In this document: positions 1 to 64,000 of the stretch, piece by piece
Position numbering within the stretch: the first letter of the stretch is position 1
Layout: every line of letters starts with the position of its first letter
Assembly: GCA_016875735.1 (NCBI GenBank)
Contig: VGOW01000016.1
Location: 1-64,000 of the forward strand
Source: Chloroflexota bacterium
GTDB lineage: Bacteria > Chloroflexota > Anaerolineae > Anaerolineales > VGOW01
Direction: 5' to 3'
Length of the DNA: 64,000 bases
The notes under the pieces: generated by a model
What the model was told of the DNA's origin: nothing
Databases searched by the model: none
The model's input: only the letters and a program-made list of their open reading frames with translations
Translations under genes and position numbers: made by a program

Positions 1-1
1 A

Positions 2-430
2 CAATTCGGCATACGACTCGGACAACTGATCCGGCCCGGAGACGTGATCTGCCTCTCCGGCGAATTGGGCGCGGGGAAGACGACTTTGGCCACGGGCATC
101 GGACTCGGATGGGGCGCCGCCGAGCCGGCCACCAGCCCGACGTTCGTGTTCGTGAACGAATACAGCCGCGCCGACGGCGGGCGGCTCTATCACGTGGATG
201 CCTATCGCCTGCGCGACTCGGCGGACGCCGACTCGATTGCCCTGCCCGATCTACTCGACGACTCGAAGGGCGCGATCATGATCGAATGGGCCGAGCGCGT
301 GCGCGCACTGCTTCCGCCCGAATGGTTGTGGATCGAGTTGCAGTGGGAAGATGATCGCACGAGGCGAGTGAGAGTGAGCGCGAGAGGCGAGAGGCACGCC
401 GAGTTGTTGGCGGCGGCTCGTGAGGCGTGA
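2..430 (+). CDS. tsaE: tRNA threonylcarbamoyladenosine biosynthesis ATPase TsaE (5' end missing)
   Basis: TsaE is the small P-loop ATPase that works with TsaB and TsaD in making t6A at position 37 of ANN-decoding tRNAs. The Walker A motif GELGAGKTT is clear, followed by SPTFVFVNEY and the LYHVDAYRL strand typical of the family. The reading frame is open to the window edge, and the residues before the first possible GTG (position 44) match the usual lead-in (QLIRPGDV), so the gene is cut by the edge rather than starting at 44. tsaB and rimI follow, a common arrangement. The last codons run into the repeat-built spacer that separates it from tsaB. Confidence 0.93.
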   Translation, partial: QFGIRLGQLIRPGDVICLSGELGAGKTTLATGIGLGWGAAEPATSPTFVFVNEYSRADGGRLYHVDAYRLRDSADADSIALPDLLDDSKGAIMIEWAERVRALLPPEWLWIELQWEDDRTRRVRVSARGERHAELLAAAREA

Positions 431-485
431 AGCGTGAGGCGTAACGTTCGCTCTTCGCCCTCCGCTCTTCGCCTCACGCCCTACG
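416..485. repeat. Junction spacer A: tandem-unit palindrome between tsaE and tsaB
   Basis: The left arm is built of units like GTGAGGC and GTGAAGC, and the right arm of units like GCCTCAC and CTCTTCGC, so the two arms are complementary around a centre containing TTCGCTC. It begins before the tsaE stop codon and ends at the tsaB start, leaving no room for a Shine-Dalgarno site. It is clearly related to the spacers at 33840-33900 and 50843-50905. Confidence 0.75.
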
Positions 486-486
486 A

Positions 487-1155
487 TTGCTCGTGATTCT
501 CGCTATCGACACCGCTACCCGCTCCATCAGCATCGCATTGGCCGAAGAGGGCCGCGCGCTGGCTGAAGCCGTGTGGCAATCGGAAAACAATCACACCACC
601 GAGCTCGCCCCGGCGGTGGAACGGATGCTGATCGAGTCGGGGGTTGCGGTGAAAGCGTTGACTGCGATTGCCGTTGCCATTGGGCCGGGGTCGTTCACCG
701 GCGTGCGCATTGGGTTGGGCTTTGCCAAAGGGTTGGCGCTGGCGCGAGGCGATCTGCCGCTCGTCGGCGTACGGACTCTCGATATTGCGGTGCGGGCATT
801 ACCCATCGACGAGGGCGAAGCAGTGGCGGTAATTCAGGCCGGGCGCGGGCGGGTGGTGTGGGCGCGGTATTCGGCGAGGGCGGGGCGATGGGAGTCGGCG
901 AACGACGGAGTCGTCGGGTCGTGGGAGGATGTGAGTCGGTCGGCGACGGGATCGGTTGTGGTGGGGGAGATCGATTCGCGAGGGATGGATGTTTTGCAGG
1001 GAGCCGGAGTCCGGGTGGCGTCTGCGGATCAAAATGTGCGGCGGGCGAGCCGGTTGGCCGAGATGGCGTGGGAGCGTTGGCGGCGCGGGGAAGTTGACTC
1101 GGCGGCGGCGCTGATGCCGGTGTATGCGCATCAGCCCACATCGGGTGAAACATGA
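487..1155 (+). CDS. tsaB: tRNA threonylcarbamoyladenosine biosynthesis protein TsaB
   Basis: TsaB is the inactive ASKHA-fold partner of TsaD in the t6A synthesis complex. The N-terminal LAIDTATRSISIAL phosphate-loop-like strand and the signature IGPGSFTGVRIGL (about residues 70-82) are diagnostic. At 222 residues it has normal length. The start is taken as TTG at 487; GTG at 493 is possible. Neither has a recognisable ribosome binding site because the repeat spacer abuts the start. The stop overlaps the rimI start (ATGA), so the two are translationally coupled. Confidence 0.93.
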   Translation: MLVILAIDTATRSISIALAEEGRALAEAVWQSENNHTTELAPAVERMLIESGVAVKALTAIAVAIGPGSFTGVRIGLGFAKGLALARGDLPLVGVRTLDIAVRALPIDEGEAVAVIQAGRGRVVWARYSARAGRWESANDGVVGSWEDVSRSATGSVVVGEIDSRGMDVLQGAGVRVASADQNVRRASRLAEMAWERWRRGEVDSAAALMPVYAHQPTSGET

Positions 1156-1667
1156 CGACGATTGAGCCGATGACGCTGGCCGATGTTCCGCAGGTGGCGG
1201 CGATTGACCGGCTGTCGTTTGCGCTGCCGTGGTCGGAGTTATCGTATAGCAAAGAGTTGACCGAGAATGCGAACGCGCATTTTTTTGTGGCGGTGGAAAC
1301 GGAGGAGGGGGGACAGTGGCTGGGCCGCGCTTCGCGGAACGTGATCGGTTTTTGCGGCTATTGGTTCATCGTGGACGAGGCGCACATCAGCACGATTGCG
1401 GTGCATCCGCAGTGGCGCGGGCGCGGGGTGGGCGAATTGCTGTTGACAGCGATGCTCCGACATGCGCTGGCGCAGGGCGCGGTGATGGCGACGTTGGAGG
1501 TGCGCGAGTCGAATGCGGCGGCGCGCGGGCTGTATCGCAAATATGGTTTTGAGGTGGTGGGCCAGCGAAAGCATTATTACCGCGACAACGGCGAGGACGC
1601 GATCTTGATGACGGCGAGGCCGATAAGAATAATGATGAATACTGAACAGAGGAGTGAAGAATCGTGA
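1152..1667 (+). CDS. rimI: Ribosomal protein S18-alanine N-acetyltransferase RimI
   Basis: This GNAT-family acetyltransferase would acetylate the N-terminal alanine of ribosomal protein S18. The acetyl-CoA binding motif A is visible as RGRGVGELLL, preceded by ISTIAVHP and followed by LEVRESNAAARGLYRKYGF, the RimI-typical block. Its place directly after tsaB is the standard one. At 171 residues it is slightly longer than the E. coli enzyme (148 aa), with a short C-terminal tail. The last codon overlaps the GTG start of the following epimerase by 4 nt. Confidence 0.92.
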   Translation: MTTIEPMTLADVPQVAAIDRLSFALPWSELSYSKELTENANAHFFVAVETEEGGQWLGRASRNVIGFCGYWFIVDEAHISTIAVHPQWRGRGVGELLLTAMLRHALAQGAVMATLEVRESNAAARGLYRKYGFEVVGQRKHYYRDNGEDAILMTARPIRIMMNTEQRSEES

Positions 1668-2695
1668 AGGTGTTGATTACTGGCGGCGCTGGATTCATTG
1701 GTTGCAATTGGGCGGCGCGGCTTCTGCGCGGCGGACACGAGGTGACGGTGTTCGACAACCTCTCGCGCAAAGGCGCGGCGGCCAACTTGGAGTGGCTGCG
1801 AGCGCAGCGAGCGCAGAAGTCGCAGGGCAAACTGCATTTTGTGCGCGGCGATGTGCGCGACGCGGCGGCGATGGCCGAAGCGGCCAAAGGGCAGAAAGCC
1901 ATCTATCATCTCGCGGCGCAAGTGGCAGTGACCACTTCGGTGACTGACCCGCGCGAGGACTTCGAGATTAATGCGCTGGGCACGTTCAATGTGCTGGAGG
2001 CGGCGCGGGCGGCGGGCACACAGCCGATGGTGGCTTACGCTTCGACGAACAAAGTGTACGGCGGGATGGAAGAGGTGCGGGTTGCCGAGGAGGCCACGCG
2101 CTGGCGTTACGCTGATTTGCTGATGGGATTGCCTGAGACGCAGCCGCTTGACTTCCATTCTCCCTACGGCTGCTCGAAGGGCGCGGGCGATCAGTACGCG
2201 CGCGACTACGCTCGCATTTACGATTTGCCGACGGTGGTGTTTCGGCAGTCGTGCATTTATGGCTTGCGGCAATTCGGCGTTGAGGATCAGGGCTGGCTGG
2301 CGCATTTTGTGATCGCCACTGCAAAGGGCAGAGCGATCAACATTTACGGAGACGGCAAACAGGTGCGCGATATGCTCTGGGTGGATGATTTGCTTGATGC
2401 GTACGAGATCGCGTTGAATCATCCGGAGAAGATCGCCGGCCGGATTTACAACATTGGCGGGGGGCCAGATTTCACCCTGTCTATTTGGACTGAGGTGGGG
2501 CCGATTCTGGAATCGCTAGCCGGGCGCAAGATCGAAGTGCGATACGGGGATTGGCGGCCCGGCGATCAGAAGGTGTACATCAGCGACATTCGCAAGGCGG
2601 AGGCCGAGTTGGGGTGGAAGCCGATGGTGTCCCCACCGGAGGGAGTGAAACGGCTGTGGGAGTGGGTGAGCGCGAACGCGAGTCTGTTCGATTGA
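1664..2695 (+). CDS. NAD-dependent epimerase, CDP-paratose/CDP-tyvelose 2-epimerase-like
   Basis: This is an extended short-chain dehydrogenase acting on a nucleotide sugar. The Rossmann motif GGAGFIG is at the N-terminus and the YxxxK active site is in SPYGCSKGAGD. The C-terminal half, with RQSCIYGLRQFGVEDQGW and GDGKQVRDMLWVDD, resembles CDP-paratose 2-epimerases more than GalE-type enzymes; that substrate call is inference. The GTG start overlaps the rimI stop, so it is probably transcribed with the housekeeping genes although its role is in sugar metabolism. Nothing in the sequence shows which sugar is used. Confidence 0.8.
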   Translation: MKVLITGGAGFIGCNWAARLLRGGHEVTVFDNLSRKGAAANLEWLRAQRAQKSQGKLHFVRGDVRDAAAMAEAAKGQKAIYHLAAQVAVTTSVTDPREDFEINALGTFNVLEAARAAGTQPMVAYASTNKVYGGMEEVRVAEEATRWRYADLLMGLPETQPLDFHSPYGCSKGAGDQYARDYARIYDLPTVVFRQSCIYGLRQFGVEDQGWLAHFVIATAKGRAINIYGDGKQVRDMLWVDDLLDAYEIALNHPEKIAGRIYNIGGGPDFTLSIWTEVGPILESLAGRKIEVRYGDWRPGDQKVYISDIRKAEAELGWKPMVSPPEGVKRLWEWVSANASLFD

Positions 2696-2762
2696 AGCGG
2701 CCCACCTTCGCGCCGTTGAATCTTTGTGGTAAATTGTTTGCCGGAACGACAGGAGCGACGAC

Positions 2763-3386
2763 ATGAGCGAAACCGCAGACAGCCTGCAACAGATCGCCAA
2801 AGAGGTGTCGGCGTGCGAGAAGTGCAAACTGCACGCGACGCGCAAGAAGGCAGTGCCCGGCGAGGGCCCGGCGGACGCGAAGATCATGTTCATCGGCGAG
2901 GGGCCGGGCTTTCATGAAAACGAGCAGGGCAGGCCGTTCGTGGGCGCGGCCGGCAAATTTTTGGAAGAGCTGCTAGCCTCCATCGGCATGAGGCGGAGTG
3001 AGGTGTTCATTGCCAACGTGGTGAAATGCCGCCCGCCGCAGAATCGCGATCCGGAGCCGGATGAACTGAAGGCGTGCAACGAATATCTTGAGCGGCAGAT
3101 TGCGATCATCAATCCCAAAGTGATCGTGACGTTGGGGCGTTATTCGATGGAGAAGTTTTTTCCCGGCGCGAGGATTTCGTCCATTCACGGGCAAGCGCGC
3201 ACCATCGGCGGGCGGCTGGTGGTGGCGATGTTCCATCCGGCGGCGGCCCTGCATCAGCCGCAATATCGCTCGTCGATTGAGCAGGATTTCAAGAAACTGC
3301 CCGAACTCATTGCGAAAGTGGAAGCGGCGCAGACCCCTGCGCCCACTCCGCCGGAAGACGGGGCGGAGCAGTTGAGTTTGTTTTGA
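2763..3386 (+). CDS. Uracil-DNA glycosylase, family 4 (iron-sulfur type)
   Basis: This enzyme removes uracil from DNA to start base excision repair. It carries the family 4 motif GEGPGFHENEQGRPFVG (about residues 45-61), the second motif MFHPAAAL, and four cysteines spaced as in the 4Fe-4S enzymes (C18, C21, C89, C105). At 207 residues it matches the Thermus enzyme in length. A GGAG ribosome binding site lies about 7 nt before the ATG. The next gene begins directly after its stop codon, so this repair gene heads, or sits within, the transcription unit that leads into the glycan cluster. Confidence 0.93.
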   Translation: MSETADSLQQIAKEVSACEKCKLHATRKKAVPGEGPADAKIMFIGEGPGFHENEQGRPFVGAAGKFLEELLASIGMRRSEVFIANVVKCRPPQNRDPEPDELKACNEYLERQIAIINPKVIVTLGRYSMEKFFPGARISSIHGQARTIGGRLVVAMFHPAAALHQPQYRSSIEQDFKKLPELIAKVEAAQTPAPTPPEDGAEQLSLF

Positions 3387-4520
3387 ATGGCTCGCCCTGT
3401 CTCGGTCTGTTATTTTGGCGCGTATCGCCCCAGTTATCCGCGCAATCTTGCCATTCGAAGATCGTTGACATCCGCTGGCATTCCGATTGTTGAATGCCGT
3501 GTGCCGCCCAAGTGGCCCAATGTGCGGCGCTGGCCGGCGCTGGCAGGCCAATTCCTCTCTCAAAGATCAGCGCGAATTTCATCCATCATTCTTGTGGCAG
3601 AATTCTGCCATACTGTCGTTCCGTTGGCATGGTTGCTTTCGCGCCTCTCGGGCGCCGCGCTAATCTTTGACCCCGGAATTTCATTCTATGATGAGATGGT
3701 TGTGTGCCAGCGCGCACACCGCCCGACTTCGTTTCGAGCGCAGTATTTGAAGGCGCTGGACGGATTAGCATTCCGATTGCCGGATGTGGTGATGTGGTTC
3801 ACGCCGATAGATGAGGAGTATTTTGGACGCTTGTACCAGATTCCGAATACTCGGTCTGCGTGGCTGCCGCCGGGTATCGACGAGGCGCTTTTCACTCACA
3901 CCTCTCCTCCCGAATCTCAAACGCCATTTATCGTTCATTGGGATGGCAGTTTCATCGCCAGCCATGGCATTGACGCGATCCTCCAATCTGCCCACATTCT
4001 TCGTGAGCACTCCGACATCATATTTGAGCTTGTGGGCGACGGCCCGCTTGCCCGGCAGATGCGCACATCGGCTGAGACGATGGGCCTGTCGAATGTTATT
4101 TTCTTTGGATCGGTGCCGGCAAGTGAATTGGCAGCTTCGGTGCAGCGCGCACACGTTTGCCTTGGGGCATTTCGCGGCGATGATAAGCAACGCCGCTCGT
4201 TATACACGAAGGAACTCCAAGCCATGTTCGCTGGCCGGCCTGTGATCACCGCCGATGGCGAAGCCAAGCGCCGAGTCTTTGTCGCAGGTCGTGACCTATG
4301 GCTGATCCCGCCAGACTCGCCTTCTGATCTGGCCGATGCGTTGTTAGCCCTTCGCAACGATCCGGCCAAACGCTATTCGCTTGCCTCCAGTGGCCGAATT
4401 GCCGTATCGGCGCTCTGCACTTCCGATGCGCTCCGGCTTCGGCTCACTGAAATCGCCGAAAGAGCGCTGAACCAGCGCCATCGGGGCATCGTTGGACAGA
4501 ACCCCTCCCCCCCGTTATAA
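3387..4520 (+). CDS. Glycosyltransferase, GT4-like (GT-B fold)
   Basis: The protein has the two-domain GT-B shape: an N-terminal acceptor half opening with VCYFGAYRPSYPRN and a C-terminal nucleotide-sugar half with LVGDGPLARQM, VIFFGSVPASELA and KELQAMFAGRPVITADG. The usual EX7E motif of GT4 is weak. It would add one sugar to a lipid-linked glycan at the cytoplasmic face. The start ATG follows the glycosylase stop directly. The last codons contain the -10 element of a promoter for the next gene. Confidence 0.82.
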   Translation: MARPVSVCYFGAYRPSYPRNLAIRRSLTSAGIPIVECRVPPKWPNVRRWPALAGQFLSQRSARISSIILVAEFCHTVVPLAWLLSRLSGAALIFDPGISFYDEMVVCQRAHRPTSFRAQYLKALDGLAFRLPDVVMWFTPIDEEYFGRLYQIPNTRSAWLPPGIDEALFTHTSPPESQTPFIVHWDGSFIASHGIDAILQSAHILREHSDIIFELVGDGPLARQMRTSAETMGLSNVIFFGSVPASELAASVQRAHVCLGAFRGDDKQRRSLYTKELQAMFAGRPVITADGEAKRRVFVAGRDLWLIPPDSPSDLADALLALRNDPAKRYSLASSGRIAVSALCTSDALRLRLTEIAERALNQRHRGIVGQNPSPPL

Positions 4521-4521
4521 T
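4492..4521 (+). promoter_or_regulatory. Sigma-70-like promoter ahead of the glycan cluster
   Basis: TTGGAC (4492-4497) and TATAAT (4516-4521) are separated by 18 nt. The -10 box overlaps the stop codon of the preceding glycosyltransferase. The predicted start is near 4528, about 100 nt before the epimerase ATG and about 20 nt before the terminator-like hairpin. Confidence 0.6.
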
Positions 4522-4546
4522 CCCTGTATCCCGTAGAAAATCACTG

Positions 4547-4579
4547 AAGCGGCCAAGTTTAACTGAGAGGCCGCTTTTT
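4547..4579 (+). terminator. Intrinsic terminator or attenuator in the leader
   Basis: The arms AAGCGGCC (4547-4554) and GGCCGCTT (4569-4576) form a perfect 8-bp stem with a 14-nt loop followed by a T run (4575-4579). It stands downstream of the promoter at 4492-4521 and upstream of the epimerase gene, so it could end the upstream operon, attenuate the cluster, or define a roughly 50-nt RNA. Confidence 0.7.
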
Positions 4580-4625
4580 CGTGCCATGCTTTGTTTGCAT
4601 GCGCGACTCTCGCAACGGAGATATT

Positions 4626-5642
4626 ATGCGCGCACTCATCACCGGCGGAGCCGGATTCATCGGCAGCCATTTGTCGGAGGCCCTGCTCGCCGCCGGGCAT
4701 TCGTTGATGGTGGTGGACGACCTGTCCACGGGCCGATTCGAAAATATCAAGCCCCTCACCGCCAATCCCAATTTCAGATTCGCCATCGAAACCATCACCA
4801 ACGAAACGGTGATGGATCGACTGGTGAGCGAATGCGACCTCATCTTCCACTTGGCCGCCGCGGTTGGCGTGGAATTGATCGTGCAGTCGCCGGTGCATAC
4901 CATCGAGACCAACATCATGGGCTCGGAGATGGTTCTGCGCACTGCGCGGCGATACGGCAAAAAAGTGTTGATCGCTTCCACCTCCGAACTGTACGGCAAG
5001 TCGGATAGCGTGCCGTTCAAAGAGGACGACGACTCCGTTTTCGGCCCCACCGTTCGCAGCCGGTGGAGTTACGCGGTGTCGAAGGCGGTGGATGAGTTTT
5101 TGGCCCTCGCTTATCATCAAGAAAAAGGTTTGCCGGTCGTGATCTTCCGATTGTTCAACACCATTGGGCCGCGACAGCGCGGGCGCTACGGAATGGTGGC
5201 GCCGCGTTTTGTGCGGCAGGCGCTGGCGGGCGAGTCGCTCACCGTGTACGATGACGGCCAGCAATCGCGGTGTTTCTGTAACGTGAGCGATGTGGTGCGC
5301 GGCATCATCGGGTTGGCGGAGTCCCCGCAGGCCGAAGGCGGAGTGTTCAACATCGGCTCCGCCGAAGAGATCACCATCCTCGATCTCGCCCGCCGAGTCA
5401 AAGCCCGCACGAACAGCTCATCCGAGATCATTCTCGTGCCATACGAGCAAGCCCACGCCGCCGGGTTCGAGGATATGCGCCGCCGCGTGCCCGACACATC
5501 CAAGATCAACGCGCTCACTGGATGGAAGCCGACGATCCCGCTCGACCAAACGCTCGATCAAATCATCGCCTTTTACCGCACCGAAGGGCGCAGTGAGGAA
5601 ATCTCTCGCCGCCCCATTTCCAACGCGACAAGAGTCGAATAG
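4626..5642 (+). CDS. NAD-dependent epimerase/dehydratase (GalE/UDP-xylose-synthase-like SDR)
   Basis: This extended SDR interconverts or decarboxylates an NDP-sugar. The protein opens with MRALITGGAGFIGSH; the catalytic Thr/Ser and YxxxK pair appear in STSELYG and SYAVSKAVDE; the C-terminus has the QSRCFCNVSDV and VFNIGS blocks. It could be a UDP-glucose 4-epimerase relative or a UDP-glucuronate decarboxylase; the sequence does not settle which. The start is placed at 4626 because a GGAG site sits 5 nt upstream and the Rossmann strand begins at once; an upstream ATG at 4581 would overlap the T run of the terminator. 338 residues. Confidence 0.85.
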   Translation: MRALITGGAGFIGSHLSEALLAAGHSLMVVDDLSTGRFENIKPLTANPNFRFAIETITNETVMDRLVSECDLIFHLAAAVGVELIVQSPVHTIETNIMGSEMVLRTARRYGKKVLIASTSELYGKSDSVPFKEDDDSVFGPTVRSRWSYAVSKAVDEFLALAYHQEKGLPVVIFRLFNTIGPRQRGRYGMVAPRFVRQALAGESLTVYDDGQQSRCFCNVSDVVRGIIGLAESPQAEGGVFNIGSAEEITILDLARRVKARTNSSSEIILVPYEQAHAAGFEDMRRRVPDTSKINALTGWKPTIPLDQTLDQIIAFYRTEGRSEEISRRPISNATRVE

Positions 5643-5690
5643 CGTTCAGCAACCCTTTCGCTGATCGCTGACTGCTGAACGCTGAATGCT
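5640..5690. repeat. Junction spacer B (palindromic, tandem GCTGA-type units)
   Basis: The segment starts within the TAG stop of the epimerase gene. AGCGTTCAGCA at the left is complementary to TGCTGAACGCT at the right, and the right half repeats CGCTGA/GCTGAA units. It ends 3 nt before the next ATG. The unit CGCTGAATGCT recurs in spacer D at 25150-25164. Confidence 0.7.
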
Positions 5691-5693
5691 TTT

Positions 5694-7016
5694 ATGAACA
5701 AAACTCAATTTCTCGAAAAAGTGAGAAACCGCACTGCCGTCGTCGGCGTCGTCGGACTCGGATACGTGGGTTTGCCGTTGGCAGTCGAGTTCGCCAAAGA
5801 AGGATTCAAAGTGATCGGCATCGATCTGGATCAACGCAAAGTTGATTCGCTGAGCGCCGGGCAAAGTTACATCCCCGACGTGCCCACCGAAGAGGTGGCC
5901 GCGCTGGCCGCTTCGGGAAAGCTGCGGGCGACCACTGACTACTCTGCATTGCGCGACGCTGATTCAGTGAGCATTTGCGTGCCCACCCCTCTGCGCAAAA
6001 CACGCGACCCGGATATGTCGTACGTGATCGCCTCGGCGGATGAAGTGGTGAAGTATGCTCATCCCGGCTTCCTCATCATCCTCGAAAGCACCACCTACCC
6101 CGGCACGACCGACGAAATCCTCCTGCCGCGACTCAAACAGCGCGGCTTCGAAGTGGGCGCAGATGTGTTTCTGGCTTTCTCGCCGGAGCGCATCGATCCG
6201 GGCAACCAAAAATACAGCGTGCGCAACACGCCCAAAGTGGTGGGCGGCTACACGCCCGACTGCACCGAAGCCGTTCACGCCCTATACTCGACGGCGATCA
6301 CTCAGGTGGTCAAAGTCAGCGGCACACAAGCCGCCGAGATGGTCAAGCTTCTCGAAAACACCTTCCGCGCCGTCAACATCGGGCTGGTCAACGAGATGGC
6401 GATCATGTGCGACAAACTGGGCATCAGCGTTTGGGAAGTGATCGAGGCGGCCAAAACAAAACCGTTCGGCTTCATGCCGTTTTACCCCGGGCCCGGACTC
6501 GGCGGACACTGCATCCCCATCGATCCGCTCTACCTTTCGTGGCGCATGAAATCATACAACTACAATGCGCGCTTCATCGAACTGGCCGACGAGATCAACA
6601 TGAACATGCCGCGCCACGTGATCGGCAAAATTGCCGAAGCCCTCAACGACGACGGCAAGCCGATCAAAGGCTCGCGCATTCTCGTGCTGGGTGCGGCCTA
6701 CAAAAAAGACATCGATGATGTGCGCGAGTCTCCGGCCCTCGACGTGATCAAACTTCTGGGCGACCGGGGGGCCGTCGTGGACTATCATGATCCGTACATC
6801 CCCTCGGTGTCGCTGGAACATGCCGGGGGGCGCGGCCACAAACAATCGGCGCCCCTCACCGAAGAGGCCATCCGCGCCGCCGATTGCGTGGTCATCGTCA
6901 CCGATCACTCCGTTTTCGATTACGCCGCGTTGTCGCGCGAAGCAAAGTTGATCGTGGATACGCGGAACGCGATGGGGCGGGTGAATGGGAACGGGGCGAG
7001 GGTGGTCAAACTGTGA
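5694..7016 (+). CDS. UDP-N-acetyl-D-glucosamine 6-dehydrogenase-like (WbpA type)
   Basis: This UDP-sugar dehydrogenase oxidises C6 twice with NAD+ to give a UDP-uronic acid. The Rossmann motif GLGYVGLP is near residue 22, the central domain has FLAFSPERIDPGNQ, and the catalytic cysteine is C273 in GLGGHCIPIDPLYL. The phrase FGFMPFYPGPGLGGHC is characteristic of the WbpA/WbpO branch rather than Ugd, so UDP-GlcNAc or UDP-GalNAc is the likely substrate. Length 440 is normal. It lies between an SDR and glycosyltransferases, and a second dehydrogenase gene (WecC-like) lies 18 kb downstream. Confidence 0.88.
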   Translation: MNKTQFLEKVRNRTAVVGVVGLGYVGLPLAVEFAKEGFKVIGIDLDQRKVDSLSAGQSYIPDVPTEEVAALAASGKLRATTDYSALRDADSVSICVPTPLRKTRDPDMSYVIASADEVVKYAHPGFLIILESTTYPGTTDEILLPRLKQRGFEVGADVFLAFSPERIDPGNQKYSVRNTPKVVGGYTPDCTEAVHALYSTAITQVVKVSGTQAAEMVKLLENTFRAVNIGLVNEMAIMCDKLGISVWEVIEAAKTKPFGFMPFYPGPGLGGHCIPIDPLYLSWRMKSYNYNARFIELADEINMNMPRHVIGKIAEALNDDGKPIKGSRILVLGAAYKKDIDDVRESPALDVIKLLGDRGAVVDYHDPYIPSVSLEHAGGRGHKQSAPLTEEAIRAADCVVIVTDHSVFDYAALSREAKLIVDTRNAMGRVNGNGARVVKL

Positions 7017-7083
7017 TTGACGATTGTGGATTGTCGATCTTTGATTGAACACCAAATCGGCAGTCGGCAATCAGAAATCAACA
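7014..7083. repeat. Junction spacer C (GATTG/AATCA units)
   Basis: The left part repeats TTGATTG and GATTGTGGATTGTC; the right part contains CGGCAATCAGAAATCAACA, complementary to the TTGATT units. It starts at the TGA of the dehydrogenase gene and ends at the ATG of the glycosyltransferase. Its A/T-rich units resemble spacers E and H. Confidence 0.65.
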
Positions 7084-8226
7084 ATGAAACTCTGCATCGT
7101 CTCCGGTACGTTTCACCCCGAGCCGGGCGGGCCGCCCACGTTCCTCTATCGCCTCCTGCCGGAACTGATCGCGCGCGGCCATATCATTGAAGCCGTCACT
7201 CACGGCGAGGCCGATTACCCCACCGATTACCCGTACCGAGTCACCCGCATCTCGCGCCGCTATCCAATCCCCATTCGTCTGCTCGCTTTCACTCGCGCCG
7301 TGTTCAGTGCAGGCCGCCGCGCCGATGCCTTCTTTGTCAGCGACTACGGTTTTCCGGCGGCGGTGGTGAATCTGGTTTTGCGGCGACCTGTGCTATTGAA
7401 GAACGTTGGTGATTTTGCGTGGGAGTTTTCGACTCGGCATCGGTGGATTCCGACCGGGCAGACGATTGACGAATTCCAAACGGCGGCTCACTCACCCCGC
7501 GTGAAACTTTTGCGCGCTGTGCAACGTTGGTTCATCGGGGCCGCCGACACGGTGATCGCCCCCAGCCGTTATTCGGCGTCACTCGTCGTCGGCTGGGGAA
7601 TTCCGACCTCGAAAGTGCGCGTGATCTACAATGCTCTCGATCCGATTGCCGTCTCTCAATCTCGCGCCGACGCCAAACGTGAAATCGGCATGGCCGATCC
7701 TGTGCTCGTTACTGTGGCTCGTCTCACGCCGTGGAAAGGAATCGCCGGAGCCATTCGGGCGCTGAGCCTTGTGCGGCGAGAATTTCCAGCGGCGCGGCTG
7801 ATTGTCGTCGGCGATGGGCCGGAGCGTGCGGCGCTGGAACGAGAGGCGGCGCCACTCGGCGATGCGGTGGTGTTTGTGGGCGCGCAGCCGCCGGATCGTG
7901 TGCGCCTTTATCTGCGCGCCGCCGATGCGTTCGTGCTGTTCTCGACCTACGAAGGATTGCCGCACACGGTCATCGAAGCGATGCAGTGCGAAACGCCGGT
8001 GATTGTTTCGGACGCGGGCGGCAACACCGAAGTGGTGACTGCCGGCGAAAACGGTTGGGTGGTGACGAAGGGCGACGAGGCCGCGTTGGCGGCCTCCATC
8101 GGCGAAGCCCTGCGCGATCGCGCGCTGGCCGAGTCCCGCGCCCGCGCCGCCTCCGAGAGTCTGGTTCGATTCTCGTGGCCGCGCTTGGTGGACGAATACG
8201 ATGCGGCGTTGAGAGCATTGCAATGA
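7084..8226 (+). CDS. Glycosyltransferase family 4
   Basis: A retaining GT-B enzyme. The N-terminal CIVSGTFHPEPGGPPTFLYRL is the glycine-rich acceptor-side loop, and the donor half shows VARLTPWKG, VVGDGPERAAL and the EX7E region in YEGLPHTVIEAMQCETPVIVSDAGGN. Length is 380 residues. The ATG at 7084 is chosen because homologous proteins start just before this strand; an upstream TTG (7045) lies inside the repeat spacer. The stop codon overlaps the next start (ATGA). Confidence 0.88.
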   Translation: MKLCIVSGTFHPEPGGPPTFLYRLLPELIARGHIIEAVTHGEADYPTDYPYRVTRISRRYPIPIRLLAFTRAVFSAGRRADAFFVSDYGFPAAVVNLVLRRPVLLKNVGDFAWEFSTRHRWIPTGQTIDEFQTAAHSPRVKLLRAVQRWFIGAADTVIAPSRYSASLVVGWGIPTSKVRVIYNALDPIAVSQSRADAKREIGMADPVLVTVARLTPWKGIAGAIRALSLVRREFPAARLIVVGDGPERAALEREAAPLGDAVVFVGAQPPDRVRLYLRAADAFVLFSTYEGLPHTVIEAMQCETPVIVSDAGGNTEVVTAGENGWVVTKGDEAALAASIGEALRDRALAESRARAASESLVRFSWPRLVDEYDAALRALQ

Positions 8227-9332
8227 CGAGCCATTTGTTGATGGTCGGGGGCGACACAGTTACGGCGCGCGGGGAGCAGGGGCCGTTCTACAACACCCTC
8301 TCCGAGTTCGTTCGTTATTGGGACTCTATTGACGTGCTGACCCGGCGCGTGCCGGGCGTGTCGCATCGCGAGTTATTTGGGAATGTGATGTTTCATCCGT
8401 CTCCTTGGCCTACCGCCGCGTACCCCTTCTTTGTTGCGAGCAGGGGCCGCAAACTCATAGCCCAAAAGAGGCATCAGCTCATTGTGTCGCACGACTACGG
8501 GTTGTTCCTCAACGGCATCGGCGCGGCGTGGTTGTCGCGGGCGACGGGCGTTCCCTATGTGAGCGAGATACATCACGTGGAGGGTTATCCGCGCGCCGCG
8601 AGCTGGCATGAGCGTATGCAGCCAACGCTGGCGCGATGGTACGTACGTTGGACGATGCGTCGGGCAAAGGGATTTCGTGTTGTCAACGAAACCGAACTCA
8701 AGCCGCTTCTCATGCGTTGGGGCATTCCAGAAGCGCAATTGCTTGTGTTGCCCAGCCTGTATCTTGATTTTGATGTGTTCCGGCCTTTGGCCGCCGCTCT
8801 CGAATACGATGCGATGTTCTGCGGGCGGCTGGCCGCAAACAAAGCGCCGCTCTTGTTTTTGGATGCGCTGGCTGTTGCCCGCGAACGGTTGGGCGAGCTG
8901 CATGCGCTGATGGTGGGGCGGGGGCCGTTGAGCGCGCGCGTTAAAGCGCGGGCGAGGCAATTGAAGCTTGATGTTGAGTTTGTGGATTGGGTGGAAACGC
9001 CGGCGGAATTGGCCGAGTTGTATCGGCGGTCGAAGTGTTTGGTGTGCGCTTCGTACAGTGAGGGCGGCCCGCGGGTGGTGGCTGAAGCGTTGGCGTGCGG
9101 CGTCCCGGCCATCACTACCCGAGTCGGCATCGCGCGCGAGTTGGTGCGAGATGGCGAGAACGGTTTTCAGGCGGATTGGTCTGCGCGCGAACTGGGCGAA
9201 CGCTTGTCGCAGATCGCCGCCGACGATTCGCTCCGATCTCGCTTGAGCGCGTCGGCGCCGCAGGCGGTTCGGCGATTTGAGCGATCGCAGATCATTCGTG
9301 ACTATGCGCTGGCATATCGGCAGTTGATCTGA
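8223..9332 (+). CDS. Glycosyltransferase, GT4-like
   Basis: A GT-B glycosyltransferase of 369 residues. The C-terminal donor domain has ALMVGRGPLSARV, VEFVDWVETPAELAELY and YSEGGPRVVAEALACGVPA with the expected two glutamates. The N-terminal half is less typical but contains a YVSEIHHVEGYPR stretch seen in some acceptor domains. A much longer frame exists upstream but is the shadow of the previous gene; the ATG overlapping the previous stop is preferred. It shares a one-base overlap with the next gene (TGATG). Confidence 0.84.
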   Translation: MTSHLLMVGGDTVTARGEQGPFYNTLSEFVRYWDSIDVLTRRVPGVSHRELFGNVMFHPSPWPTAAYPFFVASRGRKLIAQKRHQLIVSHDYGLFLNGIGAAWLSRATGVPYVSEIHHVEGYPRAASWHERMQPTLARWYVRWTMRRAKGFRVVNETELKPLLMRWGIPEAQLLVLPSLYLDFDVFRPLAAALEYDAMFCGRLAANKAPLLFLDALAVARERLGELHALMVGRGPLSARVKARARQLKLDVEFVDWVETPAELAELYRRSKCLVCASYSEGGPRVVAEALACGVPAITTRVGIARELVRDGENGFQADWSARELGERLSQIAADDSLRSRLSASAPQAVRRFERSQIIRDYALAYRQLI

Positions 9333-10405
9333 TGCGATTGTTGTGCATCACTTACAAAGTTGACGAGCGCGACAGCCTGGTGGGCTACGTGGTGGGCTGG
9401 ATCAACGGACTGGCCCGCCACATGGATCGTGTGGAAGTGATCTGCCTTGCCAGCGGGCAGGCGGCGTTGGCCGATAACGCGCGCGTTCACTCGCTGGGCA
9501 AGGAGCGTGGGGCAGGGCGAATCGAGCGCGCGTTGAATCTCGCCCGCGTGTTGTGGCGGCTGCGCGCCGATGTGGACGCGGTGTTCTGCCAGTTCAGCCC
9601 GGAGTATGTGTTGGCCGTTGCGCCATTGGCGAAACTATGCCGATGGCCGATTGCCCTGTGGTACACTCACCGGCACGTAGATTGGCGACTACGATTCGCC
9701 GTCGCCTTGGCCGACCGCGTGTTCACTGCCTCGCCGGAGAGCTTTCGTTTGCCCACACCGAAAGCGCGGGTGATCGGCCACGGGATTGACACTGAGCGAT
9801 TCAGCCCGCCCCCCGACGACTCCACTCACTCCCGTGACCACCCAATTGTTCTTGCTGTGGGGCGCCGAGCGCCGATCAAGAATTATGAGATGTTGATTGA
9901 CGCGGCGCAGCTATTGAAGCACGAAGCGCGAGTGGGCGAGTTTGAAGTGCGGATTGTGGGTGGGGATGAAGGCAATGCGCCGGAAGGCTATGCGCGAAGT
10001 TTGCAGGAGCGAATTGATCGCGCCGGGCTGACGGATACGGTGAAGTTGATTGGCCCCGTGGCCTATGATCGAATCCCTGCCGAATACCACGCGGCGACGG
10101 CGGGAGTCAACCTGTGCCCCACAGGCGGAATGGATAAGGCGGTGCTGGAGGGGATGGCCGCCGGTGTGGCGACTCTGGTGCGCAACGAAACGTTCAAGCC
10201 CGTCTTTGGCGAAGATGCCGATCTGCTCGTCGCTCCCGATGGCGATGTTGATGCGGTTGCGGCGCGGCTGGGAGCGTTGCTGCGCTTGCCGGAGGGCGAG
10301 CGGCGCGCACTGGGGGTGCGCTTGCGTGAACGGGCGGTTGCCGAATTCGGGCAGGGTGCGTTGGTGGAAAGATTGGCAACTGCGTTGTTGGAGTTGAAGA
10401 GTTGA
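9332..10405 (+). CDS. Glycosyltransferase, GT4-like
   Basis: 357 residues with GT-B organisation. The protein starts MRLLCITYKVDERDSLVGYVVGW; the donor half has VLAVGRRAPIKNYEMLIDAA, RIVGGDEGNAPEGY and CPTGGMDKAVLEGMAAGVATLV, matching the GT4 pattern with one of the two glutamates (LEGM) clear. It is translationally coupled to the previous glycosyltransferase. The last codons and the start of the next gene are rich in GTTGAAG units, a mild form of the junction repeats seen elsewhere. Confidence 0.83.
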   Translation: MRLLCITYKVDERDSLVGYVVGWINGLARHMDRVEVICLASGQAALADNARVHSLGKERGAGRIERALNLARVLWRLRADVDAVFCQFSPEYVLAVAPLAKLCRWPIALWYTHRHVDWRLRFAVALADRVFTASPESFRLPTPKARVIGHGIDTERFSPPPDDSTHSRDHPIVLAVGRRAPIKNYEMLIDAAQLLKHEARVGEFEVRIVGGDEGNAPEGYARSLQERIDRAGLTDTVKLIGPVAYDRIPAEYHAATAGVNLCPTGGMDKAVLEGMAAGVATLVRNETFKPVFGEDADLLVAPDGDVDAVAARLGALLRLPEGERRALGVRLRERAVAEFGQGALVERLATALLELKS

Positions 10406-10406
10406 A

Positions 10407-13091
10407 GTGGCAGCGTTGAAGAAGTGCGGGCCGATGGTCGCGATCCTGTTGTTGGCGGCATATCTTCGCTGTGCGGATCTTGGCTCCGGCCCAATGGGCA
10501 ACGATGATGCCGTGATCAGCCTGCGGGCCATTGGCATTGCGCGCTACGGACAACGCCCGCTGATTGGCCCGGTGATGTCGGTCGGCTTCTGGCACTCGCC
10601 ATTGACTTTCTACCTCTACGCTGTCCCGTATTCTCTGAGCCTCGATCCTCGCCTTGCCAGCCTGTTCACTACAGCCATGAATCTGGCGGCTGTGGCTCTG
10701 GTGTATTTTATCGGGCGCCGCTTCTTCAGCCGGCCCGCTGGCCTAATCGCCGCGTTGTTGATGGCCGTTCACCCCGAGACGATCATGTTTGGCAGGGGGA
10801 TATGGAACTCCAATCTGGGCGCTCCGTTCGTCATGCTGTTTGTGGCGACTGCGCTGTTGGGTTACTATCATGATCATCGGTGGGCGCGCGTCGCCCATCT
10901 GCCTGCGCTCAGCCTCGGATTGCAGTGCCATCCGGCGGCGGTGCTGCTATTGCCCATCACTGCTGTGGCAGGTTTGTATGCATGGGTGTGGAGGCCCGGC
11001 AAGCGCCGCGAACTCATTCTGGAAACCGCACTGGGCGGGGCGATTGCCCTCTTCACCCTGCTTCCGTGGGGAATTGGAATCTATGGCGCAACCCAGAATG
11101 GCGGGCCGCAGAGCGAGGTCAACGCGCTGAAGAATCGTGGGCTGGCATATACCATTCAAGTGCTTTACGAAGGGCTGGGTTACTGGAGAAAACATTTCTC
11201 ACAGGGCATTGTCCCCGGGTTGATGGCGGCCGGTTCACTTTGGCTGATTGCGCGATCGCTTCGGCGGCGCGATGGGCTGCCCGGCCTGATCGCCGTGATG
11301 GGATTCTTTCTCATCCCGATTTTGGCGCTGGCCCTCGATGCAAAATTCCGAGACTCTTATCTCACTTCTTCCTACCCGAATGCATTTCTGGTGATGGGCG
11401 CACTCATTGGCGGGGCGACGAATGAGCAAAGACTCACGGGTCCTGATGCGTTGTGGTGGAATTGGCGCGGCTTGATTCATACGCCCTACTTCCGGTGGAT
11501 TGCGCCGCCTCTGGTCTCTTTCATCACCGGCCTCCACCTCATTTATGCCTTCACTCCGCCCGAAAGCTATCTCGGCTCTCGCTACTCTCTCAAAGAGCAG
11601 ATTGCCGCGATCAACGCGGCTCACACACTCGCGGCGCAAAGCGGCCGCGAGGTGCTACTGCTTGCCAATGACACCGGCGACGAGCCCCCCTACATTTGGG
11701 AGCTTCTCAATCAAGGGCGACCTTCGCGAGTGATCTGGCACAATCGCCCGCTGCCCCTCCCGGAAAAAGGCGCAGTGATGATCGGGTTTGCGAACTACGA
11801 TTCGCGCCCATTGGTGTTTGCGGGAGGGCAGATGTATGGCGAATACTTTCGCATCGTCGAACTGCCTCCTGCCGATCAGTTCAAGCCGAATCTGCCTCCA
11901 CTCCACCCCATTCGCCTCTCCAGCGGCTTCGCCTTCCTCGGTCTCTTCACCCAGCCGCCCGGCAATCTTCCGGTGGCGGGCCAGCCCTGGACGGTGTATC
12001 TCGTCTCGCGCGTGGACACGCCCGGCTCGGATGACTTCACCCTGTTCGCCCACCTCATTGACGCCGACGGCAACAAGTCCGCCCAACTGGATGTGCCCGC
12101 GCTCCCAGCCGCGCACCAACGAGCCGGTGAACATGTATTGAGCCAACTCGATTTCCAGCTTGGAGAAGGGTTTCCGACGACCGGGCCGCTTTACTTGCGT
12201 GTTGGCATGTATAACAGCGCAGGCCAAGCCAAAGTGTTGGATGATGGTGGTAACGAGGTGAACGACTATGGCCTGATCCAGATTCGCGGGCAAGCCGAGC
12301 CGCTCATGGAATGGGACAGCGGCATTGCGCTCGACAGCCTCACGACGAACGCCCCTTTGTTGCAGGGCCCGCCGTTGGATGTAGCCGCCACATGGCACAT
12401 TGTCCGCAACCCGGAGCAAGACCTGCGACTGCGGTGGCGATTGATAGACAGCGGCCATCAAACTGCATTTGAGACTTTCACCGATCTCCTTCCCGGCGCC
12501 GCGCTTACGCAAATACCCGCCGGAACTTTCGTTGCCGAGCATTACCTTTTGCGCGCGCCGACCGACATATCCCCCGGCCTCTATCACCTTGAAGTGCAAT
12601 GGGCGGGCCCCGGCGGCGAATCCGTTGCCGCGCCCTTTCAGACCGCGATTGAGATACAGCCTCGTGAGCGGCGTTTCGAGCCGCCGCCGATGTCTCACAC
12701 ACTGAACGTTATCTACGGTGACTCCATTCGCCTGCTGGGGTATGATCTGCTGTTGGATGGCGCAACCTTGCGGCTTGCTCTGCATTGGCAAACAGCCGCC
12801 CAAATTTTGCGCGACTACAAATACTTCATCCATATTTGGCGCGGCCATGATGTCGTTGCCCAAGCAGATTCAATGCCCGCCTCCTACCAATATCTCACCT
12901 CGTGGTGGGCGCCCGGCGAAGTTGTGAGCGAGATCACCTCCCTCGACCTCAGCCACCTCGATGCTGGGCGATACACTCTCACCACTGGCTTCTATGATCC
13001 TTCGACGGGTGAGCGGCTGCCAGTAACTCTGGCCGACGGCTCGCGCCTTGCCGACGGCTGGCTGACGTTGCAAGAAATCGATCTTCCGTAA
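10407..13091 (+). CDS. Polytopic membrane glycosyltransferase (GT39/PMT-like) with large C-terminal extracytoplasmic part
   Basis: The N-terminal half has about nine to ten hydrophobic segments and the acidic first-loop motif GNDDAVISLRA, the place where ArnT/PMT enzymes carry their catalytic aspartate. Residues from roughly 390 to 894 are soluble and beta-rich with few hydrophobic stretches, probably extracytoplasmic. Such enzymes use polyprenyl-phosphate-linked sugars outside the membrane. 894 residues is longer than usual for bacterial GT39 proteins because of this domain. The GTG start follows the previous stop by one base. Confidence 0.75.
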   Translation: MAALKKCGPMVAILLLAAYLRCADLGSGPMGNDDAVISLRAIGIARYGQRPLIGPVMSVGFWHSPLTFYLYAVPYSLSLDPRLASLFTTAMNLAAVALVYFIGRRFFSRPAGLIAALLMAVHPETIMFGRGIWNSNLGAPFVMLFVATALLGYYHDHRWARVAHLPALSLGLQCHPAAVLLLPITAVAGLYAWVWRPGKRRELILETALGGAIALFTLLPWGIGIYGATQNGGPQSEVNALKNRGLAYTIQVLYEGLGYWRKHFSQGIVPGLMAAGSLWLIARSLRRRDGLPGLIAVMGFFLIPILALALDAKFRDSYLTSSYPNAFLVMGALIGGATNEQRLTGPDALWWNWRGLIHTPYFRWIAPPLVSFITGLHLIYAFTPPESYLGSRYSLKEQIAAINAAHTLAAQSGREVLLLANDTGDEPPYIWELLNQGRPSRVIWHNRPLPLPEKGAVMIGFANYDSRPLVFAGGQMYGEYFRIVELPPADQFKPNLPPLHPIRLSSGFAFLGLFTQPPGNLPVAGQPWTVYLVSRVDTPGSDDFTLFAHLIDADGNKSAQLDVPALPAAHQRAGEHVLSQLDFQLGEGFPTTGPLYLRVGMYNSAGQAKVLDDGGNEVNDYGLIQIRGQAEPLMEWDSGIALDSLTTNAPLLQGPPLDVAATWHIVRNPEQDLRLRWRLIDSGHQTAFETFTDLLPGAALTQIPAGTFVAEHYLLRAPTDISPGLYHLEVQWAGPGGESVAAPFQTAIEIQPRERRFEPPPMSHTLNVIYGDSIRLLGYDLLLDGATLRLALHWQTAAQILRDYKYFIHIWRGHDVVAQADSMPASYQYLTSWWAPGEVVSEITSLDLSHLDAGRYTLTTGFYDPSTGERLPVTLADGSRLADGWLTLQEIDLP

Positions 13092-13094
13092 ACC

Positions 13095-14990
13095 ATGTGC
13101 GGCATCTGCGGCATTCGCCGTTTCGACAACTCGTTGCCCGACGAGCGCGCGCTCGCGGCGATGAATGCTTCCATCGCGCATCGAGGCCCGGACGGCGCGG
13201 GAACACATCTGGCCCCCGGTATCGGCCTCGCCATGCGCCGCCTGAGCATCGTCGATCTCGCTACCGGCGATCAACCGATCTATAACGAAGATCGCTCCGC
13301 CGCCATCGTCTACAACGGCGAGATATACAATCATCGTGAGTTGCGCGCTCAACTCGAAACGCGCGGACACATCTACCGTTCTCGTTCCGACACCGAAACG
13401 ATCATTCACGCCTATGACGAATATGGAACGGACGCGCTGACGCACCTGCGGGGGATGTTCGCCTTTGCCATTTGGGACGCCGCCTCGCAAACACTTCTCC
13501 TCGCCCGCGACCGACTCGGTGAAAAGCCTCTGTACTATGCTGAACTGCCGAACGAGCTCATCTTCGCCTCGGAGATCAAAGCTTTGCTCCGGCACCCCGG
13601 CCTCACGCCGGAAGTGGATGAGGCCGCGCTCGATCTCTATCTCACCCTCAACTATGTTCCCGCCCCCTGCACAATGTTCAAAGGCGTGCGCAAACTTCCA
13701 GCGGGACACCGCCTCATTGCGCGCGGCGCGAAGGCGCAGGTGGAGCCGTACTGGGATGTGACCATAGAATCGCCAGCCGGAGGAGTGGATGAACGAGAAG
13801 CCATCGCCGAGTTGCGGCGCGTGGTCACAATGGCGGTCGAAGAGCGCTTAATGTCCGATGTGCCGCTGGGCGCGTATCTGTCGGGCGGCGTCGATTCGAC
13901 CCTCGTGGTCGGCTTGATGAGCCGGGCGATGGATCGCCCGGTGGATACCTATTCGGTCGGGTTTGATGAGTCGGCGAGCGGCACGCCCAAGTTCAATACC
14001 GATGCCGAGTTCGCCGAGCTCGCGTCCCAGAGTTTTCGCACCAACCATCATCCGGTGGTGCTCTCGAAAGATGATCGGATCGCGGATCTGATCCCATTCA
14101 TCATTGCCCAGATGGACGAGCCGCTGGCTAACCCGAACGCCTTGGCGACATATCTGGTGTCGAGGCAAGCGCGGGCGGAGGGGCTGAAAGTCTTGTTGAC
14201 GGGAGACGGCGGCGACGAATTGTTTGCCGGTTATGAACGGTATGCTTTGGATGTTCGCGTGAGTCAATATCGACAACTGCCAGGATTCATGCGCCGCGCC
14301 GCTGTTTCGCCCGTGCTGAAACGCCTCGGCGGCGGGGCGGCCAAGCTCGCCGAGAAGTCGGAACTCTGCTCTCCGGCGGATCGCTACTTAAGTTGGCACA
14401 CTATTTTCTCGGAGGCAGATAAGACCCGCTTGCTCAACCGCCGTTTGATAGCCGAAGGCGAGAGAGGATTCGAGCAAATCGTTGGCCCGCATGTGCGCCG
14501 CGGAAGGTCGCCGATATTTCAGGATCGGCTGATGACCGCCGACCTAAAACTGTGGCTGGCCGAAGAGTCGAATATGCGAGTGGACAAATCGGCGATGGCG
14601 GCTTCAATTGAAACGCGTGCGCCGTTCCTCAGCCACCCGCTGGTGGAGTTTGCGGCGAATCTGCCGTTCAATCTCAAACTGCGGCGCGGCGTGAGCAAGT
14701 ATTTGCTCAAAAAAGCGTTCGCCGACGTAATCCCCCCAGCGATTGCGAAGCGGCCCAAGATGGGATTCGCGTCGCCGGCCTCCAAATGGCTGCGGGGCGA
14801 ACTGCGCTCGCTGGCCGAGAAGATGTTGTCTGCGGAGTCGCTGCGGGTGAGCGGATATTTTCGATCGGAGATGGTGGGCGCTATGCTCATCGAGCACCTT
14901 GCGAAACGGGCCTATCATCTGAATCAACTATGGTCATTGCTGACGTTCCAAATCTGGTTCTTTCAATACATTGCGCAGGAAGAGGTTTGA
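13095..14990 (+). CDS. asnB: Asparagine synthase-type amidotransferase (paralogue 1)
   Basis: A glutamine-hydrolysing AsnB homologue of 631 residues. The nucleophile Cys2 (MCGICG), the glutaminase blocks HRGPDG and YNGEIYN, and the ATP pyrophosphatase loop LSGGVDST (about residue 259) are intact, so both half reactions look possible. In glycan clusters such proteins (WbpS type) amidate sugar uronic acids; the two UDP-sugar dehydrogenases in this cluster make that plausible, but ordinary asparagine synthesis cannot be excluded. It is paired with the glycosyltransferase gene that begins 7 nt after its stop. Confidence 0.88.
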   Translation: MCGICGIRRFDNSLPDERALAAMNASIAHRGPDGAGTHLAPGIGLAMRRLSIVDLATGDQPIYNEDRSAAIVYNGEIYNHRELRAQLETRGHIYRSRSDTETIIHAYDEYGTDALTHLRGMFAFAIWDAASQTLLLARDRLGEKPLYYAELPNELIFASEIKALLRHPGLTPEVDEAALDLYLTLNYVPAPCTMFKGVRKLPAGHRLIARGAKAQVEPYWDVTIESPAGGVDEREAIAELRRVVTMAVEERLMSDVPLGAYLSGGVDSTLVVGLMSRAMDRPVDTYSVGFDESASGTPKFNTDAEFAELASQSFRTNHHPVVLSKDDRIADLIPFIIAQMDEPLANPNALATYLVSRQARAEGLKVLLTGDGGDELFAGYERYALDVRVSQYRQLPGFMRRAAVSPVLKRLGGGAAKLAEKSELCSPADRYLSWHTIFSEADKTRLLNRRLIAEGERGFEQIVGPHVRRGRSPIFQDRLMTADLKLWLAEESNMRVDKSAMAASIETRAPFLSHPLVEFAANLPFNLKLRRGVSKYLLKKAFADVIPPAIAKRPKMGFASPASKWLRGELRSLAEKMLSAESLRVSGYFRSEMVGAMLIEHLAKRAYHLNQLWSLLTFQIWFFQYIAQEEV

Positions 14991-14997
14991 GGGCAAT

Positions 14998-16182
14998 TTG
15001 AGATTGGCCTACATCACCAACGCCCGCATCCCATCCGAGCGAGCCAACGCCGCGCAGACTGTGCAAATGTGCGCGGCGTTCGCGGCGGCGGGCGCAGTGG
15101 TCACACTCTACCATCCGGCTCGGCGCAACTTGCCGGAGTTCGCGGCAACGGACATATGGCAATACTATGGCGCGCCGAAAACTTTCCGCCAATGCCCCGT
15201 GCCGTGCGTAGATCTGTTTCACCTCAGCGGCGGGCGCATGGGGTTAGAGCGCCCGATTTTTCTTTTGCAGACATTGACATTCGCCGTTTCGCTCATTCGG
15301 CTATTGCTGCAAAACCCGGCCGATATGTATTACTCGCGCGATCCATTCGTGGCGGCGTTGATATTGCTCGCCATGCGGCCGGCCCGAAAGCGCATCTTCT
15401 TCGAGGCGCACACTCTGCCAACTTCGTCGGCAGGCCGCGCCTTTCGGCGCTGGGTTTTGAATCAGGTGGGGGGCACGGCGGCGATCAGCCATGCGCTTGA
15501 AAAGTTGTATAGAGACATGGGCGCGCGCTCGGTGATGACCGCGCCCGATGGGGTGAGCCTGTCGCGTTTTGCGCACGGCCTCAGCCATGCAGAAGCGCGC
15601 CAACGGTTGGGCCTGCCTCTCAATGAACGATTGATTGTGTACACCGGCGGCCTGTATCCCGGGCGCGGGATCGAAGAAATGATTCTGGCAGTGAAAGGGT
15701 TGGAGGCGTTGTTGGTGATCGTGGGCGGCAAAAACGAGTCGGTGGCCAACAACATGAAACAGTTCGCCGCTCAGAATCATGTTGCCAACGCGCGCTTCGA
15801 GGGCCATCGCCCCCCAACCGACATCCCTATCTATTTATCCGCCGCCGATGTTTTAGCCATGCCCTATTCTCGCCGCACGGTTGCGCCCGGCGGCATCACA
15901 ACCGATTGGATGTCGCCGTTGAAGATGTTTGAATACATGGCCGCCGCCCGGCCCATCGTTGCCAGTGACTTGCCTGCCCTCCGCGAAGTGTTGAATGAGA
16001 ACAATGCGTTGCTGATCCCGCCCGATGATGCAGTGGCTCTCGCCGCGGCCTTTCGAAGATTGCTGGCCGACTCCGCGTTGGGAAGCCGCCTCGCCGCGCA
16101 GGCTCGGCGGGATGCTGAATCGCACACGTGGGAGGCGCGGGCGCGCAGTATTCTGGAATTTGCGAACGGGCGAAATTGCTGA
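14998..16182 (+). CDS. Glycosyltransferase, GT4-like, paired with AsnB 1
   Basis: The protein begins (M)RLAYITNARIPSERANAAQ with the heptad VQMCAAFAAAGA, nearly the same opening as the glycosyltransferase at 20010. The donor half has YTGGLYPGRGIEEM, FEGHRPPTDIPIYL and SPLKMFEYMAAARPIVASD. The start is set at TTG 14998 because it directly precedes the first strand; a TTG at 14971 would overlap the AsnB gene. 394 residues. The similarity of the two AsnB-glycosyltransferase pairs suggests duplication of a two-gene cassette. Confidence 0.82.
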   Translation: MRLAYITNARIPSERANAAQTVQMCAAFAAAGAVVTLYHPARRNLPEFAATDIWQYYGAPKTFRQCPVPCVDLFHLSGGRMGLERPIFLLQTLTFAVSLIRLLLQNPADMYYSRDPFVAALILLAMRPARKRIFFEAHTLPTSSAGRAFRRWVLNQVGGTAAISHALEKLYRDMGARSVMTAPDGVSLSRFAHGLSHAEARQRLGLPLNERLIVYTGGLYPGRGIEEMILAVKGLEALLVIVGGKNESVANNMKQFAAQNHVANARFEGHRPPTDIPIYLSAADVLAMPYSRRTVAPGGITTDWMSPLKMFEYMAAARPIVASDLPALREVLNENNALLIPPDDAVALAAAFRRLLADSALGSRLAAQARRDAESHTWEARARSILEFANGRNC

Positions 16183-17508
16183 ATGCTGGCCTCGCTACGC
16201 TCTCGCCTGAGCGCATGGATTGGAGATGCCTCGCTCAAACGGCTGATCAAAAACTCCTCCATGCTTTTTGGCGCGGAAACTATCGCCACTCTGATCAGCC
16301 TTGTGCAGTTTCCTCTCGTCACTCGTTTGCTCGGCCCGGAGGAGTATGGCGTTTGGGGCATTGTGGTTGGCTGGGTGGGGCTGGTTGGGCAAATCGTTTC
16401 GTTCAGACTTTGGGAGACTGTCGTCAAATATGTGAGCGAGTTTGCCGCTCAAGGCCGCGAAGATCGAGTCTTGGCGATTATCAAGTTATGCATGTTGATC
16501 GAGATAATAGTCGGGTTAGTTTTCACGCTAACACTCGGACTGTCGGCAGAGTGGACCAGCCGTGCCTTGCTGAGACGGGCCGATGGCGCGGATCTCATCC
16601 GGTTGGAGACGCTCCATCTCATGATGAGTTGGGGCTCTGGCATTTGGATGCCGTTGCTGCGCGTGTTCGATCGCTTTCGACGGATCGCAGTATTCAATAC
16701 TGTGTCTGCGTTCGCGACCTTTGCGTTGACGCTATCTGCCTTGGCGCTTCGATTGGGGGTCGCGGGCATGATTGTGACGATGACCATTGTGGCGCTCGGA
16801 CAAACGATGGCGCTGGCTATGATGGCAGAACGTGAGTTGCGCAAACGTTTTCACCGGCATTGGTTGACCGCAGACTTGGGAGCATTGCGCGGACGCCGCA
16901 GAGAGATTCTTGTTATGCTCTTTAGCATGAATATCGACGCCTTGAGGAAGATCGCGGTAGGCAATGCGGATATGGTCATTCTCGGATGGTTGGCAACACC
17001 CGCACAGGTAGGTGTATATCGGCTGGCAAAACAACTGTCGTCATTCTTTGGCCGCCTCACCAATCCGGTTTACGATACGCTGTACCCCGAAGTCGCCCGT
17101 TTGTATCCCGCCGAGGGCCCGGCGGCAGTGCGCATGCTCGTGAAGCGATTGATGAAAGGGCTGTTGGTGGCGTTGGGATTCGCGACAGCGGGGGCTTACG
17201 CACTGTCACCTTGGGTCGTTCCGTTGATTTTTGGCGCGGAATACCGCCCCGCTATTCCCGTTTTCTTTGTCATTTTGCTCACCAACATCTGGGTCGTCGG
17301 GTTGTGGGCCCCTAGCGTCATGGTTTCGGCAGGGCATGCCAAACACCTCACAGTCATCAACACCCTTGCCTCCTTGTCGATGATCGTTGCGCTGCTCGTT
17401 TTGGCGCCGCCATTTGGCGGCATGGGCGCCGCGCTATCAGCGGTGGGCTTTCATTTGATTTGGCTGGCGCTGGTGCTTCCTCCGGCTAGAAGACTCCTCA
17501 GAAGTTGA
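16183..17508 (+). CDS. Polysaccharide flippase, Wzx-like (MOP superfamily)
   Basis: 441 residues with about twelve to fourteen hydrophobic helices. The N-terminal block SSMLFGAETIATLISLVQFPLVTRLLGPEEYGVW is the signature of the polysaccharide biosynthesis/Wzx family. It would move lipid-linked oligosaccharide across the membrane. It begins directly after the preceding stop codon. No Wzy-type polymerase is obvious in the window, although one of the unassigned multi-helix proteins could do that job. Confidence 0.88.
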   Translation: MLASLRSRLSAWIGDASLKRLIKNSSMLFGAETIATLISLVQFPLVTRLLGPEEYGVWGIVVGWVGLVGQIVSFRLWETVVKYVSEFAAQGREDRVLAIIKLCMLIEIIVGLVFTLTLGLSAEWTSRALLRRADGADLIRLETLHLMMSWGSGIWMPLLRVFDRFRRIAVFNTVSAFATFALTLSALALRLGVAGMIVTMTIVALGQTMALAMMAERELRKRFHRHWLTADLGALRGRRREILVMLFSMNIDALRKIAVGNADMVILGWLATPAQVGVYRLAKQLSSFFGRLTNPVYDTLYPEVARLYPAEGPAAVRMLVKRLMKGLLVALGFATAGAYALSPWVVPLIFGAEYRPAIPVFFVILLTNIWVVGLWAPSVMVSAGHAKHLTVINTLASLSMIVALLVLAPPFGGMGAALSAVGFHLIWLALVLPPARRLLRS

Positions 17509-17526
17509 TCGATATACGCAAACAGA

Positions 17527-18228
17527 ATGCTCGGATTAATTCTCAACCCGCTTCGCGCCCTCGCCCACCGCCTCGAAAACAAAGTCGGCAAGCGCGTGAT
17601 CCGCCGCGAAGTTCATGCTTTCGCCAACCATCGGCGCACCCTCGATCTCGGCTGTGGCCGCTCGCCCAACGCCGATGCTTTCCCGAACCGCGTCGGCGTG
17701 GACATCGTGCCGGGCGGCGGCGTGCACGTCATCGCCGATGCGCATCATTTGCCATGGGCCTCTGGCGCATTTTCTCAAATTGTTGTCTCCGAAGTGCTGG
17801 AACATCTGGCCGATCCGCCGCAGGCGGCGCGGGAAATGAATCGCGTATTGGAGATCGGCGGGCAGTTGATCCTCACCACGCCATTTGTGTACCCCGTTCA
17901 CGAAGCCCCGTTCGACTTTCAGCGCTTCACCGCCTACGGCCTCAGCCGCCTGTTTGCCCTCGCCGGTTTCGACGTGGATCAAATCAAACCCCTTTTCACC
18001 GAAGAGCAAACGCTGGCAATCCTGATCCAGCGAGTCGCCTTTCAACGCGCCGATCCCGCGCCATTGCATTACCTCTATCTTCTTGTCGCGCACCTCCTCT
18101 ATCGCCTCTCTCTCGGCGGCAGTTCGCCGCGCTATCAGGATGTCAATCGCCGCGCGGCCGGCCCCTTCCTCACTGCGGGCTATCTTCTGCTGGCGCACAA
18201 GCCGCGCCCATCGAAAAAGGACTCCTGA
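17527..18228 (+). CDS. SAM-dependent methyltransferase (class I)
   Basis: 233 residues with a class I Rossmann methyltransferase core: motif I is LDLGCGRSPN, acidic motif II GVDIV, then DAHHLPW and the EVLEHLADP block, followed by PFVYPVHEAPFDFQRFT, which occurs in methyltransferases of glycan clusters. It probably methylates a sugar or caps the chain; the acceptor is unknown. It sits between the flippase gene and the second AsnB gene, with only short gaps. Confidence 0.85.
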   Translation: MLGLILNPLRALAHRLENKVGKRVIRREVHAFANHRRTLDLGCGRSPNADAFPNRVGVDIVPGGGVHVIADAHHLPWASGAFSQIVVSEVLEHLADPPQAAREMNRVLEIGGQLILTTPFVYPVHEAPFDFQRFTAYGLSRLFALAGFDVDQIKPLFTEEQTLAILIQRVAFQRADPAPLHYLYLLVAHLLYRLSLGGSSPRYQDVNRRAAGPFLTAGYLLLAHKPRPSKKDS

Positions 18229-18231
18229 TCG

Positions 18232-20040
18232 ATGTGCGGCATTTGTGGTCTCTGGCAGCGCGACGGCGTTATCGATCAAGTTGCGCTCACACGCATGAAT
18301 GACGTTCAGGCTCATCGCGGGCCCGACGACTCCGGCGCCTACCTCAGCGCCGATGGCCGACTCGGACTCGGCTTCCGCCGCCTCGCCATCATCGACCTCT
18401 CCCCCACCGGCCACCAGCCCATGCGCAATGAAGACGGCAAATTGTGGATCGTCTTCAACGGCGAAATTTACAACTACCCCGCGCTCCGAAAAGAACTCGT
18501 CCGCGCCGGCCACGAATTTCGTTCCACCTCCGACACCGAAGTTGTATTGCACGGTTACGAAGAGTGGGGCGAACGGATTCTGGATCGATTGCGCGGCATG
18601 TTTGCCTTCGCCCTTTGGGACGACGAACGCCGCACCCTCCTCCTCGCCCGCGACCGACTCGGCATCAAACCGCTTCTCTATTATTGGGATGGCAAACGCT
18701 TCGCCTTCGCTTCCGAGATCAAATCTCTGCTTGCATTGCCCGCGGCCAACACCGATCTCGATCACTCGGCGCTGTGGGACTACTTCACCTACCTCTACAT
18801 CCCCACTCCCAAAACCGCATACAAATACATTCGCAAGCTGCCGCCCGCGTGCTATCTCAAGATCGAAAGCGATTTCGTCTCCGAAGGAAAACTCGCGCCG
18901 CCGATCAAAGAATACTGGGATGTGACACAGTGGGGCACGTCGCCCCTCTCTCGCAGTGACGCCGCCGAGGCCGTGCGCGCCAAACTGCGCGACGCCGTGC
19001 AATCGCACCTCATCGCCGATGTGCCGGTGGGCGTCTTCCTCTCCGGCGGCCTCGATTCGACGGCAGTGACAGCGATGGCCGCGGGCGCACAGCCCGATCC
19101 GTTGATGTCGTTTTCCATTGGTTTCGATGTCGAAGAGCATTCCGAACTGGCCTTCGCTCAACTCGCCGCCGACACCTTCGGCGCCCGGCACTTCACCCGC
19201 ACCGTCTCTCAACCCGATTTTGATTCTGCATTGGCGCGAATGGTGTCACTTTATGATGAGCCATTCGCCGACAACTCCGGCTTGCCCACGCTGGCCGTGT
19301 CGCAGTTGGCCGCCTCGCGTGTCAAAGTGGTGTTGGCCGGAGACGGCGGCGACGAAACGATGGCCGGATACTTTCGCTACCGCCGCTGGCTCGAAATCGC
19401 CGGAGAGGATTTTGGCAGCCCAGCTTTGCGGCATTGGTTGTTCGAGCGGTTCGCGCTCGGCGCGCTCGCGCCCATTGCCGGCTGGCCCAAAGTGATGGGC
19501 CTCGTTTACAGCGGCCAACTGCACGTGCGAGGAAAAGAGGGCGCGGATCGATACGGCGCTCTCGTCTGTCCCGTTCAATCTTTTCAGAAGCCTCACCTCT
19601 TGCCCGACCTCGCCCGCGAGTTCCGCGACTACGACGATTACTGGCACTTCCGCCGCTACTGGCGTGACGATCTTGACCCGATCTCACGGATGCAATACGT
19701 TGACCTCAAAACCTATTTGCCCGACGACATTTTGACGAAAGTGGATCGGGCCAGCATGGCGGCGTCACTGGAAGTGCGCGTTCCTTTTCTGGATCATGAG
19801 TGGGTGGAGTTGGCGGCCTCCCTTCCCTCCGAGTTCCGCCTCGACAAATCCATCATGCGCGAGGCCCTCGTCGGCATGGTGCCGGCCGAGATTCTCAACC
19901 GCCCCAAAAAAGGGTTTTCATCTCCGGTGCTCGATTGGCAAAAGCCGCAGTTGCGCAACGGCGCGCGGCTGGCCGGATCGGCGTTGTGGGCGGCGCGAGT
20001 TTTCGACACATGGCAAACACTGTGCGGCTCACCTACATAA
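18232..20040 (+). CDS. asnB: Asparagine synthase-type amidotransferase (paralogue 2)
   Basis: 602 residues. It has Cys2 (MCGICG), the glutaminase signatures HRGPDDSG and FNGEIYN, and the ATP loop LSGGLDSTAV. It is clearly a diverged copy of the other two AsnB-like proteins here. The 3' end overlaps the next glycosyltransferase gene by 31 nt. As for the others, amidation of a glycan uronic acid or asparagine synthesis are both possible. Confidence 0.88.
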   Translation: MCGICGLWQRDGVIDQVALTRMNDVQAHRGPDDSGAYLSADGRLGLGFRRLAIIDLSPTGHQPMRNEDGKLWIVFNGEIYNYPALRKELVRAGHEFRSTSDTEVVLHGYEEWGERILDRLRGMFAFALWDDERRTLLLARDRLGIKPLLYYWDGKRFAFASEIKSLLALPAANTDLDHSALWDYFTYLYIPTPKTAYKYIRKLPPACYLKIESDFVSEGKLAPPIKEYWDVTQWGTSPLSRSDAAEAVRAKLRDAVQSHLIADVPVGVFLSGGLDSTAVTAMAAGAQPDPLMSFSIGFDVEEHSELAFAQLAADTFGARHFTRTVSQPDFDSALARMVSLYDEPFADNSGLPTLAVSQLAASRVKVVLAGDGGDETMAGYFRYRRWLEIAGEDFGSPALRHWLFERFALGALAPIAGWPKVMGLVYSGQLHVRGKEGADRYGALVCPVQSFQKPHLLPDLAREFRDYDDYWHFRRYWRDDLDPISRMQYVDLKTYLPDDILTKVDRASMAASLEVRVPFLDHEWVELAASLPSEFRLDKSIMREALVGMVPAEILNRPKKGFSSPVLDWQKPQLRNGARLAGSALWAARVFDTWQTLCGSPT

Positions 20041-21128
20041 CCGCCTCGCGCTTGCCAGCCGCCAAAGCCTCGTCGGTGCAGGTGATGCAGATGTGCGCCG
20101 CGTTTGCCGAGGCGGGCGCTTTGGTAAAATTGGTGGCGCAGTCGAGCGCATCGGTTGAAGAAGTGTTCGCGCATTACGGCATGAAGCCCACGTTCGATCT
20201 GCGCGTTCGCAATGCGCCGCGCCTGCCTCGCGCCTCCGACATGTTTCAAGCGCGGGCTGTGCTCGACGAGCCCGGCGCCGATTGGATTTGCTACACCCGC
20301 ATCCGCGAACTCACCGCGCCCGTGCTGGCGCTGGCTCGCGGGGCGAAAGCCGGAGTGGAATTGCACGGCAAGCCCGCCAGTTTGCGTGAGCGCGTTTTGT
20401 TGAGATGGATCGCCCGCCACCCGCGCGGGCGATTGATTGTCATCTCCGAGCCGCTGAAGGAATTGTACGAGCGCGACTACGGACTGCCGACTCACCTCGC
20501 GCCCGACGGTGTTGACCTCAACCGCTTCACCCCGCCGCAAACCGCCGCGCAAGCCCGATCTCAATTGGGACTCGACGACGGCCCGTGGGTGGTTTACGTG
20601 GGCGGGCTGTACGAGGGACGCGGCTTGGAAACCCTCTTCGCCGCCGTTGCGCCACTGCCCGTGAAACTGCTGATCGTGGGCGGGCGGGGCGCCGACGATG
20701 TGAATCGCTGGCGAATGCGAGCGCAAGCCGTTGGCGCGGCCAACGCCCGTTTCGAGGGCTATCAGCCTCCGTCGCGCGTGCCGTCGTATCTCTTCGCCGC
20801 CGATGTGCTGGTGATGCCCTACGGCAAAAAGATTCTCACCGGCAGTGGCGAAGACATCACGCTGTGGACATCGCCGCTGAAGTTATACGAATACATTGCC
20901 GCAGGCCGCCCCATCGTATCCACCGATGTGATGGCCGTGCGGCCCGTTTTGCGGCGCGAGGCCAACGCACTGCTGGCCGAGCCCGAAAATGTGGAGAGCC
21001 TGCGCGCCGCGCTGACGCGAATGATAGATGAACCGGCATTGGCCGCGCGACTGGCGGCCAATGCCCGCCGCACCGCCGAAGGCAACACTTGGGTTGCGCG
21101 CGCCGAAAAAATTTTGGAGTTGTTTTGA
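20010..21128 (+). CDS. Glycosyltransferase, GT4-like, paired with AsnB 2
   Basis: 372 residues starting MANTVRLTYITASRLPAAKA with the VMQMCAAFAEAGA block shared with the protein at 14998. The donor half shows YVGGLYEGRGLETLF, FEGYQPPSRVPSYL and SPLKLYEYIAAGRPIVSTD. The ATG at 20010 lies inside the AsnB gene (31-nt overlap); a GTG at 20022 would also fit. A longer upstream frame is only the shadow of AsnB. Confidence 0.83.
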   Translation: MANTVRLTYITASRLPAAKASSVQVMQMCAAFAEAGALVKLVAQSSASVEEVFAHYGMKPTFDLRVRNAPRLPRASDMFQARAVLDEPGADWICYTRIRELTAPVLALARGAKAGVELHGKPASLRERVLLRWIARHPRGRLIVISEPLKELYERDYGLPTHLAPDGVDLNRFTPPQTAAQARSQLGLDDGPWVVYVGGLYEGRGLETLFAAVAPLPVKLLIVGGRGADDVNRWRMRAQAVGAANARFEGYQPPSRVPSYLFAADVLVMPYGKKILTGSGEDITLWTSPLKLYEYIAAGRPIVSTDVMAVRPVLRREANALLAEPENVESLRAALTRMIDEPALAARLAANARRTAEGNTWVARAEKILELF

Positions 21129-21129
21129 G

Positions 21130-22350
21130 TTGACCGTGAAATCGTTGTCGCCCGTTGCAGAGACGCCTCCCCGCTTTTGGCGGATCGCGTTGCTTGCGCT
21201 CGTTATGGCGAGACTCGTCATGGGTATGCTGTTGATGCTCGACGTGCCGAAACTCGCCTCGCACGATGGCTGGTATTTTCGCCACGGCGGCGACGCTAGC
21301 CTCTACGTTGAACTGGGAATTGCCATCGACTCCGGCCACCCCAAACCGACGACCGTCGGCGCGGGCTTGCCGCTCCTCATCGCCCTCATTCATCGCCTCG
21401 CCGGGGGCGAAACGTATTACGACTTCTTGCCGTATCTCGTTCCGCTCAACGGTTTTCTGCTTGCTGGGGCGAGCGTATGGATTGTGGGGCAGACTGCCCT
21501 GTATCTCAGCGGCAGTTGTCGGCAAGCTTTGCTGGCCGCCGCCGTGTGGATATTTTTGGGTTATGCGTTGTGGCTGGGGCTTGGCCTGCATTGGGACGCC
21601 GAGAATCTGCGCGATGCCCACTTGTCCCGCCAAATGTGGATGAATGGCATCACCGATCCGCCGTCATTGTTTCTCGCTATGCTGGGTCTCATGCTCACCG
21701 TGCGGGCGTATTCGGCGTCGGGCAACCGCGCGTTGATGACCTACGCTTTCGCGGGCGCGGCCTTTGGGCTGGGATGCGCGTTTCGCATTCACACAGCCGC
21801 AATCGCGGCGGCGGCCTTTGCCGCATTGCTGTGGAATCGCCGGTGGTCGGGACTCGCTTTCCTGGCTGCGGGTTTTGTCGTCGGGTTCTCCCCGCAGTTG
21901 TGGCACAACGCTGTTACTTCGCCTTCGATCATCAATACGCCGTATCTCAGCGGGTGGCTTGGCTTCTCCGCCGACGGGCGATTCTACTTTCGATGGAATG
22001 TGATGCCGATCTCTCCCGGCTTCTTCCGCGATAGCATCGCAGTGCTCACACGCGGCAATTGGCTGGTTGCGATAGTCGAGCTTGCACTGTTATTGTCTGT
22101 TGCGTATGCCTTCGCGCGCTGTTGGCGGCATCGCGGCAGTTTTGCCGCCCTCGTCATGTTCGGGGCGCCGGCCGCGAGTTTGGCGCTTCATGTCACCACA
22201 TTCGTCTTCGCTGGCGACCCCATTCGATTCAGCCTCCCGGCCATCTCGGTGGGGCTTCCTGCCGCCGTGTGGGCCGCCGACTCCGCGCTGGAGTTGGCCC
22301 GGATTCTCATGGGGCGCTTTCAACTGCGCTTTGCCCGCGCCGAAAGTTGA
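21130..22350 (+). CDS. Multi-spanning membrane protein, probable GT39-like glycosyltransferase
   Basis: About 406 residues with roughly nine hydrophobic helices. The first extracytoplasmic loop contains SHDGWYF and GGDASLYVELG, acidic residues where GT39-type enzymes have their catalytic aspartate; the family assignment is otherwise by context. The TTG at 21130 is preferred because a GGAG lies 11 nt upstream; GTG at 21136 is an alternative. It lies head to tail between a GT4 gene and another polytopic gene. Confidence 0.6.
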   Translation: MTVKSLSPVAETPPRFWRIALLALVMARLVMGMLLMLDVPKLASHDGWYFRHGGDASLYVELGIAIDSGHPKPTTVGAGLPLLIALIHRLAGGETYYDFLPYLVPLNGFLLAGASVWIVGQTALYLSGSCRQALLAAAVWIFLGYALWLGLGLHWDAENLRDAHLSRQMWMNGITDPPSLFLAMLGLMLTVRAYSASGNRALMTYAFAGAAFGLGCAFRIHTAAIAAAAFAALLWNRRWSGLAFLAAGFVVGFSPQLWHNAVTSPSIINTPYLSGWLGFSADGRFYFRWNVMPISPGFFRDSIAVLTRGNWLVAIVELALLLSVAYAFARCWRHRGSFAALVMFGAPAASLALHVTTFVFAGDPIRFSLPAISVGLPAAVWAADSALELARILMGRFQLRFARAES

Positions 22351-22356
22351 TTGCTC

Positions 22357-24108
22357 ATGCTCGCGCCGCTGAACTGGCTGGTTGGCTTTGCGGCCATCGC
22401 CGTCGTTTCGTTTTGGCTGTGGCCGCTGTTGCGCGGTGTGGCGCTCATTCGTTGGCCGTTGGCATACGCGCTGAGTCTCGGCAGCGTCACACTGCTCATG
22501 GCCGTTATCGGACTGATGCCCGGCCGGTGGCTCACACGCGCAACGGTGTGGGCAGTGGTGATCGCCGCGGGCGCGGTTGGCGGCCTCACGTTGTTTCGCC
22601 AAACGCGGATCACTTCCATCATTCCACTGAGTCCATTCATCGCGCAATTGAAGCCGGGTTCACTGCGAGCGTGGGGCGCGTTGGGCATGATCGGAGTCGG
22701 GATCATCGCCGCCGCGTTTGCGATGTATTACCCTTTCATCGGTGAAGACGAGATCAGCCGCGTCGCCTATTATGCGAAACGCATTTGGCTCGACAGCTCG
22801 CTGTTGCCCGACGTGCGCGGTTATCCGATGCTCATGTCGCTGGCGTATGCGCTGGCCTTCTTCGCCAGCGGGAGTCTTTTCGAGCAATTGGCGAAGGCCA
22901 CGCCGCTGCTGTTCTCGGCGACGACGGTGTGCGCCACCGCCGCGCTGGCCGCGCGATGGGGAAAGGAGCGGGCCGGGTGGATCGCCGCCGTGTTGTTGGC
23001 CGCTACCCCGTTATATGTGAACTGGACTCCGGTGGGATACGTTGACATCGCGCCCGCCCTTCATCTCACGTTGTCGGCATACGCCGCCGAGGTGTGGTTG
23101 GAGAAACGTGGCGGGCGATGGGCGGTGTTGGCCGGCGCGTTGATCGGCTTGAGTATTTGGGCGAAGCAGTCGGGTTGGATCGCGTTGGCGAGTTTGGGAT
23201 GGGTGTTCGCGGTTGCCGCTCTGCGCGATGGGCGGCGCGGACTCGGTCGCACTGTATGGCACGGATTGATTGCGCTCGCCGCAGTGTTGGCTGTGGGCGG
23301 TTGGTGGTACATTCGCAACGCCGCTTACGATGGTTGGGCCAATGCGATTCCCAGCCCCGGTAACTTTTACACCAACCTGGCCGAACGCACGTGGGGCAAC
23401 GTTTTGCCCTTTCTCGGCCACCCGGCTGACTTCGGTGTGCCCGGCATCGCATATACATTGGGCATGGCGATGCTGGTGTTGCGAGTCGTTCGCGGACGCG
23501 GCGCAGGCCATCACTCTCGGTTGTTGGTGTGGAGTGTGCCGTATGCGGTGCTGTGGTTTTTTCTTTTCTCATACGACACGCGCTTTCTGCTCACCGTTCT
23601 GCCATTCTTCGCCGTGCTGGCCGCGCTGGAACTCGCGCCGTTGGCCGAACGACTGGCGGCTTCGCGCCCCGTTGTCCGTTGGCTGGCGATCCTCGGCTTG
23701 CTCGCCGCGTTTGCGGTTGGCTCGGCAGGGCGGTGGGGAGGCGTGTATCATTGGGTGACGAATCCGCTGGCGAGCAATGCCGAACGGCTGGCTCATGCCA
23801 AACCCGATCTGGCCGGCACGGTGAACTTTCTGCGCGATCACACGGACTCATCGGCGGCGGTGATTTCAATGGATGGGCGGCTCGCTTATTATTTCGCCGA
23901 CCGCCCGTACCGAATCTTTTACCCGGCCTCTGCCGCCTCGGCCCGTGAGGCCGATTATTTGATCGTCGGCTCGTGGGCCGAGTCGGTGTACCCCGGCTTC
24001 GGGATGGCGGACACTGATTTGTTCGATGCGCTGGACGATCCGGCGCAATTCGAGAAGTTGTTTGTGTCCGAGGGCGATGCGCTCACCGTGTATCGCATCG
24101 TCAAATAA
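22357..24108 (+). CDS. Polytopic membrane glycosyltransferase (GT39/PMT-like)
   Basis: 583 residues with about twelve hydrophobic helices. The loop motif YYPFIGEDEISRVAYYAKR, with the acidic pair GEDE, is where ArnT/PMT relatives carry the catalytic acid. The C-terminal part (from about 490) is a short soluble domain. The ATG at 22357 follows the previous stop by 6 nt. It would transfer a sugar from a polyprenyl-phosphate donor outside the membrane; neither donor nor acceptor can be read from the sequence. Confidence 0.72.
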   Translation: MLAPLNWLVGFAAIAVVSFWLWPLLRGVALIRWPLAYALSLGSVTLLMAVIGLMPGRWLTRATVWAVVIAAGAVGGLTLFRQTRITSIIPLSPFIAQLKPGSLRAWGALGMIGVGIIAAAFAMYYPFIGEDEISRVAYYAKRIWLDSSLLPDVRGYPMLMSLAYALAFFASGSLFEQLAKATPLLFSATTVCATAALAARWGKERAGWIAAVLLAATPLYVNWTPVGYVDIAPALHLTLSAYAAEVWLEKRGGRWAVLAGALIGLSIWAKQSGWIALASLGWVFAVAALRDGRRGLGRTVWHGLIALAAVLAVGGWWYIRNAAYDGWANAIPSPGNFYTNLAERTWGNVLPFLGHPADFGVPGIAYTLGMAMLVLRVVRGRGAGHHSRLLVWSVPYAVLWFFLFSYDTRFLLTVLPFFAVLAALELAPLAERLAASRPVVRWLAILGLLAAFAVGSAGRWGGVYHWVTNPLASNAERLAHAKPDLAGTVNFLRDHTDSSAAVISMDGRLAYYFADRPYRIFYPASAASAREADYLIVGSWAESVYPGFGMADTDLFDALDDPAQFEKLFVSEGDALTVYRIVK

Positions 24109-24145
24109 AAGCGCGTTTGGCGCAACGAAAGGCTAGTTTCCAAAG

Positions 24146-25069
24146 ATGAAAATTTTAGTGACCGGCGGATTGGGCGCGGTGGGCGCGCCGTTGGCCCGCG
24201 AACTGCGCGGGCGCGGCCACGAAGTGTGGGTGTGCGATCTGCTCCACGCCGAAGGGCCGAACTACATGCGCTGTGACGTGGGCGATTACCGCCAACTCCA
24301 GCGCGTGTTCGAGCGCGCTGATTTCGAGTTTGTGTATCACTTGGCCGCCGAGTTCGGGCGGTGGAACGGCGAAGACTTCTACGAAAAAGTATGGCAGTCG
24401 AATGCCATCGGCACGAAGAACATTCTGCGCTTTCAAGAGGAGCGCAAGTTTCGCATGGTCTTCACCAGCAGCTCGGAAGTGTACGGCGACTGGCCGGACG
24501 TGATGAGCGAAGAGGTGATGGAGCAGCGCCCCATCCGGCAAATGAACGATTACGCGATCTCGAAGTGGGTGAACGAGATGCAGATATTGAACTCCGCCGA
24601 GCGGTTCGACACACAAACGGTGCGCGTGCGGCTCTTCAACACCTATGGGCCGGGCGAGTATTATTCCGAATATCGCAGTGTGGTGTGCCAGTTTGTGTAT
24701 CGCGCCCTCCACGATCTGCCGTACACCGTGTATCTCGATCATCATCGCACGTCGTCGTACATTGATGACACGGTGCGCGCGATGGCGAACATCTCCGAGC
24801 GCTTCCACCCCGGCGAAGTTTACAACATTGCCGGAGACGAGTATCACGACATTAAAGCGCTTTCGGATTTGATCCTCTCCTCGCTGGGCAAGGATGATCA
24901 TCGGGTGAAATATGTGCCGATTGAAGCGCACAACACTCGCGACAAAAAAACCGACATCTCGAAAGCTATCCGCGATGTCGATCACCGCCCCGCCGTTCCG
25001 TTGGCGGTTGGCATCCCGCGCACCATCGAATGGCAGAAGCAAGTCTATGGAGTAGTCAGTGACCAGTAG
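24146..25069 (+). CDS. NAD-dependent epimerase/dehydratase (SDR)
   Basis: 307 residues with Rossmann motif GGLGAVG in place of the common GGAGFIG, catalytic SSSEVYG and DYAISKWVNE (YxxxK), and the later SYIDDTVRAM and VYNIAGDEY blocks. It belongs to the extended SDR epimerases; substrate unknown. It stands directly before the WecC-like dehydrogenase gene, so it may act on the same UDP-sugar. The final codons (VVSDQ) are already part of the repeat spacer that follows. Confidence 0.84.
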   Translation: MKILVTGGLGAVGAPLARELRGRGHEVWVCDLLHAEGPNYMRCDVGDYRQLQRVFERADFEFVYHLAAEFGRWNGEDFYEKVWQSNAIGTKNILRFQEERKFRMVFTSSSEVYGDWPDVMSEEVMEQRPIRQMNDYAISKWVNEMQILNSAERFDTQTVRVRLFNTYGPGEYYSEYRSVVCQFVYRALHDLPYTVYLDHHRTSSYIDDTVRAMANISERFHPGEVYNIAGDEYHDIKALSDLILSSLGKDDHRVKYVPIEAHNTRDKKTDISKAIRDVDHRPAVPLAVGIPRTIEWQKQVYGVVSDQ

Positions 25070-25171
25070 TCAGATGTCGGAAGTTGGAAGTCAGAAGTCG
25101 GAAGTCAGATGCCAGAAGTCAGTAGCCGGAAGCGCTGTTCGCTAACCGCTAATCGCTGAATGCTAACCGCT
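25053..25171. repeat. Junction spacer D (two blocks of direct short repeats)
   Basis: The first block repeats AGTCAGAAGTCGGA-like units (25055-25130); the second repeats GCTAACCGCTAATCGCTGAAT-like units up to the ATG of the next gene. It begins inside the coding end of the epimerase. Unlike most other spacers it shows direct rather than inverted repetition. The second block shares CGCTGAATGCT with spacer B. Confidence 0.7.
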
Positions 25172-26380
25172 ATGAGCAAAAAACAAACCATCGTCGTCAT
25201 CGGCACGGGGTACGTGGGTTTGCCCGCCGCCCTGCTGCTGGCCCGCGCCGGGCACGAAGTCATCGGCGTGGATATCAACGAAAACATCGTGCGCGCGATC
25301 AACGAAGGCGTGTTGCACATCAAAGAGGAAGAACTTCAGGCGATCATGAACGAGCCGGCGGTGCGCGCCAACCTTCGGGCGCAGACCACCCCCGCCGAGG
25401 CCGATGTGTTTCTCATCGCCGTGCCCACGCCGGTGGATCACCGCAAGAAGGTGGCCGAAATGAAATACGTGCGCGAGGCCACCGAGTCCATCGTGCCCTA
25501 TCTCAGACCCGGCAACTTGATCATTCTCGAATCCACCGTGCCGCCGCTCACCTGCCGCGAGTTCATGACTCCGATCCTCGAAAAGAGCGGCCTCAAGGTC
25601 GGCGAGACTCTCCACCTCGCTCACTGCCCGGAGCGCATTCTGCCCGGCGACGTGTTTTACGAGATCGTGCACAACGACCGCATCATCGGCGCGGCGGATC
25701 GGAAGTCGCGCGAGTTGGCGAGCGCGGTGTATGCCACCTTCGTCGAAGGCCAGCTGTATCAAACCGACGACGTGACCGCCGAACTGTGCAAACTTATGGA
25801 GAACACTTACCGCGACGTGAACATTGCGCTGGCCAATGAATTCGCGGCGGTGGCCGAAACGCTGGGCATCGATCCGTTCGAGGCGATTGAGCTGGCCAAC
25901 AAACACCCGCGCGTGAAAATTTTGCGGCCCGGCATTGGGGTGGGCGGCCACTGCATCCCGCTCGACCCGTGGTTCATCAAAGAAGTGGACCCGGCCAACT
26001 CGCGCCTCATCTTCACCTCACGATTAATCAACGACGAGATGCCCGGCAAAGTGGCGGCCAAAATTCGCAAAGCAGTGCGCGGCATTTCTGCGCCGAAGAT
26101 TGTCGCCATTGGCGCGGCTTACAAAGCCAACACCGAAGACAGGCGCGAAAGCCCGGCGGTGGAAATCGTCAACCTGCTTCGCGCCGATGGCTACGAAGTG
26201 GCCCATTACGATCCGTTGGTGGACGGATACCGTTGGCGCGGCTCGCTGGCCGATGCTTGCGTTGGCGCCGATCTGTTGGCGATTCTGATCAAGCATGACG
26301 TGGTGATGGCGGAACTCAACGCCACTCGCGCGGCCATCGAGTCGGGGATGCGCGCGGAGCGCATTCTCGTCTTCGGATGA
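25172..26380 (+). CDS. UDP-N-acetyl-D-mannosamine dehydrogenase-like (WecC type)
   Basis: A second UDP-sugar 6-dehydrogenase, 402 residues. It has GTGYVGLP at the N-terminus, HCPERILPGD in the middle, and catalytic C261 in GIGVGGHCIPLDPWF, whose DPWF ending is typical of the WecC branch; UDP-ManNAc is therefore the likely substrate, giving UDP-ManNAcA. The ATG at 25172 abuts the repeat spacer and has no ribosome binding site. Its stop overlaps the next start (ATGA). Confidence 0.87.
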   Translation: MSKKQTIVVIGTGYVGLPAALLLARAGHEVIGVDINENIVRAINEGVLHIKEEELQAIMNEPAVRANLRAQTTPAEADVFLIAVPTPVDHRKKVAEMKYVREATESIVPYLRPGNLIILESTVPPLTCREFMTPILEKSGLKVGETLHLAHCPERILPGDVFYEIVHNDRIIGAADRKSRELASAVYATFVEGQLYQTDDVTAELCKLMENTYRDVNIALANEFAAVAETLGIDPFEAIELANKHPRVKILRPGIGVGGHCIPLDPWFIKEVDPANSRLIFTSRLINDEMPGKVAAKIRKAVRGISAPKIVAIGAAYKANTEDRRESPAVEIVNLLRADGYEVAHYDPLVDGYRWRGSLADACVGADLLAILIKHDVVMAELNATRAAIESGMRAERILVFG

Positions 26381-28170
26381 TTCTTTTCGGCATCCCCACC
26401 GTGATCGCCGCGTGCGTGTGGCTGTGGCCGCTGGCCCGCCGCGCGCTTCGCGGCTCGCCGTGCTTCGAGCCGTTGGCCTTCGCCGTCGGCCTCGCCCTCA
26501 GTCTCGGTTTGCTCTCGCTGGCGATGATGTGGATCGGCCTTCTGCCCGGCGCGTGGCTTCGAGGGTGGATCGTGCTGCCCATCCCATGGCTCGGGTTGAT
26601 CGTTTGGGCGTGGAGGGGGCGCAATGAGATCGCGGCGTGGGCGCGGCGGGCGCGGAACGGGCTGCATTGGCGCGAATGGCTGCGCGTGGAGTCGCCTCCC
26701 TTTTGGATCGGACTCCTTTGCGCCGCCGTCGTCGCGGTGATCGCCGTCAATCTCATCTCATATCCTTTTTACACTTACGATGTGCTGGTGCGGTATGCGG
26801 CGGACGCGCGCGATGTGTTTACGCGCGCGCGCATTGCGCCCGCGCTCACCGGCTACCCGCTCGGCGTGCATTTGCTGTATGCGTTTGGATTCATGGCGGC
26901 GGGCGCGGCGAATGATCATGTGGCCGGGATGATGAGCGCGGCGTTGATTGCGGGGATGGTGATCACGGTGTGGGTTGTGACGCGATTACTATTCACGACC
27001 CGCGCCGCGTGGGTTGCCGCCTTGCTCACCGCGAGCGCTCCCGTGTTCGTGAATTGGGCCACGTCGGGATACATCGACATCCCCAACGGGTTTTATCACG
27101 GCGTTACTTTTGCGATGGCCTATTTGTGGCTCGCGCGCGGCGAGGCGCGTTACGCATTGCTCGCCGGGTTGCTCGGCGGGCTGGCGCTGTGGGTGAAACA
27201 TTCGAGCCTCGTGCTCATTCCGGCGTTGGCCGTCGTGCCGCTTCTGCGGTTGTGGCCGCTCTCGTTTGCGCGGGCGCGGCGTGAGATGGCATTGGGCGCG
27301 ATGGCTTTGAGCGCAATGGCGCTGGCAGCCGCGCCGTGGTTCGCGCGCAGTTATCTTCTCGGCGCTGAGGTATTCCCCGCGCCGAGCACGTACGACGCGC
27401 TGTTTGTCGATCATTCGCTCAACGCGCTGATCGCCTTTTGGTATCGGCGCGGTGAGTGGGGCGTGCCGTTCGCGGCGACCGTGCTGGCCGGGATGCTGTT
27501 GTGGGCGGCGGCCTTCGTGTGGCCGCGACTCGCCGGGTTGTCCGACTCCGAGGGCGATGTGCGCCGCGCGATTCTGTTGTGGGCGGCCTTTGTGATCCCG
27601 TATCATTTGATTTGGTGGTGGGGATTCACGTATCAAGCGCGATACCTTTTCATCTCCCTGCCGATGTACGCCGCAGTGGCCGGGTTCGCAGTGGATGGGG
27701 CGGCGGATCGGATTCCGATGTTGGCGCGGACTCCGGCGGCGGCGACCGTGATCGTGGCGGCGGCGTTGATCGGATCTGCGATCCGGCCCCGACTCGGCGC
27801 GGTGTATTATCTCCTCACCGATCCACTGCGGAGCGATGATGTGAAACTGACTCGGCTGGCAAAAGATTCGTGGCTGACGGCGAAGTATGTGCGCGAAAAG
27901 ATTCCGCCCGGCGAGAAGTTGTATGTAATGGACGGCTCGCTGGCCTATTGGCTTTACGATTACGAATTGACGGCGGGCTACCCGACTCGGCTGAATGACT
28001 TGCGCGGCTACGATTATTACATCGTCGCGCCGTGGGGCGAGAGTGTGCTGTCGGCGCTTGGCGCATCGGCGGATGAAATCAATCAATCGTTGGACGACCC
28101 GACTCTGTTTGTCGAACTCTACCGCTCGAGCGACGAGGGGCAAACGATTTACGCGGTGAATGGGCCATGA
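26377..28170 (+). CDS. Polytopic membrane glycosyltransferase (GT39/PMT-like)
   Basis: 597 residues, about twelve hydrophobic helices. After the third helix the loop YPFYTYDVLVRYAADARDVF contains the acidic residue position expected for this fold. A soluble tail begins near residue 480. It overlaps the dehydrogenase gene before it and the GT2 gene after it by 4 nt each, so the three are probably one translational unit: dehydrogenase, membrane transferase and a polyprenyl-phosphate sugar synthase. Confidence 0.72.
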   Translation: MILFGIPTVIAACVWLWPLARRALRGSPCFEPLAFAVGLALSLGLLSLAMMWIGLLPGAWLRGWIVLPIPWLGLIVWAWRGRNEIAAWARRARNGLHWREWLRVESPPFWIGLLCAAVVAVIAVNLISYPFYTYDVLVRYAADARDVFTRARIAPALTGYPLGVHLLYAFGFMAAGAANDHVAGMMSAALIAGMVITVWVVTRLLFTTRAAWVAALLTASAPVFVNWATSGYIDIPNGFYHGVTFAMAYLWLARGEARYALLAGLLGGLALWVKHSSLVLIPALAVVPLLRLWPLSFARARREMALGAMALSAMALAAAPWFARSYLLGAEVFPAPSTYDALFVDHSLNALIAFWYRRGEWGVPFAATVLAGMLLWAAAFVWPRLAGLSDSEGDVRRAILLWAAFVIPYHLIWWWGFTYQARYLFISLPMYAAVAGFAVDGAADRIPMLARTPAAATVIVAAALIGSAIRPRLGAVYYLLTDPLRSDDVKLTRLAKDSWLTAKYVREKIPPGEKLYVMDGSLAYWLYDYELTAGYPTRLNDLRGYDYYIVAPWGESVLSALGASADEINQSLDDPTLFVELYRSSDEGQTIYAVNGP

Positions 28171-29309
28171 GCGACGCGCCGGAAGTGTCGGTGGTTCTGC
28201 CGTGCCTCAACGAAGTCAAGACGGTGGGGCGGTGTGTGGAAAAAGCGATGAGGGCCTTCGAGGCCAGCGGCTTGCGCGGCGAAGTGGTGGTGAGCGACAA
28301 CGGCTCCACCGACGGTTCGCAGGACATTGCGGCGAAGGCTGGTGCGCGAGTGGTTCACGCCGCGCGGCGCGGATACGGCAGCGCCTACCTGCACGGCATC
28401 GCCGAAGCGCGCGCGCCGATCATCGTGATGGCCGACAGTGACGACACGTACGATCTCGGCGAAACGCCGCGCCTCGTCGCCAAACTGCGCGAAGGCTACG
28501 ATATGGTGCTGGCCTCCCGCTTGCGCGGCAATATCATGCCCGGCGCGATGCCGTGGCTGCACCGATACGTCGGCAACCCGATCCTCACTGGCGTTCTCAA
28601 TCTTCTCTTCGGCCTCCGCGTCAGCGATGCGCACACCGGCATGCGCGCTTTCACCCGCGAGGCCTACGACCGTCTCAGCCTCCGCACCACCGGCATGGAG
28701 TTCGCCAGCGAAATGATCGTCGCCGCCGCGCAGGCGCGATTGCGTATCGCCGAAACGCCGATCACGTATTACCCGCGCGAAGGCGAAAGCAAACTCGACA
28801 CGTGGCGCGACGGCTGGCGGCATCTGCGCTATTTGCTTCTCCGCAGCCCCACCGCTTTGTTCATCGCGCCCGGCGCGGTGATGATGAGTCTCGGCTGGTT
28901 GCCGCTCATCGCCCTCGAGCGCGGCCCGCTCACCCTCGGCGGATTCTTCTTCGACTTCCATTACATGATCGTTGGCAGTGCGTTGGCCCTGCTCGGCCTG
29001 CAAACACTGCTGCTCGGCTTGCAGGGCAAAGGCTACCTTGTGGCGCGCGGATTGGATCGCCGCGATGCGCTCATTGACTGGTTGCAGACTCATGTCACGC
29101 TGGAGCGCGGACTGTTGCTCGGCCTGATTCTCCTCGCCATCGGATTCGGAGTCGGCCTCAACATCTTCCTCGTTTGGGCCCAGCACAACTTCGCCAACAT
29201 CAACGAACTGCGGCGCGGCCTCTTGGCCCTCACCCTCAGCGTCAGCGGAACGCAGATCATGTTCAGCTCGTTGTTCCTCAGTCTGCTCGATATTCAGGTG
29301 CGCGAGTGA
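28167..29309 (+). CDS. Glycosyltransferase family 2, polyprenyl-phosphate sugar synthase-like
   Basis: 380 residues. The N-terminal GT2 domain has VVLPCLNEVKTVGRC, SDNGSTDGS and the metal-binding MADSDDTYD; it continues with DAHTGMRAFTREAYDRL, typical of DPM1/ArnC-like enzymes. The C-terminal third has about four hydrophobic helices. Such proteins charge undecaprenyl phosphate with one sugar, which the GT39-like proteins then use. Coupled by overlap to both neighbours. Confidence 0.86.
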   Translation: MSDAPEVSVVLPCLNEVKTVGRCVEKAMRAFEASGLRGEVVVSDNGSTDGSQDIAAKAGARVVHAARRGYGSAYLHGIAEARAPIIVMADSDDTYDLGETPRLVAKLREGYDMVLASRLRGNIMPGAMPWLHRYVGNPILTGVLNLLFGLRVSDAHTGMRAFTREAYDRLSLRTTGMEFASEMIVAAAQARLRIAETPITYYPREGESKLDTWRDGWRHLRYLLLRSPTALFIAPGAVMMSLGWLPLIALERGPLTLGGFFFDFHYMIVGSALALLGLQTLLLGLQGKGYLVARGLDRRDALIDWLQTHVTLERGLLLGLILLAIGFGVGLNIFLVWAQHNFANINELRRGLLALTLSVSGTQIMFSSLFLSLLDIQVRE

Positions 29310-30493
29310 AACCTTTGCGCATTGTGATCGTGCAAGAAACCGATTGGCTGAGACGCGGCCCGCACCAACAGCATCATCTCTTCGAGCGACTCGCGGCGCG
29401 CGGACATACCGTCACCGCGCTCGACTTCGAGATTCTGTATACGCCCTTTCCCCGCGCGCCCCTCTTCGCCCCGCGCCAACAATGGAGCGCCGTCACTCGC
29501 ACACCGCTCCGCTCGCCCGGCGTCACCGTCATTCGGCCGGCCACACTGCGAACGCCACTGCTCGCCCGCCCCCTCTCACTGCTCACCTTTTACGCCGAAC
29601 TCGTCCGGCTCTGCCGCGCCGCCAAACCCGATGTGATCGTCAACTACGCCCTCTCCACCGGACTGCCTGCGCTCATCGCCGCGCGGCAGTTCGGCGCGCC
29701 GTTCCTCTTCCACATCATCGACGCGCTCCACACCATCGTTCCCTTTTCCGTCCTTCGCCCCATCGCTTACCTCTTCGAGCGCGGGCTGCTGCGCGCCGCC
29801 GATCGCACCTCGTACATCAACGAAGAGCTGCGGCAATACGGCATCTCGCTCGGCGCCGATCCGAAACGCGCCAGCATGATTCGCACCGGCGTGGATTTGG
29901 ATCGCTTTCGCCCCGATCTCGACTCGGCGCAACTGCGACAGCAATGGGGTCTGGCCGGCGACGACGTGGCGCTGTTATTCATCGGCTGGCTTTATGATCA
30001 CGTGGGCGCGGATACGCTCATGCGCCACATGCGCGATCTGCCGCCCCACGTGAAACTGCTGATCGTGGGAACCGGAGAGGCGGAGTCCCGGCTGAGAACG
30101 CTGCATTCGGAATTAGGGTTGGGGGGGCGAGTGATCTTCACCGGCCCTCAACCGTATGATCTCGCGCCATCGTTCATGGCACTGGCCGATGTTTGCACAT
30201 TGTATTCGACTCTCAACCCCATCACCCGCCACATCGTCCCCATCAAAACCTATGAATACATGGCGGCGGGGCGGCCCGTGCTGGCCTCGCCCCTGCCCGG
30301 CGTGATGCGCGATGTGCCGCCGGGCAACGGCGTGTTGTATGCCGATGAAAACGAACTGCCGAACGTGCTGAGGCAATTGCTGAACGCAGACTATCGCCGC
30401 TCGCTCGGCGCGCAGGCGCGCGCGTTCGTGGAAGCGCACTGCGATTGGGAAAAGCTGACCGACGAATTCGAGTCACTGATCGCCGGTTTGTGA
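29306..30493 (+). CDS. Glycosyltransferase family 4
   Basis: 395 residues. The protein begins (V)KPLRIVIVQETDWLRRGPHQQHHLFERL, an acceptor-side loop with the RGPHQQHH stretch; the donor domain has LLIVGTGEAESRL, VIFTGPQPYDLAP and NPITRHIVPIKTYEYMAAGRPVLAS. The GTG overlapping the previous stop is taken as start. Its 3' end runs toward the GATTG-rich junction before the next gene. Confidence 0.85.
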   Translation: MKPLRIVIVQETDWLRRGPHQQHHLFERLAARGHTVTALDFEILYTPFPRAPLFAPRQQWSAVTRTPLRSPGVTVIRPATLRTPLLARPLSLLTFYAELVRLCRAAKPDVIVNYALSTGLPALIAARQFGAPFLFHIIDALHTIVPFSVLRPIAYLFERGLLRAADRTSYINEELRQYGISLGADPKRASMIRTGVDLDRFRPDLDSAQLRQQWGLAGDDVALLFIGWLYDHVGADTLMRHMRDLPPHVKLLIVGTGEAESRLRTLHSELGLGGRVIFTGPQPYDLAPSFMALADVCTLYSTLNPITRHIVPIKTYEYMAAGRPVLASPLPGVMRDVPPGNGVLYADENELPNVLRQLLNADYRRSLGAQARAFVEAHCDWEKLTDEFESLIAGL

Positions 30494-30556
30494 TTGCTGA
30501 TTCGGATATGAACAGACACAATTTCAATCACCAATCACTAATTACCAATCACCAAT
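30484..30556. repeat. Junction spacer E, continuing into the coding start
   Basis: TGATTGCTGATT units on the left face AATCACCAATCACTAATTACC units on the right. The right arm lies inside the annotated start of the next gene and encodes its odd N-terminus (NFNHQSLITNHQ). The A/T-rich units match those of spacers C and H. Confidence 0.65.
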
Positions 30557-31995
30557 TGGGTTTGTTGGCTCTGCTTCTCGCTTCATTCGCCCTGCGCCTT
30601 CACGCGCTCCTGCAATTGCCCGGCTTCGTGGACGAAGGCAACCATTTGCTGTGGGCGGCAGAGGTGTGGCAAGGGCGAGTCATCTTTCCGTTCAGCACGG
30701 CGAAACCATTGGAGATTTTCTTTCTCGCCGCGCTCATGCCGTTTCGCACGCCGCTGTGGGTGGGGCGGTTGGGCAGTGTGCTGATGGGAACGGTGACGCT
30801 GGCGGGGCTGTGGGCAGTGGCGCGGCAGTGGAGCGGGGCGCGTATCGGGCTGTGGGCGGCGGCGCTGTATGCGCTCACCCCGTGGACTTTTTTCCACGAA
30901 CGCACGGCAGTGGCCGACCCGTTGCTTGCGGCCACCGTGATCCTCGCCGTGTGGGTTGCGGGGGCATGGGCGGCGCGGCCCTCGCGGCGGCGCGGACTCG
31001 CGTTTGTGTTGTGCCTCATCGCCCTCCCGCTCATCAAATTGAATGCGATAGTTTTCGCGGCTTTGCCATTGCTCGTCACGGCGTTGGAGAATAAGAATAG
31101 TTTGGCGCGATTATGGTTGCCCTATGCGTTCGCTGGTGGCGCGGTGACGGTTGTATTGGGGGCGGCGTCCCTTCGGTACAACGTGCTGGGCGAAATTGTA
31201 GATCGGGCTGAGTCGGTTGGCGGCTTGAGCTGGCCGCAATATGTAATCTCTAATCTCGGCGAGATTGCCCGCTGGTCACTGGTGTACATCGACCCGTTGT
31301 GGATCGTGATCGTGGCGGGCGCCGCCGTTGCGTTGGTGCGCCGGACTCCGCTGGCGACACTCTCGCTGGCCGGATGCGCGCTCGGCCTTGCTCACGTTGC
31401 TTTGCCTGCCGCCATGTACCCGCGCTACTTCTTGCCCGCGCTGGCCTTTGCCAGTTTGCTTGCCGCGCACGCCGTTGCCTTTGGGTTGACGTTGATCTCG
31501 GCTCGCGCGCTCCGTCGGATCGCGGGCGCGACGATTTTGTTTTCGGCGGGTTGGCCGTTTGCCGCCTTCGCCGCGCAAGCCTATCGCGATCCGGCCGCAC
31601 TGCCGCTCGCCGATCTGGATCGCATGCAACATGTCGCTGGTTGGCCGTCGGGCTATGGCATCCGCGAGGCCGCTGCATTCACGGGCCGCCTCATCGCCGG
31701 TGAGAGCGGGGCAGTGGTGTATGCGAATAATCTTGCTACACAAGTCGTCGCTTGGCTCTATTGGCCGCCGGACTCTCCCGGCAAGGTTGATCTCGCGTGG
31801 AGCAGCGACTCGCCTGACATCGTGGGCGTGGTTGCCAGCGGGCGGCCAACGTATTTGATCGTGGACACAACGCGAGACACTGCCGACTTCTTCGGGCTGA
31901 CGGTCAACCCGCGCGAAATGGCTCGCTTTGAGCGGCCCGCGGGCGGCAAACCCGTGATCGTTTATCAACTGATCGCCGAACCGTTCGCGCCGTAA
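30508..31995 (+). CDS. Polytopic membrane glycosyltransferase (GT39/PMT-like)
   Basis: 495 residues, about ten to twelve hydrophobic helices. The first loop has LPGFVDEGNHLLWAAEVWQG, with the DE pair typical of this family, and FFHERTAVADP further on. The first 16 residues are asparagine/histidine-rich and are encoded by the junction repeat, so the true start may be a little downstream (near LGLLALLLAS). It lies between a GT4 gene and another polytopic gene. Confidence 0.72.
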   Translation: MNRHNFNHQSLITNHQLGLLALLLASFALRLHALLQLPGFVDEGNHLLWAAEVWQGRVIFPFSTAKPLEIFFLAALMPFRTPLWVGRLGSVLMGTVTLAGLWAVARQWSGARIGLWAAALYALTPWTFFHERTAVADPLLAATVILAVWVAGAWAARPSRRRGLAFVLCLIALPLIKLNAIVFAALPLLVTALENKNSLARLWLPYAFAGGAVTVVLGAASLRYNVLGEIVDRAESVGGLSWPQYVISNLGEIARWSLVYIDPLWIVIVAGAAVALVRRTPLATLSLAGCALGLAHVALPAAMYPRYFLPALAFASLLAAHAVAFGLTLISARALRRIAGATILFSAGWPFAAFAAQAYRDPAALPLADLDRMQHVAGWPSGYGIREAAAFTGRLIAGESGAVVYANNLATQVVAWLYWPPDSPGKVDLAWSSDSPDIVGVVASGRPTYLIVDTTRDTADFFGLTVNPREMARFERPAGGKPVIVYQLIAEPFAP

Positions 31996-32017
31996 CTTTC
32001 ATTTGTTGGATTCTGCA

Positions 32018-33847
32018 ATGCCATTGCTTTTTGCGCTTCTCACTTGCATTTGTTATTTTTCGCCCGGCGTGCTGTTGCACGTATGGCTGCGCGAGCGCGG
32101 CCTCGCGCTCGCCACATGCATCGGCTTGGGGTTGGGCGGCCTCATCGTCCTCGACGTGTGGCTCGCCGTTTTCTTCGGCTATCGTTTCCCTTTGCAATTG
32201 GCCGTCAATGTGATCGCGGTGGGCGCATTGGGGTGGCGGCTTCGCCGCGAGATTCCGGGATGGATCGCGTGGGCGCGTTCACAGTGGCCGTGGCCTGTCC
32301 TCGGGTGGGGGGCCGTCGCCGCCCTTTTCATCGTTCCGGCTCTCGTCGTCACCCTGCCCTTCGACACCGACGCGCAAGGCTTTGGATTGCTCGCGCTCAC
32401 CACGCGGCTGAGCGGCAGTATCAACTCGATGGCCCCCTTCTGGCCGGAGATCAAGTATTTTTATTCGCCCGGATTCTTTTTGCTCGCCGCTCAACTTTCG
32501 GATATGGCCGGAGGAGCGACGATGCCGCCGGTGATTCTGGGGCTGGCGCATACACTGGCGGCGGCAACGGTGGCGGGCGTGGCCGCCGTGGGGCGCGAGT
32601 TCGGCGGCGAGCGCGTCGGTGGATGGACGGCCGCCTTCAGCGTGCTCAGCTATGGGTTGTTCAGCACGCTGATGGATGCGGCGTACACCACCGTGCTCGG
32701 CACACTGCTCATCACCGCGATCATTGTGTTGGTGTTTCGCGCCACGCGTGAGCCGACTCGGTTGAATGTTGCGCTTGCCGCCGTTACATTGGCAAGCCTG
32801 CCCCTCTCCCATCCCGACAGCCTCATCCATTTGCTGATGGCCTACCTCCCTTTCTATTTCACCATTTGGCTCTCGCGCGAACGGCCCACGCTGAAACAAT
32901 ACGCCGCTCTCACGGCCATCATCCCCGCGCTCGGCATCGCGTTGTATTTGCCGTGGCTGATCAAAATGCTCCCACTGCTCGCGCAGGTGAGCGTGCACGA
33001 ACGCCAAAACCCCACAGTGTTCTTGCTATTCAACATACTGGGCGTGTTCCCTTACATTGCGCTGGCCGGGCTGGCGCTGGCTCTGTGGCGGCGGCGATGG
33101 TTCGACGTGTGGCTCATCGGTTGGGCGATCATGATTCTGGAGATCGCGGGGTTTGGCAACCTCGATACGATCTCGCGGGCGACGGAAGTGGACCCGATGC
33201 AAGTGTTGTATCCCTTCGGAGTGGCCTGGCACGCGCCCATCGTTCCCGTTCCGATTCTGGCGGCGATGGCCGTCACCGCCGTTCCACTTTTGGGCCAATG
33301 GACGCCGCCGCCGAGTTGGCGCGTGGCGGTGGCCTCACTCGTCATCGTTGGCGCGGCGGTGGCAGGAATTTTTCACGAGCCCATCATTCGCGCCAGCAAA
33401 GGGCGGGTGAGCATCGTCGGCTCGTTCAACTCGAAGGCCGACATCCGGGCGCTGCACTGGTTGCGCGATAACACGCCCAAAGAGTCGTTCATTCTCAATT
33501 ACGTGAGCATCGAGGGCGATTGGGTTCCGGTGATCGCCGAGCGAAAGACGGTGCAGTTCCGCGAGCAGTTGTTTTACATCGGGCAAGGCCCGGCGTGGGC
33601 GCTCCAGCCCATTCTGAATCAGGCTTATCTCGATCCGGCCTCCCCTGAGTCCGAAGCGGCGATGCGTTCGGCGGGGATCGATTACGTGTTTGTGCCGCAA
33701 GTGATCGGCCGCCCGGAGTCGTTCGCCGAGGCCATGCGCTGGCGGCCCCCCTTCATCGAGCCGCAAGTCTCATCGTTCGCCGAGGCTGTGTATCTCGAAC
33801 TGATTCAAGATTTCGACGGCGCGCAGATTTGGAAAGTAAAGCGTTGA
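32018..33847 (+). CDS. Multi-spanning membrane protein, possible glycosyltransferase
   Basis: 609 residues, about thirteen hydrophobic helices and a soluble C-terminal domain (from about 460) containing LHWLRDNTPKESFILN, a block often seen at the end of GT39-like or Chloroflexi membrane proteins of glycan clusters. The possible catalytic loop has LPFDTDAQGFGLLA. Its function is assigned by context only. The ATG at 32018 is preferred to TTG at 32003. The last codons (KVKR) merge into junction spacer F. Confidence 0.6.
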   Translation: MPLLFALLTCICYFSPGVLLHVWLRERGLALATCIGLGLGGLIVLDVWLAVFFGYRFPLQLAVNVIAVGALGWRLRREIPGWIAWARSQWPWPVLGWGAVAALFIVPALVVTLPFDTDAQGFGLLALTTRLSGSINSMAPFWPEIKYFYSPGFFLLAAQLSDMAGGATMPPVILGLAHTLAAATVAGVAAVGREFGGERVGGWTAAFSVLSYGLFSTLMDAAYTTVLGTLLITAIIVLVFRATREPTRLNVALAAVTLASLPLSHPDSLIHLLMAYLPFYFTIWLSRERPTLKQYAALTAIIPALGIALYLPWLIKMLPLLAQVSVHERQNPTVFLLFNILGVFPYIALAGLALALWRRRWFDVWLIGWAIMILEIAGFGNLDTISRATEVDPMQVLYPFGVAWHAPIVPVPILAAMAVTAVPLLGQWTPPPSWRVAVASLVIVGAAVAGIFHEPIIRASKGRVSIVGSFNSKADIRALHWLRDNTPKESFILNYVSIEGDWVPVIAERKTVQFREQLFYIGQGPAWALQPILNQAYLDPASPESEAAMRSAGIDYVFVPQVIGRPESFAEAMRWRPPFIEPQVSSFAEAVYLELIQDFDGAQIWKVKR

Positions 33848-33900
33848 GAGTAAAGAGTGGAGCGACGTTCGCTCCACGCCCCACGCTCTACGCTCCACGA
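33840..33900. repeat. Junction spacer F (GTGGAGCGA/TCGCTCCAC palindrome)
   Basis: GAGTGGAGCGA and TCGCTCCACGCC form a near-perfect inverted repeat around CGT, and the right arm continues in CCACGCTCTACGCTCCACG units. It starts in the stop region of the upstream gene and ends 2 nt before the ATG at 33901. Same sequence family as spacers A and J. Confidence 0.75.
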
Positions 33901-35079
33901 ATGAACATCCTTCACATCGCGCCATACTTTTATCCGGCGTGGGCCTATGGCGGCACGTGCCGCGCGGCGTGGGAAGTGGCGCGGGCGACGGCGAAACGCG
34001 GCCACGAAGTGACGGCTTACACCACCGACGCGCTCGATGGCCGCCGCCGCGCAACCCCGGCGCGCGAAGTGGTGGAGGGAGTCGAGATTCGCCGCTTCGC
34101 CAATCTCAGCAATCGGCTGGCATGGGCGCGGCTGTTCGCGCCGCCTGTGTTGGCCTTCGCGCTCGAAGGAGCCATTCGCCGCGCCGACGTTGTGCATCTG
34201 CATGAGTATCGCTCGCTGTTGAATGTGATGGCTCTGCCGATCCTTTCTCGATTGAACAAGCCGTTCATCCTCACCGCACAGGGCGGCGTGCCGTTGCTCG
34301 TGGGGCGCTTCGCCCTCAAACGAGTTTACGATGCATGGGTGGGGCGGCCTCTGCTTTCGCGCGCCTGCAAGTTGCATGCGCTCAACACGATGGAGCAAAC
34401 GCAACTCATTGAAGCGGGCGGCAGGCCGGAGCAGGTTTTCATTGCCCCCAACTGCATTGATGTTGAGGAGTATCACGCCCTTCCGGAGGGTGCGGCGTTT
34501 CGCCAACGGCATCGCCTTCCGCCCGACGCGCCGCTCGTATTGTTCCTCGCGCGCGTGAACAAAATCAAAGGCGTGGATTTTTTGGTGGCCGCGTTTGCCG
34601 AAGCCTGCCGCCAAATTCCCAATGCTGTGCTGGCAATCGCCGGGCCCGATGACGGATTCCTGCCCGAAGTGCAGAGGCAAGTGGGCGAATTGGGGATCGA
34701 GGATCGGGTGCGAACCATCGGCTACGCCGACGGGGCGGCGAAACTCGAAGCGTATCGAGCGGCGGATGTGTATGTGTTGCCCTCGACGTATGAGATTCTC
34801 GGCATCACTTTGTTGGAGGCGTTGGCTTGCGGCGCGCCAGTGATCACCACCGACCGCTGTGGGTTGGCCGATGAGATTCAGCAGAACACACTCGGCTCGG
34901 TGGTGAAGCACGGCGATGTGCGCGGATTGAGCGACGAGATCGTGCGCGCGCTGAACGAACGCGACGCCGCCCGCCGCGATTCGGAGCGCCGGCGCGAATT
35001 TGTGCTGGCGAACTTCGCGTGGGATAGAATTGCCGAGAGATGGGAAAACATGTACGAGGCGTGCGCCCGGAAAGGCTAA
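33901..35079 (+). CDS. Glycosyltransferase family 4
   Basis: 392 residues with a clear GT4 pattern: NILHIAPYFYPAWAYGGTCRAAWEVA at the N-terminus, LARVNKIKGVDFLVAAFAEA, AIAGPDDGFLPEVQ and TYEILGITLLEALACGAPVITTD with EX7E in the donor domain. The ATG follows directly on the spacer palindrome; an in-frame upstream start lies within the repeat. It precedes the third AsnB gene, so each AsnB homologue has a GT4 neighbour. Confidence 0.88.
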   Translation: MNILHIAPYFYPAWAYGGTCRAAWEVARATAKRGHEVTAYTTDALDGRRRATPAREVVEGVEIRRFANLSNRLAWARLFAPPVLAFALEGAIRRADVVHLHEYRSLLNVMALPILSRLNKPFILTAQGGVPLLVGRFALKRVYDAWVGRPLLSRACKLHALNTMEQTQLIEAGGRPEQVFIAPNCIDVEEYHALPEGAAFRQRHRLPPDAPLVLFLARVNKIKGVDFLVAAFAEACRQIPNAVLAIAGPDDGFLPEVQRQVGELGIEDRVRTIGYADGAAKLEAYRAADVYVLPSTYEILGITLLEALACGAPVITTDRCGLADEIQQNTLGSVVKHGDVRGLSDEIVRALNERDAARRDSERRREFVLANFAWDRIAERWENMYEACARKG

Positions 35080-35085
35080 GGGTCT

Positions 35086-35128
35086 GAGTTTGAGTTGGAA
35101 TTGATATTTCCAACTCGAACTCAAACTC
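35086..35128. repeat. Junction spacer G (GAGTTTGAGTTGGAA palindrome)
   Basis: GAGTTTGAGTTGGAA at 35086-35100 is complementary to TTCCAACTCGAACTCAAACTC at 35108-35128, except for one extra six-base unit in the right arm. It fills the gap between the glycosyltransferase stop and the AsnB ATG at 35139. Each arm is itself a tandem of GAGTT/AACTC units. Confidence 0.8.
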
Positions 35129-35138
35129 ATAACTTATC

Positions 35139-37040
35139 ATGTGCGGCATTTGCGGCATTGTAACCCTCGGCGACGGCCCGCGTGTGGACCCCGCCTTGCT
35201 CGACACCATGCGCGACACGATCACGCATCGCGGCCCGGATGACGCCGGCAGTTGGCTCTCGCCCGACGGGCGCGTTGGGCTTGCGAATCGGCGGCTGGCG
35301 ATCATCGACCTCAGCCCCGCCGGGCATCAGCCGATGAGCAACGAAGATGGCTCGGTGTGGATCGCCTACAACGGCGAGACGTACACGTACGCCCAACACT
35401 TTGCGCCGCTTAAAGAACGCGGCCACAAATTCCGCTCACAGTCCGACACCGAAGTTATCGTCCATCTTTACGAGGAACACGGCCACGACTGCCTTCATCA
35501 TTTGCGCGGCATGTTCGCCATTGCGCTGTGGGACAAGCGCAAGCGCGAACTCTTTCTCGCCCGCGACCGGCTCGGTGTGAAGCCGCTGTATTACACCTTT
35601 GCCGGAGGCCAATTCATCTTCGGCTCCGAAATCAAAACGATTCTGCGCCACCCGGCGGTGAAACGCGAGATCGATCTCGCCGCCTTTTACCACTTCCTCA
35701 CCTTTCTCACCCCGCCCGCGCCGGACACGTTGTTCAAGGGCATCCACAAACTTCCGCCGGGTCACCGAGCCGCGCTCAACGCCGACACAGGTGAGTTCCG
35801 CGTGGATGAGTGGTGGGATGTGTTCGATGAGTCCGATTACGATCCGCGACTCACCGAGCGCGATTGGGCCGAGAGGCTGAAGGCGAAGCTGACGGAGTCG
35901 GTGAAACTGCGGATGGTGAGCGATGTGCCCTTCGGCGTCTTTCTCTCGGGCGGGATCGATTCGACGGTGAACACGGCGCTCATGGCCGCGCAGATGGATC
36001 GGCCCGTGCAATCGTTTTCGATTGGATACAAAGATGCGCCGGGTTACAACGAGTTCGAGTGGGCGCGGCAGGCGGCCTCCCACTTCGGAACGGATCACCG
36101 CGAGGCGCAGATCGGGGCGCAGGATTTCATCGAGTTCCTGCCCAAGTTGATCTATCACCAAGATGAGCCGATTGCCGACCCGGTGTGCGTGCCGATCTAT
36201 TTTGTGTCGAAGCTGGCGAAGGACAGCGGCACGACGGTGATACAAGTGGGCGAGGGAAGCGACGAGTTGTTTTGCGGATACCGCCACTGGGTTGATATTT
36301 TGCGCTTGCACGGCGGCGCATGGCGAGCGTATTCGATGATGCCGCGCCCGGTGCGGCAGTTGGCGCTGGCCGGAGCGGGCGCGGCGTTGAGCGGCGTGCG
36401 CCACGAATATGTGCGGCGGGCGACCGAGGGCGAAGAATTATTTTGGGGTGGGGCGGAAGCGTTCGGCGAGGCGCGGAAAAATGTGTTGATCACGGAGTCG
36501 ATGCGCCGCGCGGTCGGCGGTTTGTCGTCGCACGATGTCATCCGCAAGTATCGCCGACGATTCGATGAGCGCAGTCCGCACGCCGATTACGTGACGTGGA
36601 TGGGCTATCTCGATTTGCGTTTGCGTTTGCCGGAACTGCTGTTGATGCGCGTGGACAAAATGACGATGGCGACGAGCGTGGAAGCGCGCGTGCCGTATCT
36701 CGATCATGAGTTTGTGGGGCTGGCGATGAGCATCCCGCAGAGGCTGAAGGTGGGCGAGGCCATTGAGCCGAAGCGATTGCTGAAACGGGCCGTGCGCGGG
36801 CTGATCCCGGATGCGATCATTGATCGCCCGAAGCAGGGCTTTCGCGTCCCGGTCGTCGAATGGATGGCCGAGGCGCTAGGCGCGATGGGCAAACAGAAGC
36901 TACGCGAGTTCTGCGCCCGCACCGATTATTTGCGCTGGCCGGCCGTGGAGAAGTTGATCGATGCGCGCGATGAGTTGGCGTGGTATCTGCTCAACTTCGC
37001 GCTGTGGCACGAGATGTGGGTGGAGGGGCGGGAGGCATGA
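35139..37040 (+). CDS. asnB: Asparagine synthase-type amidotransferase (paralogue 3)
   Basis: 633 residues; Cys2 (MCGICG), HRGPDDAG, YNGETYT in place of the usual YNGEIYN, and LSGGIDSTVN. Catalytic elements are kept, while the glutaminase loop is slightly divergent. A short insertion before SDYDPRLTERDW distinguishes it from paralogues 1 and 2. It is the last + strand gene of the main cluster and converges on the frameshifted membrane gene 22 nt away. Role as for the others: glycan amidation or asparagine synthesis. Confidence 0.87.
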   Translation: MCGICGIVTLGDGPRVDPALLDTMRDTITHRGPDDAGSWLSPDGRVGLANRRLAIIDLSPAGHQPMSNEDGSVWIAYNGETYTYAQHFAPLKERGHKFRSQSDTEVIVHLYEEHGHDCLHHLRGMFAIALWDKRKRELFLARDRLGVKPLYYTFAGGQFIFGSEIKTILRHPAVKREIDLAAFYHFLTFLTPPAPDTLFKGIHKLPPGHRAALNADTGEFRVDEWWDVFDESDYDPRLTERDWAERLKAKLTESVKLRMVSDVPFGVFLSGGIDSTVNTALMAAQMDRPVQSFSIGYKDAPGYNEFEWARQAASHFGTDHREAQIGAQDFIEFLPKLIYHQDEPIADPVCVPIYFVSKLAKDSGTTVIQVGEGSDELFCGYRHWVDILRLHGGAWRAYSMMPRPVRQLALAGAGAALSGVRHEYVRRATEGEELFWGGAEAFGEARKNVLITESMRRAVGGLSSHDVIRKYRRRFDERSPHADYVTWMGYLDLRLRLPELLLMRVDKMTMATSVEARVPYLDHEFVGLAMSIPQRLKVGEAIEPKRLLKRAVRGLIPDAIIDRPKQGFRVPVVEWMAEALGAMGKQKLREFCARTDYLRWPAVEKLIDARDELAWYLLNFALWHEMWVEGREA

Positions 37041-37062
37041 GGCATGGAGTGTGAGGCGAAGT

Positions 37063-39374
37063 TTATGCGTTGCGGCGCAGGCGCATCGCCGCTAAAGCCG
37101 CCAGCGCGAGACCGCACGTGGCAAGGCTGATCGCACCGCCGAGAAGAAACAAATTGTTGCGGTAGGCGAACTCGACCACACTGCGCCCCGCCGGAACTGG
37201 CACACCGCGAAACGCGCCGTTGGCTCGATAGATCGGCGTCTCTTTCCCGTTCACCTGCGCGCGCCAGCCCGGATACCACGTGTCATTCAATATCAGCCAG
37301 CTCGCGCTCGGCGAATCGGTTTCAACTACGACTCGTTGCGACTCGTAGATTGTGATCACCGCCGAGGCCGCGTTGCCCGACTCCTCCGAAGCGGCCCGCG
37401 CCGCGCCATTCGCAGACTCGATCACGGCCATCTGGGCGGGATCGAAGCCTGCACTTCGCACCAACGATAACGCCTCTCGATTGGAGGAGGCCGCCATCGC
37501 GCGGGATACGACCACCGCGCGCGGGCCGGGATCGGCCACTCCGTAAACATACACATCCGACTCAACGCGGATCGGTTCGCGCCCGATGTCGAGCGGCTTC
37601 CCGCTGCTCACAAGATACTTCACGCTCAACAATCTCAGCAATTGCGAATCCGTCGGTGGTATATCCACGTGCTCAACCGATCCACATGCATTGGCCGGAT
37701 CGGCTGACAATTCTGAGTACCATGCCGGGACGATGGCGGTGTAACCTTGCGCGTTGGCGGAGTGGGTGGCAATGGAGCCGTTGGCGAACATATAAGGATA
37801 GACAACCAGCCGCTCCCGCGCCGCGTCGGTGTTTTCCACTACCGCCGATGGGTTTGCCATTTCGCGCACACTCAGAATATATACTCGCCCGAACAGCCAC
37901 AAATCGGCGAACACGATGGCGAATGCCAATGGCATCGCCCAACGGGCGGCGCTGGCTTGCCCCACAGCCACAGCGCGAGGGCGGCGAGCAAATAGCGCGG
38001 CGCCGACATCAGCGCTCCATTCAGCAAAAAAATTTTCAATGTGATCAGCCAATCGGATTGGCTCGACGCGAACTTGATGTGCGAGAGGTAATATGCGTCC
38101 ACCGGCGCGGCCAGCCCGGCCAATGCCAACGCCGCGATCAGCGGCCAACGGCCCGGCCCTTTGCCGCTCTCGGCGCGGCGGGCGAGCGCATCGAAACCCA
38201 GCCCGGCCAGCGCGGCCCCGGCCACACACACGTAGAGCATGAATCGCGACGGCATGCGGAACGACGACACCGGAGGGGGCAATCGTTGATCGGGCAGAAA
38301 CGGTAATCGAGGGTTGAATCCTAAAATGAGGCCGACGACGACAACCCCGACCATGAGCCATCTGAAGCGGCCTGCGTCATTATCGCCGCGATGAAACACT
38401 GCAACCGCCGCGAGTGTCAGCGCCAACGCCCCGAAGTAGCCGTTGCGTTCCCACGGCAAATAGGTGTCGAACGGGATGGCGGCGAAAAGGATCGAGGTGA
38501 GGTCTTGCCATGTGAGCGAGAGTGGAAGGCCGCACTCGTTGAGCAAAGCCACCGCGTGTGTGGAGAGGCTCGCCAGTTCAAGAGTCGGCAGCAATTGCAC
38601 GGCAACACCGGCACTTCCGATGGCGGCGGCCCCTATCGCCAGCACTCCTCGCTTCGACAACTCGGTGAGCGTTTTGCCTCTGCCCTCCGTCGCCCACCAA
38701 TAGATCGTGCTCAGCAACAACCAAATCAGAGTCAGAACGAATGTGGCCGGGTGGCCGCCGAGGAAGTGCATTCCCATCGCTCCGGCGGCCATGATCATGA
38801 AAGTTGGCGACGACTCGCGCAGAGTCTTTTGCCAAAGCCCCATCGCCCACGGCATCCATGTGATGCTGTAGATCACGTCGGCGTGTCCGGTGTCCACGCG
38901 CGGAAGGACGAACCCGCTCAACACGAACACGATGGCGGAGACATACGCGCCGCCCCGCCGGTATCCGTTCCAGCGCATCCACCAATACATTCCCAACGCC
39001 ATCCACCAAAAGTGAAATGTATAGCCGACGCCGAAAGAATAGTTCAACGGCAGGAGCCGCAAAAGGATCGCGGGCGGATAAAAGGCCATCACTTGTAAAT
39101 TGCTGGCCGCCGGGTAGCCCGAAAGAATGTACGGAGTCCACAGCGGCAGTTGGCCCGACGCATATTGCTCGCGGGTGAACTGTTCCCAAAAGTAAAAGTT
39201 CAGCAGGTCGTCGCCCTCTACCACTCTGCTTGGGCGCACAAGCACATTGGCAAAGACCAATACGACGAGCAGAAATAACGCGAGCGATGAAGCCAGCCAT
39301 TCGGGGGTTCGGTCGAACGCGCCGGTAATGCGATTGAGCAACGAGGAGGAGGCTGAAGGGCGTTGCGGGTTCAT
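37063..39374 (-). pseudogene. YfhO-like bacterial membrane protein, interrupted by one frameshift
   Basis: Two reading frames together make one protein of about 770 residues. The first part (39374 down to about 37964) has the YfhO-family opening: several helices, GDDLLNFYFWEQFTREQ, GQLPLWTPYILSGYPAASN and FYPPAILLRLLP. The second part (about 37960 down to 37063) continues with the last helices and an extracytoplasmic domain ending WYPGWRAQVNGKETPI, again typical of the family. Restoring one base in the run of four C (37960-37963, + strand) joins LALWLWG to QASAARWAMPLAF without a break. It may be a true mutation or a sequencing error. YfhO proteins are GT39-related and act in glycosylation of wall or surface polymers. 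Confidence 0.82.
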
Positions 39375-39380
39375 GCAAGG

Positions 39381-40871
39381 CTACTCGGTGGTGATAGCGC
39401 CGCGAATCGACTCGGCCGGCTCAATGCGTATGCCCAGCGACTGGCGCAGGCCGAGATAGGCGGTGTAGCCGAAACCGATGGCATACGAGGCGGTGAACGG
39501 CGCAAGGCCCGGCGCGCACTGCAGAGCGATGACGGTGGTGATGGCGCTGTAAAACATCAGCGCGATCTCGGCCCATGTCGTCCAATCCACCGGCAGGCCG
39601 TAGGCGGCTGTGCCGCTTGGCCGATCCGTTTTGGCTTTGCCCTGCGCATCGAACTTGGGGGTGCGGAGGAAGAGGGTGGGGTTGCGGCCAATGAGGGCTT
39701 CGATGACTGCCCAGGTGTTGCTCACGGCGATGCCCGGCCCGAGGAACAGGATGGTAGGCAGGAAACTCAATCGCTGATGCCAATCGGGGTAGAGGGCAAA
39801 TTGGGAAACAGCGAACATGATGGGGGCGCCGAACCCGGCGAGGCCGATGGCCCCCAAGTGAATGCGTGAGATTTCGCCAGTGAGGGCCAATGGCAGGCTC
39901 ATAAGCACCACCAGTGTCATCAGCGGATGAACGATGTAGGCGGTGATGTGCAACAGGGCTTGCAGTTTGCGCCACGCCGACTCGCGCGAGAGGATGATCT
40001 GCGCGGCGTGTTTGCGCACGCATTGGATCGATCCTTTGGCCCAGCGGAACTGCTGTCGCTTGAACGCGCCGAGCAGGGTGGGGATTTCGGCAGGGACGAC
40101 GAGATCGGGCAGATAACGGAGTCGCCACCCCTTGAGTTGAGCGCGATAGGAGAGGTCGAGGTCTTCGGCGAGGGTGTCGGCTTCCCACCCTCCGGCGTCT
40201 TCGATGCACGCTCGCCGCCACACGCCCGCCGATCCGTTGAAGTTGAGGAAGAGTCCGGTTTGCGCGCGCGCGTGTTGTTCGATTCCGAAGTGCCCGTCGA
40301 GCATCATGGCTTGGGCGCGCGTGAGCAGGCTGTAGTCGGCGTTGATGTGCCCCCAGCGGGCCTGCGCCATGCCCACGCGCGCGTCGTTGAAGTGAGGGAT
40401 GATGCGTTTGAGGAAATCGGCGGGCGGGGTGAAGTCGGCGTCGAACACGGCGATGAAGTCGGAGGCGGTGCGGGTGAGGCCGTAGGCCAACGCTCCGGCC
40501 TTGAAGCCGACTCGGTGCGGGCGCTGAATGTATTCGATGTTGACTCCGCGCGCGCAGTGGTGAGCCACTTTGGCGCGTGCCAGCGCGGCGGTGTCGTCGG
40601 TGGAATCGTCGAGCACTTGAATGTGAAGGCGGTCGGCAGGGTAGTCGAGGGCGACGATGGAGTCGATGAGCCGTTCGACGACGTATCGCTCGTTGAAGAT
40701 GGGCAGCTGCACGGTGACGGTCGGCCACTCGGCGGGGGCGGGCGGTGTGTGTGCGCGGCGCGGCGCGATCCAGTTTGCGTGGATGAAGATGAGGGTATAG
40801 ATGATCGCGTTGAAGCCGTAGAGCGTGAGAACGATCACGGCGAGGGCATAGAGCATGGCAAGTAACGACAT
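39381..40871 (-). CDS. Membrane glycosyltransferase family 2, cellulose-synthase-like
   Basis: 496 residues. One helix at the N-terminus is followed by a GT2 domain with VQLPIFNERYVVERL, LDDSTDDT, the metal site FDADF, the acceptor motif EDLDLSYR and the QxxRW motif in QQFRWAKG, then four to five helices. Enzymes of this shape polymerise and extrude beta-linked glycans (mannan- or glucan-like). The start at 40871 is chosen because AGGA lies 7 nt upstream; a longer frame begins at 40916. It is separated from the upstream cyclase gene by a terminator and from the YfhO-like gene by 6 nt, so the two are probably cotranscribed. Confidence 0.86.
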   Translation of the reverse strand: MSLLAMLYALAVIVLTLYGFNAIIYTLIFIHANWIAPRRAHTPPAPAEWPTVTVQLPIFNERYVVERLIDSIVALDYPADRLHIQVLDDSTDDTAALARAKVAHHCARGVNIEYIQRPHRVGFKAGALAYGLTRTASDFIAVFDADFTPPADFLKRIIPHFNDARVGMAQARWGHINADYSLLTRAQAMMLDGHFGIEQHARAQTGLFLNFNGSAGVWRRACIEDAGGWEADTLAEDLDLSYRAQLKGWRLRYLPDLVVPAEIPTLLGAFKRQQFRWAKGSIQCVRKHAAQIILSRESAWRKLQALLHITAYIVHPLMTLVVLMSLPLALTGEISRIHLGAIGLAGFGAPIMFAVSQFALYPDWHQRLSFLPTILFLGPGIAVSNTWAVIEALIGRNPTLFLRTPKFDAQGKAKTDRPSGTAAYGLPVDWTTWAEIALMFYSAITTVIALQCAPGLAPFTASYAIGFGYTAYLGLRQSLGIRIEPAESIRGAITTE

Positions 40872-40906
40872 GACGATTCCTAATCGTTTTCTAACCTGAG
40901 CGCGCA

Positions 40907-40946
40907 CAAGAAACACGGGTCACGGCGAGAAAGACCGTGACCCGTG
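40907..40946 (-). terminator. Intrinsic terminator of the adenylate cyclase gene
   Basis: A perfect 12-bp stem (CACGGGTCACGG at 40914-40925, CCGTGACCCGTG at 40935-40946) with a 9-nt loop; on the - strand it is followed by TTTCTTG. It lies just after the cyclase stop codon and before the GT2 gene. Confidence 0.8.
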
Positions 40947-40975
40947 CGCGCCTACCCATGTGTGGGCGGCGGAGT

Positions 40976-42703
40976 TCACTTCATTCCCATCAATTCATAA
41001 ACCTGCACCGGCTGGACGCGGCCTTTCACTTTCATCGGCTCGAGCGGGACGACGATGACTTGATCTTTCACGTTGTCGTAGGCGGTTTCGCTGAGCAGGA
41101 TTTGCCCGGCTTTGGCGTTTTCTTGAATCCGTTTGGCGGTGTTGATGGTGTCGCCGATGGCGGTGTAATCGACGCGCTGTTTGGTGCCCACCAGCCCCAC
41201 CACGGCTTCGCCGACGTTGATGGCGATGCCGAAGGAGAGGCGGTATTGCGGCTGCATCACTTCGTGCAGGGCGAGGATGTCGTTGCGCATTTGCAGGGCG
41301 GCGCGCACGGCGCGTATGGTGTGGTCTTCCTGCTGTTCGGGAGCGTTGAAGATAGCCATCACCGCGTCGCCGAGAAATTTATCGAGCGTGCCTTCGTGAA
41401 GGAGCACGGCGTCGGCGGCGGCGCCGAGGTAGCGGTTGAGCACGTCGAGCAGCTGCACCGGGTCGAGGTATTCGCTGAAGTTGGTGAAGCCGCGAATGTC
41501 GGCGAAGATGCAGGTGACGTTTTGGCGGTCGCCGCCGAGTTTGAGTTGGTTGGGGTTGAGCCGTTCGATGACCGCCGGGCTGACCATCTTTTGGAACAGC
41601 TCGAACTTGCTGCGCAGGCGTTTGCGCTCGGTTTGGTCGTCGAGCACGATGGCGACGCCCTGCGTGGCCCGCGAGGAGTCTTTGAGCGGGGAGAGGCTGA
41701 GGCTCAAATCCACTTCGCCGCGCCCCGGCAGAGTCGGCTTCACTTCGTAGGCAAAGGCTTTGTCGGCGGTCTTCACTTCGGTGAGGGCGTGCGCCAATCC
41801 GCCGTCGAGCGGCGGGAGGGCTTTGTCGTATTCAGCGCCCACCGCTTGCCGGGCGGGCACGTTGAGGATGGTTTCGGCGGCGCGATTGAAGAGGGTGATG
41901 CGGTCGGCCACGTCGGTGGTGATGACGCCGGAGTTGATGGAGGCGAAGACGTTGTCGAGCAGATTCTTGAGGCGGGTGACTTCGTTGAGCGATTGCTTGA
42001 CGCTCTCGAACAGCCGGGCGTTTTCGATGGCGACGGCGGCTTGGTTGGCGAAGGCGGTGAGGATGTCGCGGTCGCGCTCGTTGAAGAGGCCGGTGCGCAC
42101 GCGGTTGTCGGAATAGATGACGCCGGTGAGTTCGCCTTTCACTTTGAGCGGCACGCAGAGGATGGAGCGCAGGTTGAAGGCGACAACGCTTTCTTGTTTG
42201 CCGAAGCGCGGGTCTTCTTGGGCGTTGGTGGTGACGACCGGCTCGCCGGTGCGGGCCACGCGATCGACGATGGTGCGGCTGATCTCGAAAGAAGAGGCTT
42301 GCAGGGTTTCGCGGTCAACGTTGCGAGCGATGCGGAAGTCGAGGCCGCCTTTGGGGTTCTTGAGCATGAGGAACCCGCGCTCGGCGCCAGTGAGTTTGAT
42401 GATGGTGTCCATCACCTCGTTGAGCACGGTGGTCAGATCGAGCGAGGAATTGACCACGCCGCCGATGCTGGCCAGAGCCTGCAACTGCGCTCGCTCCTGC
42501 TCTTGCTCGGCCACCGAACGACTCAAGCGCTCCAGCGTCGCCGAAAGTTGGGTGAGGCCGTCGGACACGCCGGGGGGAAGGGACAGTTTGGCCTTAGCCA
42601 GCGTCTCCTTCTGGCTACTCAACAATGCCTTAATGTCCAGCGTCAGTTTGCGCAGTTCGCCGAGTTCTTTGCTGGCGCTGCTCACATCGGTTGTTCCGGC
42701 CAC
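40976..42703 (-). CDS. Class III adenylate/guanylate cyclase with GAF and PAS-like domains
   Basis: 575 residues. A short coiled-coil-like N-terminus (about 10-80) is followed by a GAF domain (about 90-240, with GAERGFLMLKN and VPLKVKGELTGVIY), a PAS-like segment (about 250-365, LLDNVFASINSGVITTDVADRI), and a C-terminal cyclase domain (about 390-570). The cyclase keeps both metal aspartates (FADIRGFTNFS and LGDAVMAIFN) and FGIAINVGEAVVGLVG. The GTG start at 42703 is fixed by AGGAG 5 nt upstream; the frame stays open to 42892 but has no such site. It makes a cyclic nucleotide in response to a GAF or PAS ligand. A candidate promoter lies at 42758-42785. Confidence 0.9.
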   Translation of the reverse strand: MAGTTDVSSASKELGELRKLTLDIKALLSSQKETLAKAKLSLPPGVSDGLTQLSATLERLSRSVAEQEQERAQLQALASIGGVVNSSLDLTTVLNEVMDTIIKLTGAERGFLMLKNPKGGLDFRIARNVDRETLQASSFEISRTIVDRVARTGEPVVTTNAQEDPRFGKQESVVAFNLRSILCVPLKVKGELTGVIYSDNRVRTGLFNERDRDILTAFANQAAVAIENARLFESVKQSLNEVTRLKNLLDNVFASINSGVITTDVADRITLFNRAAETILNVPARQAVGAEYDKALPPLDGGLAHALTEVKTADKAFAYEVKPTLPGRGEVDLSLSLSPLKDSSRATQGVAIVLDDQTERKRLRSKFELFQKMVSPAVIERLNPNQLKLGGDRQNVTCIFADIRGFTNFSEYLDPVQLLDVLNRYLGAAADAVLLHEGTLDKFLGDAVMAIFNAPEQQEDHTIRAVRAALQMRNDILALHEVMQPQYRLSFGIAINVGEAVVGLVGTKQRVDYTAIGDTINTAKRIQENAKAGQILLSETAYDNVKDQVIVVPLEPMKVKGRVQPVQVYELMGMK

Positions 42704-42757
42704 TTTGCTCCTGTGCTCACGCGAGGGAATTGCTTGTTCAGACTTCGACCGGAAACA

Positions 42758-42785
42758 ATAATACCACAAGATGTTTTTAGCAAAA
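42758..42785 (-). promoter_or_regulatory. Candidate promoter for the cyclase gene
   Basis: On the - strand TTTTGC (42785-42780) and TATTAT (42763-42758) are 16 nt apart, in an A/T-rich patch 55-80 nt before the GTG start. The -35 match is weak. Confidence 0.35.
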
Positions 42786-42807
42786 CTGCGCGTCTCGAAC
42801 TCTCGAA

Positions 42808-42837
42808 TTGACATCATCCCCCCTGCTCTGCTATTAT
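42808..42837 (+). promoter_or_regulatory. Sigma-70-like promoter for the T/P-rich protein and M42 genes
   Basis: Perfect TTGACA (42808-42813) and TATTAT (42832-42837), 18 nt apart. The predicted start near 42844 gives a leader of about 54 nt. It is divergent from the cyclase promoter. Confidence 0.7.
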
Positions 42838-42897
42838 GCCGCCCATCGTGTTTGGGGCGGCTCCATTCAGGGCCGGAATCCAACAACGCCACCCGCT

Positions 42898-43566
42898 ATG
42901 TCTGCCCTTTCCGAAGTCGAGCGCCGCCGACGGCGCACTTATTCCATCCTCACCGGGATCATCGTCCTCACCGTTCCCTGCTATTGTGCCGGCTTTTTTG
43001 CGCTGATTTTTTCTCCGGCCACTCCGGCTCCCGGCACCGCTACCCCCTTGCCCTCCACCCCCACCCAATTCGTGTTGCCCACCACTGCCGCCGCCCCCAC
43101 CACCGAAGCGCCCACCATTGCCGCGCCCACAGTCACGCCCGGCGGCCCAACCGTCACCCTCCCCGCCACCCCCACTCAATTCGTGCCGCCCACCAGCACC
43201 TTCACCCCCTCGCCCACTTTCACCTTTACTGCCACCTTCACCAACACGGCGACGATCACCAACACGCCCACCGCCACCTTCACTGGCGCCACCGCCGCCT
43301 CGCCGATTTTCACGAATACGGCGACTGCCACACCCAACGTGGTGGCCAGCGCAGTAGCCGCCACTCAAACATCGGCGGCGGCCACCAGTCAATTCCTCAC
43401 CAACGTTGCCGGATCGCTCACCCCCGCTTCGGCCACGTTCACCGCCTCTGGCACCGCAACGGCAACTGCGACTGCAACTGCCACTTCGACGGCGAATGCC
43501 ACCGCCACTGCCGCCGCGTGCGCCACCGGAACCGCCACCGCCGGGGGCACGCCAACTTGTCCGTGA
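42898..43566 (+). CDS. Threonine/proline-rich membrane-anchored protein
   Basis: 222 residues. A charged N-terminus (SEVERRRRRTYS) is followed by one hydrophobic helix (about residues 17-38), then by nearly 180 residues of threonine, proline, alanine and serine in TPT, TATFT and TATATAT runs. No catalytic domain is visible. The layout suggests an anchored, extended outer segment, possibly O-glycosylated. It may be a spacer or mucin-like surface protein; the repetitive codons also mean the exact length could vary between strains. A promoter lies 54 nt upstream of the ATG, and three M42 peptidase genes follow. Confidence 0.7.
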   Translation: MSALSEVERRRRRTYSILTGIIVLTVPCYCAGFFALIFSPATPAPGTATPLPSTPTQFVLPTTAAAPTTEAPTIAAPTVTPGGPTVTLPATPTQFVPPTSTFTPSPTFTFTATFTNTATITNTPTATFTGATAASPIFTNTATATPNVVASAVAATQTSAAATSQFLTNVAGSLTPASATFTASGTATATATATATSTANATATAAACATGTATAGGTPTCP

Positions 43567-43578
43567 GATTGGATTCCG

Positions 43579-44634
43579 ATGGACGTACTTGCTCACCTTA
43601 AGTCACTCGTCACTGCGCCCGGCCTCTCCGGGCATGAGCTGCCCATACGCGACCTCATCCGCGAAACGTGGGCTCCGCTCACCGATGAACTCGGCGGCGA
43701 TGGGCTGGGTAGTTTGTGGGCCATCAAACACGGCGCGGGCAAAGCGCCGCGCAAAAGAATTATGCTCGCCGCGCATATGGATGCCATCGGCCTCATGGTC
43801 ACACGCATCCGCGAGGGCTTCCTGTGGGTCACCGAAATTGGCGGCGTCGATCCGCGAGTGATGCCCGGCCAGCCGGTGCTCGTTCACGGGCGCGAGACTT
43901 TGCCGGGCCTCGTCACCTCCACCCCGCCGCACCTCCTCTCCGCCGCCGACCGCGACAAAGCAGTGAAACTCGATCAGTTGATGATCGACGTGGGCCTGCC
44001 CGCCGAGCGTGTGGCCGAACTGGTGCGCGTGGGCGACCTCATCTCCTTCGGCCAGCAACCCTTCGAGATGCAAAACGGCGATTGGCTCGTCGCCAAATCG
44101 CTCGACAACCGCGCCTCGGTCGCGGCGGTCACTGTGTGCCTCGACGCCCTGCGAGGCCGCCCGCACCGTTGGGACGTGGTGGCCGTAGCCACCGCGCAAG
44201 AAGAAGAAACACTCGGCGGCGCGTTCACCTCGGCCTTTGGCCTCGCTCCCGATCTGGCAATCGCCATCGATGTCACATTCGCCTCCGGGCCCGGCCAGCC
44301 CGACCACAAAACGTTTTCCATCGGAGACGGCCCCACCTGCGGATGGGGACCCAATCTGCACCCCAAACTTCACAAAGCGATCATGGAGACGGCCTCCAAA
44401 AACGAAATCCCCTGCCGAGTCGAAGTGATGCCCATGCACTCCGGCACCGACGCCTATGCGATTCAGATCAGCCGCGAAGGGATACCGACCGCTGTTCTCG
44501 GCCTGCCGCTCAAACACATGCACACGCCGGTGGAAGTCGTCTCCGTTAAAGACGTGACCCGCGCCGGAAGACTCATGGCCGAGCTCATTGTTGGCTTGAA
44601 TGATGAGACGTTGGAAAAGTTGGCGCTCGATTAA
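43579..44634 (+). CDS. M42 family metallopeptidase (paralogue 1)
   Basis: 351 residues. Members are cobalt- or zinc-dependent aminopeptidases (TET/deblocking type), some once labelled endoglucanase M. Metal and catalytic residues are visible: H66 and D68 in AAHMDAIG, SLDNRASVAA, the glutamate pair in QEEETLGG, IDVTFASGPG and HMHTPVEV. It stands 12 nt after the T/P-rich gene and is followed by two more copies, so the three may form a mixed or differently specific peptidase set. Confidence 0.9.
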   Translation: MDVLAHLKSLVTAPGLSGHELPIRDLIRETWAPLTDELGGDGLGSLWAIKHGAGKAPRKRIMLAAHMDAIGLMVTRIREGFLWVTEIGGVDPRVMPGQPVLVHGRETLPGLVTSTPPHLLSAADRDKAVKLDQLMIDVGLPAERVAELVRVGDLISFGQQPFEMQNGDWLVAKSLDNRASVAAVTVCLDALRGRPHRWDVVAVATAQEEETLGGAFTSAFGLAPDLAIAIDVTFASGPGQPDHKTFSIGDGPTCGWGPNLHPKLHKAIMETASKNEIPCRVEVMPMHSGTDAYAIQISREGIPTAVLGLPLKHMHTPVEVVSVKDVTRAGRLMAELIVGLNDETLEKLALD

Positions 44635-44663
44635 TCGCAACGAGCGCTTGGAGTATGTTTAGA

Positions 44664-44745
44664 ACCGTCACCGCGAGCCGCCGTGAGGCGGCGAAGCGGT
44701 CTCCTATGCAGGAGATTGCTTCGTCGCTTCGCTCCTCGCAATGAC
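44664..44745. repeat. Dispersed imperfect palindrome (GTCATTGCGAG...GAAGCAATC type)
   Basis: The left arm, GTCACCGCGAGCCGCCGTGA and on, and the right arm, ending GCTCCTCGCAATGAC, are imperfect complements around TATGCA. This sequence type recurs in the intergenic DNA of many unrelated bacteria. It fills the gap between the first and second M42 genes. Confidence 0.7.
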
Positions 44746-44794
44746 ACTTGGAATAACCTCTCAGCGATCTCTGTGCGCTCTGCGGTGAATGATT

Positions 44795-45952
44795 ATGGCG
44801 AAAAAACCGATTCGATCCGCCAAGCCCAAAAGGGCGGCCAAGCTTGCCAAGCCGAAGAAGCCCGCGAAGCCTGCGCCTCCGCCCACGCCCGCGCCCGCGC
44901 AAGTGACGGCGCTCGATCTTCTGCGCCGCCTCTCCGAGTCGGTGGGCGTTTCGGGTGACGAGGGCGCGGCGCGGAAGATCATCCGCGAAGCGGTGGCGCC
45001 GCTGGCCGACGAAGTGAAGGTGGATACCCTCGGCAATTTGTTCGCCGTCAAACACGGCCCGCCGCGCGCGCCTCGCGTTTTGCTGGCCGCGCATATGGAT
45101 GAAGTGGGATTCATGATCGTTGGCATCGACGGCGATGGGTTATTGAAGTTCGAAGCAGTGGGTGGTTTGGATGATCGCATTCTGCTCGGCAAGCCGGTGT
45201 GGGTTGGCGAGAACAGAGTGCCCGGGGTGATCGGCATGAAGCCGATCCATTTGGTGAAGGGCAGTGAGGTCGAGAGCGTGGTGAAAATCGACTCGCTGCG
45301 CATTGACATCGGCGCGACGAGCAAAGAGGGCGCGAGCCGCATGGCGAAGCCGGGCGACCGGGCGGCGTTTGCGGCGATGTTCGCCGAACTCGGCCCCACC
45401 GTGCGCGGCAAAGCGCTCGACGACCGCGCCGGGTGCGCGGCGCTGGTGGAGGTTCTGCGCGGGAAGAACTATCCGGTGGAATTGATCTGCGCCTTCACCG
45501 TGCAGGAGGAAGTGGGCCTGCGCGGCGCGAGGGTGGCCGGGTTCGCCGCCAACGCCGACGCGGCCATCATCATTGATTGCACCCCCGCCAACGATCTGCC
45601 GCTCGCCGACGACGGCGATGAGAACACCAGATACAACACGCGGCTCGGATACGGCCCGGCCATTTACACTCACGACGGATCGACACTGCACGACCGGCGG
45701 CTGGTGAAATATGTCAGCGCCGCCGCCGAAGCCAAAGGACTCCCATATCAATTGCGTCAGCCGGGCGGCGGCGGCACCGATGCCTCGGCCATTCAGCGCT
45801 CGCGCGCCGGTGTGCCGGTGGTGTCGGTGTCCATTCCGGGCCGCTACATTCATTCTCCGGCGGCCATCGTCAGCGCCAGCGATTTCCACAACACGGCCAA
45901 ACTCATCCGCGCCGCGCTGGAGAATTGGGATGGGAAGGTGCTGAAAAGGTAA
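44795..45952 (+). CDS. M42 family metallopeptidase (paralogue 2), with lysine/proline-rich N-terminus
   Basis: 385 residues. The first 37 are lysine, alanine and proline rich (MAKKPIRSAKPKRAAKLAKP and on) and absent in the other two copies. The catalytic core is complete: H100 and D102 in AAHMDEVG, LDDRAGCAA, VQEEVGLRGA, IDCTPANDLP, GGGTDASAIQ and YIHSP. The ATG at 44795 is favoured over 44789 because GGTG lies 7 nt upstream. The basic tail could bind nucleic acid or mediate assembly; this is a guess. Confidence 0.88.
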   Translation: MAKKPIRSAKPKRAAKLAKPKKPAKPAPPPTPAPAQVTALDLLRRLSESVGVSGDEGAARKIIREAVAPLADEVKVDTLGNLFAVKHGPPRAPRVLLAAHMDEVGFMIVGIDGDGLLKFEAVGGLDDRILLGKPVWVGENRVPGVIGMKPIHLVKGSEVESVVKIDSLRIDIGATSKEGASRMAKPGDRAAFAAMFAELGPTVRGKALDDRAGCAALVEVLRGKNYPVELICAFTVQEEVGLRGARVAGFAANADAAIIIDCTPANDLPLADDGDENTRYNTRLGYGPAIYTHDGSTLHDRRLVKYVSAAAEAKGLPYQLRQPGGGGTDASAIQRSRAGVPVVSVSIPGRYIHSPAAIVSASDFHNTAKLIRAALENWDGKVLKR

Positions 45953-46023
45953 TTCGTAATTCGTAATTGGTAATTTGCGGCGCGACTTACCAATTACGAA
46001 TACCCAATTACCAATTGCTTGTT
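45953..46023. repeat. Junction spacer H (AATTCGTAATTGGTAA palindrome)
   Basis: TAATTCGTAATTCGTAATTGG on the left and CCAATTACGAAT on the right are complementary around a GC-rich centre (GCGGCGCGAC); the right arm continues with CCAATTACCAATTG. It begins at the stop of M42 copy 2 and ends at the ATG of copy 3. Confidence 0.78.
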
Positions 46024-47019
46024 ATGAAGCCTCTGATCAAGAAACTCGTCGAATCGTACGGCCCCTCCGGCCACGAAGACCAAACCCGCGATCTCATCCG
46101 CGCCGAGATCAAAGGGCTGGCTGATTACGTCACGGTCGATCCGCTGGGCAATCTCATCGCGGTGATCAAAAAGAAGTCGAAGAGCGGAAAGAAAGTGATG
46201 CTCGCCGCGCACATGGACGAGATCGGGGTGATGGTGTCGCACGTGGATTCGAAAGGGTTTGCGCGGTTCGTGCCCATCGGCGGCGTGTCGGCTCTCACCT
46301 GCGTGGGCGGCCGAGTCCGTTTCGCCGACGGCACGGTGGGCGTGATCGGCATCGAGAAGCGCGACAACACGAGCAACCTTCCGTCGTTCGATCAGTTGTT
46401 CATTGATGTGGGCGCGACGAGCGCCGAGAACTGCCCGGTGAAAGTGGGCGACGCCGCCGGATTTCATCGCTCATTCGAGGAGATGGGAACGCGGCTGGTG
46501 GCGAAGAGCATGGATGACCGCATCGGGTGCGCGGTGCTCATCGAAGTGATGCGCGGGCTGAAGCGCACGCCGCACGAAGTGCAGTTTGCATTCACCGTGC
46601 AGGAAGAAGTGGGCACACGCGGCGCGGGGCCGTCGGCGTTTGGGCTGGAGCCGGATCTGGCGCTGTCGGTGGATGTGACGCGCACGGGCGACACGCCGAA
46701 GGGTGTACGCATGGAGGTGTCGCTGGGCGGCGGCGCGGCGATCAAAGTGCGCGACAGCGGCATGATCGCCGACCCGCGTATTGTGGCTCTGCTGGAACAG
46801 CGGGCCGCCGAGGGCAAGATACTGGCGCAGCGCGAAGTGCTCGAAGGCGGAACGACCGATGCGAAGCCGATCCAAGTGTCGCGGATCGGTGTGCCCTCGG
46901 GCTGCGTGTCCATTCCGTGCCGGCACATTCACACGCCGTCGGAGATGGTGGATATGCGCGATGTGCAGGCGGCGGTGAATTTGATCGTGTATACGTTGGA
47001 GAGGGCGATTGAATTGTAG
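46024..47019 (+). CDS. M42 family metallopeptidase (paralogue 3)
   Basis: 331 residues, the shortest copy. Metal-site segments are AAHMDEIG, MDDRIGCAV, VQEEVGTRGA, VDVTRTGDTP, GGTTDAKPIQ and RHIHTPSEM, all intact. The ATG at 46024 follows the repeat spacer; an upstream start at 45967 would translate the spacer. The stop codon lies inside the left arm of a dispersed palindrome, and a strong terminator follows. Confidence 0.9.
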   Translation: MKPLIKKLVESYGPSGHEDQTRDLIRAEIKGLADYVTVDPLGNLIAVIKKKSKSGKKVMLAAHMDEIGVMVSHVDSKGFARFVPIGGVSALTCVGGRVRFADGTVGVIGIEKRDNTSNLPSFDQLFIDVGATSAENCPVKVGDAAGFHRSFEEMGTRLVAKSMDDRIGCAVLIEVMRGLKRTPHEVQFAFTVQEEVGTRGAGPSAFGLEPDLALSVDVTRTGDTPKGVRMEVSLGGGAAIKVRDSGMIADPRIVALLEQRAAEGKILAQREVLEGGTTDAKPIQVSRIGVPSGCVSIPCRHIHTPSEMVDMRDVQAAVNLIVYTLERAIEL

Positions 47020-47073
47020 GGGTGAGGCTGGCCCTCGCCCGAATCGGGCGACCGCAAGGGTCGCCCCTACAAT
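47013..47073. repeat. Dispersed palindrome with ATTGTAGGGG/CCCCTACAAT ends
   Basis: The outer arms ATTGTAGGGG (47013-47022) and CCCCTACAAT (47064-47073) are perfect complements, with an inner hairpin GGGCGACC/GGTCGCCC. The stop codon of M42 copy 3 lies in the left arm. A related GTAGGGGCGACC element is at 59065. Confidence 0.72.
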
Positions 47074-47078
47074 TGCAG

Positions 47079-47115
47079 CCTCCCGAAGGATCGATCCTTC
47101 GGGAGGTTTTTGTTT
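47079..47115 (+). terminator. Strong intrinsic terminator of the M42 operon
   Basis: A perfect 14-bp palindrome with the arm CCTCCCGAAGGATC (47079-47092) and its complement, followed by TTTTTGTTT. It ends at the stop codon of maeB, which comes from the opposite strand. Confidence 0.88.
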
Positions 47116-49360
47116 ACCGGCTGTTCGCGTCCATCACCGCAACGGCGGCGATGCTCACGATCTCCTGCACGTCGTCTCCGGCTTGCAGAACGTGAACCGG
47201 AGCGCCCATGCCCAACAGCACCGGGCCGATGATCTGCGCGCCGCCGAGGTGGCGCATGAGCTTGTAAGCAATGTTGGCCGATTGCAGATCGGGGAAGACA
47301 AGCACGTTGGCATCTTTCATCGCGCTGAACGGGAAGCGTTCTTCCATTAACTCCGCCGACACAGCCGTGTCGGCCTGCATCTCGCCGTCCACTGCCAGAT
47401 CGGGGCGGCGGGTTTTGACCAGCGCGGCGGCGAGGCGCACTTTGTCGGAAAGCGGGTGGGGCACCGAGCCGAAGTTGGAGAAACTGAGCAAGGCCACGCG
47501 CGGCGCGATGTCGAGTTGTTGGGCGAAGTCGGCGGCCAACGAGGCGATGTCGGCCAAATCTTCCGCCGAAGGATCGATGTTCATCGTCGCGTCGGTGAAG
47601 AGGTACACTTTGCCGCGCACGATCACGAGATACACTCCGGCCACGCGAGCGAAGCCGGGCCGGGTGTGGAAGATTTGCAGGGCGGGGCGGATCACTTCGG
47701 GGTATTCGTAGGTGAGGCCGGAGAGAAACGTGTCGGCGTCCCCCGATTGCACCATCATCAATCCGAACACGTTCGGCTCGCGCATCCGGTGCTGAGCGTT
47801 TTTGAGAGTCACCCCGTTTCGTTTGCGAAGCTCAAAGTAGGCCTGTGCGTACGTGTCGCAGCTGTCGCACGTGCGCGGGTCGATCACTTCCGGCGCGAAG
47901 TGCAGGCCGAGATCGGCGATGGTGCGCTGGATGACTTCGGGGCGGCCCAGCAGAATGGGGTTGCCGATGTTCTCCTCTTCCACCAACGCGGCGGCGCGGA
48001 TGATCTTCGTCTCTTCGCCTTCGCCGAAGACGATGCGTTTGGGCGAGGCTTTGGCTTTGTTGATGATGAAGCGGCGCACGCGCTGGCCCTGCCCCTGCCG
48101 CGCGGCTAACTGTTCGCGGTATTCGTTGAGGTCAATCGTCTTGCGGGCCACGCCGGTTTGCATGGCCGCTTCGGCCACGGCGGGCGCTTCCCACAATAGC
48201 ACGCGCGGGTCGAGCGGTTTGGGGATGATGTACTCGGTTCCGAATTTGAGCTTTTCGACTCCGTAGGCGTGCAGAACGCTGTCGGGCACGTCTTCGTGCG
48301 CCAACGCGGCCAGCGATTTGGCCGCCGCCACTTTCATCTCATCGTTGATCGCCTTCGCCCTCACGTCCAACGCGCCGCGAAAGATGAAGGGGAAGCCGAG
48401 CACGTTGTTGACTTGATTCGGATAATCACTGCGGCCGGTGCCCACAATGGAGTCGGGGCGGGCCTCTTTGGCCAGATCGTATTTGATTTCGGGATTCGGG
48501 TTGGCCATGGCGAAGATGATCGGGCGCTCGGCCATTGTCTTCACCATGGCGGGCGTGAGCAGGTCGGCGACGGAGAGGCCGAGAAACACGTCGGCGCCCC
48601 GCATGGCGTCGGCGAGGGTGCGTTCGTCGGTGTCCACCGCGAAGCGGGATTTGTAAGGATTCATTCCATCTTTGCGCCCGATGAAGACCACGCCGCGCGT
48701 ATCCACCAATCGGATGTTTTCGCGCTTCACGCCGAGCCGCACATAAAATTCGGCGCAGGCGATGGCGCTGGCCCCGGCGCCGGAGACGACGACTTTGAGA
48801 TCGCCCGCTTTCTTGCCGATGATTTCGAGGGCGTTGAGCAGGCCGGCGCCGGAGATGATGGCTGTGCCGTGCTGGTCGTCGTGGAACACGGGGATGTCGA
48901 GCATCCCTTTGAGGGTTTCTTCAATATAAAAACATTCGGGGGCTTTGATGTCTTCGAGGTTGATTCCGCCGAAGGTGGGGGCGATGGCTTTGGCGACACG
49001 GATGATTTCGTCGGGGTCGTGCGAATCCACTTCGATGTCGAACACATCGACATCGGCAAATTTTTTGAAGAGCACGCCCTTGCCTTCCATCACCGGTTTG
49101 CTGGCTAACGCGCCGCGGTCGCCGAGGCCGAGGATGGCCGTGCCGTTGGAAATGACGGCGACAAGATTGGCTTTGGCGGTGTATTCGTAAGCGGTGTTGG
49201 GATCGCGCTCGACTTCGAGCACGGCTTCGGCTACGCCGGGTGAATAGGCCAACGAAAGGTCGCGCTGGGTGTCGAGGGGTTTGGTGGGCGCGACTTCGAT
49301 CTTTCCGGGCCGCCCCCGGCGGTGATATTCGAAGACTTCCTGTGGGGTGAATGTTGCCAT
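47114..49360 (-). CDS. maeB: NADP-dependent malic enzyme, MaeB type (malic + phosphotransacetylase-like domain)
   Basis: 748 residues. The N-terminal malic enzyme part decarboxylates malate to pyruvate with NADP+ ([26 protein letters not shown]-like [42 protein letters not shown]). From about residue 430 it carries a phosphate acetyltransferase-like domain that is usually inactive and regulatory in MaeB. Length agrees with E. coli MaeB (759). The ATG at 49360 has AGGAG 9 nt upstream; the open frame continues further but lacks family similarity. It is not functionally linked to the glycan genes around it. Confidence 0.93.
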
Positions 49361-49505
49361 TGATAGACTCCTTTTGTGAACGGAAAGGAGGCTATCATGC
49401 CCCTGCGCGTTGCCACAGTTGCGCTTGTCACGTGGGAGGGGTGACGAGAGTCCCGAAAGCGAAAATAGGTCGGGCGAGGAGGGCGCAGTCACGAGTGTGA
49501 CTGTA

Positions 49506-50222
49506 TCAAACGCTTCGGTGCGCCCAGCGTATGCGCGCCAAGTCTTTTGCCATGTGATACACGCCCTCGAAGAAGCGCACTTTGCTGCCTTCGGCGTCGG
49601 CCCAGCGCACGGGCATCTCGCGCACGCGCAGTTTCTTTCGCTCGGCAAGATACAGAATCTCAACATCGAACATGAATCGGTCGATCACTGCGCGTTCGTA
49701 CAGCGGGCGCACCGCGCTCTGCCGATAGGCCTTGAAGCCGCACTGTGTGTCCGAGTATTGCCACAGGCCGACGAGGAGGTGTTTGACGAGATCGAAGATG
49801 GCGGTCGCCACTCGGCGGAAGAGCGGGGGCCTGCGCTCGATTTGAGAGTCAGGCAGGGCGCGGGAGCCGATCACCATATCGTAGCCGTCATTCAAATAGC
49901 GCAGAGCATTTTCGATTTCTTCGGGCGGGGTCGAGAGATCGGCATCGAGGAAAACGATCCACTGGCCGGAGGCGGCCAGCACGCCGGTGCGCACCGCGAA
50001 ACCTTTTCCGCGATTCGGTTGATAGGCGATCAGCCGCGCACTGGGGAGGCCGTCGATCAATCCGTTCACGGTGGAGGCCGTCTCGTCGCGGCTGCCGTCG
50101 TCCACCACGATCAGCTCCCACGCGAGCGGTTGGGCGCGGAGGTAGGTCAGAATCTTTTCGAGACTGGGGGCGATGCGTTGCGCCTCGTTATAGGCGGGGA
50201 CGATGACGGAAAGAGCAGGCAT
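49506..50222 (-). CDS. Glycosyltransferase family 2, dolichol-phosphate glucosyltransferase-like
   Basis: 238 residues. The GT2 core is complete: [23 protein letters not shown], the metal motif [23 protein letters not shown] and [14 protein letters not shown]. It resembles DPG synthase/ALG5-like enzymes that load a polyprenyl phosphate with a hexose. No transmembrane tail is present. The start at 50222 directly follows the repeat spacer. It is the last gene of the - strand operon. Confidence 0.88.
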
Positions 50223-50300
50223 AGGGAAAGGATGAAGGATGAACGATGAAGGATGACACGCAATCTCTTCTGATCTCATCCTTCATCCTTCATCCTTTGT
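50223..50300. repeat. Junction spacer I (GGATGAA/TTCATCC palindrome), part of the gmhA 3' end
   Basis: GGATGAAGGATGAACGATGAAGG on one side and CATCCTTCATCCTTCATCC on the other are complementary tandem arrays around ACACGCAATCTC. The right array includes the last codons and stop of gmhA (MKDEG, stop), so the repeat extends into the coding region. Confidence 0.8.
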
Positions 50301-50842
50301 CTCAGTTCACCCGCGATGATGTGATTCATGATCAAGTGCCCGTCCTCCTGCCGGCCCTGATGCGGGTCGGGGAAGCGGATGACGATGTCGGCCATGTCGG
50401 CCAGTTTGCCGCCCACATCGCCCACCAGCGCGATCACCGTGCCGCCGATCTCGTAGGCGGTCTCGATGGCTTTGAGGATGTTGGGCGAGTTGCCGGAAGT
50501 GGAGATAGCGATGACGAAGTCGCCGGGGCGCATGAGGTTGCGCAGCGGCTCGGCGAAGGAGACGGCGAACGAGGAGTCGTTGCTCCACGCGGTGACGAGC
50601 GGCATGTTGTCGGTGAGGGCGATGGCGCGGAAGCGATGCTTGCCCGGCGTGATGGTGAGTTTGTTGAGATCGTTCATCATGTGCGAGGCGGTGGCGGCGC
50701 TGCCGCCGTTGCCGATGATGAAGATCGCGCGCTCCTCGCGCCAGGCAACCATCAGCGCGTCGCATGCTTTGCGTAAATCGTCGCGCGAGAGGGCGCCGAC
50801 CGATTGTGAGAGGGTGGCGAGGTAAGAGTCGATGAAATCCAT
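50276..50842 (-). CDS. gmhA: Sedoheptulose-7-phosphate isomerase (GmhA-like SIS domain)
   Basis: 188 residues, a typical GmhA: FIIGNGGSAATASHMMNDL, ISTSGNSPNILKAI and HLIMNHIIAGEL. It converts sedoheptulose 7-phosphate to D-glycero-D-manno-heptose 7-phosphate, the first step of heptose activation. Together with the HddA-like kinase two genes upstream it points to the GDP-heptose branch. The C-terminal five residues are encoded by the junction repeat. The start at 50842 is where the family begins; the longer frame runs into spacer J. Confidence 0.9.
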   Translation of the reverse strand: MDFIDSYLATLSQSVGALSRDDLRKACDALMVAWREERAIFIIGNGGSAATASHMMNDLNKLTITPGKHRFRAIALTDNMPLVTAWSNDSSFAVSFAEPLRNLMRPGDFVIAISTSGNSPNILKAIETAYEIGGTVIALVGDVGGKLADMADIVIRFPDPHQGRQEDGHLIMNHIIAGELRQRMKDEG

Positions 50843-50905
50843 TTGAGAACTGTGGAGCGTGGGGCGTGAAGCGTGGAGCGAATATCGCTTCACGCCTCAC
50901 GCTTC
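50843..50905. repeat. Junction spacer J (GTGGAGCG/CGCTTCACGCC tandem palindrome)
   Basis: The left side is made of GTGGAGCGTGGGGCGTGAAGC-like units; the right side of GCTTCACGCCTCACGC units; the centre is GCGAATATCGC. It fills the space between the transferase stop and the gmhA start. Read on the - strand its first arm is nearly identical to spacer A (GTGAGGCGTGAAGCGTGAGG). Confidence 0.82.
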
Positions 50906-50910
50906 ACGCC

Positions 50911-52230
50911 TCACTCGGTAAGCCTTTCCCAGCGTCGCCGCAAAATCACCAGCCCGGTTTGGACGAGGATTTGCAGGTCGAGCCAGATGGTCCAGTTGCG
51001 AATGTAGAAGATCGTCGCCCGCATTTCTTCTTCGAGCGAGGCGAGGGGCACGACGGCCCACGGGCCGCTGATGCCCGGTTTGACCGAAGCGATGGTGGGC
51101 AGCCAACGTTGATAGACGTGCCGCTTCTCTTCGGGGATGGGGCGCGGGCCGACGAGACTCATTTTACCCAACGGCACGGCGAAAAGGAGGGGCAGATGAT
51201 TGAGTCCGGTGTCGCGCAGAAGTTTCGAGAGCGGGCGATCGGTTTCCAATCGGAAGAAGGTGGCGCGGAAGGGGCGGCCTCCCTGCGCCAGCACGGTTTG
51301 GGAGTGGAGGATGCCGCCGCGATTCACGATCCGCAAATAGAGGGCGATCATTGCTGTGAGCGGCAGGCTGAGGATCAGCGCGATGAGTCCGAGTCCGTAG
51401 TCGAGAGTCATTTTGAGCAGAAGGTCGAAGCCGTTGAGCCGCGCGCGATCGACGACGATGAGCGGCACGAAGTTGCGGTGCGCCACGCGCGGGGTGGCGG
51501 CGAGCAGATCGTAGTAGCCGGGCGAGAGGCGGATTTTGAGTCCGTCGGCGAGGGCCGAGCGTTCGATGATTTCGTGGAAGGTTTCCCACGCCAACGCGCC
51601 GGGCACGACGACGATTTCGGCGACGCGATGATCGCGGGCGAGTTGGGTGAGGGCGCTGGGGTGGCCGAGCACGGGCAGGCCGTCTTGCACCGGCGTGCCT
51701 ACCGGGAGGAAGTCATCCACGAAGCCGATCACTCGCACGCCGGAGTCGGCCAGTGAGCGGAACTGGCGAGCGATGGTGCGGCCCTGCTCATCGGCGCCGA
51801 CGATGATGGCGCGGGTGATGAGGTGGCCGCGCGCGCGGAAGTAGCGCACCACCCGGCGCATGAGGAAGCGGCCCAGCGCAACCATGAACACGGTCGCGCC
51901 CCATCCGGCCAACAGCCAAATGGGCGCGAGGTCGGTGCGGCCAACGACGGCGTTGACGACGACGAGGCCGATGACTCCGTAAGTGCAGCCGGTGGCTACG
52001 GTGGCATACTCTTGCGAATCTTCGAGCACGGTTTCGAGGTCGTAGAGTCGGAGCGCGGCGAAGATGAGCAGGTAGCCCACCAGCGAAAGTTGGATGGCAG
52101 TGATGTATCGCGCCGAGTCAACGGTGAAGGGAGCGAGGAGGAAGAGCGCGATGAGCAGGCCGACGGCCACAGCGGCGGCATCGCTGATGATGAGGGCAGA
52201 GAAGAGGAGGTATTGGCCGCGTCGACTCAT
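50911..52230 (-). CDS. Polyprenyl glycosylphosphotransferase-like protein with altered catalytic dyad
   Basis: 439 residues with the WbaP/WcaJ layout: four to five N-terminal helices, a CoA-binding-like domain (RAIIVGADEQGRTIARQ), and a C-terminal membrane-associated transferase domain ending in SLVGPRPIPEE, KPGISGPWAV and YIRNWTIWLDLQIL. Normal members carry LDELPQ, whose Asp-Glu pair is catalytic; here the same place reads LNHLPL (N344, H345). The KFRSM block is also changed to FFRLETD. The canonical reaction (sugar-1-phosphate onto undecaprenyl phosphate) therefore may be lost or altered. It lies between hddA-like and gmhA genes. Confidence 0.85.
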   Translation of the reverse strand: MSRRGQYLLFSALIISDAAAVAVGLLIALFLLAPFTVDSARYITAIQLSLVGYLLIFAALRLYDLETVLEDSQEYATVATGCTYGVIGLVVVNAVVGRTDLAPIWLLAGWGATVFMVALGRFLMRRVVRYFRARGHLITRAIIVGADEQGRTIARQFRSLADSGVRVIGFVDDFLPVGTPVQDGLPVLGHPSALTQLARDHRVAEIVVVPGALAWETFHEIIERSALADGLKIRLSPGYYDLLAATPRVAHRNFVPLIVVDRARLNGFDLLLKMTLDYGLGLIALILSLPLTAMIALYLRIVNRGGILHSQTVLAQGGRPFRATFFRLETDRPLSKLLRDTGLNHLPLLFAVPLGKMSLVGPRPIPEEKRHVYQRWLPTIASVKPGISGPWAVVPLASLEEEMRATIFYIRNWTIWLDLQILVQTGLVILRRRWERLTE

Positions 52231-52243
52231 TAGCCGGGTGATC

Positions 52244-52305
52244 GCATCCTTCGACTGCGCGGCGTCCTCGCTACTGCGCTTCGGATGCCGCTTCGCTCAG
52301 GATGC
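52244..52305. repeat. Dispersed palindrome (GCATCCTTCGACTGCGC...GCTTCGCTCAGGATGC)
   Basis: GCATCCT (52244-52250) and AGGATGC (52299-52305) bound a GC-rich imperfect hairpin with TTCGACTGCGC and GCGCTTCGG segments. Elements of the CCTTCGACT...CTCAGGA type are common in intergenic DNA of several phyla. It lies between the kinase stop and the transferase start. Confidence 0.6.
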
Positions 52306-52315
52306 TGACAAATGC

Positions 52316-53353
52316 TCACAGGTTGTCGTCTCCGCGCACGAACCGCAGGCCGGTGTTGAGCAGAACCCGCGCCCCGCCGTTGTCGAACATGTAGTCCATC
52401 CGCCGCAGGCCTTCGGCTTCCATCGCCGCTGTCACCGAGTCTTGGCGGCCCTCTTCGCAGTAGAGCATCATGAATCCGCCGCCGCCCGCTCCAGCGAGTT
52501 TGCCGCCCATTGCGCCGGCGTTGCGCGCCGTGGAATACAAATGATCGACTCGCTCGTTGCTCACGCCCTGCGCGAACTTTTTCTTTTGCTCCCAGCCTTC
52601 GTGCAGAAGGCGGCCAAACTTCTCAAGGTCGCCCGACTCAAGGCAGTGGCGCATCGGTTCCACCATCGCCCGCACCGCGTGAAGCGCGTCGAGTGCAACG
52701 GTTTTATGTTTCTTGGCGTTCTCGCTTTGGCGGGCAAGAATCTGAGTTGAGTCGCGGGCTTGCCCGGTGAAGAATAACAAAAGCCGCCGCTGGAGGCCGT
52801 CGATGGTTGGCTGAGAGACGCGGAGGGATTCGGCGTTGTTGCCGTCGGCGCGAAACTCGAAGTGGTTGAGGCCGCCGAAGGCCGCCGCAAATTGATCTTG
52901 ATAGCCGATGGGCATGCCGAGTTTTTCCACTTCGATATGCGAAGCCATCTCGGCCAGTTCCATTTTGGTGAGGCTTCGCCCGCTGGCCGCGCTCACCGCT
53001 TTGAGCGAGGCGACGGTGACGGTGGACGACGAGCCGAGCCCGGTGCCGGGCGGCACTTCGGAGGCGAGGAACATGGATGCGCCGCCTGAGATTCCAAATT
53101 CGTGCAGGATGGCTTTGGGCAGATTCAGGTCGCCTTCCCAAAACAGCACTTCGCCGCCGGTATGCCGGAAGAAGGTGCGATAGTCGGAAGAGAGGATCTG
53201 CAGATCGGGGCGGGCGTGCACCGACAGCATGACGTATACGTACTTGTCGATGGTGGTGCTCACCACTGCGCCGCCGTGTTCCATAAAATAGGCGGGCAGG
53301 TCGGTGCCGCCACCGGCGAAGGAAATGCGGACGGGGGCTCTGGCGATAATCAT
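52316..53353 (-). CDS. hddA: GHMP kinase, D-glycero-D-manno-heptose 7-phosphate kinase-like (HddA)
   Basis: 345 residues. The protein opens MIIARAPVRISFAGGGTDLPAYF, the HddA signature, followed by the ATP loop PPGTGLGSSSTVTVA (about residues 96-110) and a C-terminal LAGAGGGGFMMLY motif. It would phosphorylate heptose 7-phosphate at O1 for GDP-heptose synthesis. The partners GmhB and HddC are not in the window. The start at 53353 sits directly behind spacer K. Confidence 0.87.
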   Translation of the reverse strand: MIIARAPVRISFAGGGTDLPAYFMEHGGAVVSTTIDKYVYVMLSVHARPDLQILSSDYRTFFRHTGGEVLFWEGDLNLPKAILHEFGISGGASMFLASEVPPGTGLGSSSTVTVASLKAVSAASGRSLTKMELAEMASHIEVEKLGMPIGYQDQFAAAFGGLNHFEFRADGNNAESLRVSQPTIDGLQRRLLLFFTGQARDSTQILARQSENAKKHKTVALDALHAVRAMVEPMRHCLESGDLEKFGRLLHEGWEQKKKFAQGVSNERVDHLYSTARNAGAMGGKLAGAGGGGFMMLYCEEGRQDSVTAAMEAEGLRRMDYMFDNGGARVLLNTGLRFVRGDDNL

Positions 53354-53400
53354 GGAATGCGGAATGCGGAATGCGGAATGTCGAATTGTCGAAGCGCAAG
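53354..53400. repeat. Junction spacer K (GCGGAAT tandem repeat)
   Basis: Three and a half copies of the heptamer GCGGAAT lie immediately upstream (on the - strand) of the hddA-like ATG, followed by GTCGAATTGTCGAAGCGC. It has the clearest exact heptad period of all spacers. Confidence 0.78.
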
Positions 53401-53402
53401 CA

Positions 53403-53786
53403 TCACTTTTCCCCTTTGGCGGTTTTGATCGATGCGACAAAGGTGGCGATCAGTTCGCTTGTCTCTTGGAGAAGATGTCCAAGTTTGGCGGCGGAGACGA
53501 TATCGGCTTCGATGAGTAATTCCATCCAATAGGCGCTTTCATCCAGTTCCTGCAAACCCCCTTCTATTTTACTGATGAAATCCGCAGTCGATTTACCCCG
53601 ATCAGCCTCGCGGTAGTGCGCGCCCACCGAAGTTCCGCTCCGAAGCAATTGCTTGCCGATAGTTTGCGCTGTTGCCGTTTTCGGAAGAGAGGCATACGGC
53701 CGGATGATTCGCAAAGCATATTGCTTCGTGCGCTCACGCAAGTCTCGCGGCGGTTCTTGATTCATCGTTCCGCGTTCATCATTCAT
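53403..53786 (-). CDS. Four-helix bundle protein (S23/TIGR02436 type)
   Basis: 127 residues. The core RDLRERTKQYALRIIRPYASLPKT, QLLRSGTSVGAHYREADRGKS, FISKIEGGLQELDESAYWMELL and LLQETSELIATFVASIKT matches the small four-helix proteins first found in 23S rRNA intervening sequences; relatives include the Avd protein of diversity-generating retroelements. No reverse transcriptase is nearby. Its function is unknown. The start at 53786 overlaps the epimerase stop; ATG at 53765 (MNQEPP) is equally possible. Both ends are flanked by repeat spacers K and L, as if the gene had been inserted into the heptose operon. Confidence 0.82.
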   Translation of the reverse strand: MNDERGTMNQEPPRDLRERTKQYALRIIRPYASLPKTATAQTIGKQLLRSGTSVGAHYREADRGKSTADFISKIEGGLQELDESAYWMELLIEADIVSAAKLGHLLQETSELIATFVASIKTAKGEK

Positions 53787-53800
53787 CGTTTGACCCTCTC
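53758..53800. repeat. Junction spacer L (GTTCATCATTCATCG units) across a stop/start
   Basis: Short direct units TTCATCGTT, GTTCATC and ATTCATC span the stop codon of the epimerase gene and the start region of the four-helix gene on the - strand. They are related to the CATCCTT/GGATGAA units of spacer I. Confidence 0.6.
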
Positions 53801-54903
53801 ACCGCCCCCACCCTCTGCATATACTCCCTCGCCTCGCTGGCGTAATTTCGGAAGTCCCGTTGAGTCGCGGCCCAATGGAGATACTCGCGGCAATTTTGTT
53901 CGACGCTCCCCGTCGGCTCCCAGCCGAGCGCGCGCAGTTTGCTCACATCGGAGAAGATGTGGCGCGTGTCGCCGAAGCGATACTCGCCGGTGATGTTCGG
54001 GGTGAGTTCCGTTTTGCCCGAAGCGCGGATCATCACCTTCGCAAACTCTTCGACGGTGATCCCTTTGCCGCCGCCTACATTGAAAGCCTGATAGTTTGCG
54101 CGTTCGTCTTCCAGCGCCAACGCGTTCGCCCTTGCCACATCGCCCGCATACACAAAATCTCGAATCTGCTGGCCGTCTTCGTACACGGTGGGACGTTGGC
54201 CGGCCATCGTCTGCATGGCAAAGATTCTCAGCGCTCCCGAATACGCATTGCGGAACGACTGCCGCGCGCCCTGCACAATCGAGTAGCGCATCCCCACCGT
54301 CGGAATGTCGTATCGCTTGCCCAGATTGATCGCCAGCATCTCTTCGGCAAACTTGCTCATGCCATAGGCGTTGGCCGGATTCACCAGCGCGTCTTCGGGC
54401 GTGAGCTCCCATTGAATCGGTCCGCCGCACTTGGGGCATTTGACGTTCCAATCGCGCGCTTTCAACTGCGACTCGGATCGCTGTCCCGGATACACGACTC
54501 CGCCTGTGGCGCAGGTGTACTTGCCCTCGCCGTAGGAGGCCTGTGACGAGGCCACTACGATTTTCTGGATGGGCAGCCGTTTCTCGACGATGATTTCGTA
54601 CAGGAGCGCCGCGCCCACGCAGTTGACGTGGAAGAATTTCGAGAAGTCAGGCAGGTAGTCTTGGTAGGCCGCCAAATGAATGACGGCCTCCACTCCGGGC
54701 AAGGCGGCTTCCCACGCCGAGCGATCGCGCACGTCGCCGAGGATTGTTTCGACGCCGGAGGGAAGGTAGTCGGGCCACTGGCCGGCGAGGTGAACAGGCG
54801 GGGTGAGGTTATCGAGGATGCGGACGGTGTGCCCTTGGGCTAGGAGCAGGTCGATGGTATGCGAGCCGATAAAACCGGCGCCGCCAGTGACAAGAATTTT
54901 CAT
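53779..54903 (-). CDS. NAD-dependent epimerase, dTDP-L-rhamnose 4-epimerase-like
   Basis: 374 residues. It has Rossmann GGAGFIGSH, ASSQASYGEG, and YxxxK in AYGMSKFAEE. Between them lies a cysteine-bearing insert (KYTCATGG ... WNVKCPKCGGPI) that resembles a metal-binding loop and is a feature I associate with dTDP-L-rhamnose 4-epimerases; a C4 site is not complete, only three cysteines are seen. It would supply dTDP-6-deoxytalose-type sugar. It is the first gene of the - strand operon; an extended -10 lies 35 nt upstream. Confidence 0.82.
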   Translation of the reverse strand: MKILVTGGAGFIGSHTIDLLLAQGHTVRILDNLTPPVHLAGQWPDYLPSGVETILGDVRDRSAWEAALPGVEAVIHLAAYQDYLPDFSKFFHVNCVGAALLYEIIVEKRLPIQKIVVASSQASYGEGKYTCATGGVVYPGQRSESQLKARDWNVKCPKCGGPIQWELTPEDALVNPANAYGMSKFAEEMLAINLGKRYDIPTVGMRYSIVQGARQSFRNAYSGALRIFAMQTMAGQRPTVYEDGQQIRDFVYAGDVARANALALEDERANYQAFNVGGGKGITVEEFAKVMIRASGKTELTPNITGEYRFGDTRHIFSDVSKLRALGWEPTGSVEQNCREYLHWAATQRDFRNYASEAREYMQRVGAVRGSNDE

Positions 54904-54934
54904 GCGAGTTGCATCTAATCAGAGGGTGTTTCAG

Positions 54935-54946
54935 GCGATTCTACCA
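54935..54946 (-). promoter_or_regulatory. Candidate extended -10 promoter of the heptose/epimerase operon
   Basis: On the - strand TGGTAGAAT has a TAGAAT hexamer (54943-54938) preceded by TG at the extended -10 position. No good -35 is seen. The leader would be about 30 nt. Confidence 0.35.
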
Positions 54947-54982
54947 CTCGCGGATGTTCGGCGGGATGCGAGGCGGGGAATC

Positions 54983-55008
54983 AAAAACGGCCCTGCGAGA
55001 GGGCCGTT
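54983..55008 (-). terminator. Intrinsic terminator of the small lipoprotein gene
   Basis: A perfect 9-bp stem (AACGGCCCT at 54986-54994, AGGGCCGTT at 55000-55008) with a 5-nt loop; on the - strand the stem is followed by TTTTT. It lies about 26 nt after the lipoprotein stop codon. Confidence 0.88.
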
Positions 55009-55033
55009 CGAGAAGGTGGGTTGCCGGATCAGG

Positions 55034-55315
55034 CTACGGCGCCCCGCCGTGGCAGAAGTGTCCGGTCTGCATCTGCGTTTGGGCGAGGCGATGAGTCTCC
55101 AGCGATTTGTTGACGGCCATGTGGGTGTGAACGACTTCGCCGGTGAGAGTGAAATCAGGCGACGTTGCTTGCAGGAATTGGACGCCGGGCGCGCCGAACA
55201 GTGTGCCCGATGAGGCCGTGTCGAACTTCCCCGTTGCCACTCCAGCGCAGGCAGTAAGGAATAGACCGACAACGATGCTGGTGGAGAAGAAGAGCGTGAG
55301 TTGCTTTTTGGTCAT
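55034..55315 (-). CDS. Small lipoprotein of unknown function
   Basis: 93 residues. A lipoprotein signal peptide (MTKKQLTLFFSTSIVVGLFLTAC; lipobox LTAC, about residues 20-23) is followed by a short domain with two histidine-rich spots (VVHTHMAVNKS and TGHFCHGG) that might bind a metal. AGGAGG stands 8 nt before the ATG. It has its own promoter and terminator, so it is a single-gene unit, divergent from the ABC transporter operon. I do not recognise a family. Confidence 0.72.
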   Translation of the reverse strand: MTKKQLTLFFSTSIVVGLFLTACAGVATGKFDTASSGTLFGAPGVQFLQATSPDFTLTGEVVHTHMAVNKSLETHRLAQTQMQTGHFCHGGAP

Positions 55316-55372
55316 AAAGTATCCTCCTTGGAGAGATGACCTGCGCAGGAAACAAACCGCAATTGTGGTGTC

Positions 55373-55402
55373 AGTATGTCATATTCGGAGGCGGCGAGTC
55401 AA
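55373..55402 (-). promoter_or_regulatory. Promoter of the small lipoprotein gene
   Basis: On the - strand TTGACT (55402-55397) and CATACT (55378-55373) are 18 nt apart, giving a leader of about 50 nt before the ATG. Confidence 0.55.
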
Positions 55403-55428
55403 GTTAGTGAAAGCAAGAGCGCGCCGCC

Positions 55429-55457
55429 TTGACTCCCCTATACCCCTATGCTATAGT
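55429..55457 (+). promoter_or_regulatory. Promoter of the peptide ABC transporter operon
   Basis: TTGACT (55429-55434) and TATAGT (55452-55457) are separated by exactly 17 nt, a strong sigma-70-like match. Predicted start is near 55464. Confidence 0.72.
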
Positions 55458-55673
55458 TGCCGCAGTTTCTCCCTAGCCCGCCCGAAATGTGCAATTCCTC
55501 CAGCCAGAGAATGTTGCAATTCGGCGGGAAGCACAACAGAATGCCCCTACTCCACATCCACAGGAGGTGACAGCTCCCAAACTCCGATCCGGGCGCCGCC
55601 TTTTGCGCGCGCGCCATCACAACATACCCATCTCGAATTCGCACCTACAATTCTTTCTTAGGAGGAGAGAAAA

Positions 55674-57626
55674 ATGCGTAATCACAAGAACGCGATGGTA
55701 GCCTTGGCTTTCCTCACCATCGCCAGCGTGTTGCTTGCCGCCTGCGGCACCCAAGTCGTGACACAGATCGTCGAGGTCACCAAAGAAGTTGAAGTCGTGC
55801 AGACTCAACTCGTCGAAGCGACGACCGTCGTCGAAGTCGAAGCCGCCTCATTCACCAAGCCGCATCCCCTTCTGGGCGACATTCGTGTTCGGCAAGGCAT
55901 CGCCTACTGCACCAACCGCCCCCAATTGATCGCCTCCGTGTATCCGTTCGTTGACGCAGAAGGGCAGCAGAAGCAGTTGATGGACACCAACATTCCCCGC
56001 GCCAGCTGGGCGGCCTACGACGGCCCCGAGATTCAGAAGTACCCCTTCGACGCCACAAAAGGTCAAGCCCTCTTTGATGAGGCTGGTTGGACTCTGGCCG
56101 AAGGCGCGACCTATCGCACCAATGCCGACGGCGATGAAATGAATCTCAAGTTCACCACCACCACCGCCGCCTTCCGCCAAACCTGGGCCGCTGTGTTCGA
56201 AAAGCAAATGGCCGCCTGCGGCCTCCGCATCATCCGCCTCCACGCTCCGGCTTCATGGTGGTTCGGCAGCACCACCGGCCTGCGCCATCGCGACTTCGAA
56301 CTCGGCGCTTACGCTTGGGTGGGCGAGACGGATCCCAAGGGACAGACTCTCTACGCTTGTAACCAGATCAACGTCCCCGAAAACGGCTGGGCTGGCCAGA
56401 ACTACATGGGCTGGTGTAACCAAGTCGCCAGCGACGCGATCAATGCGGCCAACAATACCCTTGTCCGCGAGGAGCGTATCGCGCACTACAAGACCTTCCA
56501 GATCGAGTTTGCCAAGGATATGGTGAGCCTGCCCGTGTTCCAACGCGCGGAAGGCAACGCCGCATCCTCGAATCTGGTCAACTTCAAACCCAGCGCCACC
56601 GAGTACTACACCTGGAACTCCTACGAGTGGGAACTCGCCGATGGCGGCGACACCCTGGTGTTGGCCCTTTCGCAAGAACCGGCCTCCATGTACAGCCTGA
56701 TCGAGTCGGCGGCTGTTCAGCGCACGGTCGGCTGGATGATCTTTGACTCCAGTATGTCGCAATACGACTGGGACTTTCAACCGGCGGCTGTCGCTGAACT
56801 CTCCAGCGTTGAGAATGGCATGATCCAGATCAACGAGGTTGAGGTGAAAGAAGGCGACCCAGTGGTGGATTACAGCGGTACGCCCACCGATTCCGAAGGC
56901 AACCTCCTCACCCTCACCTCCGGTCTCAAGGTCAAGACCTCTTCCGGCGAGGACGTTGAGTTCTCTGGCGGCACCGTCAAGATGAATCAGCTGGTGGCCA
57001 CCTATGAATTCCAACCCACCCTCACCTGGTCGGACGGCGAACCCGTGAAGAAAGCCGACTTTGAGTTGGCCTACAAGAACGACTGCGACCCGGCCTCCGG
57101 CGCGGTGGATTACAGCACCTGCCAGTCCATTCAGAGCGTGGATTTCACCAGCGACAACGAGTACACTGTCACCTATAAGCCGGGGTACATGAACTCTCTC
57201 AGCTTCATCCCGCCGATCGCTACCTACCCTTCGCACCAGGTGCTTTCAGACGGCCGCAAGCTGGCGGATGTCCCCACCACAGAGTGGTCCGGCCTGAAGG
57301 AGATCGCCGAGACCCCGCTGGGCTTTGGCCCGTATATCCTGACGAATTGGGAGAAGGGTGTGAAGCTCGAACTCACAGCCAACCCCTTCTATTGGCGCGG
57401 TGAGAACAAGGTCAAGAACATCACCATCTTGATCGTTCAGGATACCCAGCAGGCTGTGGCTCAACTGCTCAGCGGCGACGTGGATGTAATCGGCTCCGAG
57501 ACGTTGGGCGCCGGCGCCGAAGTGCAGACGGTTATCGATGCCCAGGCGGCAGGCGATCCGATTCAAGTCTTGATCGAGCCGAGCGCCACTTGGGAACACA
57601 TCGACATGAACCTGTTCGTGCCGTAA
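55674..57626 (+). CDS. ABC transporter substrate-binding lipoprotein (SBP_bac_5), lobes in swapped order
   Basis: 650 residues. A lipoprotein signal ends in LLAAC (C24), followed by a valine/glutamate-rich linker (VVTQIVEVTKEVEVVQ). The family normally starts with the LVLALSQEPASM strand and WSDGEPV, and later reaches the IRVRQGIAY block. Here the order is reversed: HPLLGDIRVRQGIAYCTNR, GQALFDEAGW and DFELGAYAW come first (about 60-320), then DTLVLALSQEPASM (from 326), LTWSDGEPVKKADF and LGFGPYILTNWEKG, ending WEHIDMNLFVP. The end would join the beginning in the canonical fold. It should capture peptides or similar solutes outside the membrane for the permeases encoded next. Confidence 0.88.
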   Translation: MRNHKNAMVALAFLTIASVLLAACGTQVVTQIVEVTKEVEVVQTQLVEATTVVEVEAASFTKPHPLLGDIRVRQGIAYCTNRPQLIASVYPFVDAEGQQKQLMDTNIPRASWAAYDGPEIQKYPFDATKGQALFDEAGWTLAEGATYRTNADGDEMNLKFTTTTAAFRQTWAAVFEKQMAACGLRIIRLHAPASWWFGSTTGLRHRDFELGAYAWVGETDPKGQTLYACNQINVPENGWAGQNYMGWCNQVASDAINAANNTLVREERIAHYKTFQIEFAKDMVSLPVFQRAEGNAASSNLVNFKPSATEYYTWNSYEWELADGGDTLVLALSQEPASMYSLIESAAVQRTVGWMIFDSSMSQYDWDFQPAAVAELSSVENGMIQINEVEVKEGDPVVDYSGTPTDSEGNLLTLTSGLKVKTSSGEDVEFSGGTVKMNQLVATYEFQPTLTWSDGEPVKKADFELAYKNDCDPASGAVDYSTCQSIQSVDFTSDNEYTVTYKPGYMNSLSFIPPIATYPSHQVLSDGRKLADVPTTEWSGLKEIAETPLGFGPYILTNWEKGVKLELTANPFYWRGENKVKNITILIVQDTQQAVAQLLSGDVDVIGSETLGAGAEVQTVIDAQAAGDPIQVLIEPSATWEHIDMNLFVP

Positions 57627-57766
57627 CCCCGGCGCGAGACATGGATATTCAATGAGGAACGGGCGCTCGACCGGCATAGCTGATGAGTCTGTGACACAAG
57701 TATGCAGGCTGTATTCATTGGCAGTGGAAGCAGGTCGGGCGCTATGAACAACTGAATATCGGTAAC

Positions 57767-57796
57767 GCAGGCGCAACGGCAGTTTGTTGCGCCTGC
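57767..57796 (+). promoter_or_regulatory. Intercistronic hairpin after the substrate-binding protein gene
   Basis: A perfect 11-bp stem (GCAGGCGCAAC at 57767-57777, GTTGCGCCTGC at 57786-57796) with an 8-nt loop and no T run. It probably protects or partly terminates the message so that the binding protein is made in excess over the permease. Confidence 0.65.
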
Positions 57797-57858
57797 TTAG
57801 TTCATACACAGAAAAGCGCTTCAAAGGTCTTCAAGCCCTGTAAGGTTTCGGAGCCGGT

Positions 57859-59055
57859 ATGTTTAACTACCTCATCCGCCGTCTGTTCCAAATGGCGATC
57901 GTGCTGTTCCTATCCACGATGGCCTCGTACGCCTTGCTCAACTTGGCGCCGGGCGGCCCCCTCACTTTCCTCACCTCCGTTCAACGGAGAATGAATCAAG
58001 AAGACATTGCCCGCGTCCGCGCCTATTTCGAGCTAGACCTCTTCCTGCCGGTGCGATTCTCGCGCTGGCTCACGGGCTTTCCGCGAGGACCCATCACTGT
58101 GGGCGGCCAAACCTATTTTGCCGATTTCGTGGTAGGGTGCCGCCAACCCAGAGAAGTCGAAATACGCTACTCGGACGGCAGGCGAGAACTCAAAACGGTG
58201 GGTTGCCGCGAAGGCCAAGATGTCACGCTGGCCGATTTGGTGGATCGGCCTCGCAGCAGCAAAGGCATCATCTTCGGTGACCTCGGCAACTCATGGCAAA
58301 TCACCCGCGATCGTCCGGTGTCGGCTGTCGTGGTCTCCCGGCTGCCTCGCACCCTCCAATTGATGATGATCTCCCTTGTCCTGTCCATCATCATCGGCAT
58401 CCCCATTGGCGTGATCTCTGCTGTTCGCCAGTATTCGGCGTTCGATTACACCGTCACCTCGATGGCTTTCTTTGGCTCCTCGATGCCCACCTTCTTCTTT
58501 GCCCTGCTCATGATTCTGATTTTCAGCATCACCTTCAAAAGGATGGGCTGGGTGTATTTGCCGCCCGGCAACGCCGAATCGGTAAAAGATTATGTGATAC
58601 CCTTCATCGGCGCGGTTGATGCCGGCTCGTTGAAGGACAATATTCTCCATTTGATCATGCCGGTCAGCGTGCTGACGTTGTTCAACGTGGCCGGCTGGAG
58701 CCGCTACGTGCGAACCAGCATGCTCGAAGTTCTGCGGCAAGATTATGTGCGCACGGCGCGAGCCAAAGGACTCATCGAACGTGTGGTGATCGCCAAACAC
58801 GCCCTTCGCAACGCGCTGATCCCGTTCATTACATTGGTCGTGTTCTCCATCCCCGCCGCATTCGGCGGCGCCATCATCACCGAAACCGTTTTCAATTGGC
58901 CGGGCATGGGGCGGCTCTATTTCGACGCGCTGGGGCGCACCGATTACCCGGTGGCCATGGCCCTGCTCCTCATCACCGCAGTCCTCACCGTCGTCGCCAC
59001 CCTCGTATGCGATGTTCTGTATACGGTGGTGGATCCACGCATTCGGTTGAGCTAG
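57859..59055 (+). CDS. ABC transporter permease, DppB/OppB type
   Basis: 398 residues, longer than the usual 310-340 because of an extracytoplasmic insertion (about residues 74-135) containing two cysteines (VGCRQP and VGCREG) that could form a disulfide. Six hydrophobic helices and the BPD_transp_1 coupling motif near ARAKGLIERVVIAKHALRNALIP are present. The N-terminal YLIRRLFQMAIVLFLSTMASYALLNLAPG is characteristic. It follows the substrate-binding gene after 232 nt containing only the hairpin. Confidence 0.92.
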   Translation: MFNYLIRRLFQMAIVLFLSTMASYALLNLAPGGPLTFLTSVQRRMNQEDIARVRAYFELDLFLPVRFSRWLTGFPRGPITVGGQTYFADFVVGCRQPREVEIRYSDGRRELKTVGCREGQDVTLADLVDRPRSSKGIIFGDLGNSWQITRDRPVSAVVVSRLPRTLQLMMISLVLSIIIGIPIGVISAVRQYSAFDYTVTSMAFFGSSMPTFFFALLMILIFSITFKRMGWVYLPPGNAESVKDYVIPFIGAVDAGSLKDNILHLIMPVSVLTLFNVAGWSRYVRTSMLEVLRQDYVRTARAKGLIERVVIAKHALRNALIPFITLVVFSIPAAFGGAIITETVFNWPGMGRLYFDALGRTDYPVAMALLLITAVLTVVATLVCDVLYTVVDPRIRLS

Positions 59056-59064
59056 AGCCTATTC

Positions 59065-59145
59065 GTAGGGGCGACCACCTGCCCCGCCAACGGCGGGGTT
59101 GCGGCCGCCCGTGATTGGGCAGAGGCAAGCCCTGCCCCAACAGGT
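59065..59145. repeat. Dispersed GTAGGGGCGACC palindromic element
   Basis: The gap between the two permease genes starts with GTAGGGGCGACCACCTGCCC, followed by a CCCCGCC/GGCGGGG hairpin (59082-59098) and GGGCAGAGGCAAGCCCTGCCCC. The opening resembles the element at 47013-47073. Confidence 0.6.
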
Positions 59146-59175
59146 TGACGTTAGCATTTTGCAGGGAATATTCTC

Positions 59176-60180
59176 ATGACCACTTCAACCATGCCCAGAG
59201 CCATTGACTTAGCCGCCGCGGAGGCGATGCCCGAAGAAGTCAGTCAGTTTCGGGTTATCCTGCGGCGTTTTCTGCGCCACAAATTGGCTGTTGCTTCGCT
59301 ATTCGTTTTGGCGGCCATCGTCCTCATCGCCATTTTGGCCCCGGTCATCTCGCCCTTCGACCCCACCGATATCGAAGTGGGCAACGATTTCTTGGCTCCC
59401 GGCAGTGTGGGGAGAGACGGCGTGCGCATTCACTATCTCGGCACCGACACCATCGGGCGAGACTATTGGTCGCGCATCACCTATGCGGCGCGCATTTCGC
59501 TCACCGTGGCCGTCACCGCTCAAGTGGCCAGCGTCATCATCGGTATCCTCGTCGGCTCTATTTCCGGCTACCTCGGCGGCACCGTGGATGCGGTCGTCAT
59601 GCGCGGCGTGGAGTTCATGCTCACCATTCCACAGCTGCCGCTGTTGCTCATCATTTCCTCGCTGGTCATTCAGAATCAAGAAGCCATCCCCGTGCCGGAA
59701 GTGCTCACCAACTTCATGGCTTGGCTGTTGCTCATTCAGCCGCGCGATGCCGTGCAAGTAGTTCTGATCATCGCTATCCTCGTCTCCTTCGGCTGGCTGC
59801 AGGATTCCCGCCTCATGCGCGGGGTGGTGCTGTCGGTGAAGGAGCAGACTTTCACCGAAGCCTCGCGGGCGCTGGGCGCTTCTGACCTCCGCATTATCCT
59901 GAGCCACATGATCCCCAACGCCATTGCGCCGATGATCGTGAGCGCCAGTCTCGGTCTGTCGGGCTTCATTATTTACGAAGCGGCTCTCAGTTTTCTGGGT
60001 TTGGGGATTCAGGATCCGACTCCCACCTGGGGCAACATGCTTTCGGCGGCGCAGAGCTTCATGTTCCAGCATCCGTGGCTGCCGCTGGTGTCGGGCACGC
60101 CTATCTTTTTGTGCAGCCTGGCGTTCAATTTCGTCGGCGACGGCGTGCGCGACGCGCTCGACCCGCGCCTCAAGCTGTAA
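59176..60180 (+). CDS. ABC transporter permease, DppC/OppC type
   Basis: 334 residues with the OppC N-terminal helix (FLRHKLAVASLFVLAAIVLIAILAPVI), the PFDPTDIE loop, the phrase GTDTIGRDYWSRI and the coupling motif EASRALGASDLRIILSHMIPNAI. It forms the second half of the membrane channel with the DppB-like protein. A longer extracytoplasmic loop (EAIPVPEVLTNFM) is present in the middle. The substrate specificity (peptide, oligosaccharide or other) cannot be told. Confidence 0.92.
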   Translation: MTTSTMPRAIDLAAAEAMPEEVSQFRVILRRFLRHKLAVASLFVLAAIVLIAILAPVISPFDPTDIEVGNDFLAPGSVGRDGVRIHYLGTDTIGRDYWSRITYAARISLTVAVTAQVASVIIGILVGSISGYLGGTVDAVVMRGVEFMLTIPQLPLLLIISSLVIQNQEAIPVPEVLTNFMAWLLLIQPRDAVQVVLIIAILVSFGWLQDSRLMRGVVLSVKEQTFTEASRALGASDLRIILSHMIPNAIAPMIVSASLGLSGFIIYEAALSFLGLGIQDPTPTWGNMLSAAQSFMFQHPWLPLVSGTPIFLCSLAFNFVGDGVRDALDPRLKL

Positions 60181-60192
60181 ACGGTCTCACCG

Positions 60193-60234
60193 CATTGCCA
60201 ACGAGACGCCCCACATTGGGGCGTCTCTGCAATG
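60193..60234. repeat. Palindromic element GAGACGCCCC/GGGGCGTCTC
   Basis: The perfect 10-bp stem (60203-60212 and 60218-60227) with loop ACATT is flanked by imperfect CATTGC/GCAATG. It lies between the second permease and first ATPase genes and looks like a REP-type element. Confidence 0.65.
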
Positions 60235-60272
60235 CAAACGATGCAACGCATTTTTTAGATGAGGGAGCATAC

Positions 60273-61298
60273 ATGGCTGAGGTACAACTATCTGCCAACG
60301 GCGATAATCTATTGGATGTCCGCAATCTCAAAACATATTTCTACACCGAAGATGGTGTGGTCAAAGCAGTCGATGGCGTTGACTTCTCCGTCAAGCGCGG
60401 CGAAGTGCTGGGGTTGGTGGGCGAGTCGGGCTGCGGAAAGAGCGTCACCTCGTTGTCCATCATGCGGCTCATCGGCATTCCGGGCAAGGTGGTCGAAGGC
60501 GAGATCGTGTTCGACGGCAAGAACATCCTTGGCCTCCCCGAAAGCGAGATGGTGCACATTCGAGGCAACCGCATCTCGATGATCTTTCAACAACCGCAGT
60601 CGTCGCTCAACCCGGTGTTCAAAGTCGGCGATCAGATCGCCGAAGTGCTGAACATCCATCAAGCGTTGGGCAAAAAGCCCGGTTGGGATCGGGCCATCGA
60701 ACTTCTGCGGATGGTGGGCATCTCCGACGCCGAACGCCGCGCCCACGCTTTTCCGCACGAGCTCTCTGGCGGCATGGCCCAGCGCGTGATGATCGCTATG
60801 GCTCTGGCCTGCGTGCCCGAACTGCTCATCGCCGACGAGCCGACTACCGCGCTCGACGTGACCATCCAAGCGCAGATTCTCGATCTCATGCGCGACCTGC
60901 GCGACAAAGTGAACGCCTCTATCATCTTCATCACTCACGATCTCGGCGTGGTGGCCGAGATGTGCGAGCGCGTGGCAGTGATGTACGCCGGGCAGATCGT
61001 GGAGCAAACCGATGTGCGCACGTTGTTCGCCGAGCCGCGCCACCCGTATACGCAGGGCCTCATCGGCTCCATTCCCGTGCTCGGCATTGTGAAAGACTCC
61101 CTCGAAGTCATCCCCGGCAGTGTGCCCAATCTCATCAACCTTCCGCCGGGGTGCCGATTCGCTCCCCGTTGCCGGGCGCGCGTCGAGCATAATCTCACTA
61201 TCTGCCCCGAACGTATGCCCGAGCTCAAACCCATTGCCGAAGGCCATACGGTGCGCTGTTGGTTGTACCACAGCACGGAAGGGCTGGCGCCGAAATAA
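60273..61298 (+). CDS. ABC transporter ATP-binding protein, DppD/OppD type
   Basis: 341 residues. Walker [11 protein letters not shown]-loop [12 protein letters not shown], signature LSGGMAQRV, Walker [14 protein letters not shown] and the H-loop ITHDLGVV are complete; the C-terminal cysteine-containing oligopeptide domain ([22 protein letters not shown]) binds an iron-sulfur cluster or helps coupling in relatives. The ATG at 60273 is preceded by GAGGGAG; the upstream frame is noise. Confidence 0.94.
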
Positions 61299-61334
61299 CC
61301 GCGAACGAAATCATCTCACGAACGAGGGCTAGCA

Positions 61335-62321
61335 GTGTTTGAAGAAAAGAAAACCTACGAACTAGTGCAGGTCAAGAATCTGGTCAAATACTTTCCGGTG
61401 CGCGGCGGGCTGCTTCAGCGCGTGGTGGCGCATGTGCGCGCGGTCGAAGATGTGTCGTTCACCGTGCGCGAGGGCGAGACGTTCGGTCTGGTGGGCGAGT
61501 CGGGTTGCGGCAAAACGACCGTGGGCCGGACAATCCTGCGGTTGATCCCGGCCACCTCAGGCCAAGTAGTGTTCGACGGGCAGGATGTGTTCAATCTCAA
61601 CGCCCGCGATCTGAAGGCCCTGCGCCGCAATATGCAGATCATCTTTCAAGACCCGTTCTCTTCCCTCGACCCGCGCATGCCGGTAGGCGAAAGCGTGGCC
61701 GAGGGTTTGCTCGTTCACAACATCGGCAAGACGAGCAAAGAGCGTTTCGAAGTCGTCATCAACACCCTGCGCAAAGTCGGCCTCGAAGATTACCACGCCC
61801 GCCGCTACCCCCACGAATTCTCCGGCGGCCAGCGCCAGCGCATTGGCATTGCCCGCGCCCTCGCCCTGCGCCCCAAATTCATCGTCTGCGATGAGCCGGT
61901 GTCGGCGCTCGATGTGTCCATTCAAGCGCAGGTGCTCAACATCCTCAAAGAGCTTCAGCGCGAATTCAACCTCACCTATCTCTTCGTCGCCCACAACCTC
62001 AGCGTCGTCGAGCACATCTCCGATCGCATCGGCGTGATGTATCTCGGCAAGATGGTCGAACTCACCGGGCGCGATGAATTGTTCCGCAAACCCCTGCACC
62101 CCTACACGCAGGCCCTCCTCTCCGCCATTCCGGTTCCCGATCCCAACCTCAAGCGGGAACGCATCATCCTCAAAGGCGATGTGCCCAGCCCGCTCCGGCC
62201 TCCGTCGGGGTGCCGCTTCCACCCCCGATGCCCGGCAGCCCTCGAACACTGTTCGCAAAAGGAGCCGGTGTTCAAGGAAGCAGCGCCCGATCATTGGGTG
62301 GCCTGCTGGCGAGTCGAATAG
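61335..62321 (+). CDS. ABC transporter ATP-binding protein, DppF/OppF type
   Basis: 328 residues. [30 protein letters not shown] at the N-terminus, Walker [46 protein letters not shown] and the C-terminal [17 protein letters not shown] identify the partner ATPase. It is the last gene of the five-gene transporter operon and is followed by an intrinsic terminator. The GTG start lies 36 nt after the previous stop. Confidence 0.94.
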
Positions 62322-62343
62322 CCTACAACACACTCAATTTCAC

Positions 62344-62366
62344 GAGCCTGCGTTGCAGGCTCTTTT
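62344..62366 (+). terminator. Intrinsic terminator of the ABC transporter operon
   Basis: A perfect 8-bp stem (GAGCCTGC at 62344-62351, GCAGGCTC at 62355-62362) with loop GTT, followed by TTTT. The -35 of the next promoter lies within its right half. Confidence 0.85.
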
Positions 62367-62382
62367 GATTCGGTGATAGAAT
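62353..62382 (+). promoter_or_regulatory. Promoter of the response-regulator gene, predicting a leaderless message
   Basis: TTGCAG (62353-62358) and TAGAAT (62377-62382) are 18 nt apart, with an extended -10 (TGATAGAAT). The ATG at 62389 is 6 nt after the -10 box, so transcription should begin at or next to the start codon. Confidence 0.5.
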
Positions 62383-62388
62383 GAGGCC

Positions 62389-63450
62389 ATGCCAGCGCAG
62401 ATTCTCATCGTCGACGACGACCGTGAACTCAGTCGCATGTTGCGAGCCACGCTCGAACTCTTCGACCGCTCGTACAAAATTGTCGAAGTTCCCTCTGCCG
62501 AAGAGGCCATGCTCGAAGCCCGCCGCAGCCCGTTCGATCTGATCATTGCCGACATCCGCCTGCCGGGAATGGACGGGCTGGAGATGACGCGCCGCATTCG
62601 CAAAATCCATCCCAAGATTCAAACCATCATCATCACTGGCGGCTCATCGCCCGAAGTGGAAGCCGAAGCCCAGAATCTCAACACCGATGCCTTCATCGCC
62701 GCCGTGCAGCGCGCGCTGGGCGCCACCAACAAACCCCTGCCCAAGCCGCAGGAGATCATGTCGTATTCGCCCAGCCTCGCCGACCGCCTCACCACCCTTC
62801 GGCGCGACCTCGGATGTTTGGCCGTTTACCTCAGCGACAACGATGGGCGAGTGGTGGCGCGCGCCGGAGATGTGTCGGCCTTCGATGTGGATGGATTGCT
62901 GAGTCACCTCGAAGTCGCTTTCAGCGCCTCGATGAAAGTGTGCGGAATGCTCGGCGGCCTGGTCATGCAAAACATGCACTTCTTCGACGGCGACGAGTAC
63001 GATCTGTACGTGCTCAACGTCGGGCAGGCCTTCATGCTGCTCATGCTCTACACAGGCGACATCGGCTCGCGGCAAATGGGGCAGGTGTCGCGCTACGGGC
63101 GGCAGTGCGCCGACGACATGCTCAACGCGCTCGCCGAAATGCCCTCGCCCCTCGAGCCGACGGCCATTCCGCCGACCATCGAACTCACCAGCCCCGAACT
63201 GCCCGAGCCCATCGTGCTCACCCACTCGCCCGACCTCGAGCCGATCATCGAACCCGAACCGGCGCAGCCGGCTATCGAGATTCGCGCTGAAGTACTCGAT
63301 GCCGCCGCCGGACAATTGGCTCAAGCCGATCTCGACTCGTTCTGGGATGAAGCCCTCACTCAACCCGCAACCGAAGGCGCCACTGGCAACGCCCTCTCTT
63401 TCGAGCAAGCCCTCAAACTCGGCCTCGTGCCCAAAGAAAATCAATCGTAA
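62389..63450 (+). CDS. Response-regulator-like protein with a roadblock-like C-terminal domain
   Basis: 353 residues. The N-terminal receiver domain has the acidic pocket D9-D11, the phosphoacceptor D55 (LIIADIRLPGMDG) and the conserved T83 (IITGG), but the segment with the conserved lysine (xKPF) seems to be missing: AQNLNTDAF runs directly into the last helix. Residues 125-255 look like a roadblock/LC7 or related domain (LGCLAVYLSDNDGRVVARAGDV). A glutamate/proline-rich linker and a short tail (SFEQALKLGLV) follow. Likely a signalling or polarity protein; the partner is unknown. Not co-operonic with neighbours. Confidence 0.72.
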   Translation: MPAQILIVDDDRELSRMLRATLELFDRSYKIVEVPSAEEAMLEARRSPFDLIIADIRLPGMDGLEMTRRIRKIHPKIQTIIITGGSSPEVEAEAQNLNTDAFIAAVQRALGATNKPLPKPQEIMSYSPSLADRLTTLRRDLGCLAVYLSDNDGRVVARAGDVSAFDVDGLLSHLEVAFSASMKVCGMLGGLVMQNMHFFDGDEYDLYVLNVGQAFMLLMLYTGDIGSRQMGQVSRYGRQCADDMLNALAEMPSPLEPTAIPPTIELTSPELPEPIVLTHSPDLEPIIEPEPAQPAIEIRAEVLDAAAGQLAQADLDSFWDEALTQPATEGATGNALSFEQALKLGLVPKENQS

Positions 63451-63476
63451 ACCTACTCAACCCCGCGCCGCTGTGT

Positions 63477-63482
63477 TACAAT
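63477..63482 (+). promoter_or_regulatory. Possible -10 element upstream of the tRNA-Gln fragment
   Basis: TGTTACAAT contains TACAAT about 28 nt before the tRNA-like sequence. No clear -35 exists. Spacing would suit a tRNA promoter. Confidence 0.3.
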
Positions 63483-63509
63483 CCGCGCACGGTGATCGTT
63501 CCGTTACAC

Positions 63510-63547
63510 TGAGCCGTGGTGCAGTGGCAGCACAGAGGACTTTGGAT
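63510..63547 (+). pseudogene. 5' half of a tRNA-Gln(UUG) gene, ending after the anticodon loop
   Basis: The sequence folds as a tRNA up to the anticodon: acceptor strand TGAGCCG with the U1 typical of tRNA-Gln, TG linker, D stem GTGC/GCAC with loop AGTGGCA, A26, anticodon stem GAGGA and loop CTTTGGA with anticodon TTG. The expected 3' stem TCCTC begins with T at 63547 and then changes to unrelated sequence; no T-arm or matching acceptor end follows in the window. The break lies where integrases of one class recombine. It could also be a chance fragment left by rearrangement. Confidence 0.72.
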
Positions 63548-63606
63548 TACCGCTCCTCGCTGACTCCGCCGATTCTTTCAATTTTTCGCCGTGAAACTGG
63601 CATTTC

Positions 63607-64000
63607 ATGGCGGCGCAAACTCAAATAGCACAGGGGACTCTTGCCGTCATCACGCCGACTCTTCGGCGTTGGGTTGACGGCTTTATCATTTCACGGCGGG
63701 CAGGCGGACTCGCTACCAGCACGATTACCTTTTACCGCAAGCGGCTTGCCCACTTCACCGACTACTGCGAAGGGCGGGGCGCGGCGGAAGTCGAAGCCAT
63801 TGACCCGACGCTCATACGCGAATACTTGCTTGCGCTCGGTGAGGCCGGGCACAATGCGGGCGGCGTGCATGGATTCTTTCGCATCATCCGCGCTTTATTT
63901 CTGTGGTACGAAACTGAGGCCGCGCCCGAAGGTTGGCGCAATCCGATCCGCAAGGTGGCCGCGCCCAAAGTGCCCGAAAAGATTTTGCCGCCCGTTGAAA
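63607..64000 (+). CDS. Tyrosine recombinase/integrase, N-terminal part (cut by window edge)
   Basis: 131 residues are visible, open to the right edge. They match the SAM-like core-binding domain of XerC/D-type and phage integrases: WVDGFIISRRAGGLATSTITFYRKRLAHFTDYC, then IREYLLALGEAGHNAGGVHGFFRIIRALFLWY and NPIRKVAAPKVPEKILP, which leads to the catalytic domain. The catalytic R-H-R-Y residues lie outside the window. The ATG at 63607 is the first start after an in-frame stop; no clear ribosome binding site. It sits 60 nt behind the broken tRNA-Gln gene, as expected for an integrase at an attachment site. Confidence 0.85.
   Translation, partial: MAAQTQIAQGTLAVITPTLRRWVDGFIISRRAGGLATSTITFYRKRLAHFTDYCEGRGAAEVEAIDPTLIREYLLALGEAGHNAGGVHGFFRIIRALFLWYETEAAPEGWRNPIRKVAAPKVPEKILPPVE

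Follow-up and report, generated by a model that had tools for sequence, protein, structure and literature searches.

Natural circular permutation in a probable cluster C substrate-binding lipoprotein heading an ABC importer operon in Chloroflexota

Natural circular permutation of the substrate-binding protein (SBP) of an ABC importer has been described for TpMglB-2 (Tp0684) of Treponema pallidum, classed as 'Type Ic / Cluster Bc' (PMC4990184), and this was the sole natural SBP permutation found in the open-access full text searched. Binding and closure of TpMglB-2 are normal, with no obvious mechanical advantage of the permutation according to its authors (PMC4990184). For the SBP_bac_5 family and for Chloroflexota no natural permutation was found in the same open-access full text, subscription papers and preprints lying outside the search. 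In E. coli MppA the hinge comprises residues 286-287 and 507-508, with residues 288-506 making up the C-lobe (PMC6022919), while in the E. coli Dpp system the scoop motif in the TM1-TM2 loop of DppB enters the cleft of DppA and contacts both lobes (PMC12136057).

The window analysed here is a stretch of 64,000 nucleotides of a Chloroflexota bacterium (contig VGOW01000016.1, positions 1 to 64,000), in which an SBP gene preceded by a Shine-Dalgarno-like AGGAGGAG heads an operon (Table 1). The protein falls within Pfam SBP_bac_5 (PF00496; E=1.5e-41, 143.2 bits against a curated cut-off of 32.4), matching in two stretches of which the best aligns residues 437-613 with profile positions 14-181, and stays below the NCBIfam equivalog cut-offs for Opp4A (112 vs 650 bits), NikA (59 vs 393) and DppA (39 vs 1005). 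A signal peptide with lipobox Cys24, a pattern present in most homologues, marks it as a lipoprotein, and the two permease and two ATPase genes adjoining it mark the system as an Opp/Dpp importer. The original prediction held that the conserved blocks of the family stand here in swapped order. Pfam, NCBIfam and PDB sequence searches concur, with residues ~60-320 corresponding to the second half of relatives and residues 323-648 to the first; against the best solved relative, 2d5w, residues 67-318 match 322-581 of the chain and residues 551-648 match 210-311. The collinear order of N-lobe, C-lobe and N-lobe end of cluster C SBPs is absent, the halves being swapped, and because of this swap the protein is a variant of cluster C and not an ordinary member. 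It is best read, with a probability of about 0.88, as a cluster C (Opp/Dpp type) lipoprotein SBP that has undergone natural circular permutation and serves the five-gene ABC importer directly downstream.

Table 1. Positions of the operon, its genes and the segments of the permuted SBP within the window
Feature	Coordinates	Strand	Basis or remark
Sigma-70-like promoter match, TTGACT-17-TATAGT, upstream of operon	55429..55457	+	consensus scan alone
SBP ORF, 650 aa	55674-57626	+	SBP_bac_5 lipoprotein
Signal peptide and lipobox LAAC, lipidation site Cys24	55674..55745	+	sequence
Val/Glu/Thr linker of low complexity (~36 aa), residues 25-59	55746..55850	+	disordered in model
C-lobe (old second lobe, now first), residues 60-292; RVRQGIAY, FDEAGW, DFELGAY	55851..56549	+	E. 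coli MppA domain 2 mapping
Hinge strand 2, residues 293-294	56550..56555	+	aligned to MppA hinge 507-508
N-lobe, residues 295-633, one contiguous insert; LALSQEPASM, WSDGEPV, GFGPYILTNWEKG	56556..57572	+	
Fusion of old C-terminus and old N-terminus, residues 322-326	56637..56651	+	normal-order orthologue alignment
Hinge strand 1, residues 634-635	57573..57578	+	aligned to MppA hinge 286-287
C-terminal strand WEHIDMNL, residues 636-650, back to C-lobe, new C-terminus	57579..57623	+	homologue C-termini; model strand 630-645
Hairpin, 11 bp perfect, between SBP gene and permB	57767..57796	+	surrounding 86 nt z -5.35
permB, DppB-like permease	57859..59055	+	
Extra periplasmic permB segment, TM1-TM2 (scoop-motif) loop, about residues 74-139, invariant Cys94 and Cys116	58078..58275	+	
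permC, DppC-like permease	59176..60180	+	
atpD, DppD/OppD-like ATPase	60273..61298	+	likely start; listed ORF from 60075
atpF, DppF/OppF-like ATPase	61335..62321	+	
Terminator-like hairpin, operon end	62344..62362	+	consensus scan

A reference HMM was built from 38 Chloroflexota SBPs of normal order. Against it, the native protein matched in reversed order (51-322 to HMM 363-630, then 324-647 to HMM 85-372), while the same protein un-permuted, that is cut and rejoined at the old ends, gave a single match spanning HMM 85-629. In 81/81 members of the permuted family the un-permuted form gave one full-length match scoring above the native sequence, with a median gain of 16 bits; in nine of them an extra short signal/linker match masked the reversal in the automatic count, the halves being reversed there too. 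The window SBP is a true circular permutation, and the predicted block order is borne out by the profile and PDB matches, by un-permutation and by 80 further homologues. Permuted order is in general a known signature of misassembly, and the gene could in principle be an assembly or annotation artefact, a false join between halves taken from one or two ordinary SBP genes. The 80 homologues come from independent assemblies, including those of the isolates Chloroflexus islandicus and Bellilinea caldifistulae, and keep the same order, the end residues and the operon, which excludes the assembly rearrangement that the original prediction had named as its possible undoing and leaves an artefact vanishingly unlikely. 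A head-to-tail chimera of halves from two SBP subfamilies, formed by domain shuffling, is improbable: two SBP genes duplicated in tandem could have been the source and several relatives do have a normal-order SBP directly upstream, but the halves sum to exactly one protein with no segment missing or doubled, the un-permuted whole outscores its two parts in every member and the structure model is confident throughout.

Alignment to E. coli MppA assigns residues 60-292 and 636-650 to the C-lobe and 295-633 to the N-lobe, with both hinge strands kept and the new chain ends on the C-lobe directly past hinge strand 1. The order of segments originally claimed stands, while the permutation site has been refined to a cut outside the hinge; a cut through one of the hinge strands was considered and ruled out since the mapping retains both. 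In normal-order relatives the cut site is a loop of variable length, and homologues of the window SBP end at, or shortly past, TWEH-DMNL. The old termini are fused almost without a linker, through few residues (NSYEWELA-DGG-DTLVLALSQEP), and by the same mapping the lipid anchor lies on the C-lobe, not the N-lobe. Six cysteines are invariant across the permuted-family alignment A1 (79, 182, 229, 248, 471 and 483 in P0001 numbering) and are likely to form disulfides, C229 and C248 being found in some normal-order orthologues too. A different ORF (L006; G000:C45:3691-3861), in a 453-aa open frame, has its signal and Val/Glu/Thr linker in common with P0001 (54% over residues 6-57), the common N-terminal segment probably being a reused lipoprotein linker.

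An AlphaFold2 model computed from an 81-member alignment of permuted sequences only (pLDDT 90.5, pTM 0.84) is poor solely at the signal and linker, with pLDDT below 50 at residues 20-54, and a closed-up chain is plausible because the model is confident from about residue 57 to 650. A long strand (630-645) closes the modelled chain and the old termini are joined by few residues in a region of pLDDT above 90, with the old termini plausibly near enough to join. In Foldseek searches against the PDB the top matches of the model were all cluster C SBPs (2d5w, AppA, NikZ, NikA), aligned over 230-337 columns with TM about 0.3, while a normal-order Chloroflexota SBP used as control, its own model being moderate (pLDDT 66), aligned over 530-637 columns to the same targets with E down to 1e-30. 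A sequential aligner confronted with a permutation would be expected to align just half of even a confidently modelled chain. Given these cluster C matches and the alignment of both hinge segments, a cluster C fold with a two-strand hinge is predicted. The structure prediction proposed as a check has accordingly returned a confident model and not the loss of the classic fold that would have told against a permutation, and closure of the old termini, as originally claimed, is supported by the homologues, HMM un-permutation, trees and model together.

A pattern scan of 84,980 species genomes identified 118 relatives, and the best 80 of the 118 are all permuted, with 44-78% identity, and all from Chloroflexota wherever a phylum is given in the record, spanning Anaerolineales, Caldilineales, Thermoflexales and Chloroflexales with Roseiflexaceae. 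The suggestion that Chloroflexota may have similar proteins is supported, and the proposed search for the block order and its taxonomic range places it in that phylum wherever one is named. The patterns were short and taken from the window SBP, such that distant permuted forms in other phyla could escape, and phyla beyond Chloroflexota were covered by this genome-contig scan alone besides a plasmid search. In that plasmid search, aimed at permuted copies outside the phylum, a single match covered most of the query (507 codons, in two pieces); a permuted protein would need more length, and the match was read as an ordinary SBP. The remaining matches listed span one half each. Permuted SBPs occur in 43/400 sampled Chloroflexota genomes, in the class of the window and one other class. 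In a quick tree (no bootstrap) of un-permuted sequences and the 38 normal SBPs, the permuted proteins form one clade (SH-aLRT 100), and on the trees the permutation appears as one event that has become fixed throughout the permuted family, in both Anaerolineae and Chloroflexia. One divergent permuted paralogue shows 38% identity (L127:3851-5902, +), with no permease of this operon's type found within its 10-kb stretch, and another has an extra C-terminal domain past WEHIDMNL in an 822 aa open frame (L126:2535-5000, -), with no permease gene found within its 7-kb stretch. In genome G266 the permuted SBP is split into two ORFs (L125:2051-4250, -), with the break close to the old fusion point and within a conserved stretch, TEYY. 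A natural two-chain SBP was rejected there, the second ORF having no signal peptide and the break lying inside the conserved TEYY, and the break is most likely a frameshift.

The gene order SBP-permB-permC-atpD-atpF is kept in most permuted systems with flanks examined, and a normal-order SBP heads the same order in L130, L131, L132, L135, L137 and L140, and in L123 as far as the stretch extends. In the permB tree the permeases of permuted systems form a single clade (99), nested in a larger one (99) that also takes in the normal systems except L140, which places the origin of the permutation in a Chloroflexota transporter lineage with normal-order SBPs. A sensor or adhesin with a borrowed SBP fold, rather than a transport receptor, is very unlikely, being consistent with a few permuted paralogues without an adjacent permease, one of which carries a further C-terminal domain (L126, L127), but at odds with the complete five-gene importer operon headed by the window gene and most homologues. 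Ligand capture and delivery is supported by this complete operon together with family membership. The residues for dipeptide binding in DppA (R383 and D436, E. coli numbering) align with L158 and a gap, and are unconserved in Chloroflexota whether the protein is permuted or normal, which makes a simple dipeptide receptor unlikely; with 2d5w and AppA the nearest solved relatives, oligopeptide-like solutes are slightly favoured as the ligand.

Additional normal-order SBP genes accompany some of the operons. In L012, L013, L016, L055, L062 and L082 such a gene lies immediately upstream of the permuted one and may encode another receptor that feeds this permease; the window genome has a relative of it on another contig (G000:C25). 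In L046, L130, L131, L132 and L135 the gene after atpF, the final ATPase gene, encodes a normal-order SBP, which points to some systems having two receptors. Of 69 relatives in which an intergenic gap separates the SBP gene from permB, 36 have a perfect hairpin there of 8 bp or more, the sequences differing, and it possibly acts in partial termination or mRNA protection to yield more SBP than permease.

The permease encoded by permB differs between permuted and normal-order systems. By alignment, its TM1-TM2 loop is 92-109 aa long in permuted systems, with one of 201 (n=71), and its two cysteines are invariant in 71/71, while the loop spans 40-76 aa (median 43) in normal-order neighbours, with L123 (212 aa) the sole exception, and 39-70 aa in unassigned paralogues. 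The loop of L123 (3326-4870, +) is different and is apparently an independent expansion of the scoop region. The extra segment of the permuted systems lies after the scoop region and before TM2, where it would offer a matching surface for the re-tethered SBP. As both traits changed on one branch, the association of permutation and loop counts as a single event and not as repeated evidence, and the insert may have nothing to do with the permutation.

By sequence, the N-lobe of the normal protein supplies both chain ends with the C-lobe as one insert, and in the permuted SBP the C-lobe supplies both ends with the N-lobe as the insert and both hinge strands kept. The permuted SBP occupies the operon slot of the normal-order SBP of related Chloroflexota. 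In the mechanism proposed, it would still close like a Venus flytrap on its ligand, probably an oligopeptide-like solute, for delivery to permB and permC. An anchor departing from the C-lobe would have the SBP approach the permease from the opposite side, with the enlarged, disulfide-like permB loop beside the scoop motif as the matching change in the permease. The C-lobe anchor and the cysteine-paired loop give indirect support to the altered docking on the permease that the original prediction suggested as a possibility. Duplication, fusion and truncation is the textbook route to circular permutation and may account for the origin, with no intermediate of this route seen. Engineered permutants of binding proteins often retain function, and the permutation could be neutral, with anchoring, docking and transport unchanged from ordinary Dpp/Opp systems and an unrelated insert added to permB. 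Such neutrality, for which the normal binding and closure of TpMglB-2 (PMC4990184) also speaks, falls just short of an even chance; the conserved exact end, the linker, roughly constant in many members, and the permB insert and its invariant cysteines across the family suggest constraint instead.

An ancient, single-origin permutation in an Opp/Dpp-type family, kept over a large part of Chloroflexota, would be new, as would a partner permB with an enlarged two-cysteine TM1-TM2 loop throughout the permuted systems. That these amount to a phylum-specific class of ABC importer, with inverted receptor topology, a tether on the opposite lobe, a co-evolved disulfide-bonded scoop-loop extension and a different geometry of docking or release, is put forward tentatively, the odds being somewhat against it. 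The role of the tether-bearing lobe in docking becomes testable, with non-permuted operons nearby in the phylum as a built-in control, and biosensors based on permuted SBPs gain a stable natural scaffold. A generic annotation name conceals the permuted SBP in pipelines.

Compared with SBP_bac_5 proteins of cluster C (the Thermus thermophilus oligopeptide-binding protein 2d5w, AppA 1xoc, NikA and DppA), the window SBP is alike in family score, conserved blocks, operon partners and Foldseek fold class, and differs in its permuted halves, in the lipid anchor on the C-lobe and in the unconserved R383/D436. The E. coli DppABCDF system has the same five-gene architecture and its DppB scoop aligns with the scoop region of permB, but DppA is soluble and of normal order and DppB has no extra loop segment (PMC12136057). 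The closest Chloroflexota operons (L130, L131, L132, L135, L137, L140 and L123) share the gene order, a close permB and the SBP slot; their SBP is unpermuted and the permB loop is 43-62 aa, apart from L123 with its different insert. TpMglB-2, the one clear precedent in the searched literature and from another structural cluster, is likewise a naturally permuted lipoprotein SBP of an ABC importer kept within a bacterial group, but is of cluster B (sugar type) with a fourth hinge crossing added and a poorly conserved permuted part (PMC4990184). The window SBP does not fall into this cluster B sugar-binding type, the fold and sequence matches listed being to cluster C, and unlike TpMglB-2 it keeps both hinge strands and has two clearly homologous halves.
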